The notes under the pieces: generated by a model | Databases searched by the model: none | What the model was told of the DNA's origin: nothing | The model's input: the letters and a program-made list of their open reading frames with translations, nothing else | Position numbers and translations under genes: made by a program | Virus record (IMG/VR): IMGVR_UViG_3300043427_000599 | Span: 1 to 32,937 of that record | DNA length: 32,937 nt | Direction: 5' to 3' (one strand) | Origin: a virus | Shown: positions 1 through 32,937 of the stretch, piece by piece | How the letters are laid out: each line of letters opens with the position of its first letter | How positions within the stretch are numbered: the stretch's first letter is position 1

Positions 1-117
1 GGCAAGGGCTGACGGCTGACGAAATATGGGCTTGTAATGTTGCCCCTGCTGGGCATTCCGTCACCTATCACATCAGCATGGCTAACCAGAACGTTTTAGA
101 TTTTGCGGAAGCCATAG
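1..117. repeat. Terminal direct repeat, copy 1
   Basis: These 117 bases are identical to the last 117 bases of the window. The coding sequence that enters the end of the window continues in frame through this copy, so the repeat is best read as the overlap left when a circular assembly graph was cut open. 117 is also a plausible assembler k-mer length. True direct terminal repeats of the packaged DNA cannot be excluded from sequence alone. Confidence 0.95.
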
Positions 118-146
118 AAGCTAAGCTCAAGGAGAAGAACACATGA
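1..146 (+). CDS. 3' part of the junction-spanning small phage protein (continues from the window end)
   Basis: The reading frame that starts at 32580 continues here, with the first two bases completing a Trp codon, and ends at TGA 144-146. Joined across the junction it gives a 128-residue protein. This part ends in an alpha-helical, Lys/Glu-rich tail (FAEAIEAKLKEKN). The product is of unknown function and belongs to a type of short mosaic protein frequent in phages of Gram-negative bacteria. The stop overlaps the next start (ATGA at 143-146), which suggests translational coupling. The joined gene lies in the small-gene block between the two terminase subunits. Confidence 0.8.
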   Translation, partial: QGLTADEIWACNVAPAGHSVTYHISMANQNVLDFAEAIEAKLKEKNT

Positions 147-382
147 CTGACCGAGAGTTGATGAAATGGGCGCTTTATGCGTTGGAGGGCAGCAATGCGT
201 ATGACTGGCCGGTTGTTGAAGAGCTAAAAGAAAGATTGGCGCAACCGGAGCAGGAGCCTGTGGCTGTCTTGCATCGCAACACTCAATTCGGCATCTTGCG
301 CATTGAGTACACCGATGAGATTACAGAACTCGATGATGGTGTTTTCAATCTGTATGCTGAATTACAGGAGAAAAAAGAATGA
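143..382 (+). CDS. Hypothetical small protein with LAQPEQEPVA motif (79 aa)
   Basis: A 79-residue soluble acidic protein, with no signal peptide or membrane segment. Residues about 31-41 (ERLAQPEQEPV) match the same peptide in the gene immediately upstream around the circle, after which the two proteins diverge. The N-terminus (DRELMKWALYALEG) looks like one amphipathic helix. Both ends overlap neighbours by ATGA, so it is part of a tightly coupled small-gene run between terminase small and large subunits. No function can be assigned. Confidence 0.75.
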   Translation: MTDRELMKWALYALEGSNAYDWPVVEELKERLAQPEQEPVAVLHRNTQFGILRIEYTDEITELDDGVFNLYAELQEKKE

Positions 383-546
383 TTGATTACTCTGAGGGCT
401 GCACGCAGATGAAGCGCCTGGCTGATGCGATATGGCAGGCCATGCTGGATCACAATCCACTGGAAGCCAAAGAGCTCTGTGATGAATTGGTGGTGACGGC
501 CAGGCTTACTAAAGCACAGATCACCATCCAGACGAGGCCAGAGTGA
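379..546 (+). CDS. Small hypothetical protein (55 aa)
   Basis: A short open frame beginning ATG at 379 (overlapping the TGA of the upstream gene) and ending TGA 544-546, which overlaps the GTG start of the terminase gene at 543. The 55-residue product is helical, with charged and hydrophobic residues alternating (MKRLADAIWQAMLDHNPLEA). It has no membrane segment. The two stop-start overlaps on an otherwise gap-free strand are the main argument that it is real. Function unknown; it is too short and too unlike known families to call it a terminase subunit. Confidence 0.6.
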   Translation: MIDYSEGCTQMKRLADAIWQAMLDHNPLEAKELCDELVVTARLTKAQITIQTRPE

Positions 547-2087
547 GAACCAAGCAGGCCAGTGACAAGAGCGTGCCGGTCACGGGGTTGAAGCTCGACT
601 TCAGCGAGTCGGCCACAATCTTTGATTTCATCTCCAGCAAGAACTTCGTCCAGGGCATCATGGGGCCAGTGGGCTCGGGGAAGTCATACGGGTGCGCTGC
701 CAGAATCTTTATCCAGGCCGTCAAACAAAAGCCCTCCCCCATCGATAACATCCGGTACACGCGCTGGGCCGTGGTGCGCAATAGCTACCCCATGCTGAAG
801 ACCACAACGATCAAGACCTGGTTGGATCTGTTCCCAGAGTCGACCTTTGGCAATTTACTCTGGACGCCACCGATAACGCATCACATCAGACTGCCCGCAC
901 GCGGTGACGCTGCAGGCATCGACTGTGAGGTCATCTTCCTGGCACTCGATCAGCCCAAAGATGTCAGGAAGCTCCTGTCGCTGGAGTTGACAGGTGCATG
1001 GGTGAACGAGGCCAGGGAGCTCCCCAAAGCGGTTATAGACGGTCTCACGCACCGTGTCGGCAGGTATCCCACGAAGAGGGATGGTGGCGCGTCCTGGCAC
1101 GGTATCTGGATGGACACCAACCCAATGGATGATGATCACTGGTGGCACAACATGGCCGAGAAGGAAAAGCCACAAGGGTGGAAGTTCTGGAAGCAACCAG
1201 GCGGTGTCATCGAGGTGCCAAGCGATGATCTGCCGGAGAACCCCGAGGCCAACGATCACGCCTTTGCTGCAGGCAAGTGGTGGAAGCTGAACCCGAAAGC
1301 GGAGAACATCAACAACCTCCCTGCCGGGTACTACGCGCAGATGCTGCCGGGTAAGAACCTGGACTGGATCCGCTGCTACGCAGCAGGTCTATATACATAT
1401 GTGCAGGAAGGCCGGCCAGTCTGGCCAGAGTACGACGATGCCAGCATGTCTGGAGATACCGAGGTCGAGCCTGGCGTCCCCATCCAGGTCGGCCTGGACT
1501 TTGGTCTGACGCCCGCGGCCACCATCGGGCAGCGTCTACCCAATGGGCGCTGGCTGGTGCATCACGAGATCGTGACCTTCGACATGGGCCTCGAGCGGTT
1601 CGGGCTGCAGCTGCTGGCAGAACTGAACCAGCGATACCCCAACCACCAGGTCATGCTCTGGGGCGATCCCGCCGGCATGGCCAGGGATGCGATCTACGAG
1701 GTCACCTCCTTCGACTTTCTAAAGACGCTGGGGCTCAGAGCACAGCCCACTGCCAGCAACGACTTCAAGGTTCGCCGAGAAGCCGCTGCAGCGCCCATGC
1801 AGCGTCTGGTGAACGGTAAGCCAGGGTTGATTGTCAATCGCAACTGCAAGCTGCTACGGAAAGCCCTGGGCGGCGGGTATCACTTCAAACGTGTTGCCAT
1901 CGGCGCAGGACAGGAACGATTTAGAGATAGCCCTAATAAGAATGAACACTCGCACATTGGCGACTCATTCGGCTACCTGATGCTGGGCGGGGGCGAGTAC
2001 AACCGGATGGTGCGCAAAAGCAACATGGCAGGCGCCCCACTGGTACAAGCCACTACCGCATCCAACGACTTTGACGTGTTCGCTTGA
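543..2087 (+). CDS. terL: Terminase large subunit (ATPase/nuclease)
   Basis: The DNA-packaging motor subunit, 514 residues, which hydrolyses ATP to pump DNA through the portal and cuts the concatemer. The Walker A loop GPVGSGKS lies at residues 41-48. A Walker B-like strand TGAWVNEARE lies near 150-159, with Asn-Glu in place of the usual Asp-Glu. A motor motif DTNP is at 191-194. The RNase H-like nuclease domain shows its three acidic residues at D319 (VGLDFG), D375 (WGDPAG) and D474 (HIGDSFGY). The start is GTG in a GTGA overlap, a junction type used repeatedly in this genome. Its likely small-subunit partner lies about 2.1 kb upstream around the circle (31241-31660). Confidence 0.95.
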   Translation: MRTKQASDKSVPVTGLKLDFSESATIFDFISSKNFVQGIMGPVGSGKSYGCAARIFIQAVKQKPSPIDNIRYTRWAVVRNSYPMLKTTTIKTWLDLFPESTFGNLLWTPPITHHIRLPARGDAAGIDCEVIFLALDQPKDVRKLLSLELTGAWVNEARELPKAVIDGLTHRVGRYPTKRDGGASWHGIWMDTNPMDDDHWWHNMAEKEKPQGWKFWKQPGGVIEVPSDDLPENPEANDHAFAAGKWWKLNPKAENINNLPAGYYAQMLPGKNLDWIRCYAAGLYTYVQEGRPVWPEYDDASMSGDTEVEPGVPIQVGLDFGLTPAATIGQRLPNGRWLVHHEIVTFDMGLERFGLQLLAELNQRYPNHQVMLWGDPAGMARDAIYEVTSFDFLKTLGLRAQPTASNDFKVRREAAAAPMQRLVNGKPGLIVNRNCKLLRKALGGGYHFKRVAIGAGQERFRDSPNKNEHSHIGDSFGYLMLGGGEYNRMVRKSNMAGAPLVQATTASNDFDVFA

Positions 2088-2125
2088 CGCATCTGGGGCG
2101 TTTGGGTACTGTACGAAGCGTTGGC

Positions 2126-2220
2126 GTAGGAACCGACAGCAGTCAGAGCCCTTGCACATGCTTCCCGCCCCTTGCCGTCTCCGAGGGGTTCCTACCGGGA
2201 GGCAGCTGCAAGGGCTTTTT
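2126..2220 (+). terminator. Complex terminator-like hairpin with potential pseudoknot after terL
   Basis: An outer stem of 10 perfect pairs (AGCCCTTGCA 2147-2156 with TGCAAGGGCT 2207-2216) runs straight into a T run at 2216-2220. An inner 8-pair stem (2160-2167 with 2196-2203, one G-U) and a CCCC/GGGG stem (2168-2171 with 2185-2188) extend it. In addition GTAGGAACC at 2126-2134 is perfectly complementary to GGTTCCTAC at 2187-2195 inside the hairpin, so a pseudoknot or a competing anti-terminator pairing is possible. The position right after terL fits transcription termination. The extra pairing is unusual for a plain terminator. Confidence 0.65.
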
Positions 2221-2505
2221 CGTTGGTCGACGCGCTGATGGGGGCCATAACCCAGCCCTCGAGAAGGTAGGCGCGACCAACTCGGATAAACGTGGCGAAT
2301 CGTGTGGTGCTTCAGTAGCGAAAGCGAACGGGGCCAGATGCGCGGGGCGAGATCGAAAGATCAAGCTAGCCTAGATAAACCAGAGCGCCTGATGGCCGGG
2401 ATACCGCAAGGCTCCTCCCGGTCGAAGAAAATCGAGGCCCGCGCCTCGGGTGAGGTTGTATTTGGTCAGACGGTTACGAGCCTGCCATCAGCGTGTGATA
2501 CCGCG
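2221..2505 (+). ncRNA. Candidate structured RNA in the gene-free stretch after terL
   Basis: The 468-bp gap 2088-2555 has no convincing reading frame but much pairing potential. The 10-pair stem 2223-2233/2271-2280 (bulged A2230) closes a local multi-hairpin domain. A long-range 12-pair helix is possible between 2230-2241 and 2485-2496 (one G-U), as is 2275-2280 with 2462-2467. GNRA-type loops cap short stems: GATC-GAAA-GATC at 2351-2362, CC-GCAA-GG at 2404-2411 and GC-GAAA-GC near 2318-2325. Further stems are 2396-2401/2416-2421 and 2434-2438/2443-2447. Several helices exclude each other. No known family (tmRNA, RNase P, group I intron) could be recognised. The RNA role is inference. Confidence 0.35.
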
Positions 2506-2555
2506 CCGATACCTCCTCCCTTCCAATAGCCAAGCGCCCCGCTAGAATGCGCGAC

Positions 2556-2873
2556 ATGGGCGCGATAGACATCGACCTGAAGATCCAGCATCACTTCTCT
2601 GACGGGGTGTATGCCAGACAGATGGTGCTGCCAGCGGGTCACTTTGCGGTGACCCACGCGCACCAGTACGACCATCTGTCGATACTGGCGAGCGGGGCGG
2701 TGTCGGTTGTGGTCGATGGCGTGGAGTGCAGCTACCGTGCGCCGGCGGTGATCACCATCCTGGCTGGGCAGCAGCACTACATCGAGGCCGAGGAAGACGC
2801 GGTATGGTTCTGCATCCACGCTACCGATGAGAAGGAACCGTCGAGCCTGGATGAAGTGCTGATCAGGAGATAG
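2556..2873 (+). CDS. Cupin-fold protein (105 aa)
   Basis: A small single-domain cupin (beta-barrel) protein. Cupin motif 1 is visible as G28-x5-H34-x-H36-x3-H40-x6-G47, where the third metal ligand, usually Glu, is His. Motif 2 is represented by AGQQH (G71...H74). These residues suggest a bound divalent metal, but the reaction is unknown. An upstream in-frame ATG at 2547 would add three residues. I prefer 2556 because a TAGAAT -10-like box (2543-2548) overlaps the first ATG, which could yield a leaderless or nearly leaderless mRNA. No good -35 box or Shine-Dalgarno sequence is seen. It lies between terL and the structural genes; whether it is virion-bound is unknown. Confidence 0.8.
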   Translation: MGAIDIDLKIQHHFSDGVYARQMVLPAGHFAVTHAHQYDHLSILASGAVSVVVDGVECSYRAPAVITILAGQQHYIEAEEDAVWFCIHATDEKEPSSLDEVLIRR

Positions 2874-2876
2874 AAG

Positions 2877-3323
2877 ATGCCGTTTATTATTGCGGGCGCT
2901 GTGTTGCTCGGCACCGCTTACCAGGCCAACGAAGCACGCCGGTCTCGGCAGGCCGCTGCACGCAATCAGGCGCTTCAGCTGCAACAGCAGGAACAAGACG
3001 CTGCCGCTATGCGCGAGGCTGTAGCCGCGCAGACCGCTGCCTACGGTAGGCAGGCCGCTTCCCTCCAATCGCAGGCTGAGACCGCTCGCCAATCTTTTCA
3101 GGCTTCACAACTCCAATATCAAGAAAATAAACTTGCGATGGAGAACAAAGCTCGCGAGGTACAGGCCGCTGCAGACGAACAACGCAGGCTCGCTGCGCAA
3201 TCCGAAGCGTCAGCTATCCGTGCCAGGACTCGAGGCGGCAGGCGCTCCCTGCTCTCCCAGGAACGACTCACGCCCGAGCTCGGCGTGACCTCCTCCCAGC
3301 TGGGCACAGGGATGATGCTCTGA
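2877..3323 (+). CDS. Coiled-coil, Ala/Gln-rich putative virion protein (148 aa)
   Basis: Starts with a short hydrophobic segment (FIIAGAVLLGTAY, residues 3-15) followed by about 100 residues of Ala/Gln/Arg-rich uninterrupted helix, very probably a coiled coil. The C-terminus RGGRRSLLSQERLTPELG is Gly/Arg-rich and then flexible. The hydrophobic N-terminus plus long helix is reminiscent of small internal or membrane-interacting virion proteins, but no family is recognised. It overlaps the next gene by one base (TGATG), so the two are probably made together. Confidence 0.75.
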   Translation: MPFIIAGAVLLGTAYQANEARRSRQAAARNQALQLQQQEQDAAAMREAVAAQTAAYGRQAASLQSQAETARQSFQASQLQYQENKLAMENKAREVQAAADEQRRLAAQSEASAIRARTRGGRRSLLSQERLTPELGVTSSQLGTGMML

Positions 3324-3949
3324 TGGCCACTGCCTTCTCGCCAACCGAGCGCATGAGGCTTGCACGCAAGACCTCGAGCATCGACCAACTGTCGAAGCAG
3401 TTCCGGCAGCAGGTCGCAGCACTCACCGGCGAGCAGGAAAAAGCGTTCAGCACCTACCAGGCTGGGGTGACCGAGAAGATGGCACCCTTCGAGACGGCGC
3501 TCTCTCAGTACCAGACGAAGGACTTCCCGGCCTACGAGGCAGCGACCGAGGCCTACAAGGGCAGGCTCAAGGCTTACGAGGCGCAGCTGGCTGAGATCCG
3601 CGCCAACCCGACCGTCAAAGCGATCGGGTACACCGAAGAGAGGGTGCCGAAGTACGGCCCGGTTGGTGGACTGCTATCAAAAGTCGGGCTCGGCAAAATC
3701 GTCGGTTACGACGTGCGCCAGGTGCCCTACGAGTACGACGAGCCACGGCCGCTGCCAACCTTCTCCGAGGCAGCACCCGCAGCACCCGCCGCGCCCACCA
3801 GGCCAACAATCGCAGCATTCAGCGATGAGCCCTTCCAGGCCCGCCGTGCAGAGCTCGAGCAGGGTCTGCAGCGTGAGCTCGGTGAACGTCGCAGCGCCAG
3901 GCTTGCAGCGGTGTCCCGTCGCAGTAGATCCATGCTTGCAGGAGCGTAA
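3323..3949 (+). CDS. Putative structural protein with N-terminal coiled coil (208 aa)
   Basis: A 208-residue protein. Residues about 10-95 are heptad-like helix (long stretches of Gln, Ala, Tyr and Glu). A middle part is rich in Tyr, Gly and Pro (KYGPVGGLLSKVGLGKIVGY), followed by an Ala/Pro linker at about 145-162 and a final helix rich in Arg and Glu. The last residues RRSRSMLAGA recall the RGGRRSLL stretch at the C-terminus of the upstream protein. No catalytic motif is seen. The gene position, before spike and portal genes, suggests a minor virion or assembly protein. Confidence 0.75.
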   Translation: MATAFSPTERMRLARKTSSIDQLSKQFRQQVAALTGEQEKAFSTYQAGVTEKMAPFETALSQYQTKDFPAYEAATEAYKGRLKAYEAQLAEIRANPTVKAIGYTEERVPKYGPVGGLLSKVGLGKIVGYDVRQVPYEYDEPRPLPTFSEAAPAAPAAPTRPTIAAFSDEPFQARRAELEQGLQRELGERRSARLAAVSRRSRSMLAGA

Positions 3950-3951
3950 AC

Positions 3952-4122
3952 ATGCCCGGTCACTACGAATCCAAAGACGACAAGATGAAAGCCAAGGTCT
4001 CGAAGGTCATGCGCGAGTACAAGGCCGGGAAGCTGAAGAGCTCGAGCGGTGACAAGGTTGCCAGCCGCGACCAGGCCGTGGCGATCGCGATGTCCGAGGC
4101 TGGGATGGCGAGAAAGAAATGA
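3952..4122 (+). CDS. Small basic protein, DUF6496-like (56 aa)
   Basis: A 56-residue Lys-rich protein starting at ATG 3952, two bases after the previous stop. The core pattern VMREYKAGKLKSSSGDKV followed by SRDQAVAIAMSEA matches the short DUF6496-type family seen in bacteria and phages (VM.EfK.G.L.SgSG.kV.sR.QAvAIalSEA). The function of that family is not known to me; its charge suggests binding to nucleic acid or to an acidic partner. Its stop overlaps the next start (ATGA at 4119-4122). Confidence 0.75.
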   Translation: MPGHYESKDDKMKAKVSKVMREYKAGKLKSSSGDKVASRDQAVAIAMSEAGMARKK

Positions 4123-4316
4123 AGGTCGAGATCGAGATCGAATCCAACGGCAAGGGCCACGGCGAAGAGATGAAAGCCATGAAGGCCACTGCCTTCCAAA
4201 AGAAGGTAGCGCAGATGATGGCCCAGCGTGCCGGCCGGCGTAAGCCCAACGAGCACGAGATGAAGATGGCCGCTGAGCTCGAGTCTGAGCTCGACGAGTA
4301 CGGGATGAAGAAATGA
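4119..4316 (+). CDS. Small charged protein, QKKxAQMMA family (65 aa)
   Basis: A highly charged 65-residue protein without membrane segments. The central peptide QKKVAQMMAQRAGRRKP is repeated in altered form in the next gene (QKKAAQMMARKAGRPYP), so the two look like diverged tandem duplicates around a shared helix. Overlaps both neighbours by ATGA. Function unknown; expression with the head/tail genes suggests a minor structural or assembly role. Confidence 0.7.
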   Translation: MKVEIEIESNGKGHGEEMKAMKATAFQKKVAQMMAQRAGRRKPNEHEMKMAAELESELDEYGMKK

Positions 4317-4471
4317 AAGAGGTCTGGGACAAGCCAAGGCCGAAAGGCCTGGGCGAACCGAAGCAGCTTTCTCCGATGCAGAAGAAGGCCGCACAGATGA
4401 TGGCACGCAAGGCCGGTCGACCCTACCCTTCGTTGATCGACAACATGCGTGCTGCTCAAAAAGGAAAGTGA
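4313..4471 (+). CDS. Small basic protein, paralogue of the upstream gene (52 aa)
   Basis: A 52-residue Lys/Arg/Pro-rich product starting at ATG 4313 in an ATGA overlap. It shares the pattern QKKxAQMMAxxAGRxxP with the preceding protein but has a different N-terminus (VWDKPRPKGLGEP) and C-terminus. It ends one base before the spike-base gene's ATG region, within the same transcription unit. No function can be assigned. Confidence 0.65.
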   Translation: MKEVWDKPRPKGLGEPKQLSPMQKKAAQMMARKAGRPYPSLIDNMRAAQKGK

Positions 4472-4472
4472 C

Positions 4473-4727
4473 ATGGCACAAGTACCCTTCCCCACCACGC
4501 CGGATTCTGTCGCCATCGGTGCGATCTCAATCTCCCCGGCTGATGCTGACCTGGCGGCGCCGGTGCGGGCGCTCTACATCGGCGGTGCCGGCAACGTGAA
4601 GATCACCGACACGCTTGGCAACGCCACGACCTTCAATGCCGTCCAGGCCGGCTCGATCCTGCCGGTGATGGCTGTGAGGGTCTGGTCAACTGGAACATCT
4701 GCGACGAGCATCGTCGGGCTGATCTGA
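4473..4727 (+). CDS. Head spike base protein, RCAP_rcc01079-like (84 aa)
   Basis: An 84-residue beta-rich protein. Its core follows the pattern of the spike base family first described in the Rhodobacter capsulatus gene transfer agent: PADADLAAPVRALYIGGAG, then VKITDTLGNATTF, then a C-terminal ILPVMAVRVWSTGTSATSI. In the gene transfer agent this protein forms the base that anchors spike fibres to the capsid. The start is taken at ATG 4473 rather than an upstream in-frame start at 4449, because the extension (MLLKKESD) would overlap the previous gene and does not fit the family. Next genes could supply the spike shaft and fibre. Confidence 0.78.
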   Translation: MAQVPFPTTPDSVAIGAISISPADADLAAPVRALYIGGAGNVKITDTLGNATTFNAVQAGSILPVMAVRVWSTGTSATSIVGLI

Positions 4728-4728
4728 C

Positions 4729-5034
4729 ATGCTCATCGGCATCAACCTCAAGCTCTCGCACTTTGGCGGGTTTGGGGGCGGCATCGAGTTTCCATCGGTA
4801 CTGACGCTGGAAGACGGTGGCGGCATCCTGCTCGAGGATCTGGGATACCTGCTGCTAGAGACCACCGACTACCTGTCCTACAACGTCGAGTTGGAGGGCG
4901 GTGGCAACGTGCTGCTGGAAGACATGTCATATCTGCTGTTCGAGAACGACGAGATTTACTTCGACAATCTCGAGCTCGAGAGCGGATACGACGCCCTGCT
5001 TGAGGACTTGGAATTCTTACTTTTGGAGAGTTGA
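4729..5034 (+). CDS. Protein with three 28-residue LLxE repeats (101 aa)
   Basis: After a Gly-rich N-terminus (HFGGFGGGIEF) the protein is three tandem 28-residue units starting at residues 25, 53 and 81. Each has a form like LEDGGGILLEDLGYLLLE, with acidic residues alternating with Leu pairs. Such a regular period suggests a beta-solenoid or an acidic adhesive stalk. A related stretch (LLLESGSNLLTEDGEPMLLE) occurs in the nozzle protein at 12659-12718. It sits between the spike base and the fibre, so a shaft or adaptor role is a reasonable inference. The family is unknown to me. Confidence 0.7.
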   Translation: MLIGINLKLSHFGGFGGGIEFPSVLTLEDGGGILLEDLGYLLLETTDYLSYNVELEGGGNVLLEDMSYLLFENDEIYFDNLELESGYDALLEDLEFLLLES

Positions 5035-5035
5035 A

Positions 5036-5692
5036 ATGACTGATAAAGCCGTCTCCGCGCTCACGTCGCTGACGGGCGCAACCACCGCAACTGGTGACCT
5101 GCTCTACATCGTCGACATCAGCGAAGCAGCTGCTGCTGATCGGTCGAAGAAGATCACCGCGCAGGAACTGCAGAACTATCTGAAGACCTTCCCTGCCACC
5201 ATTGGCGTGGGTGGCGCTACGCCTGCTGCATCCGGTGCTGGTATTTCATTCCCGGCTACGCTGTCGGCATCGAGCGATGCGAACACGCTGGATGACTACG
5301 AGGAAGGCGATTGCAGTTCGTTGATTGCGATTGTGGGAGGTTCAACAAGTGGCACAGGAACCTATTCGAGCAAATCATTCAGATATTTGAAAGTCGGCGC
5401 TCTTGTCACAGTTTATGGTTATATAGGTTGGACTGCACATACAGGAACTGGAGATCTTCAGTTAAGTGGGTTGCCATTCACTTCTAATAGTCAAACGTCA
5501 AACTATAGCTCTGGAACAATTGGTTATTTGAATAATATTGGTTTAACAGCATCAAATGTTGTTACGGTGTTTATGAATGAAAATGCAAGTTTTTTACGTT
5601 TTTGGCAATATCCAGTAGGAGGCGGGGCTAGCACTGCTGTTCCAATGGATAGCGCCGGCGAGATTATGCTTTCAATCACCTATTCGACCTGA
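5036..5692 (+). CDS. Head/tail fibre with receptor-binding-like C-terminal domain (218 aa)
   Basis: The N-terminus (residues 1-50: ALTSLTGATTATGDLLYIVD, then SKKITAQELQNYL) matches the anchor segment common to many phage fibres. The C-terminal half is beta-rich, with FRYLKVGALVTVYGYIG and LQLSGLPF, typical of trimeric receptor-binding tips. Codons from about 5340 to 5650 are much more AT-rich (bases 5461-5520 are 38% GC) than the flanks, as expected for a swapped-in host-range domain. The start at ATG 5036 has GGAG eight bases upstream; the open frame runs back to 4901, but that part is out of step with the real upstream gene. It probably attaches to the spike base two genes upstream. Confidence 0.75.
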   Translation: MTDKAVSALTSLTGATTATGDLLYIVDISEAAAADRSKKITAQELQNYLKTFPATIGVGGATPAASGAGISFPATLSASSDANTLDDYEEGDCSSLIAIVGGSTSGTGTYSSKSFRYLKVGALVTVYGYIGWTAHTGTGDLQLSGLPFTSNSQTSNYSSGTIGYLNNIGLTASNVVTVFMNENASFLRFWQYPVGGGASTAVPMDSAGEIMLSITYST

Positions 5693-5694
5693 TA

Positions 5695-5714
5695 ACCACG
5701 CTGGATAGCGTGGT
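5695..5714 (+). other. Intergenic hairpin (8-bp stem, GGAT loop)
   Basis: ACCACGCT (5695-5702) and AGCGTGGT (5707-5714) pair perfectly around GGAT. There is no T run afterwards, so it is not a classical terminator. It begins two bases after the fibre stop and ends eight bases before the Shine-Dalgarno sequence of the next gene, where it could protect or process the mRNA. Confidence 0.55.
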
Positions 5715-5733
5715 CGGACACAAAGGAGTAATC

Positions 5734-5997
5734 ATGTCACTTGCAGAAACCACTGAAATTGATCGCATCGAGATTGTCGGCAACGGCACCGTTCAGGTGC
5801 GCGAGGCTACGACGATCACCAAGGATGGCGAGTTCTTCGCTCGCCAGTTCAAACGCTGGTCGCTCACTCCTGGTCAGGATCTGACTGGACAGCCTGACAA
5901 GGTGGTGGCGCAGTGCCAAGCAGCGTGGACGCCCGAGGTGATCGCGGCTTATCAGGCCCAGATAGCAGCGGCAGCAGCAGGCCCAGGCAAGCGGTAA
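5734..5997 (+). CDS. Hypothetical phage protein (87 aa)
   Basis: An 87-residue soluble protein. The start at ATG 5734 is chosen over in-frame 5710 because AAAGGAGT lies six bases before it. The N-terminal half is beta-like (IDRIEIVGNGTVQVREATTI) and the C-terminal half helical (PEVIAAYQAQIAAA). Similar short proteins accompany fibre genes in other phages, but no role is established that I know. It lies between the fibre and a DUF6321-like gene. Confidence 0.75.
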   Translation: MSLAETTEIDRIEIVGNGTVQVREATTITKDGEFFARQFKRWSLTPGQDLTGQPDKVVAQCQAAWTPEVIAAYQAQIAAAAAGPGKR

Positions 5998-6007
5998 GTT
6001 CATCGCT

Positions 6008-6331
6008 ATGAAGGCTCGCTACAAAGATCCAGAAGGCGGGCTGACAGAGGCCGGCAGACGGCATTACGAGTCGACGGGCGAGTCGAAGAACCTGCAGCCA
6101 GGCGTGAAGGATTCGAGCCCTACCGGGCAACGCGCCAGGCGCAAGGGTTCGTTCCTCACGCGGTTCTATACGAACCCTTCTGGGCCGCTGGTCGACAAGG
6201 CTGGCGATCCCACCAGGCTGGCGCTGGCAGCGCGGGCCTGGGGTGAGCCTGCACCGCGCACAGAGGCTGCGGCGCAACGTCTGGCCGCGAAGGGCAGGAA
6301 TCTGCTGGCGAAGTACAAGGCCGAGGCATAG
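6008..6331 (+). CDS. DUF6321-like small basic protein (107 aa)
   Basis: A 107-residue basic protein with the sequential patterns DPEGGLTEAGRRHYES, KGSFLTRFYTNPSGPL, PTRLALAARAWGEPAP and AAKGRNLLAKYK. These agree with the DUF6321 type of phage/bacterial small protein as I remember it. The function is unknown. It precedes the portal gene by two bases and is likely part of the same head operon. Confidence 0.7.
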   Translation: MKARYKDPEGGLTEAGRRHYESTGESKNLQPGVKDSSPTGQRARRKGSFLTRFYTNPSGPLVDKAGDPTRLALAARAWGEPAPRTEAAAQRLAAKGRNLLAKYKAEA

Positions 6332-6333
6332 TC

Positions 6334-7914
6334 ATGGAATACGAGAAAGGCGGGATGCGGCTGACGCCAGAGCAGATCCTCAAGCGGCAGCAGCTGGCGC
6401 AGACGAAGAAGGACGAGTTCCAGCAAATCTACCAAGATGCCTACGAGTTCGCGCTCCCGCAGCGCCAACTGTACGGTGTCTGGGAAGGCGGCAGCACGGG
6501 TACGAAGAAGATGCAGCGCGTCTTCGACAGTACAGCAATCAACAGCACCCAACGGTTTGCGAACAGGCTGCAGTCGGTAGTCTTCCCGCCCCAGCGCAAG
6601 TGGTCGCGGCTTGAGCCTGGCACCGCAATCCCGCCAGAGCGCACGCAGCAGGCCCAGGCCATCCTGGATGCCTACGGCGAGAAGATGTTCGCCGTGCTCA
6701 AGCAGTCGAACTTCGACATCGCGATCGGCGAGTTCCTGCTCGACCTTGCGGTCGGCACGGCCTGCATGATGGTGCAGCCTGGTGACGACGTGGTGCCGAT
6801 CAACTTTGTGCCGGTGCCGCTGTTCCTGGTCGCATACGAGGAAGGCGCTAACGGCCAGGTCGACAACGTCTATCGCCGGATGCGGATGAAGGGCGAGTCG
6901 ATCCAGCGCCAGTGGCCGGATGCCAAGATCGGAGACGAGCTCGCCCGCCGGATTGAGCAGAAGCCTACCGAGGACATCGAGCTCATCGAGGCCACGATCC
7001 ACGACTACAAGCGTGGCGACTACTGCTATCACGTCATCGACAAGATCACCAAGACCGAGATCGTCTACCGTCGCCGGAAGACCAGCCCCTGGGTGATCAG
7101 TCGCTACATGAAGGTGGCCGGCGAGATCTACGGTCGAGGCCCGCTGATCACGGCGCTGCCCGACATCAAGACGCTCAACAAGACCAAAGAGCTCCTGTTG
7201 AAGAACGCATCGCTTGCGGTGGCCGGTGTCTATACCGCTGCCGACGATGGCGTGCTGAACCCCAACACGGTCAAGATCGTGCCTGGCGCCATCATTCCGG
7301 TCGCCCGCAACGGTGGCCCCCAGGGTGCCAGCCTGCAGCCGCTCACCCGTGCCGGGGACTTCAACATTAGCCAGCTGGTGATCAACGACCTGACGGCCAG
7401 CATCAAGCGGATCCTGCTGGACGAGTCGCTGCCGCCTGACAACATGAGCGCCAGGTCTGCCACCGAGATCGTTGAGCGAATGAAGGAGCTCGCCCAGAAC
7501 CTGGGCAGCGCGTTCGGTCGCCTGATCAACGAGACCATGATCCCGCTGGTGGCCAAGATCCTCGAGGTCATGGACGAGCGCGGCATGATCGATCTGCCGC
7601 TCCGCGTCAACGGCCTGGAGGTCAAGGTCACGCCGGTGGCGCCGCTTGCGATGGCGCAGAACATGGAGGAGGTCAATGCAATCCTCCAGTACCTGCAGCT
7701 GATGCAAGGGTTCGGCCCTGACGGTCAGTTGGCAATCAAGACTGACGCGGCGGTCGACTACATTGGCGACAAGCTCGGCGTGCCTGCCAGCGTGCGCAAC
7801 ACCCGTGAAGAGCGTGCCGTGCTCATGGAAGAGGCCCAGAACCGGCAGCTTGAAGCGATGGCCATGCAGCAGGCTGCGATGCAGGCCGCAGCGCCAGCCG
7901 GAATGCCCGCATGA
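6334..7914 (+). CDS. Portal (head-tail connecting) protein, T7-like podovirus family
   Basis: 526 residues, the usual size for the podovirus head-to-tail connector. This dodecameric ring sits at one capsid vertex and is the channel for DNA. N-terminal features are ALPQRQLYG (40-48), DSTAIN (65-70) and FPPQRKWSRLEP (84-95), the region conserved in T7-like portals. A long helical, Gln/Ala-rich C-terminus (about 485-526) fits the barrel domain. The neighbours agree: scaffold and capsid follow directly. The stop overlaps the start of the next gene by ATGA. Confidence 0.92.
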   Translation: MEYEKGGMRLTPEQILKRQQLAQTKKDEFQQIYQDAYEFALPQRQLYGVWEGGSTGTKKMQRVFDSTAINSTQRFANRLQSVVFPPQRKWSRLEPGTAIPPERTQQAQAILDAYGEKMFAVLKQSNFDIAIGEFLLDLAVGTACMMVQPGDDVVPINFVPVPLFLVAYEEGANGQVDNVYRRMRMKGESIQRQWPDAKIGDELARRIEQKPTEDIELIEATIHDYKRGDYCYHVIDKITKTEIVYRRRKTSPWVISRYMKVAGEIYGRGPLITALPDIKTLNKTKELLLKNASLAVAGVYTAADDGVLNPNTVKIVPGAIIPVARNGGPQGASLQPLTRAGDFNISQLVINDLTASIKRILLDESLPPDNMSARSATEIVERMKELAQNLGSAFGRLINETMIPLVAKILEVMDERGMIDLPLRVNGLEVKVTPVAPLAMAQNMEEVNAILQYLQLMQGFGPDGQLAIKTDAAVDYIGDKLGVPASVRNTREERAVLMEEAQNRQLEAMAMQQAAMQAAAPAGMPA

Positions 7915-8174
7915 GCGGCTGGGACGATCTCGAGGCCATCGAGCTCCCAGACATCCGCGACGCCAACCAGCAGCGCGACGACACCGACCGGCTGATGCTG
8001 CGGGTGCTGGGATCCGAAGACGGAATTAAGCTGCTCGCCTGGATGCGAGCCATGTATGTGGACGTGCCGATCGCCGTGCCCGGCACCGACCCCTCGCACG
8101 CCTATTACGCTGACGGTCAGCGTTCTGTTGTGCGGGACATCATGGCGCGGCTCAGACGAGCGAGGAACCTGTGA
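7911..8174 (+). CDS. Bbp19-like phage protein (87 aa)
   Basis: An 87-residue protein resembling the Bbp19 family, named from Bordetella phage BPP-1. It has a helical segment SEDGIKLLAWMRAM, then PSHAYYADGQRSVVRDIMARLR, corresponding to the family's G+RsV...I pattern. Members lie between portal and scaffold/capsid genes, as here. The role is not established; head assembly is inferred from position. It is coupled to both neighbours (ATGA at 7911, GTGA at 8171). Confidence 0.75.
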   Translation: MSGWDDLEAIELPDIRDANQQRDDTDRLMLRVLGSEDGIKLLAWMRAMYVDVPIAVPGTDPSHAYYADGQRSVVRDIMARLRRARNL

Positions 8175-8941
8175 CAGAAGCGACCAACGAGCCCGGATCA
8201 TCCGGCTTACTCGATAGCGCAAGCGTAGAAGACACCAGCAAACCAGCCGACCCGACAACGGCGGCTATCCCCCACAAAGCGGTTGAGCCTGGCAGCGAGC
8301 CAGACGATCCGCTTGAGCGTCCAGATTACTGGCCAGAGAACTTCTGGAAGAAGGACGCCAACGAACCAGACCTGGAAGGCATCGCCAAATCTTGGCGCGA
8401 CCTGCGTGCGAAGATCAGCAAGGGCCAGCACAATACCCCGGCTGACGGAAAGTACGACATGGCTGCGTTCGGCGAGACCGCACCCGATAATCCGATGGCA
8501 TCGGCCCTGGCCGGCTGGGCAAAGGACAACGGTCTCAGCCAGGCTCAGTTCGATGATCTGGCGACGCAGCTGCGCACTAAAGCCAGCGAGATCATGGAGG
8601 GCGAGCGGATCGACCCCAAGGTAGAGATGCAAAAGCTGGGGCCGAATGGCAACGCCATGATCAATGGCATGGTCGACTGGGCGCGAGGTCTGGTCAATAA
8701 GGGCGTCTGGGCGAAGGAGGACTTCGAGGAATTCAAGATCATGGGCGGCACCGCCCAGGGTCTGCGGGCTCTGATGAAGATCCGCGAGGCCTACGAGGGG
8801 CGCCTGCCGATTGAGACATCACCCATCGAGGGAGCGCCCACCAAGGAGGAGCTCTACCAGATGGTCGGCGATCCGCGCTACAAAACGGATACCGCTTATC
8901 GGCAAAAGGTTGAGCGTCTATTCCAGGCGGTGTTACAGTAG
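8171..8941 (+). CDS. Capsid assembly scaffolding protein
   Basis: 256 residues, acidic and largely helical, placed between portal and major capsid protein as T7 gene 9 is. The N-terminal 45 residues are disordered (Ser/Thr/Pro/Glu), followed by RPDYWPENFWKKD and LEGIAKSWRDLRAKI. This order is typical of phage scaffolds and related capsid assembly proteins (RP.y.pekFWd.....d.e.laksy.eLr). The C-terminal helix YRQKVERLFQAVLQ could bind the capsid protein. The start is GTG in a GTGA overlap. A terminator follows 30 bases after the stop. Confidence 0.82.
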   Translation: MTEATNEPGSSGLLDSASVEDTSKPADPTTAAIPHKAVEPGSEPDDPLERPDYWPENFWKKDANEPDLEGIAKSWRDLRAKISKGQHNTPADGKYDMAAFGETAPDNPMASALAGWAKDNGLSQAQFDDLATQLRTKASEIMEGERIDPKVEMQKLGPNGNAMINGMVDWARGLVNKGVWAKEDFEEFKIMGGTAQGLRALMKIREAYEGRLPIETSPIEGAPTKEELYQMVGDPRYKTDTAYRQKVERLFQAVLQ

Positions 8942-8970
8942 TAACCTGTTGTCTCCTCCAGTAAGCCTTC

Positions 8971-8996
8971 AGCCCGCCCAGTGCGGGCTATTTTTT
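8971..8996 (+). terminator. Rho-independent terminator after the scaffold gene
   Basis: Perfect 7-pair GC-rich stem AGCCCGC (8971-8977)/GCGGGCT (8983-8989), loop CCAGT, then six T at 8991-8996. It separates the portal-scaffold unit from the capsid gene, which has its own promoter just downstream. Confidence 0.9.
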
Positions 8997-9002
8997 CTCC
9001 GC

Positions 9003-9032
9003 TTGTCAAACAAGTGGAATGCGAATTAGAAT
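9003..9032 (+). promoter_or_regulatory. Sigma70-type promoter of the major capsid gene
   Basis: TTGTCA (9003-9008) and TAGAAT (9027-9032) are separated by 18 bp; each box has five of six consensus positions. The predicted start is near 9039, leaving a leader of about 134 nt before the capsid ATG at 9173. Directly following a terminator, this would set capsid expression apart from its neighbours. It is the clearest promoter in the window and implies use of host RNA polymerase, consistent with the absence of a phage polymerase gene. Confidence 0.75.
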
Positions 9033-9037
9033 CGCGA

Positions 9038-9104
9038 GCAAGGCCCACCGGGTTTACCCGACCCTTGCCGCAGCGGTTGCTGACGAGTGGCTGGCGAAAC
9101 CAGC
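9038..9104 (+). promoter_or_regulatory. Structured 5' leader of the capsid mRNA
   Basis: At the predicted transcript start GCAAGG (9038-9043) pairs with CCTTGC (9063-9068), enclosing a second stem CGGG/CCCG (9049-9052/9057-9060). A further hairpin GCTGG-CGAAA-CCAGC lies at 9090-9104. A stem at the very 5' end is known to stabilise some abundant bacterial and phage mRNAs; that role here is inference. Confidence 0.4.
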
Positions 9105-9172
9105 AAGCATTCGGCCCTGGATTCTCAGGCTCACCGGCGCGAACCCCACCCATCAACTGAACGAGGTAAATC

Positions 9173-10012
9173 ATGGCTATTGGTCTTTCCAATGCCTTCG
9201 TGACCCTCTTCGACGCAGAGGTCAAGCAAGCCTATCAAGGTAAGGCGATGCTTGTCGGGGCCGTCCGGGCGCGTCGTGGAGTCGAAGGTTCTATCGTTAA
9301 ATTCCCCAAGGTCGGCAAAGGCACCGCAACCCTGCGCGTTCCGCAAACCGACGTTACCCCCATCAATGCGAGCTTCAGCCAAGTCACGCTGACCCTGCAA
9401 GACTGGAATGCTGCTGAATACAGCGACATCTTCAGCCAGGCCAAGGTCAACTTTGACGAGCGTCAAGAGCTTGTGCAGGTTGTCGCTGCTGCGGTTGGTC
9501 GCCGTCAAGATCAGATGATCATCGACGCGCTGGTCAACTCGAGCACCGCGCTCACCGTTGCGAACAGCATCGGCGGCTCGAACACCAACCTGAACCTGGC
9601 CAAGCTCCGCGATGCGAAGCGTCTGCTCGACAAGAGCAACGTGCCGCCCGAGGGCCGCCACATCGTGATCCATGCGAACAGCCTTTCCAACCTGTTGTCG
9701 GAGACCTCGGTCACGTCGAGCGACTTCAACACGGTTAAGGCTCTGGTGCAGGGTGAGCTCAATACGTTCCTGGGCTTCACATTCCACGTCCTGGGTGACC
9801 GCTCTGAAGGTGGGCTGCCAATTGATGGTTCGAGTGATCGCAAGGTCTTCGCGTTCCACCAGGCGGCGATCGGTTATGGCGAGGGCATTGCCATGCGCAC
9901 CGAGATCAACTACATCCCCGAGAAGACCAGCTGGCTGGTCAATGAAGTGTTCTCGGCGAATGCGGTTGCGATCGATGCCGAGGGTATTGTCCAGATCACC
10001 TGCCGCGAGTAA
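9173..10012 (+). CDS. Major capsid protein
   Basis: 279 residues, the main head subunit, probably HK97-fold as in other tailed phages. Evidence is position (portal, scaffold, this, then adaptor), its own strong promoter, and the pattern seen in a widespread capsid family: an N-terminal helix (LSNAFVTLFDAEVKQAYQG), PKVGKGTATLRVPQ, QLVQ-like helices with RRQDQMIIDAL, and a C-terminal strand pair AIGYGEGIAMRTEINYIPEK. Local GC is even and codon use is clean. GAGG lies upstream of ATG 9173. No chaperone-like or protease domain is fused. Confidence 0.9.
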   Translation: MAIGLSNAFVTLFDAEVKQAYQGKAMLVGAVRARRGVEGSIVKFPKVGKGTATLRVPQTDVTPINASFSQVTLTLQDWNAAEYSDIFSQAKVNFDERQELVQVVAAAVGRRQDQMIIDALVNSSTALTVANSIGGSNTNLNLAKLRDAKRLLDKSNVPPEGRHIVIHANSLSNLLSETSVTSSDFNTVKALVQGELNTFLGFTFHVLGDRSEGGLPIDGSSDRKVFAFHQAAIGYGEGIAMRTEINYIPEKTSWLVNEVFSANAVAIDAEGIVQITCRE

Positions 10013-10023
10013 GGAGAACTGAC

Positions 10024-10302
10024 ATGGCATTTGATTCCGTAGGCTTCGCCACGATCGCCGCTTCTAAGGCTGGCAATGCGCCGTCGATGTATTCGTACAC
10101 GACTGCCGATGCCATCACTGTGGTGCGCGTGGAGGGTTATTTCAACTCAATCGCTTCGATCCTCAAGGTCGGCGACATGATCTACTGCCAGACCAGCACG
10201 GGTGGAACCCGCGCTGCTACGCTGGTATGGGTCAACGCCAACAGTGGTACGGTAGTCGACGTGACTGACGGCACGACCATCAGCGCGACCGACTCCGACT
10301 AA
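10024..10302 (+). CDS. Small head protein, possible capsid decoration (92 aa)
   Basis: A 92-residue beta-rich protein with a strong AAGGAG ribosome site, starting 11 bases after the capsid gene and closed by a terminator, so it is co-transcribed with the capsid gene. The pattern SMYSYTTADAITVVRVEGYF...LKVGDMIYCQTS, ending in VVDVTDGTTISATDSD, occurs in a small protein next to capsid genes of other phages. Decoration or cementing of the capsid is inferred from position, size and beta content. Confidence 0.75.
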   Translation: MAFDSVGFATIAASKAGNAPSMYSYTTADAITVVRVEGYFNSIASILKVGDMIYCQTSTGGTRAATLVWVNANSGTVVDVTDGTTISATDSD

Positions 10303-10318
10303 TCGGGGCAGCAACAGG

Positions 10319-10356
10319 ATGGCCAGCTTCTGTCTTAGACAGTGGCTGGCCATTTT
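10319..10356 (+). terminator. Terminator-like hairpin after the capsid/decoration genes
   Basis: ATGGCCAGC (10319-10327) pairs with GCTGGCCAT (10345-10353), and inside it CTGTC (10330-10334) pairs with GACAG (10338-10342). The T tract is only four long (10353-10356), so termination may be partial, allowing read-through to the tail genes and a stepwise drop in expression. Confidence 0.7.
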
Positions 10357-10373
10357 CACATTGAGAGGCCGCG

Positions 10374-10988
10374 ATGGCTGCAGGTGACACGGGAGTAAGG
10401 ATCTGTTCGGACGCGCTGCTGATGCTGGGCGCACGGGCGATCACCAGCTTCAACGACGGCACCGATGCGAGCTCGGTCTGTGACCGGCTCTACCCCAATG
10501 TCCGAGACACGACGCTGATGATGTATCGGTGGAGTTTCTCGATGAAGAAGATTGCGCTCGCGCAGCTGGTGACCGCACCCGGCAGCGTCTGGCGCTACGC
10601 ATACCAACTGCCTGGCGATCGCCTGGGCAACCCGCTCGCAGCCTACTCCAGCAGCAATGTGGGCTCGCCGATCCAGAAAGATTGGGAGATCCAAGGCGAC
10701 CAGCTGCTGACCAACCTGACTGCGGTCTTTATCGACTACCAGTACAGCGTGCCCGAGTACGCGATGCCGCAATACTTCGTGCAGCTGCTCAAGTACCAGA
10801 TGGCCTGGCACATTGCAGAGGCGATCACGGAGCAGGCCGACAAGTCGGCTCGCTGGCAGCGAGTGGCGCTGGGTGATCCAGTCGAGAACATGCGCGGCGG
10901 CTACTTCCGTCAAGCGTGTCAGATGGACGCCCAGGGCAACCCCAGCCGGGTGATTGAGGATTACACTCTGATTGCGGTGAGGATGTAA
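10374..10988 (+). CDS. Head-tail adaptor, T7 gp11 (tail tubular protein A)-like
   Basis: 204 residues, equal in size and place to the podovirus adaptor that sits under the portal ring. It is helical, with ICSDALLMLGARAITSF at residues 9-25, the region YPNVRDTTLMMYRWSFSM (about 40-57), and a conserved-looking YQYSVPEYAMPQYFVQLLKY near 120-139. These follow the gp11-type pattern of a start helix plus an LYP..RD..L....W.Fa motif. It overlaps the nozzle gene start by one base (TAATG). Confidence 0.85.
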   Translation: MAAGDTGVRICSDALLMLGARAITSFNDGTDASSVCDRLYPNVRDTTLMMYRWSFSMKKIALAQLVTAPGSVWRYAYQLPGDRLGNPLAAYSSSNVGSPIQKDWEIQGDQLLTNLTAVFIDYQYSVPEYAMPQYFVQLLKYQMAWHIAEAITEQADKSARWQRVALGDPVENMRGGYFRQACQMDAQGNPSRVIEDYTLIAVRM

Positions 10989-13261
10989 TGCCGCGATTCG
11001 TTGAACTGCAGAGCAACTTCTCGACGGGTGAGCTCGATCCGCTGCTGCGTGCGCGGGTCGATCTGCAGGCCTACAACAACGCGCTGGCCAAAGCCACCAA
11101 TGTGCTGATTCAGCCCCAGGGTGGGCTGAAGCGCCGGCCAGGAACCAAGTGCCTCGCCGAGCTCCCAAGCAATGCTGCAGACGGGGTTCGCTTAGTGCCG
11201 TTTCAATTTTCTGTCGATGACTCCTACATGTTGGTGTTCGTACATCAACGAATGTATGTCATCAAGGATGGAGTGGTACAACTCAACATCAACGGCAGCG
11301 GCAACAACTACCTGACGGTAAGCACCATTACGAGCAGCATTGTCGACGACATGTGCTGGACACAATCTGCTGACACATTGATCGTGGTTCATCCAGATCT
11401 GCAGCCGGTGCAGATCACGCGCACCAGCGACACGGCCTGGACGGCCACTACCGTCACATTCGACTCGATCCCGAAGTACGCCTTCAACATCGACTTCCAT
11501 ACGAACAACGGTTCGACGCTCACGCCCAGCGCGGTAAGCGGAAACATCACGCTGACGGCCTCGACGACTCACCACGACAGTGGCGCAGCGCAGGCTGGAT
11601 CAACGACCACGATCACGCTGAAGGCGACCGCGAGCAGCACCAACGATATCTACAACGGCATGTACGTCACGATCACCAGCGGCACGGGTTCGGGCCAGAT
11701 CCGGCTGATCGAGGGCTATGTTGGCAGCACCAAGGTTGCGACAGTCTCCGAAGCCTGGACGACGGCGCCGGACGCCACCAGCAACTATTCGATCACGACC
11801 TGGACGACGCAGTCGGTCAACCAGTACGTCAACGCCAGCCCTCAGGGCCGCGCCAGGATCCTGCGTTACGTCTCGGCCACGGTGGTCGAGGCGGTGACCG
11901 AGTACCCATTCTTCAACACCACGGCGGTCGATGCTGGCCGCTGGGAGCTCGAGCACGGGTATGTGGATGTCTGGAGCGCCGGCAAAGGATGGCCGCGCAC
12001 GGTTACCTTCCACGAGGGCCGGCTCTATTTTGGCGGCAGCAAGTCTCGACCGAGCACGATCTGGGGCTCGAAGATCGGCCTCTTCTATGACTTCGTCCCG
12101 ACCGAGAACCTGGACGATGACGCGCTCGAGGCCACGCTCGACACCAACGACCTGAACGTCATCACCGACATCATCAGCGGTCGCGACTTCCAGGTGTTTA
12201 CGACCGGCGGCGAGTTCTATGTCCCGCAGCAGGGAAGCGATCCGATCACGCCGCTGACGTTCACGTTCAAGAACGTGAGCCGCAACGGCATCAAGCCTGG
12301 CACTCGGGTGCAGGCGCTAGAGTCGGGCTCGGTCTACATCCAGCGCCAGGGCAAGTCGCTCAACGAGTTCGTGTTCAATGACACGCAGCTGACGTACATC
12401 ACGCAGCGGATCTCGCTGTTGTCTGGCCACCTGCTGAAGGGGCCGCAGCGGATGGCCATGCGCCGCGCCACCAGCACCGAGGAAGGTGACCTGCTGCTGA
12501 TCACCAACACCAACGACGGCAGCATGGCGGCATTCAGTGTGATGCGAGCACAGCAGATCACTGCGCCGTCAGAGTTCGTCACCACTGGCGACTTCGTTGA
12601 TGTTGGTATCGACGTGACTGACATCTACACGGTAACCAGCCGCATCGCTGCTGCAGACCTGCTACTTGAGAGCGGCAGCAATCTGCTGACCGAGGACGGT
12701 GAGCCGATGCTGCTCGAGCATGGCGGGCCGAAGTATTTTGTCGAGCTCTTCGACGATAGCCTGTACACCGACTGCGCGGTCACCGGCGGCGCGGCATCGA
12801 GCGCATCGAGCCTGCCGATGGTCAACGAGATCGTCAACGTGATCTGCGACGGGGTGCCGCAGGGCGATGAGGTTGTGAGCGCCGCGGGCACCGTGACGTT
12901 CGACCGGGCATCGGTCTACACCTACGAGGTCGGCCTGCCTTTCACGGTCTACTGCAAGACGATGCCGGCAGAGATCCAGCTGCAGACCGGGTCGCGCATC
13001 AGCTTCAAGAAGCGGATCGTCGAGATCAGCGCGATCGTGTCAGAGACGCAGGAGCTTGTGATCAATGACCAGCCTGTCGCGTTCCGGCTGATGGACAACC
13101 CGCTGCTGGATGAGCCGGTGCCAACCTTTACCGGCATCAAGCGCGTGAATGGCGTGCTGGGCTACGACCGCGAGCAGGCCATTGAGATCGAGCAGACCCT
13201 GCCGCTCAAGATGACTTTGCTCGGTCTTGACTACCGCGTCGCGGTCTATTCGGGAACCTGA
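10988..13261 (+). CDS. Tail nozzle, T7 gp12 (tail tubular protein B)-like
   Basis: 757 residues; forms the distal tail tube in podoviruses. The N-terminus FSTGELDPLLRARVD (11-25) followed by YNNALAKATNVLIQPQGGL and KRRPGT (48-53) is the signature of this family. The remainder is beta-rich with repeated Ser/Thr strands, as expected of beta-propeller and platform domains. Residues about 558-577 carry an LLLESG/LLTEDG/MLLEHG stretch resembling the 28-residue repeats at 4729-5034, probably an inserted surface feature. It overlaps the adaptor stop. Confidence 0.9.
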   Translation: MPRFVELQSNFSTGELDPLLRARVDLQAYNNALAKATNVLIQPQGGLKRRPGTKCLAELPSNAADGVRLVPFQFSVDDSYMLVFVHQRMYVIKDGVVQLNINGSGNNYLTVSTITSSIVDDMCWTQSADTLIVVHPDLQPVQITRTSDTAWTATTVTFDSIPKYAFNIDFHTNNGSTLTPSAVSGNITLTASTTHHDSGAAQAGSTTTITLKATASSTNDIYNGMYVTITSGTGSGQIRLIEGYVGSTKVATVSEAWTTAPDATSNYSITTWTTQSVNQYVNASPQGRARILRYVSATVVEAVTEYPFFNTTAVDAGRWELEHGYVDVWSAGKGWPRTVTFHEGRLYFGGSKSRPSTIWGSKIGLFYDFVPTENLDDDALEATLDTNDLNVITDIISGRDFQVFTTGGEFYVPQQGSDPITPLTFTFKNVSRNGIKPGTRVQALESGSVYIQRQGKSLNEFVFNDTQLTYITQRISLLSGHLLKGPQRMAMRRATSTEEGDLLLITNTNDGSMAAFSVMRAQQITAPSEFVTTGDFVDVGIDVTDIYTVTSRIAAADLLLESGSNLLTEDGEPMLLEHGGPKYFVELFDDSLYTDCAVTGGAASSASSLPMVNEIVNVICDGVPQGDEVVSAAGTVTFDRASVYTYEVGLPFTVYCKTMPAEIQLQTGSRISFKKRIVEISAIVSETQELVINDQPVAFRLMDNPLLDEPVPTFTGIKRVNGVLGYDREQAIEIEQTLPLKMTLLGLDYRVAVYSGT

Positions 13262-13262
13262 C

Positions 13263-13919
13263 ATGGCAGCAGAAGCAGGAGGATACGATCCGGGCGTCGG
13301 CGCAACACCAGCTGCAACCGGGGGTATGAACATCAGCGGCGGGCAGATGTATGCCGCTGCCGGGCTCATTAGTGCGTATGGCGCGTCCCAGGCTCAAATG
13401 GCGCAGGCCATCAACCAGCAGACCGCATACCTGGTGCAGGCCCGCGATACGCTTGCGGTGGCCGAGGTTCGCGCCGACATGGCCGAGACCTATGCCGCGG
13501 TGCAGGCTGGTCGAACGCTCAGACGGGCCGACATGGAGGCCCAGAACTACCAGATCGCTGGCAACACGCTGCTGAAGAATATGCGCAAAGCCAATGCCGC
13601 AGCACGCGCTCGAGCAGCTGCTGCTGGCGTGGCGTTTGGCGAAGGCAGCGCAGCGGGCGTCCAGATCGAGAATGTGGCGGCGACCATGCGCGATGTTGGC
13701 ATTGCCGATCTGAATGCGCTCACTGCCCGCGTGCTCGGATTCGAGGATGCGACGGCCATGCTGCAGTCGACCGAATACCAGAACTATCTGAACCTGTTCC
13801 AGGCCAGGCGCGGTGCTGGGCAACTTGAATCTGCCGCAGCAATTACGCGCCGCACCGGTGGATTGATGGCCGGTGCTACGCTGACTGAAGGTGTTGGCAG
13901 ATTCGCGAGGACAGTCTGA
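13263..13919 (+). CDS. Internal virion protein, T7 gp14-like (218 aa)
   Basis: First of a set of internal (ejection) proteins directly after the nozzle, the same order as T7 genes 12 and 14. A Gly/Ala-rich N-terminus with the hydrophobic MYAAAGLISAYGASQ (about 29-43) is followed by a long helix (45-110). Then comes GVAFGEGSAAGVQI (122-135), resembling the SG...GS.l.v turn of gp14-like proteins, and more helix. In T7 the gp14 protein enters the outer membrane at infection. The start is ATG 13263; an in-frame TTG at 13227 would overlap the nozzle gene. Confidence 0.75.
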   Translation: MAAEAGGYDPGVGATPAATGGMNISGGQMYAAAGLISAYGASQAQMAQAINQQTAYLVQARDTLAVAEVRADMAETYAAVQAGRTLRRADMEAQNYQIAGNTLLKNMRKANAAARARAAAAGVAFGEGSAAGVQIENVAATMRDVGIADLNALTARVLGFEDATAMLQSTEYQNYLNLFQARRGAGQLESAAAITRRTGGLMAGATLTEGVGRFARTV

Positions 13920-15670
13920 TGGCTACGCTACCAGTTGTTGAAGGCGGTCAGATCATGCTGCGAGGTGCGCAGGGTGGCGTGCCAATGGTGCAGGTCAGCC
14001 CAGGCCAGGTCGAGCCACTAGCGGCCAGGGCTGCAGCCCAGCAGAGTGGCACGCTTGCGCAGATCCTTGACAGAATGAGCACAAGCGCATTCCAAGAAGC
14101 TGGGCGCCTGGCGCCGCTTGAGGCGATGCAGTTCGCTGCCGACAACCCGATCACGCCGGAACAGATCGAGATGGCCAAGAATGGCCTGCCGATGGATGCT
14201 GGCTTGCAGGGCAGCATCTTTGGCCAGGCGCTGCGCAAGGCACGCAGTTTCGAGCTCGCGTCTCACTTTGAGATGGAGGGCAAGAACGAACTGGTGAAGA
14301 TGCTGGCCGATGTCAAAGCCGGTAAGGTCAACGGCGAAGAGATCAGCCAAAGGATCTCCACAATCAGCAACGGGTACTCCAAGGCGCTAGCCTCTGCAGA
14401 CCCGGAGGCCGCGCTCAAGTTCCGAGCCACGATGGCCACGCACGGCAATACTGTGCTCAATGCTGCCTATGAGGAGCAGCTGAAGCGCGAGCAGTCTATT
14501 CGGCGCATCAAGATCGATCAGTACATGGACAACACGCAGCGCCTCATGTTCGCCGAGGCGATGCAAGATCCTGACACATTCCTGCAGCGGGCCGAGGTGC
14601 ATCGGAAGAACGTGACCGATGCTGCCATGTTGCTCGGAGATGTTGCCGTGCAGCGCGAGTACAGCACTAAGATCCAGCAGGCGATCATGGGTGCGCAAGT
14701 CAACGCGATCACCACCAAGTTGATGGAGGACGATCGCTACTTCCAAGACACGACGCGCACGATCAGCGCACTGCGATCTGGTGCGATGCTGTTCGATGAC
14801 AAGTTCACGCCGATGATGAACGCGATCAAGACGCTGGATCCGGCGGCGACCAACGAGATCATCAAGAACTTCCGCGCCGAGGTGTCTGCCAGGATCGCCA
14901 AGCGTGACGATGACGCGAAGATCGACAAGCAGAACCGCGAGAACGAAGCGCAGAACCTGATGGCAACGTACTTTGATCCTGCCACGCCAGCAAACCAGAA
15001 GCGTGACCTGGCGCAGGCGATCGTCAGGACGCGAACGCTATCTGTCGAACAGGTCGAAAAGTTCCTTGATCCGCAGCAAAGACCTGGAAGCAAATACGAC
15101 CAGGCTACCCTTGAGACCGCAATCGATAACGGAACCATTGTCGATTTTGATGTCTTGTTAAGGCAATCAAACATAGCCGGTTTGAACGGTCAGCAGTTCC
15201 TTGATCTCAATCGGCGGCTGATCAATCGAACTGAAAAAGACCAGACTGAAGCCCAAAGATTTATTCGTCAATCGGCTGGTGTTCCTGATGTTCAAAGCGT
15301 ATTCGCCAGCAAGGATGATCAGTTCAAGATCGACAAGAAGGAAGCGATTGAAAAGATCTACAACACGCTGCTCGACGATTGGCGTTTGAAGAATCCTGCT
15401 TTGAAGCAGGCGCCTTATCGGGATCTGTCGCGCCAGGCTGTTGACCAGTACAACCAGACCGATCGGGCTGACGCGAACAAGTCACGCTCACGCAAGGCAA
15501 TCGAGGATGCGGTGGCTGATCTGAAGAAAGAAAAGAGACTGCCGCCCGAAGTGACGATTGACGAGAACACCAACCTCGATGATCTTTTGAAGCGGTATGG
15601 GAAACTGCGCCCAGATGACATCGACTATCTGCAACGGCATCAGCGCACTCTGCGTGGAGTATCGAGATGA
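13919..15670 (+). CDS. Putative internal/ejection protein (583 aa)
   Basis: 583 residues, almost entirely helical and rich in Gln, Glu, Lys and Ala, with no signal peptide, membrane helix or enzyme motif I can see. It occupies the place of T7 gene 15 between the gp14-like and larger ejection proteins and overlaps both neighbours by one to four bases. The later third (from about nt 14970) uses more AT-rich codons and many Asp/Lys/Arg residues. Role: probably part of the internal core or trans-envelope ejection channel. Confidence 0.75.
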   Translation: MATLPVVEGGQIMLRGAQGGVPMVQVSPGQVEPLAARAAAQQSGTLAQILDRMSTSAFQEAGRLAPLEAMQFAADNPITPEQIEMAKNGLPMDAGLQGSIFGQALRKARSFELASHFEMEGKNELVKMLADVKAGKVNGEEISQRISTISNGYSKALASADPEAALKFRATMATHGNTVLNAAYEEQLKREQSIRRIKIDQYMDNTQRLMFAEAMQDPDTFLQRAEVHRKNVTDAAMLLGDVAVQREYSTKIQQAIMGAQVNAITTKLMEDDRYFQDTTRTISALRSGAMLFDDKFTPMMNAIKTLDPAATNEIIKNFRAEVSARIAKRDDDAKIDKQNRENEAQNLMATYFDPATPANQKRDLAQAIVRTRTLSVEQVEKFLDPQQRPGSKYDQATLETAIDNGTIVDFDVLLRQSNIAGLNGQQFLDLNRRLINRTEKDQTEAQRFIRQSAGVPDVQSVFASKDDQFKIDKKEAIEKIYNTLLDDWRLKNPALKQAPYRDLSRQAVDQYNQTDRADANKSRSRKAIEDAVADLKKEKRLPPEVTIDENTNLDDLLKRYGKLRPDDIDYLQRHQRTLRGVSR

Positions 15671-18078
15671 CACCCTACTCTCCGCTTGAGCAGCGCATCG
15701 TCGACAACTACCTGCAGGGCACCTACCCGGAGATCCCGCCCGAGGCGGCGGCGCCGGATCTGCAGGAAGCAGCGATGGGCGCCACTGTTGGCACGCTGCC
15801 GGCTGATGCCAAGAACATGCCACTGTCGACGTTCGGCAAGATGGCAGCTGATGTTCCTGCAGGCCTGGCGAAGGGCGCCATCCAAGGCACGATCGGGTTG
15901 CCTGGCGACATCATCAGCCTGGGCCGTGGTATTGCAGCCGCAGTGAGCCCGCAGGCTGGCGAGGGCCGGCTCGACGCATTCCTGCGCGGCACCCAGGGCA
16001 AGACGATCCTGCCGACAACCGACGATGTTAGGAAGTTCTTGGACGATACGCTTGGCATCCCGCTGGTTCCCGCGGGCGAGACCGACCAGATGCGGCGAGA
16101 AGGCGCGAAGGTATCCGAGACAGTCGGTGAACTATTCGGCGCCGGCAAGACTGCAACTGAAATCGGCAAGGCTACAGGCCGCGCTGCGGTCGAGGTCGGT
16201 AAAGAGCTCGGGCCGACCGCTGGAAGGCTTGCCGAAGACTTCCTCCGTAAACAGGGATTGTTGCTTGAGGCGGCACCTGCAGGTGGGCGAGCAACACCTC
16301 GCCAAGGCCTTACCTTTCCAGAGGCTGATACCGCTAACCGGGCAAGGTTAAAAACTCAGCGCCTGGTGGCGCTACAAAACGATGGTAAGCCATTGCCTGG
16401 TGGGCCAAAGAATGATCGCACCGTAATTGAGCCCCCAGAAGGGAGTAATCTGCCGCCATTCGCGGTGGGCAATATTACGCCCCAGGATTGGGTCGCACGC
16501 ACAGAATCAATGTTGACGCCCAATGAGATTAGCCAGTATGCGAATTGGTACGCTGACGTTCGAGACATGTTCCTGAAGTACACCAACAACGATGCGCCGA
16601 AAGCAGACGCATACATGCGTGCTTGGTTGGTGGCAAATCAGAACATTGGCGTGGATGGCGCGTTCAACAATGTGCTGTTACAAGCCGAGCAGTTTGCTCG
16701 CGGTGTGCCAGAAGAAGCGATGCGTGCAGGGGGGTTGCCTGGCGCCACTGTTGCGGCAAGGCGGGCATTGAGAAACGAGCCGATCACCGAGGGAGTCGGG
16801 CCGAAGATCGCAGACTTTGTCGATTCGGCAGAAGGCAGTACGTCACGAGGTTATTACGGCGGGAACCAGGTTGGCGGCGCCCCGTTTGTCGTTGACATCC
16901 ATACCGCTCGCGACACTGGGTTGGTTGATCCGATTCTGATCAATCACCTTGAGCGCATCGGATACCGAGTCGACCGAGACGCTATCAAGACAGACTTTCA
17001 AGCTGGGCCAACTGATACGCAATACGAGAATCGCGCAGACTTTGGTCGAGCTCTTACCCAGCATTTGAATGACACTGGATGGCAAGGCCGCAACGATTGG
17101 AAGCCGCACGAAGTGCAAGCGATTGGTTGGATGTCAATGACCAAGCTGACGGCAAACGCGGCAGAAGACACGACGACTGCTCTTGAGCGCAACCTGCGCA
17201 GGATATCGATGGAGGTTGCACCAGGCGAAGGTTCGCCGTGGGCGCAAAAGTATGGCGCTCAATTTGCCGCACTGCCGCAAGATAGGCAGGCCAAGATAAC
17301 CGAAACGGTCACCGCCAAAGCTATACAGCAAGCCAGTCGGATGACAGGCATTGATGTTACCGGCACGGTGCATGGCACTGGGGGTTGGGAGACTTATCAA
17401 AACCCAGCAACAGTTGCCCAGGCGCTAGCCACCAAGCAGGGGTCTGAGATGACGGCCAACCTACTTGGCTACCTGCTGCAACAAACAGAAGTGTGGGTCA
17501 ATAACATCAAAGGGATGACGCAGAACCCCAAAGCTATTGCGATCGACTTCATTGAAGATGGCAGCACTAACCTATCGAACAATGCCGGGTTGAGGGACTT
17601 TTGGTCGAAGGTCATGGCAGCAGATCCGACTGGACTGTTTGTTGGATATCAGCCAATCAGGACTGCAGAAGGCAAGGTGGGCATTCGGGTGCTTGTTGAT
17701 AAGGGTGGTGCAGGTCGCATGAATAGCGTGCAGGATGCGTTAAAACCTGGCGGGCAAATAGATGCGATGCTGACGAAATTGGACTATGATATTAAAACAA
17801 AGGGCTACGAAGCAGATTTGATCAAAGCCCGCAACGACTGGACGAAAGACAAAAATGGGCAAGCATACTTGGGAAGGTTGGCAGACCTCGGTCTCGGACG
17901 CTCCGCAGCCGACTTCGATCCTTTACGGCGCGAACTTGAGACGCTCTTCGAGCGCGAGCTCTCAGGAACCGGCGCAGCAAGCGGCGCAGCCAAAGCCAGA
18001 GCAACTGGTTCAAAAGCAAAAGCCAGCCAAACCGGCCAAGTAACTGGGGGCCAAGCTCCCGCTAGGGGAGCGCAGTAA
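15667..18078 (+). CDS. Ejection protein with an embedded HhH-GPD-like motif pair (803 aa)
   Basis: 803 residues in the ejection-protein block. Residues 1-200 are helical with Gly/Ala-rich hydrophobic stretches (LAKGAIQGTIGLPGDIISLG, about 67-86). Residues about 280-500 form a distinct domain. It contains GVGPKIADFV (376-385), like the helix-hairpin-helix of endonuclease III-type glycosylases, then PFVVDIHTARD (406-416) and HEVQAIGW (481-488). K380 and D410 would align with the Lys and Asp that catalyse base excision (K120 and D138 of E. coli endonuclease III). The C-terminus is a Gly/Lys/Ala tail. An alternative is a structural domain that only resembles this motif. Confidence 0.7.
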   Translation: MTPYSPLEQRIVDNYLQGTYPEIPPEAAAPDLQEAAMGATVGTLPADAKNMPLSTFGKMAADVPAGLAKGAIQGTIGLPGDIISLGRGIAAAVSPQAGEGRLDAFLRGTQGKTILPTTDDVRKFLDDTLGIPLVPAGETDQMRREGAKVSETVGELFGAGKTATEIGKATGRAAVEVGKELGPTAGRLAEDFLRKQGLLLEAAPAGGRATPRQGLTFPEADTANRARLKTQRLVALQNDGKPLPGGPKNDRTVIEPPEGSNLPPFAVGNITPQDWVARTESMLTPNEISQYANWYADVRDMFLKYTNNDAPKADAYMRAWLVANQNIGVDGAFNNVLLQAEQFARGVPEEAMRAGGLPGATVAARRALRNEPITEGVGPKIADFVDSAEGSTSRGYYGGNQVGGAPFVVDIHTARDTGLVDPILINHLERIGYRVDRDAIKTDFQAGPTDTQYENRADFGRALTQHLNDTGWQGRNDWKPHEVQAIGWMSMTKLTANAAEDTTTALERNLRRISMEVAPGEGSPWAQKYGAQFAALPQDRQAKITETVTAKAIQQASRMTGIDVTGTVHGTGGWETYQNPATVAQALATKQGSEMTANLLGYLLQQTEVWVNNIKGMTQNPKAIAIDFIEDGSTNLSNNAGLRDFWSKVMAADPTGLFVGYQPIRTAEGKVGIRVLVDKGGAGRMNSVQDALKPGGQIDAMLTKLDYDIKTKGYEADLIKARNDWTKDKNGQAYLGRLADLGLGRSAADFDPLRRELETLFERELSGTGAASGAAKARATGSKAKASQTGQVTGGQAPARGAQ

Positions 18079-21059
18079 TGGCCATCAGCAACCAGCCGGT
18101 CGAAGAACGACTCAGCAAGATCCTGCCGGAGCGGGTGGCAAGCTCAGAGCCTGACGAGCCGATCACCGCGTTCGAGCCAGCGCACACTGCCGACGACAAT
18201 GTCGTGCAGGTCGCTGGGCTTCGCGACATCATCGTTGGTGGTGCCAAGCTAGTCAGCGAAGGCAAGGCTGCAAAGAAGGCGATCCAGGCGCCTGTCGAGC
18301 CTAACCCTACATCTATCCCTCCTGGCACCACGGCAGCGCCTCCTGCGCCCGGTACGGCCCTCCCGCAGGTATCCGCTCCGCAGCCCGCAATCGGCGATCT
18401 GCCGCAGCAGCTGCAGAAGATCGAAGCAACGATTGAAGCGGCGCCCGTTGCCGGCGTCCCGCCTCAGACCCTGATCAACCTGAACCGGATCGACGGGCCT
18501 GACGACTTCAAGCAGACGGTCGAGACGCTGGCGAAGTCGAGCGGGCTGCAAGTTGAGCGCCTGACCTGGGAGCAGACGCTCGCCGAGGCCAAGCGCCAGG
18601 GGTTTGACGGCAATCTGCTGGGCGACCTGCAGGTCATGAAGGAGCAATACGGCAAGCTACCGGTCGACATGGTGCGGCTGCGGCTGGCCAGCTACCAGAA
18701 TGCCAAGGACTTCTACGAACTGGCGCGTCGCTCCTACCTGAACCCTGACGACGCTGACCTGCAGGCGCAGCTGCTCTATCGCTTGAGCCTGCAGAACCAG
18801 GTCAACGAGGCGTATGTTCTGTCGCGTACCCGTGCCGCGCAGGCCACTGCGGTCGGTCGGCTGCAGGTAACTGGCGAGCGTGCTGCCGACATCCTGGCTG
18901 ACGCATCGGGCGCGAAGATCCCGGCGCCAGGCGATGCCGAGATGAAGCAGATGCTGGCCGATCCGAAGGTCGCGCCAGAGCTCAAGATCCTGGTCGAGAA
19001 GTTCGTGCAGCTGCAGGACGAAGGCGCCCGCGAAGGTCTGCTGAACAAGGCCAGCAAGGTGGGCCTGATCGCGGATCTGTGGGATCGAACCTGGAAGAAT
19101 GGCCTGCTGTCAGGCATCGGCACGCATGTCGTCAACCTGACCAGCAACACCACCTTCCTGGCGAGCTCGGTGGCCACCAGGGCGCTGGCCGGTCTGGGTG
19201 GATCTGCCAAGCGGGCGGTCGGCATGAGCGCGGAGGTTGAGCTCGGCGAGTCTGCGGCAATGGTGGCCGGCATGGTGCATTCGATTCGCGAGGGATTCAG
19301 CCTGGCCGGCACGGCGCTCCTTACCGGGACGACCCGCGAGATGCGGGCGGGTAGCGAGCTCATCAGTGACGCCGGCAAGAAGCTCGAAGGCCAGTACCAT
19401 ATCTTCGATGCGAAGGACTACGGCATCGAAACCGAGGCGCTGGTTAAGGGCATCAATGCTTACGCCAACTTCGTCACGCTGCTGGGCGGTCGCCCGATCA
19501 TGGCAATGGACGAGGTCTTCAAGACGATGGGCTACCGGGCCGAGCTCTATGCCCAGGCCTATCGTGCCGAGCAACAGGCCAAGCGGGCGGCAATCGAAGG
19601 CGGCGCCACGCGAGAGCAGGCCGAGCAGCTGGGTTTGAAGCGCATGGGCGAGATCCTCTCAGATCCACCTGCAGAGCTCGATGCCCTGGCGCAAGACTTC
19701 AGCCACATGATCACGTTCAGCCGCAAGCTGACCGGCAGCGCGGCACGCATCCAAGAGCTCGCGCAGGACAATCTGCTGGGCCGGATCGTGATGCCGTTCG
19801 TGAAGACGCCGATCTGGGTGGTGAGCGAGGGGATGCAGCACAGCGCCTTCGCCCCGATGTCCAAGCAGTTCCGGCAGGACTTCGCTGCAGGCGGCGCACA
19901 GCGCGAGCTCGCGATGGCCAAGTGGGGCATGGGCACGGCGATCATGATGGGCGCTGGCAGCTACGTCGCCGATGGCCGGATCACCGGCGGCGGGCCTGGC
20001 GACAACAACCTGCGCAAGGTCTACCTGGACAGCGGCTGGCGCCCCTACTCTTTCGTCTTCCAGAAAGGCGAATGGGATCAGGACTTCGTCGGCTACCTGC
20101 GCGGGATGCGGATCGATCCGTCTGTCGGCAAGGATGGCCGGCTGTACGTTCCCTTCCGGGGCATCGACCCGATCGGCGCACCGATGGCAATGGTTGCTGA
20201 CGCAGTCGAATATGCCCGCTATGAGGACAACCAGGATCTGGTCGGCGAGGTTCTTCTCGGTGCCGCCTGGGGTCTCTATGGCTACGTCGGACAGATGCCG
20301 TTTGTGCAGGGCATCAGTTCGATCGCTGGCGCATTCAGTTCCACGATCCCGAATCCGAAGCAGGCTTTCAAGAATGCGCTCGACGGCCTGGCCGGCACTG
20401 CTGCTCAGTACACGGTCGAGGGTTCGCCGGTCGGGATCTTCTCAAGCGCCAGGGCGATGATCGAGCGCGGCTACGATCCGGTGAAGCGCATGACTGCAGA
20501 GTCACAGAACGTGCCGACCGTGATCAAGGGTTTCTACGAAGGTCTGAACCGCAGCATCGCCAGGACGCCGGTGCTCAGTGAGTCGCTGCCACCGCAGTAC
20601 GACTACCTGGGCGAGGTGATGACCGATGTCGATCCGGCCAACCCGTGGCTGGCCTCGATGAGTGGCGTGCGCTACAGCACCACGCAGCAGCGGGCGGCTG
20701 ACAAGATCGTGATCAGCCTGGGCCTGCCGATTAAGAAGCCCGACATGAACCTCGAGCTCGGTGGCGTGAACATCAAGCTGGAGGTCGAGGAATACTCCTA
20801 CATGATGAAGCAGCTGGGCCGGCTGAATGATGGCACCGGCAAGCGTCTCAAAGATGCAATCGTCGAACGGTATAACACGCCCGGATTCTTGGATGATGAT
20901 CGCAACGTGCAGCAGAACAATATCCGCGACGTGTACAGCACCTTCGTCAAAGCAGCGCAGCAGGATCTGTTGGTGAACAGCAAATTCGGGCCGGCGATAG
21001 AGCGGCGCGTCGAGGCAGCGCAACGGCGCCAGGCCAGGCTAGGCAATTACGTCAAGTAA
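18078..21059 (+). CDS. Very large internal virion / polyvalent-type protein (993 aa)
   Basis: 993 residues, the largest gene, in the position of T7 gene 16. The N-terminal 110 residues have a Pro-rich linker (about 70-105). A helical region (110-330) is followed by LWDRTWKNGLLSGIGTHVVN (around 334-353), and later RIVMPFVKTPIWVVSE. This resembles the LPD38-type region of large phage polyvalent proteins, where a 'thvvN' segment precedes 'PF.ktP'. Several Gly/Ala helices could insert in membranes. Probably ejected into the host with the DNA. No lytic transglycosylase motif was found. Confidence 0.75.
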   Translation: MAISNQPVEERLSKILPERVASSEPDEPITAFEPAHTADDNVVQVAGLRDIIVGGAKLVSEGKAAKKAIQAPVEPNPTSIPPGTTAAPPAPGTALPQVSAPQPAIGDLPQQLQKIEATIEAAPVAGVPPQTLINLNRIDGPDDFKQTVETLAKSSGLQVERLTWEQTLAEAKRQGFDGNLLGDLQVMKEQYGKLPVDMVRLRLASYQNAKDFYELARRSYLNPDDADLQAQLLYRLSLQNQVNEAYVLSRTRAAQATAVGRLQVTGERAADILADASGAKIPAPGDAEMKQMLADPKVAPELKILVEKFVQLQDEGAREGLLNKASKVGLIADLWDRTWKNGLLSGIGTHVVNLTSNTTFLASSVATRALAGLGGSAKRAVGMSAEVELGESAAMVAGMVHSIREGFSLAGTALLTGTTREMRAGSELISDAGKKLEGQYHIFDAKDYGIETEALVKGINAYANFVTLLGGRPIMAMDEVFKTMGYRAELYAQAYRAEQQAKRAAIEGGATREQAEQLGLKRMGEILSDPPAELDALAQDFSHMITFSRKLTGSAARIQELAQDNLLGRIVMPFVKTPIWVVSEGMQHSAFAPMSKQFRQDFAAGGAQRELAMAKWGMGTAIMMGAGSYVADGRITGGGPGDNNLRKVYLDSGWRPYSFVFQKGEWDQDFVGYLRGMRIDPSVGKDGRLYVPFRGIDPIGAPMAMVADAVEYARYEDNQDLVGEVLLGAAWGLYGYVGQMPFVQGISSIAGAFSSTIPNPKQAFKNALDGLAGTAAQYTVEGSPVGIFSSARAMIERGYDPVKRMTAESQNVPTVIKGFYEGLNRSIARTPVLSESLPPQYDYLGEVMTDVDPANPWLASMSGVRYSTTQQRAADKIVISLGLPIKKPDMNLELGGVNIKLEVEEYSYMMKQLGRLNDGTGKRLKDAIVERYNTPGFLDDDRNVQQNNIRDVYSTFVKAAQQDLLVNSKFGPAIERRVEAAQRRQARLGNYVK

Positions 21060-21076
21060 CCATTAAGGACTAAGCG

Positions 21077-21988
21077 ATGGGCGTCCCAATCAACAACGTA
21101 ACCAGACGTGTGGTCTACGCGGCAAGCGGCACCGGCCCGTACAATTTCACGTTCGAGATCCTGGCCGCGACCGACATCGCGGTCTATCGCGACGACACGC
21201 TACTGACGCTGACCACGAACTACACGGTCACGATCAACGCCAATGGAACCGGGTTTGTGACGTTGACTGCGACGCCAACAGGCGCCACCCAGATCGCGAT
21301 CGTCGGCAACAGGACGATCAGCCGCACCACTGACTTCGTGACCGGCGGTGATTTTTTCGCCAACACGCTGAACGACGAGCTCGACCAGCAGACGATCTTC
21401 GCGCAGCAGAATGCCGAGGGTCTCGGTCGAGCGATGCAGGCGCCGCAGACAGATCCAACTAGCATCAACATGACGCTGCCCGGCCGTACCAGCAGGGCGA
21501 ACAAGTATCTGTCATTCGATGTCAACGGCAACCCGACCGCATCAGCCGGCGCACCGAATACGATTTACTACGGCAGCGCCACCAGCGATCCGACCACCAG
21601 GCCGGATGGCACAGCGCGTGTCGCTGGCGACCTGTACTACAACAGCGTCAGCGCGGTCATTCGTGTGTACACAGCAGGCGGCTGGGTAAACATTGGCGCT
21701 GGCACTTACACGATCTATCGAGCGCTGGCCACTTCTGGACAGACAACGATCACAACGAATTACATTGTCGGCAGTGTGCAGGTGTACATCAATGGATCCT
21801 TACTCCACACTGCAGAGTTCACGGCAACCAATGGCACCACCATAACGGTGTCAGCTTTGACGTTGAACGATGAGATCACGGTCATCAGCACCAACCAACT
21901 GGCGTATGCGGTGCCAGTGACCATCAGCACGTCAGCGCCGAGCGGGTCTGCATCCAATGGCGCCCTTTGGCTGCGGGTGTCATCGTGA
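21077..21988 (+). CDS. Tail fibre with T7 gp17-like N-terminus (303 aa)
   Basis: Residues about 1-125 follow the T7 tail fibre anchor domain: NNVTRRVVYAASGTGPYNFTF, beta strands with TNYTVTINANGTGFVTL, then RTISRTTDF and a helix LNDELDQQTIFAQQNAEGLG. The middle is a Gly/Thr/Asn-rich shaft, and the end repeats a small beta unit (GSVQVYINGSLLHTAEFTA). The anchor binds the nozzle/adaptor. AAGGAC lies nine bases upstream of ATG 21077. The protein is short for a complete fibre, so the following gene may supply the tip. Confidence 0.85.
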   Translation: MGVPINNVTRRVVYAASGTGPYNFTFEILAATDIAVYRDDTLLTLTTNYTVTINANGTGFVTLTATPTGATQIAIVGNRTISRTTDFVTGGDFFANTLNDELDQQTIFAQQNAEGLGRAMQAPQTDPTSINMTLPGRTSRANKYLSFDVNGNPTASAGAPNTIYYGSATSDPTTRPDGTARVAGDLYYNSVSAVIRVYTAGGWVNIGAGTYTIYRALATSGQTTITTNYIVGSVQVYINGSLLHTAEFTATNGTTITVSALTLNDEITVISTNQLAYAVPVTISTSAPSGSASNGALWLRVSS

Positions 21989-22398
21989 GGATGTCGGTTT
22001 ACAACGGTGGCACCTGGAAGGAGGTCATCGTTGCATACACTTACAATGAAGCATCAGCCTCATGGAAACAGGTGCAGGATATCCATGTCTACCGAAATGC
22101 TCAGTGGGACAAGGTTCACGACACTGCTGACCTGTATGTCATCACGTCGCCAACAATAGTTTCTTTGATCAAAGCTATCGTTGGGACACCATTGGCTAAT
22201 GTTTTCTATTGGAGTACTTATGTTGATGGCAGGGCGTTAGGGAATATCGACAATAGTTTTTTCCCTGAACTCTCTTCTGCTGATTCAGACATCCTTCAGG
22301 CCTATCGTCTCAACCCATCGTCAGTCACTGCTGATGAACGAAATTGGATTGAGTTTCAGATAATCCCATACGCGACTATCAATGCACCGCCGCCTTAA
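21985..22398 (+). CDS. Putative fibre tip or tail-associated protein (137 aa)
   Basis: The N-terminus holds Trp-centred repeats (VYNGGTWKEV, ASWKQVQDIHVYR, NAQWDKV), a type found after fibre shafts in phages. The C-terminal half (from about nt 22140) is AT-richer and of different composition, suggesting an exchanged recognition domain. GTG 21985 is used as the start because it forms the GTGA overlap with the fibre stop that this genome favours; in-frame TTG 21967 and ATG 21991 are alternatives. Function by position only. Confidence 0.65.
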   Translation: MRMSVYNGGTWKEVIVAYTYNEASASWKQVQDIHVYRNAQWDKVHDTADLYVITSPTIVSLIKAIVGTPLANVFYWSTYVDGRALGNIDNSFFPELSSADSDILQAYRLNPSSVTADERNWIEFQIIPYATINAPPP

Positions 22399-22410
22399 TT
22401 GAGGTAAACG

Positions 22411-22575
22411 ATGACAACAGCAAACGAAGTGGAGGCTCGACTGATGACGCATGAAGAAGTGTGCTCAATCAGGTATGACGGCATCAACGCCAGGCTCAAG
22501 CGCATCGAGCACATTCTGATCGGCGCTGCTGGCGCGATCATCCTGCTGCTGCTCTCGCTGGTGCTGAAGGCTTGA
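22411..22575 (+). CDS. XhlA-like small membrane protein (54 aa)
   Basis: 54 residues. An amphipathic N-terminal helix (about 1-32) is followed by one membrane segment, ILIGAAGAIILLLLSLVL (35-52). GAGG lies eight bases upstream of ATG 22411. This layout is that of haemolysin XhlA-type proteins that help holins in some phages. It opens the lysis block. The assignment rests on layout, not on recognised family residues. Confidence 0.6.
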   Translation: MTTANEVEARLMTHEEVCSIRYDGINARLKRIEHILIGAAGAIILLLLSLVLKA

Positions 22576-22576
22576 A

Positions 22577-23077
22577 ATGGTCGAGATCGCGGTTGCACTC
22601 GCAGCTGCCCAGGCTGCGGTCGCCGGCATCAAGCAGGCGATTCAAGTAGGCAAAGACGCCAAGGAGTGCCTGGGCGAGTTCATGTCGCTGTTCGACGCGC
22701 AGGATCAGATCCAGAAAGCCAGCACCGAAGAGCGCGCCAAACTGCCAGAAGAGAAGCAAAAGAGCGCCATGTCCGAGGCGCTCGAGTCTGTCATCGCGGC
22801 CAAAAAGATCCGCGACATGACCGACGAGTTGAAGCAATACCTGATCTGGTCAGGACAGTCAGACATCTGGGAAGAGATTCAAAGAGAACGGAACGCAATT
22901 ATCCAACAACGAAAAGCTGCGGAACTGGCGGCGAAAAAGAAGGCCGAGGAGGATGCGGCACTGAAGCTGAAGCAACGCAAGGAGCGGATGCTGCTGGCCG
23001 TGGTGCTCGGGATCGGCGGCATCATCTCCTATCACTCGGTCAGTTACATCTGGTCGTGGTATCAGGCGAACCAATGA
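22577..23077 (+). CDS. Coiled-coil protein with C-terminal membrane segment (166 aa)
   Basis: A weakly hydrophobic N-terminal helix (IAVALAAAQAAVAGIKQAI, 4-22), a long charged helix with WEEIQRERNAIIQQRKAAEL and a Lys/Glu run, then a membrane helix near residues 138-157 (LLAVVLGIGGIISYHSVSYI). Proteins of this layout with a W..I...R motif are common in marine and freshwater phages, with no known role. The gene starts one base after the XhlA-like stop and ends in ATGA with the next. It might act in lysis, for example as an inner-membrane partner. Confidence 0.7.
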   Translation: MVEIAVALAAAQAAVAGIKQAIQVGKDAKECLGEFMSLFDAQDQIQKASTEERAKLPEEKQKSAMSEALESVIAAKKIRDMTDELKQYLIWSGQSDIWEEIQRERNAIIQQRKAAELAAKKKAEEDAALKLKQRKERMLLAVVLGIGGIISYHSVSYIWSWYQANQ

Positions 23078-23145
23078 AATGGTTGATGTTCCTGATGATC
23101 TTTCTGGTGTTGTTGATGGCAACGCTTGCGGAGTTAAGCCGATGA
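23074..23145 (+). CDS. 23-residue membrane peptide in the lysis block
   Basis: A 23-residue peptide, nearly all hydrophobic (core LMFLMIFLVLLMATLAEL), with ATGA overlaps at both its start (23074) and its end (23142-23145). The double coupling is the evidence for translation. No lipobox Cys is present, so it is not an Rz1-type lipoprotein. It could be a small holin-modulating peptide. Confidence 0.45.
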   Translation: MKWLMFLMIFLVLLMATLAELSR

Positions 23146-23432
23146 AGATGACGACGGAAGAGATCGAGGTGCGTGTCTGGGCGGTGATCGTCTTATCGCT
23201 CACCGGGATCCTGGTGACCAGTGTGGTCGGCATTATCCTGGGCGTGATGTTTGTCGAGCACGACATGGAGAAGATCAGCCCGATCGACCAGGCCTTCCTG
23301 GCGATTCTCAAGGACGTGATGTTGTTGTGTATCGGCGCGGTCGGCGGCATCGTCGGGCGCAAGGGTGCCTATGCTGCAGCCAATATCCTGACCAAAAAGG
23401 ACGATGATGCTACCCCTCGGCCCACTGCTTGA
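23142..23432 (+). CDS. Two-TM membrane protein, possible holin or antiholin (96 aa)
   Basis: Two membrane helices, at about 13-37 (WAVIVLSLTGILVTSVVGII) and 52-72 (FLAILKDVMLLCIGAVGG), with a charged loop and a hydrophilic Lys/Asp tail. This matches the layout of class II holins. The start is ATG 23142; an in-frame ATG at 23079 would overlap the micro-peptide. Its 3' end overlaps the 3-TM holin gene by 29 bases, so it may be its regulator or partner. Confidence 0.65.
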   Translation: MKMTTEEIEVRVWAVIVLSLTGILVTSVVGIILGVMFVEHDMEKISPIDQAFLAILKDVMLLCIGAVGGIVGRKGAYAAANILTKKDDDATPRPTA

Positions 23433-23817
23433 AGTAGGCAGCAAGATCCTAGACCGGGTGCTGCCTGACCCGGCTGCAGCCGCGAAGGCGAAGGCAGAGC
23501 TCGCGCAGCTGGAGCAGAACGGCGAGCTCCAGAAGATGGCCAACGAGACCAAGCTCTTCGAGATCGAGCAGAACAATCTGACCGACAGGCTGAAGGCCGA
23601 CATGGCCAGCGACTCCTGGCTGTCGAAGAACATCAGGCCGATGACGCTGATCGCTATTCTCGCCGGGTACTTCACCTTCGCGATGATGAGCGCGTTCAAG
23701 ATGGATACGAACCAGGCTTACGTCGAGTTGCTTGGCCAGTGGGGCATGTTGATCATGTCGTTCTATTTTGGTGGCCGCACGCTCGAGAAGATCATCGATA
23801 TGAAAGCGAAGAAATGA
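23404..23817 (+). CDS. Holin, GTA-type three-TM family (137 aa)
   Basis: Has the pattern of the gene-transfer-agent holin family. An Asn/Lys/Glu helix (22-70) is followed by DSWLSKNIRPMTLI (70-83), hydrophobic helices at about 80-98 and 105-122, and the ending FYFGGRTLEK. In the known family this protein makes the inner-membrane hole that lets the endolysin out. It starts at ATG 23404 (or 23407) inside the previous gene and overlaps the endolysin start by ATGA. Together with the spike base it is the second gene here of a type best known from gene transfer agents. Confidence 0.85.
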   Translation: MMLPLGPLLEVGSKILDRVLPDPAAAAKAKAELAQLEQNGELQKMANETKLFEIEQNNLTDRLKADMASDSWLSKNIRPMTLIAILAGYFTFAMMSAFKMDTNQAYVELLGQWGMLIMSFYFGGRTLEKIIDMKAKK

Positions 23818-24347
23818 AAGAGAACTTCGACTCCGCGCTGGCGGCAGTGCTGCACCATGAGGGCGGCTACGTCAACCATCCGAGCGATCCTGGCGGCATG
23901 ACCAACCTGGGCGTCACCAAGCGCGTCTGGGAAGAATGGGTCAAGCGACCGGTCGACGAGGCCGAGATGCGCAGCCTGACGCCTGAGATGGTGGCGCCGC
24001 TCTACAAGACTCGGTATTGGGATCGGGTGCGGGGCGACGACCTGCCGGCCGGCGTCGACTATTGCGTGTTCGACTGCGGCATCAACTCGGGGCCAGGCCG
24101 TGCGGTCAAGTTCCTGCAGCAGGTGGTCGGCGCCGATGATGACGGGGTGATCGGGCCTGGCACGCTGCGGGCCGTCTTGGCCATGCCTGCTGAAGAGATC
24201 GTGGCCCGGTATCAAGCTAGGCGGCTGGAGTTCCTCCAGGCGCTGCCGACCTGGGATACGTTCGGCAAGGGATGGGGCCGGCGGGTGACCGAGGTGGCCA
24301 GCGCCGCCGGCAAGATGACAGACTCAGGCAGCAGCAACCTGGCCTGA
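23814..24347 (+). CDS. Endolysin, GH108 N-acetylmuramidase (177 aa)
   Basis: Cleaves cell-wall glycan for lysis. The GH108 signature HHEGGYVNHPSDPGGMTNLG lies at residues 14-33, with catalytic Glu at E16. The C-terminal half (about 90-177) with VFDCGINSGPGRAVKFLQQ and DDGVIGPGTLRAV is the associated peptidoglycan-binding region (PG_binding_3 type). No signal peptide is seen, so release depends on the holin. The start at ATG 23814 overlaps the holin stop; the frame is open upstream from 23739 inside the holin gene. Its 3' end overlaps the convergent gene by 24 bases. Confidence 0.92.
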   Translation: MKENFDSALAAVLHHEGGYVNHPSDPGGMTNLGVTKRVWEEWVKRPVDEAEMRSLTPEMVAPLYKTRYWDRVRGDDLPAGVDYCVFDCGINSGPGRAVKFLQQVVGADDDGVIGPGTLRAVLAMPAEEIVARYQARRLEFLQALPTWDTFGKGWGRRVTEVASAAGKMTDSGSSNLA

Positions 24348-25418
24348 TTCCGCAGCCCGTTCCTCGGGCGTAAGGGAGGCCCCCAGCGCGGCCAGGCGCT
24401 GGTTGTACTTCGCCATGTGGATCGGCTTCAACGCCAGCGGCAGGCGCCCCAGCTGCCCTTCGTTGACTTCCCGAAGCTCGCGCAGCTTCGTCATCCTAGT
24501 GCGAGCAGCAGCGCGGCCAGCCCTGGCGGTCTTGTCACCGAGCGCCTCATAGGCTTCGTACCATCCTTCGATCGTAGGATAGGTGGCCAGCGGCTCACCC
24601 TTGCCAGGCACCATTAGCGGGAACCCAGGATGCCGTGGCGGGTTGCCTGACTCAGCGATGATTGCCTCGCGCTCGAGCTCTTCCTCGGTGACCTCCTCGA
24701 CCTCGATCACCTCAAGCCCTGCCTCCTGCGCCTGGTCGCGCAGTTGCTCGACGGTGTCGGCCATCTGCTCGGCGATGACTATCGGGTCGCTGGTCTGCAC
24801 CACGGGCTCGGCCTCGACCGGTGGCGGCGCGATAGCGTCAAGCGGGTTGGCTGGCTTCGCGGGCGTGATGTCGCGCACTTTGCGGGGCTCATCGCTCGGA
24901 TAGTCCTGGGCCTCCTCTGCGGTGATCAAACCCTTGAGCACGTCAGGGAACGCATCGCGCAGGGCAAAGCCGCGAGCCCGCATCTGCAGCATCCGCTTGG
25001 GATATGCCTGCCAGGGGCCGGCCTTGCCCCACAGCCCTGCCCGCCTGGCATCCTCGACGCTGAACTTGGCGACGACCGGCATCCGGCCCTTGCGCCTGGC
25101 GATACAGACCGCCACCGGGTTGGCCGTGCCTTCGCCATCAATGTGCTCATCGACGCCCTCGCAGATCGGCGAGGCCTGCACCAAAGCGAGCGCAGCGTCA
25201 CCGTATACGCTTGGCTTCCCGTTGATCACGGCGATGTTCTGGAGCGCCTGCATCGGGGCCAGGCCGATCTCATAGCCCCACTGAACGCAGACCAGGATGT
25301 CTGCGGGTTTACCCTGGTATGCCTTGGGAACCATCGAGCTCGCAGCCAGGTGCTCACTGAACTGCATGGCCTCGGTCAGGGTGGCGGGGGCGAACCCGCG
25401 ATGGGTAGTTAGTTGCAT
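24324..25418 (-). CDS. RecT-like single-strand annealing protein (364 aa)
   Basis: The N-terminal 150 residues follow the RecT-family pattern: LTEAMQFSEHLAASSMVPKAY, ILVCVQWGYEIGLAPMQALQ, NIAVINGKPSVYGDAALALV, and MLQMRARGFALRDAFPDVLKG. The C-terminal half is a different, acidic helical region (about 180-260) and a basic end. Paired with the exonuclease two genes upstream, it would anneal 3' single strands in recombination-dependent replication or repair. AGGAG precedes its ATG; the start overlaps the upstream stop by 10 bases. Confidence 0.8.
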   Translation of the reverse strand: MQLTTHRGFAPATLTEAMQFSEHLAASSMVPKAYQGKPADILVCVQWGYEIGLAPMQALQNIAVINGKPSVYGDAALALVQASPICEGVDEHIDGEGTANPVAVCIARRKGRMPVVAKFSVEDARRAGLWGKAGPWQAYPKRMLQMRARGFALRDAFPDVLKGLITAEEAQDYPSDEPRKVRDITPAKPANPLDAIAPPPVEAEPVVQTSDPIVIAEQMADTVEQLRDQAQEAGLEVIEVEEVTEEELEREAIIAESGNPPRHPGFPLMVPGKGEPLATYPTIEGWYEAYEALGDKTARAGRAAARTRMTKLRELREVNEGQLGRLPLALKPIHMAKYNQRLAALGASLTPEERAAESGQVAAA

Positions 25419-25651
25419 GTCTGATCTCCTGCAGGCAGGAATGCCTTGATGGTCTCAAGCACCAGCGCGGCCATCGAGTCGACGACCTCGGTCGCCTCCT
25501 CTTCGCTGGCCAGGTGCATCGCGTTCAGGACGGCGCGAACGGCGCGATCGTGGGCTACTTGTAGGTCGGTCATTGGAGTCTCCAGTTCGGCAAGAATTGC
25601 CATGTAAGCGAATCGGTCGAAGGCTGTCCCGTCAGAAAAAATCGAGCTCAT
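25409..25651 (-). CDS. Hypothetical acidic small protein (80 aa)
   Basis: An 80-residue helical, acidic protein lying between the annealing protein and the exonuclease and overlapping both (ATGA at its start). No motif recognised. In phages, short proteins in this place sometimes inhibit host nucleases or assist the recombinase, but nothing in this sequence shows that. An internal ATG 26 codons in (MTDLQVAHDRAVRAV) is an alternative start. Confidence 0.65.
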   Translation of the reverse strand: MSSIFSDGTAFDRFAYMAILAELETPMTDLQVAHDRAVRAVLNAMHLASEEEATEVVDSMAALVLETIKAFLPAGDQTCN

Positions 25652-26604
25652 TGCTTAATCTCCTTGATAGTCAGTGTGGACTGGCGCACGCTGTGTGCGG
25701 CCTTGGCGGGCACCATCTTGGCTGCGGTGGCAGCGTAGTTGCGCATCGGCCACTTGACCTCGATGCTCCCAGCGATGCCGCGATTGCAAGTGCGGAGCAT
25801 GGTCTTCAATTTTTTCTCTGCCTCTTCCTGGTCGGCTGCAGCCTTGGTGATTCTCTGCTTGGCGTCGAGCACTTCCCGCGCCAGGCGCTCGCCTTCTGTA
25901 CCCAGATCAATCGATGCTTCGTCGGCCTGCGGGAACATGCGATCCGCATCCTTTGTGTTGAGCGGCTGATACCAGTCGATGATCTGCTTCTTCTTCCAAA
26001 TATCGAGCCGGCGCTGAAAGTCGGTGGCCAGGCCATAGATCCGGTCGACGAGCGGCTGGTGCGGGGCGAACAGGAACAACCGTAGTTCGGTGCCTCGATA
26101 GAGCACGGCAATGCAGCCCCAACGGGCCTGGACGATATCCATCTGAGCTTGCAGCTGGATCGGGCCACGGTAGAGCGCCGGCGTGTCTTCCGGGCTGACG
26201 CTGGTGAGCTTGGCCTCGAGCACGCCAGTGCCCGCGAGCTCGATCTGATCCTGGCCGATGACGTAGATTCCGGCGTCAGGGTCAGTGGTGATGATCTGCC
26301 CGCCACCGTCAGCGGTGCCGTCCAGCGAACAGCAGAGCGGAACGTCAGGGTGGAACTTGGCCTCGGGGTGATCGGTTACCAGGTCGATCAGGCGCAGCCG
26401 GCGGGCCGCTTCACGCAGGATGACGGGCTCGAGCTCATTGCCCCAGGCCATCGCTTCATTGCCTTCAGTGCGTACATTCTCGCCTTGCATGGCACCGATA
26501 CTGTACTGAAGTTCATCGTTCGGGCTGCGGTACTTCGACAGGCCCATGAGCGCCGGCAAGCGGCTGGCGCTGAGCATGTCATCGGGGGTTACTTTGCTGA
26601 CCAT
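25648..26604 (-). CDS. YqaJ-like exonuclease (318 aa)
   Basis: Nuclease of the lambda-exonuclease/YqaJ type, which digests 5' strands to expose 3' tails for the annealing protein. Motifs in order: SASRLPALMGLSKY (12-25), GNELEPVILREA (55-66), CSLDGTAD (92-99) with catalytic-type Asp95, VLEAKLTS (128-135) holding the E-x-K pair (E130, K132), and YRGPIQLQAQMDI with a conserved Gln. A charged helical C-terminal extension (from 230) may bind DNA or its partner. AGGAG lies upstream of the ATG. Confidence 0.9.
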   Translation of the reverse strand: MVSKVTPDDMLSASRLPALMGLSKYRSPNDELQYSIGAMQGENVRTEGNEAMAWGNELEPVILREAARRLRLIDLVTDHPEAKFHPDVPLCCSLDGTADGGGQIITTDPDAGIYVIGQDQIELAGTGVLEAKLTSVSPEDTPALYRGPIQLQAQMDIVQARWGCIAVLYRGTELRLFLFAPHQPLVDRIYGLATDFQRRLDIWKKKQIIDWYQPLNTKDADRMFPQADEASIDLGTEGERLAREVLDAKQRITKAAADQEEAEKKLKTMLRTCNRGIAGSIEVKWPMRNYAATAAKMVPAKAAHSVRQSTLTIKEIKQ

Positions 26605-26613
26605 GTTGTGCTC

Positions 26614-26958
26614 CTAGAAGATGCGAAACAGTTCGATCGATTGATCGTTAAGCGTAGTGCGATACGAGCTCGCGCCCCAGAGTTTGTGAGCGATCGCGCA
26701 GACGCTGTGTTGCAGGATGCCAGCGTCAAATTCACCGGCCGGGATGACGATCGCCTCGCCGACCTTGAGCGGCTCTATGATCGGGCGCAGGTATGAGCTC
26801 CGGGCGCCCTGCGGGTACAAACTGTTGCGCCTTTTGTTTTCAGGGGCTATCTGCAGTTCGCCGTGCTCATCACCCTCTGGCGTGATGACCTTGTACCGGC
26901 ACTGCAGTGCATCGAGAGTCTTGAGCGCGTGTATCAGCGCCTTATCTTTGATCAGCAT
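26614..26958 (-). CDS. Hypothetical phage protein (114 aa)
   Basis: 114 residues, mixed alpha/beta, with a charged middle and a C-terminal stretch GASSYRTTLNDQSIELFRI that could be a small DNA-interacting fold, though no helix-turn-helix is certain. It has a strong Shine-Dalgarno sequence (AGGAGGA) and overlaps the upstream gene by 17 bases. Similar short proteins ahead of exonuclease genes are seen in other phages; the role is not known to me. Confidence 0.7.
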   Translation of the reverse strand: MLIKDKALIHALKTLDALQCRYKVITPEGDEHGELQIAPENKRRNSLYPQGARSSYLRPIIEPLKVGEAIVIPAGEFDAGILQHSVCAIAHKLWGASSYRTTLNDQSIELFRIF

Positions 26959-27250
26959 GGTGCTCCTCCTGTAGAGCGTAGACCCGCACGACTCGAGCGT
27001 GCGCAGCCGGGTGAAGCGCCTCGGTGTACCCGATGGCGCGGAACTGGCGGGTGCGGAAGACCGCGCCCAGCAAGCTAGGGTGAGTGCCAGGCGGCAACGT
27101 CACGGCATCGCGAACTTCGTTAATGCTGACGAACCCGTGCCGGCGTGCGTACACGATGGCTGCTGCCCGACACCGCTCGAGCAACTCACCATGCTGCACC
27201 TCGAACAGTCCCAGCTGCTGCTCTTTGATTGTCCGACCGTCGAGGCTCAT
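26942..27250 (-). CDS. Hypothetical phage protein, possible winged-helix domain (102 aa)
   Basis: 102 residues. A helical segment CRAAAIVYARRHGFVSINEVRDAV (about 27-50) with the G.vs.nevRdav turn suggests a small winged-helix domain, followed by LLGAVFRTRQFRAIGYTEA and a terminal strand ARVVRVYAL. This arrangement is common in phage early operons. DNA binding is an inference. The start is coupled to the upstream gene by ATGA at 27247-27250. Confidence 0.7.
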   Translation of the reverse strand: MSLDGRTIKEQQLGLFEVQHGELLERCRAAAIVYARRHGFVSINEVRDAVTLPPGTHPSLLGAVFRTRQFRAIGYTEALHPAAHARVVRVYALQEEHHADQR

Positions 27251-27441
27251 AGCGCGAGCCCCAGCAGCACGACAGCTACGACGCAGACGATCGCGATGAA
27301 CCCGTCAGACAGTCGGCGCTTGCCGGGTTTGCGGAGCAGCCAGTATTGAATCTCGAGCTCCTCCCAGGTTGGTTTCGGGCGGTGCTCGGGATGGTAGTTG
27401 TTCCCGATGGGAACCTTCGACAGGGGTTTGCTCTCACGCAT
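27247..27441 (-). CDS. Small membrane protein with C-terminal TM (64 aa)
   Basis: 64 residues: a basic/polar N-terminus (RPKPTWEELEIQYWLLRKPG, 21-40) and a membrane segment at about 47-64 (GFIAIVCVVAVVLLGLAL) reaching the C-terminus. The frame is open further upstream, but that part runs opposite the coding logic of the recombinase gene, so ATG 27441 (8 bases inside the recombinase end) is taken as the start. A tail-anchored topology is likely. Function unknown. Confidence 0.65.
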   Translation of the reverse strand: MRESKPLSKVPIGNNYHPEHRPKPTWEELEIQYWLLRKPGKRRLSDGFIAIVCVVAVVLLGLAL

Positions 27442-28081
27442 TGCAGGCCTCCAGCAGGTTGCGAACTTGCGACGGCGCCCAGTTGGTGCCACCGCGAGGG
27501 GTTGCGATACCGCGTGCTTGCAGGGCTGCAGCGATCTCGCGAAGGGTGGTGCAGCCGGCACGCTGGATGTCGGCCACGATCGGCGCCAGGCGCGTAGCGT
27601 AGGCACTGGCACGGGCCTGGATGGCAGCGATACCGGCGGCGCTGCCGCGCTCGGGGGTCGGGCACCCGAGTTTCACGCCACGGGCCTTGGCGGCCTGCAG
27701 GGCGGCTTTGGTGCGGCGGCTGATCTCCTCGCGCTCATGCTGGGCGACGACTGCGCGGATGCCGAACTCGAGGGTGCCGGCGTGCGGCATGTCGGCAGCG
27801 ACGATCTGCACGCCAGAGTCGCGGAGCGTCAGCAGGAACGCAGCCTGGCGGGATAGGCGGTCGATCTTGGCGATCAGCAGGGCGGCGCCGGTACGCTTGC
27901 ACAGTGCGATGGCTGCGGCCAGCTGCGGGCGGTCATCGTTCTTGCCAGACTCGATCTCGGTGAACGAGTGGGTGATGTCTGCAGCGTACTGCTTGACGGC
28001 GGCTTGCTGGGCCTCAAGGCCAAGGCCTGACTGGCCCTGGCGCTCGGTCGACACGCGGAAGTAAGCGACGAACTTGGTCAT
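27434..28081 (-). CDS. Serine recombinase (resolvase/invertase type, 215 aa)
   Basis: Small serine recombinase. YFRVSTERQ puts the catalytic Ser at residue 11. ESGKNDDRPQL (44-54) and AKIDRLSR (71-78) carry the active-site Arg residues, and VVAQHEREEISRRTKAALQAAKARG is the linking E helix. A C-terminal helix-turn-helix (about 175-215, TTLREIAAALQARGIATPRGG) binds DNA. It could resolve multimers, invert a segment or integrate the genome. No obvious crossover site or inverted repeats were found by eye. AGAGGA precedes the ATG. Confidence 0.9.
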   Translation of the reverse strand: MTKFVAYFRVSTERQGQSGLGLEAQQAAVKQYAADITHSFTEIESGKNDDRPQLAAAIALCKRTGAALLIAKIDRLSRQAAFLLTLRDSGVQIVAADMPHAGTLEFGIRAVVAQHEREEISRRTKAALQAAKARGVKLGCPTPERGSAAGIAAIQARASAYATRLAPIVADIQRAGCTTLREIAAALQARGIATPRGGTNWAPSQVRNLLEACNA

Positions 28082-28099
28082 GGTGTCCTCTATCTGGGA

Positions 28100-28213
28100 T
28101 CAGCGGATGACGAACGGAGCCAGCAGGAGCACGGGCAGCAGCGCCCAGGGTGATCCGGTGGCTGCAGCGGCGCCGAAGCCGGCGCCAAGTGCAATAAATG
28201 CAAGGGTGCGCAT
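28100..28213 (-). CDS. 37-residue hydrophobic peptide
   Basis: A 37-residue frame with two hydrophobic stretches (LAFIALGAGFGAAAA and WALLPVLLLAPFVI), starting two bases after the stop of the upstream gene and ending 18 bases before the recombinase start. It fills an otherwise empty slot in the leftward operon. Real translation is plausible from the tight spacing. Function unknown; a membrane peptide. Confidence 0.45.
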   Translation of the reverse strand: MRTLAFIALGAGFGAAAATGSPWALLPVLLLAPFVIR

Positions 28214-28215
28214 GA

Positions 28216-28407
28216 TCAGCTGCGGTCGATCAGGAACTTGCTGACTTGGGTGCTGTGCAGACTGACGCGCTTGTACTCAATGCGGCGCTCGACGCCAGAC
28301 ACGACCAGAACCGGGTCAAGGACTACGACGTAGCCAGGTAACACGGTGGAGGCATTGGCACGGTAGCCAGAGTTCCACAGAGATTGGACGGCTTGATCAA
28401 CTCGCAT
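28216..28407 (-). CDS. Hypothetical protein, first gene of the leftward operon (63 aa)
   Basis: 63 residues, beta-rich in the middle (GYVVVLDPVLVVSGVERRIEY), basic, with no membrane segment. It is the promoter-proximal gene of the leftward operon and has a strong AGAGGAGT ribosome site eight bases before its ATG. No family recognised. Confidence 0.65.
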   Translation of the reverse strand: MRVDQAVQSLWNSGYRANASTVLPGYVVVLDPVLVVSGVERRIEYKRVSLHSTQVSKFLIDRS

Positions 28408-28598
28408 GTTCAGACTCCTCTTTCTGGGTTGTCTGCGATATCACTGCGATACCGCTGAAACGAATACTGACACGGTTCTTTTGCGGCTGTCAAATACCCA
28501 ATCGGCCAGGAAGCACTAGGGCAAACCCTAACCTGTTGCTTTTCGACTGCGCTGCCGGGTGTATCATTGCGCGATCACAACGATACAAAGGAAGGCCG
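28408..28598. promoter_or_regulatory. Divergent control region between leftward and rightward early operons
   Basis: On the - strand TTGACA (perfect -35, + coordinates 28488-28493) lies 18 bp from a weak CAGTAT -10 (28464-28469), pointing at the leftward operon. Between it and that operon are two direct copies of CTGCGATA, at 28433-28440 and 28444-28451, exactly 11 bp apart, a spacing expected for a regulator bound on one DNA face. For the rightward side TATCAT (28562-28567) may be a -10, but no well-spaced -35 was found. The ribbon-helix-helix protein encoded next door is the obvious candidate binder (inference). Confidence 0.5.
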
Positions 28599-28787
28599 AT
28601 GGAGATCGAGCCCTACAAGCCTTTCATGGTGCGGCTGAAGCCGACTACCAGGGAGATGCTGGACAAGGCCGCTGAAGACCAGCGCCGGAGTCGGGCAAGC
28701 ATCATTGACGAGCTCATTCGCACGCATCTGTCGAGCCGCTACAGCGACGTGCATCAGCGCATTGAGCGGCTATTGGCACAGCGATGA
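28599..28787 (+). CDS. Ribbon-helix-helix (Arc/MetJ-type) regulator (62 aa)
   Basis: 62 residues. A short strand PFMVRLKP (8-15) is followed by helix TREMLDKAAEDQ, turn RRSR, and helix ASIIDELIRTHLSSRY, the Arc repressor layout in which dimers insert the strand in the DNA major groove. A C-terminal extra helix (VHQRIERLLAQR) may oligomerise. The start is ATG 28599 with AAAGGAAGG upstream; the open frame reaches 28536 but lacks a ribosome site. It is the only clear transcription-factor candidate in the genome and is the first rightward gene. Confidence 0.82.
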   Translation: MEIEPYKPFMVRLKPTTREMLDKAAEDQRRSRASIIDELIRTHLSSRYSDVHQRIERLLAQR

Positions 28788-28975
28788 TCAAGCGAGTGCG
28801 CAACCTGCAGCCTGGCCAGATCTTCACCTTGAAGCGCACGGGTGAGCGATACGTCTTCATCCGGCGGTGCCATGAGACACCTGGCGGCACCCGGCATGTC
28901 GTGCGGAAGGTCGGTTGCGGGCGAGAGAGAAGCCTGCACCACAGTTGCCACGTCATACAGGTGGCGCCGCGGTGA
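28784..28975 (+). CDS. Hypothetical small basic protein (63 aa)
   Basis: 63 residues, basic, likely a small beta barrel: NLQPGQIFTLKRTGERYVFI, RHVVRKV, then SLHHSCHVIQVAPR. Similar short proteins with the L.pG..F...rtGe.Y pattern occur in phage early regions; the function is not known to me. It overlaps the regulator stop by ATGA and the RusA start by GTGA. Confidence 0.7.
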   Translation: MIKRVRNLQPGQIFTLKRTGERYVFIRRCHETPGGTRHVVRKVGCGRERSLHHSCHVIQVAPR

Positions 28976-29397
28976 GCCTGGCGGTCTACTTCACGATCGA
29001 CGGCCAGGCGGTCGGCAAGGGCCGGCCACGGGTTAGTACGATCGCAGGCAGGCCGAGGATGTACACGCCGGCGAAGACGGTGGCCTGGGAGAAGCTGGTC
29101 GCCGAGGCCGCGGGCAACGCGATGGGCAACGTGCTGCCGTCACCGCATCCGTGGGCGGTGCGGATCGTGATCTTCGCGCCGATCCCTGCCAGCTGGTCAA
29201 AGAAGCGCCAGGAGGCCGCAAAGCGTGGCGATGAGGTTCCGGGCAAGCCGGATCTCGACAACGTCGCCAAGGCGATCCTAGACGCTTGCAACGGCATCAT
29301 CTACATCGACGACAAGCAGGTGGCGCGGTTACGCATTGAGAAGGCGTACAGCACCGATCCAAGAACCGAGGTTTATGCGCATGAGGTCATCAGGTGA
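28972..29397 (+). CDS. rusA: RusA-family Holliday junction resolvase (141 aa)
   Basis: Cuts Holliday junctions or branched DNA before packaging. The hallmark GKPDLDNVAKAILDACNG (91-108) holds the catalytic Asp pair D94/D96, and D113/D114 follow in YIDDKQV. The N-terminus VYFTIDGQAVGKGRPRV is the typical first strand with a basic loop. The start is GTG 28972 in a GTGA overlap; the frame extends to 28915 but only by reading inside the previous gene. With the exonuclease and annealing protein it completes a recombination set. Confidence 0.92.
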   Translation: MSLAVYFTIDGQAVGKGRPRVSTIAGRPRMYTPAKTVAWEKLVAEAAGNAMGNVLPSPHPWAVRIVIFAPIPASWSKKRQEAAKRGDEVPGKPDLDNVAKAILDACNGIIYIDDKQVARLRIEKAYSTDPRTEVYAHEVIR

Positions 29398-29636
29398 ATG
29401 AAGGGACAAGGTGGTGCAGTCACTGTCAGCAGCGGGGAGGCCTCGCAGGAGGTCATTGGAAGGTCAGCATTGGAGGCTGGCATCGGCGCTGGCAGTGTGG
29501 ATCTTGCGTGTCGCGGATGCGGGAGCGTGCATCCCAACGCCAGGGTGATCAGTCTGCCGGATGGCCGATCGGTTGGGAGTCAGAGCGAAGCGTACCGAGC
29601 TTATTGCGAGGCAAGGTGGGCGATGACGCTGCCTGA
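29394..29636 (+). CDS. Small zinc-ribbon protein overlapping the next gene in another frame (80 aa)
   Basis: GTG 29394 forms the usual GTGA overlap with the RusA stop. Residues 7-40 are a convincing four-Cys zinc ribbon: WCSHCQQ (C8, C11) and WQCGSC (C35, C38) around basic/aromatic residues. After residue about 45 the sequence turns into low-information Arg/Ser/Gly text, while the frame one base later becomes protein-like. Either the two genes overlap by 140-240 bases, or one product is made by a +1 frameshift near 29500-29525, or there is an indel. Confidence 0.55.
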   Translation: MNEGTRWCSHCQQRGGLAGGHWKVSIGGWHRRWQCGSCVSRMRERASQRQGDQSAGWPIGWESERSVPSLLRGKVGDDAA

Positions 29637-29769
29637 CAAGGTCGGCCCGCGGTCAACGAAGATGACGAAGGCCAGGTACCTGCTCGAGGTGCAGAAGCAC
29701 CGCGGGGAGGTTGCAGCGTACAAGCTGCGGCAGATGATGGTGGGAATGTGGAAGTCGAAGTCGATCTGA
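29398..29769 (+). CDS. Hypothetical phage protein, overlapping frame (up to 123 aa)
   Basis: The open frame starts at ATG 29398, but the protein-like part begins near residue 34, where a GTG at 29497 could be the true start: CRGCGSVHPNARVISLPDG, then SEAYRAYCEARWAMTLPDK and a helical basic end (ARYLLEVQKHRG...LRQMMVGMWK). This is typical of small phage early proteins acting near replication genes, of unknown role. The first 33 residues look like the shadow of the zinc-ribbon gene. The stop overlaps the replication gene ATG (TGATG). Confidence 0.6.
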   Translation: MKGQGGAVTVSSGEASQEVIGRSALEAGIGAGSVDLACRGCGSVHPNARVISLPDGRSVGSQSEAYRAYCEARWAMTLPDKVGPRSTKMTKARYLLEVQKHRGEVAAYKLRQMMVGMWKSKSI

Positions 29770-30662
29770 TGCCGGTTGAGGTCGCGGTGCCGGTGAAGCC
29801 GCGATCGAAGCAGAAGGATGCGGATGTGAAGCGGCATCCGTGGGTTGTGATTCCACGGCAGGCTGTGTTTGACCGGAAGATCACTGACGGGTCATTCCGC
29901 GTGCTGGTGGGGCTCTCATCGTTCTGCAATGCCGCGGGGCTGACGTGGGTCGGGCAGAAGCGCCTGGCGCAGGAGCTCCAGGTCAGCCGCCAGGTGATTA
30001 CCACTCACATTCGGAATCTGCGGGATCTGGGTTATGTCGAGGTCGCGTACCGCGGCTTCAGGGGAAGCCACAACAACACGCTGCGAGTCATCTTCGATCG
30101 GCGCATCACTGCCGACGAAGCCATCGCGGTGGCCAGCACGATCGAGGACTGCCGGCCACCGATTATCCAAGAGAGGGAAGCCAGCATGACGCCAGACGAA
30201 CAGAAGGCCAAGATCGAGAAGCTGCTGCGGGGAGTCATCAAACCGGCCAGCAAGGCACCCAGTGCGAAGCCCTACCAGATGCCAGCAACAGGCGAAACGG
30301 TGGCAGTCAAACGCATCCGGGCAGGCATGAAGAGGAAGCCCATTGAGCAAGTTATACGAGCAAATGAGGAAGCAGGGCATTTGGCAAGCCAGGACTGCGC
30401 TAAAGAGTTAAAAGACATAAGAGCAGTCTGTATGGATAGGTTTAAAGAATTGATTGATGATGACAGTGTTAAAGGTCTCGAGATGCTGCTGACCGGTGCA
30501 GAGCTCGACGCGCTGATCGACGAGGTGCAGGCGCGGTACAGGGCCGAGGGCATCGCACCGCCTGGGATGACGCGCACACTCGATGCAGCGCTCGACCTGA
30601 TGGATAGACGCCTCCAGAACGCGCCAGGATGGCCTACAGGCGACGATCGGGGCGCAGGATGA
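29769..30662 (+). CDS. Winged-helix replication initiator-like protein (297 aa)
   Basis: Residues about 24-110 form a winged helix of the lambda O / phage replication-protein N-terminal type: HPWVVIPRQAVFDRKITDGS, then LTWVGQKRLAQELQVSRQVI, THIRNLRDLGYVEVAY and a wing RGFRGSHNNTLRVIF. The C-terminal part is helical and acidic, perhaps a contact for a host helicase or loader. The start is taken at ATG 29769, overlapping the previous stop; GTG 29748 is an alternative. Bases 30401-30480 inside the gene are only 34% GC and may be an origin. Confidence 0.75.
   Translation: MPVEVAVPVKPRSKQKDADVKRHPWVVIPRQAVFDRKITDGSFRVLVGLSSFCNAAGLTWVGQKRLAQELQVSRQVITTHIRNLRDLGYVEVAYRGFRGSHNNTLRVIFDRRITADEAIAVASTIEDCRPPIIQEREASMTPDEQKAKIEKLLRGVIKPASKAPSAKPYQMPATGETVAVKRIRAGMKRKPIEQVIRANEEAGHLASQDCAKELKDIRAVCMDRFKELIDDDSVKGLEMLLTGAELDALIDEVQARYRAEGIAPPGMTRTLDAALDLMDRRLQNAPGWPTGDDRGAG
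30401..30480. other. AT-rich stretch inside the initiator gene, candidate origin
   Basis: Within these 80 bases only 27 are G or C, against a GC-rich surround. Three TTAAA-containing segments occur (near 30408, 30442 and 30469). In lambda the origin lies within the initiator gene O beside its AT-rich unwinding segment, so the same layout is suggested here. No clear iterons were found, so this remains a candidate. Confidence 0.35.
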
Positions 30663-30799
30663 CCGCAGATAGCCACCAGCCCCGTGAGGAGCGTATAGGC
30701 CCGCTATTCGCGTTTGTACAGAACGCAGACCAACGTATGGGTTTTGTACAGGCAGGGGCAGGCGACGTGTCCCCAGCGGGCGGCAGGCAGGCCTGGTGA
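30659..30799 (+). CDS. Possible 46-aa small protein
   Basis: An open frame from ATG 30659 (ATGA overlap with the initiator stop) to TGA 30797-30799. The 46-residue product has two FVQ peptides, from the DNA repeat TTTGTACAG at 30713-30721 and 30743-30751. The overlap argues for a gene; the low-complexity end (GAGDVSPAGGRQAW) and the following gene-free DNA argue for noncoding sequence. I cannot decide. Confidence 0.35.
   Translation: MTADSHQPREERIGPLFAFVQNADQRMGFVQAGAGDVSPAGGRQAW
30713..30751. repeat. Two direct TTTGTACAG repeats, 30 bp apart
   Basis: Identical 9-mers at 30713-30721 and 30743-30751. The 30-bp centre spacing is about three helical turns, which would suit a protein bound twice on the same face of DNA, next to the replication initiator gene. 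Alternatively they reflect a repeated peptide in the small frame 30659-30799. Confidence 0.4.
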
Positions 30800-30882
30800 C
30801 ATTGGGCTATGCGTGCGGGCGTGGGACGCGTAGCGCGGGCGCGGAGGCAGGCACCCTTGCCCCCTCCCCCTGGCGCTGTATC

Positions 30883-30905
30883 GGTGGGGGCCACCCTCAA
30901 TTTTT
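30883..30905 (+). terminator. Weak terminator-like hairpin
   Basis: GGTGG (30883-30887) and CCACC (30891-30895) pair around GGG, followed five bases later by TTTTT (30901-30905). The stem is short and the T run is displaced, so this is a weak candidate for ending the rightward early transcript. Confidence 0.3.
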
Positions 30906-30933
30906 CCCAACAAAATCCTTGGCAGGTACATGT

Positions 30934-30964
30934 CGCGTGTACGACGGCACGCGGTGATTTTTTT
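30934..30964 (+). terminator. Terminator-like hairpin before the late small-gene block
   Basis: CGCGTG (30934-30939) pairs with CACGCG (30948-30953) around an eight-base loop; seven T follow at 30958-30964 after GTGA. G-U pairs could extend the stem. It would close the early operon just before the gene at 30985, so the late small-gene block would need its own promoter; none with a convincing -35/-10 was found. Confidence 0.45.
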
Positions 30965-30984
30965 ACAACAGTGGAGTGATGAAA

Positions 30985-31230
30985 ATGGCGTATGAGTTGA
31001 GGGTAGGTCAGGGTCAGTTGTTTCGGGCGAGGAGTAAGAAGACGGACAGGAGCCCGGACATGACTGGGAAGTTGATGTTACCGAATGGGGTATTGGTGTA
31101 TGTGAGTGGGTGGAAGAAGGTGACGGCGGCTGGTGAGGAGTGGATTAGTGTGCAGCTGGGGAATCCGGTGGATCAGCATCAGGCGCATCAGAGTGCGGTG
31201 AAGGATACGGACGAGCAGATTCCGTTCTGA
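30985..31230 (+). CDS. Hypothetical small protein (81 aa)
   Basis: 81 residues, beta-rich: LRVGQGQLFRARSKKTDRSP, then TGKLMLPNGVLVYVSGWKKV and EEWISVQLGNPVDQ. The layout resembles short OB-like or DUF736-like phage proteins that may bind single-stranded DNA, but the match is weak. ATG 30985 is chosen because GGAG (30973-30976) lies eight bases upstream; ATG 30979 is too close to it. The coding strand is strongly G-rich (23 G to 9 C in 31021-31080), unlike the genes on either side. Confidence 0.75.
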   Translation: MAYELRVGQGQLFRARSKKTDRSPDMTGKLMLPNGVLVYVSGWKKVTAAGEEWISVQLGNPVDQHQAHQSAVKDTDEQIPF

Positions 31231-31240
31231 GGAGGTGGGT

Positions 31241-31660
31241 ATGGTTGGGCCGAAGAAGATCAGTGAGAAGTTGCCCAGCCTGAATGGTTGGGGTGGGGTG
31301 AGGAGTGTGCAGAGGAGGTTGGAGCGGTCGGCGACGATTGTGGGGAACAGGGAGGCTGTGGCGTATCAGTTGTTAGCGATGGCTAACATGAAGATCACGG
31401 ACATTATGGATTGGGATGATGAGGGCAATGTCCGGGTGAAGGCGGCGAGTCGGATACCGCAGCATGCCTTGTATGCGATTAAGAATGTGAAGGTGACGAA
31501 GAACAAGGATGGTGGGCAGACGTTGGAGTTGGAGTTGTTCGACAAGGTTCAGGTGTTGCGTTTGTTGGCGAAGGCATCGGGGTTACTGGACAACCCTGAG
31601 GGTGATGAGAAGCCGAGTGTGATTGACGTGAATGTGGTGGCACCCAGGGGGGAGACGTGA
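31241..31660 (+). CDS. terS: Terminase small subunit (139 aa)
   Basis: DNA-recognition subunit of the packaging motor. The N-terminal part (SLNGWGGVRSVQRRLERSAT) is basic. The rest follows a known small-terminase pattern: GNREAVAYQLLAMANMKITD, then a strand EGNVRVKAASRIPQHALYAI, KNVKVTKN...LELELFDK and QVLRLLAKASGLLD. GGAGG lies five bases before ATG 31241. It is separated from terL by six small genes. G-rich coding-strand composition (28 G, 7 C in 31261-31320) continues through it. Confidence 0.8.
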   Translation: MVGPKKISEKLPSLNGWGGVRSVQRRLERSATIVGNREAVAYQLLAMANMKITDIMDWDDEGNVRVKAASRIPQHALYAIKNVKVTKNKDGGQTLELELFDKVQVLRLLAKASGLLDNPEGDEKPSVIDVNVVAPRGET

Positions 31661-31848
31661 GTGTGTGTACGGAGTGTGGCAGCTGGCGCAGCCAGGTGAA
31701 GGAATCTAGAAGGGACACGAGATACGGATGGAAGTGGAGGCTGCGGGATTGTTTGGACTGTGGGCATCGGTGGAGTACATACGAATGCCCAGCGGAGGCG
31801 ATGACAGTAGACGGGGATGGGAATCCCGAGGGGAGGTTGGAGCGATGA
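31657..31848 (+). CDS. NrdR-like zinc-ribbon protein (63 aa)
   Basis: 63 residues that are almost only a zinc ribbon: C4/C7 (CTEC) and C32/C35 (CLDC), followed by GHRWSTYE. Spacing and the ending are like the N-terminal zinc ribbon of the ribonucleotide reductase repressor NrdR (C..C...V..SR......R.C..C..RFTTyE), but the ATP-cone domain is absent. It may bind NrdR-type sites or act as an unrelated adaptor. The start is GTG 31657 in a GTGA overlap with the small terminase. Confidence 0.75.
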   Translation: MSVCTECGSWRSQVKESRRDTRYGWKWRLRDCLDCGHRWSTYECPAEAMTVDGDGNPEGRLER

Positions 31849-32204
31849 ACAGGGACGACATCATCAGGATGGCTCGGGAGGTTGGTCTTCTATTCGACAA
31901 CACTCTCCGCGCACCGACGCCCCGCATAACGCAAAAGCAAAAAGACATCGAACGCTTCGCAGCCCTTGTCGCTGCTGCCGAGCGCAACAAAGTTGCTCAG
32001 TGGATGATTGACCGTGGCTATGCAACCGGACATGGGGATACTGTTGATGACCTGTTGAAAGAGTTTGAGTGGCAGGTGAAAGAACAAGAGCGTGAAGCCT
32101 GCGCTCAGGTGTGTGATCTCGCAATACAAGCCAACAGTTACCAAGGAAACAATTGGACACTTAGTAGTTGCGCTAAAGCAATCAGAGCAAGGGGAGAGAA
32201 ATGA
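31845..32204 (+). CDS. Hypothetical phage protein (119 aa)
   Basis: 119 residues, helical and charged, with no membrane segment. The start at ATG 31845 is coupled by ATGA to the zinc-ribbon gene; the frame is open to 31728 only as a shadow of that gene. MNRDDIIRMAREVGLLFDN is a very frequent beginning of short phage proteins in Gram-negative hosts, followed here by FAALVAAAERNKVAQWMIDR and EREACAQVCD. Composition returns to the genome norm here. No function known. Confidence 0.75.
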   Translation: MNRDDIIRMAREVGLLFDNTLRAPTPRITQKQKDIERFAALVAAAERNKVAQWMIDRGYATGHGDTVDDLLKEFEWQVKEQEREACAQVCDLAIQANSYQGNNWTLSSCAKAIRARGEK

Positions 32205-32275
32205 GCGAATGGCTCTATCTTGCCCTCGGTTTAGCGGTCGGGGTGTTGTTCTATGTGGTGAGGGGGATGCGATGA
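32201..32275 (+). CDS. 24-residue single-TM peptide
   Basis: A 24-residue frame from ATG 32201 to TGA 32273-32275 with overlaps at both ends (ATGA at 32201 and 32272). The core LYLALGLAVGVLFYVV is one membrane helix, with a basic end RGMR. Together with the 23-residue peptide at 23074 it shows this genome keeps tiny membrane genes between larger ones. Function unknown. Confidence 0.45.
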   Translation: MSEWLYLALGLAVGVLFYVVRGMR

Positions 32276-32583
32276 ACGAACAACCAGAAGCCTTGCGCTT
32301 GGCTGACATGATCGAACGCTACAACGCTGGTGTCCCTTCGCAAGCAATTGTGGAGGACTACTCACGCGCCGCCGACGAACTGCGCCGGCTGCACGAAGCC
32401 AATGAGGCATTCGGAAAACGTCAGGAGTGGTGGAACGACAGTATGTTTGAGATGGAAGCCGCGCTACGGCAGGCAGTGGAGGCGCTGGAGGCGCTAGCGG
32501 TGGACGCCAAGACCACATCTAACGCTTACGAAACCGCCCGACAAGCCATCGCCGCAGCTAAGCAAGCACTGGGGGAAGCATGA
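32272..32583 (+). CDS. Hypothetical helical phage protein (103 aa)
   Basis: 103 residues, all helical: ALRLADMIERYNAG, AIVEDYSRAADELRRLHEAN, then ALRQAVEALEALAVDAKTTS and an Ala-rich end. Probably a coiled coil. This type (RLADMIE....AAELRRLHE.NEA) is widespread in phages of freshwater and soil Gram-negative bacteria without known function. It overlaps the next gene (ATGA at 32580). Confidence 0.75.
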   Translation: MNEQPEALRLADMIERYNAGVPSQAIVEDYSRAADELRRLHEANEAFGKRQEWWNDSMFEMEAALRQAVEALEALAVDAKTTSNAYETARQAIAAAKQALGEA

Positions 32584-32937
32584 GCATTGACGTAATGAAA
32601 CAGGCGCTGGAAACATTAGAGGAATGCACCGCGTACACCAGCAGCGAATCGTGGTCACCGTCCATGACACGGGAATGCGAGGCTGCAATCACCGCCCTGC
32701 GCGAGAGGCTGGCGCAGCCAGAGCAGGAGCCGGTGGCGTGGATCAGCGAAAGCGAAAACCTGCTGTCATGGGACAAGTTCTATGACCACATGACGCCCCT
32801 CTACACTGCGCCGCGCCAATGGCAAGGGCTGACGGCTGACGAAATATGGGCTTGTAATGTTGCCCCTGCTGGGCATTCCGTCACCTATCACATCAGCATG
32901 GCTAACCAGAACGTTTTAGATTTTGCGGAAGCCATAG
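32580..32937 (+). CDS. 5' part of the junction-spanning small phage protein (128 aa in total)
   Basis: Starts at ATG 32580 and stays open to the end of the window; joined to 1-146 it makes 128 residues. It has a helical N-terminus (VMKQALETLEECTAYTS), a CEAAITALRERLAQPEQEPVAW stretch shared in part with the next protein, and a C-terminal region beginning PLYTAPRQWQGLTADEI. Such proteins seem built from exchangeable pieces joined at the LAQPEQEPVA peptide. No function known. Confidence 0.8.
   Translation, partial: MSIDVMKQALETLEECTAYTSSESWSPSMTRECEAAITALRERLAQPEQEPVAWISESENLLSWDKFYDHMTPLYTAPRQWQGLTADEIWACNVAPAGHSVTYHISMANQNVLDFAEAI
32821..32937. repeat. Terminal direct repeat, copy 2
   Basis: Exact copy of bases 1-117. 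It marks the closure point of the circular assembly; a reading frame runs across it without interruption. Confidence 0.95.

Follow-up and report, generated by a model that had tools for sequence, protein, structure and literature searches.

The terL-cupin gap contains two structured elements

The window, by which we mean the whole stretch of DNA analyzed here, comprises 32,937 bases, and its first and last 117 bases (1-117 and 32821-32937) form an exact terminal repeat. Because these ends are identical, we read the window as a circular phage genome that is complete at ~32.8 kb, though the record is classed as 'linear'. It encodes a T7-like head-tail adaptor, coat and tail genes, RecT, RecE, a DNA invertase, RusA, a replication initiator, and SSB, and ARAGORN found neither a tRNA nor a tmRNA in it. 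A gap of ~460 bp (2088-2546) separates terL (543-2087) from a cupin gene (2547-2873). A first-pass annotation, made from the window alone, had called this gap gene-poor, which was borne out, as no conserved protein was seen inside. Instead, the gap consists of two structured elements on the plus strand, module 1 (about 2107-2220) followed by an RNA we named 2A (2241 to about 2460).

We compared this site with its counterparts in terL relatives. Only ~60-95 nt separate terL from the cupin start in about 30 of 80 relatives, and other relatives have various inserts. Module 1 and 2A are present at the site in the window, L003, L008, L086, L091, and L095, while L004, L007, and L101 carry module 1 together with a different RNA, 2B. 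An HNH endonuclease gene follows terL in L002, L005, and L006, and L007 has a methylase gene. Since terL and cupin are almost adjacent in sister phages, we read the gap as an inserted cassette, which would explain why it is unusually free of genes. Judged from these comparisons, the gap is an insertion hot spot holding an RNA cassette, and 2A of the window, like a phage moron, is inserted between genes that lie side by side in relatives.

2A is a folded RNA with two pseudoknots

2A extends over 2241-2460, from a GGGGCC motif at the 5' end to a 3' end near CGGGTGAGGTTGTAT, placed near 2460 from the position of the pseudoknot PKb; covariance model R1 matches 2241-2391 with 152 bits. The hairpin P1 (2242-2258, with 2242-2245 paired to 2255-2258) has the 9-nt loop CAUAACCCA. 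It is followed by P2 (2259-2285, with 2259-2262 paired to 2282-2285), which encloses P2a (2266-2268 with 2276-2278). The P2a loop contains the 5' strand of a second pseudoknot, PKa (GGCGC, 2270-2274), whose partner GCGCC (2385-2389) was assigned by covariation count. Two GAUAAAC motifs flank the central domain, the first (2285-2291) nearly invariant in A2-A4 and the second (2374-2380) nearly invariant. This domain consists of P4 (2294-2371, closed by 2294-2296 with 2369-2371), which encloses P5 (2300-2305 with 2340-2345), P6 (2318-2325), and P7 (2346-2367). P8 (2394-2423, GGCCGGGA/UCCCGGUC) is confined to the window's subgroup, and L003, L008, and L095 have different but complementary stems there. 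The 3' part (2433-2456) holds P9 and the 3' strand of PKb, GGGU (2448-2451), which pairs with ACCC of the P1 loop (2250-2253). Comparison of relatives shows that 2A is folded by two long-range pseudoknots, one joining the P1 loop to the 3' end and the other joining the P2a loop to the strand that follows GAUAAAC motif 2.

The evidence for this fold comes from covariation. We built a covariance model from 12 sequences, leaving out PKa, and scanned viral contigs with two patterns taken from different parts of 2A. Both broad scans gave at least 120 matches, so the family is larger than counted here. The model recovered 101 matches in 100 loci of the first set and 67 of 67 in the second, which does not depend on the 5' hairpin because its scan pattern came from another part of the RNA. 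In the first set, the search pattern accounts for part of the P1 invariance, and P1 does vary in the second set. Besides GGGGC/GCCC, P1 occurs as GGGAC/GUCC (L338), GGGCC/GGCCC (the second copy of L134), GGGGG/CCCC, and GGGUC/GACC. Standard pairs filled 92.8% of the 1,940 pair cells in 71 distinct rows versus 67.9% in shuffled controls, and 486 cells were changed on both sides versus 153 in shuffled controls and 94 in the best slid version. Sliding the partners by 1-3 columns decreased the paired cells to 28-50%. Changes on both sides were found in 25 of the 30 pairs, and compensatory changes went beyond the controls, as expected of a new RNA family.

Individual helices follow the same pattern. 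P2 and P2a were paired in 99-100% of cells, with both-side changes at four of four and two of three pairs, respectively, and P4 (95-99%), P5 (91.8%), and P7 (87%) also had both-side changes. PKa was paired in 77.7% of cells and changed on both sides at all five pairs. For PKb, loop and partner change together (ACCC/GGGU; AUCC/GGAU, 7/7; ACCU/AGGU, 2/2; GCCC/GGGC, 4 plus 3 by eye; CACCC/GGGUG, 10/10; and a group with ACAACCAG/CUGGUUGU). Testing own against swapped PKb partners gave no difference in a crude, unanchored version and a clear one when anchored. Hence, from the compensatory changes, 2A is almost certainly a real folded RNA family and not a chance fold.

Other approaches were less informative or were discarded. 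Thermodynamic folding was rejected as evidence for 2A, as MFE folding of 2221-2510 gave a z of -0.95, with 35 of 200 shuffles as good, and missed the pseudoknots; for 2088-2546, z was -3.1. We found no shared reading frame in the interval, and small frames after the RNA were seen only in some relatives (L003 and L097), so protein coding was dismissed. P8 has a likeness to a hammerhead ribozyme (CUGAUGA..GAAA), which we rejected on inspection by eye, since GAAA lies away from the stem and P8 is present in one subgroup only.

The first-pass annotation had the kind of element right, a structured RNA, and its secondary structure wrong. The GNRA-type loops it pointed out are present, GAAA in the conserved hairpins P6 and P7 and GCAA in P8. 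Genuine long-range pairings exist as well; the conserved helices differ from those it proposed. Both strands of 2230-2241/2485-2496, 2223-2233/2271-2280, and 2386-2396/2484-2493 are intact only in the near-identical record L094, and these three helices are not intact in L003, L008, L086, L091, L095, L097, and L098. For a fourth, 2275-2280/2462-2467, the 6-mers recur by chance in multi-kb loci, so the strand-presence test says nothing about this helix. The element had been delimited as 2221-2505, of which about 2241-2460 is the actual RNA, and 2221 lies directly after the terminator of module 1.

2A matches no Rfam family

The suggestion that the RNA was undescribed came with named checks by covariation in diverse relatives, Rfam, and protein coding, and it survived all three; the covariation among the 71 distinct rows was strong. 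When the window, and the element in the relatives scanned, were compared with Rfam 15 (4227 models), no family reached the gathering threshold, and searches in E-value mode gave only chance matches. Neither structured element of the window's gap had an Rfam match, and the GOLLD and ROOL covariance models did not match at 2A. The view that the element is not a tmRNA, an RNase P RNA, or a group I intron held up: ARAGORN found no tmRNA, Rfam gave no match to RNase P RNA or to a group I or II intron, and the element is intergenic, with hardly any DNA at the same site in sister phages. A limited literature search found no description of 2A, and the paper on phage MEP301, which carries 2A, mentions no RNA at its position (PMC8024684). 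By these searches, 2A appears to be new as an RNA class, unrelated to any Rfam model at the thresholds used, orphan phage RNAs being known as a kind. Novelty is judged here from Rfam 15 and the limited literature search, and 2A may have been described elsewhere.

Promoter-like sites and module 1 precede 2A

In the window, the promoter-like site nearest to 2A is predicted upstream of module 1, where terL stops. This putative sigma70-type promoter (TTGACG-17-TACTGT, 2084-2112) overlaps the terL stop and scores below the promoter-scan threshold in the window; TTGACA..TAGTGT is kept in relatives. Module 1 (2126-2220) has a terminator hairpin (2147-2156 with 2207-2216) with a T run to 2220, and a bulge (2187-2195, GGTTCCTAC) pairs with the upstream strand 2126-2134 (GTAGGAACC). 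A putative promoter and a terminator, of the kind known from phage morons, are thereby present as sequence features. The long-range helices of module 1, which precedes 2A or 2B in many loci, are perfect and mostly 7-14 bp long, versus a shuffled mean of about 6.3, and their sequence varies by phage, upstream of both 2A and 2B (GTAGGAACC/GGTTCCTAC, GTGAGAACC/GGTTCTCAC, GTCGTTGTC/GACAACGAC, and GTGTGGCAGCACTG/CAGTGCTGCCACAC). In L088 and L206, the upstream strand has an alternative partner beyond the terminator, and the two mutually exclusive pairings would make module 1 a switch. The alternative pairing in the window is weak (6 bp).

Upstream of stand-alone copies of 2A, the commonest distance from the end of a -10-like hexamer to GGGG is 8 nt, and 46% of these copies reached a sigma70 promoter score of at least 9/12 versus 8.5% of control stretches. 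This shows that, in many other phages, a promoter-like site is placed for a predicted start of 2A at its GGGGCC end. One set of groups (L153, L154, L188, and L202) has the palindrome GGGTAAACC between -35 and -10, which is found in 12 of 123 copies (expected, about 0.002 per 60 nt) and is a possible operator. A similar sequence, GGGCAAACCC, is present in the window's early intergenic region (28081-28784).

2A is widespread in phages and often close to replication genes

2A is common to more than 100 phage sequences (viral contigs) and was single-copy in all 32 phage records searched; L134 has a second, diverged copy at 11150-11298, a weak match. Bacterial genome contigs with true 2A came from only one Paraburkholderia and one Nitrosomonadales assembly (2 true among 16 pattern matches in the genome collection). 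Within Burkholderiaceae, 2 of 249 genomes carried 2A, and a family search found 2B in none of the 249. Two isolated or named phages carry 2A, the Manatee Spring phage (record MW202825) and the Methylophilales phage MEP301, which has an OM43 host; MEP301 and its host FZCC2181 are an isolated phage system carrying the RNA. In MEP301, the 2A core is at MW452941 33434-33570, and the RNA has a GGGAC end.

We next considered the neighbors of 2A. Of 167 loci, 56 have a winged-helix replication initiator no more than 1.5 kb away, downstream on the same strand (25), downstream on the opposite strand (23), or upstream on the opposite strand (7). Because these arrangements vary, 2A is not one fixed leader. 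Other groups have RecE/RecT or helicase/primase downstream. Among loci collected by their initiator protein, blind to the RNA, all 31 untruncated MEP301-like loci (marine OM43-phage relatives, initiator identity 42-100%) contained 2A on the opposite strand just past the initiator end, in convergent orientation. The 13 MEP301-like loci without a full match end too soon, and more distant initiators were mostly without detectable 2A. Of the window's 22 terL relatives, three have 2A, three have 2B, and one has both, and 2A of the window is flanked by late genes, with about 4.4 kb (circular reckoning) between it and the initiator. In 12 of 23 genomes, 2A is close to the minimum of GC skew. This does not hold for the window or for several groups, the genomes are related to each other, and gene orientation likewise influences skew; as proof of an origin, GC skew gave a mixed result.

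The second large RNA family, 2B (CTGCATGGG..AAACACCGGC), is present in L004, L007, L101, L106, L123, L242, L302, and others. It has at least 120 pattern matches, a covariance model (R2), and a covarying pseudoknot of the UGCGA/UCGCA type. 2A and 2B seldom share a genome, with 2A in 0 of 24 2B records and 2B in 1 of 22 2A records. They are unrelated RNAs that are exchangeable at the terL-cupin site. Other elements near 2A include a small cysteine-rich protein gene (DYSLPSSDCDCPPWE) directly 3' of it in L003 (5900-6100) and L097, absent in the window, and, in the prophage-like record L139, a Betaproteobacteria-1 RNA (RF02932, 7882-8002) 1.1 kb upstream as well as a C4 antisense RNA.

Possible roles of 2A

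We propose that 2A is a stand-alone non-coding phage RNA of about 185-225 nt that would work in trans through its fold. Most phages would use it in the early or replication program, as it lies next to the initiator or early recombination genes, and it would probably bind a host or phage factor of replication or expression via its constant single-stranded motifs. Strict motifs and two covarying pseudoknots in a widespread phage RNA imply a defined molecular partner in infected cells. A link to replication or takeover is suggested because 2A is universal next to the initiator in one clade, has early-gene neighbors elsewhere, and has promoter-like sites at its start. In the window phage, transcription of 2A would begin at the promoter-like site overlapping the terL stop and read through the module 1 terminator, and 2A may be an accessory cassette, an 'RNA moron', because it behaves as an accessory element and is exchanged with 2B at the hot spot. 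Taken as a whole, this explanation has about an even chance of being correct. The role in replication or early takeover is tentative in its own right, falling just short of an even chance: 2A is accessory in the window's group, where it lies between late genes, and nearness to initiators may only mirror where phages keep long intergenic regions.

Because 2A behaves as an optional cassette, the main rival is that it is a counter-defense RNA moron, which mimics or sequesters a host immune component and is swapped as host defenses change. The promoter-like site and terminator of its own, the insertion between otherwise adjacent genes, the patchy presence in the window's clade, the alternation with 2B, an HNH endonuclease, or a methylase at the same site, and the rarity of 2A and 2B together all agree with this reading. 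Its universal presence in the untruncated MEP301-like loci would be unusual for an anti-defense gene, and we regard counter-defense as rather unlikely. It is also unlikely, in our estimate, that 2A and 2B are unrelated replication-associated RNAs doing the same job at or near the origin, interchangeable in phages without a DNA polymerase of their own.

A strict replication-origin RNA, in which 2A would be a pre-primer like ColE1 RNA II and the G tract downstream of it would form an R-loop, is improbable. G7/C7 tracts do cluster 100-400 nt past 2A and are nearly absent in other bins, and many G tracts are preceded by a recurrent AAAAATTTGAGTG box and followed by AAAGGT (L150, L163, L366, L514, L563, and L573). 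In one group (L376, L388, L410, L378, and L356), DnaA-box-like TTATCCACA repeats directly follow the 2A core, with 21 strict boxes in the first bin versus about 0.3 expected, and the MEP301 paper reports neither a DNA nor an RNA polymerase gene (PMC8024684). However, terminator-like sequences seem to separate 2A from the G tract in some members, and the tract occurs on either strand and also by initiators without detectable 2A. The TTATCCACA boxes, enriched as they are, were rejected as proof of an origin, since they are limited to one group and overlap RNA hairpins in it. Together, the tracts and boxes hint at a nearby origin; both are absent near 2A of the window, and neither is proof of one.

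We consider it very doubtful that module 1 and 2A form a riboswitch-like cis leader or attenuator controlling read-through or translation of the next gene. In L003, L097, L133, and L146, CGGGUGAGGUUCUAUG at the 3' end puts an SD-like GAGG ahead of ATG, and the exclusive pairings of module 1 in L088 and L206 would suit a switch, but the downstream gene differs by group and is often on the opposite strand, and in many members no start codon follows the RNA. A packaging or virion RNA like phi29 pRNA deserves hardly any credence: terL lies within about 0.15-3 kb of 2A in several groups, but these phages encode terL-type terminases, 2A is not kept in terL sisters, and its neighbors elsewhere are early genes.

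Comparison with known systems

By size and character, 2A is nearest to the orphan ornate RNAs ROOL, GOLLD, and raiA, but Rfam places it in none of these families. GOLLD and ROOL, both Rfam families, are phage-borne, stand-alone RNAs with long-range pairings, pseudoknots, and no known protein partner, as is 2A; they are far larger, GOLLD often exceeding 800 nt (PMC12286853), while 2A has no Rfam match and was not near tRNA islands where examined, the window having no tRNA. The raiA motif RNA, a folded orphan RNA of about 205 nt, is similar in length (PMC12286853), but 2A is phage-borne and does not match it in Rfam. Like phi29 pRNA, 2A is a small structured phage RNA; it does not match pRNA, its phages use terL terminases, and it is accessory among terL sisters. 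With ColE1 RNA II/RNA I it shares a structured RNA near a replication region and a downstream G tract, which is inconstant in strand and lacking near the window's 2A, and again there is no Rfam match. Finally, 2A resembles phage morons in its own promoter-like site, its terminator, and its insertion between genes adjacent in relatives, with the difference that the payload of a moron is a protein and that of 2A is an RNA.
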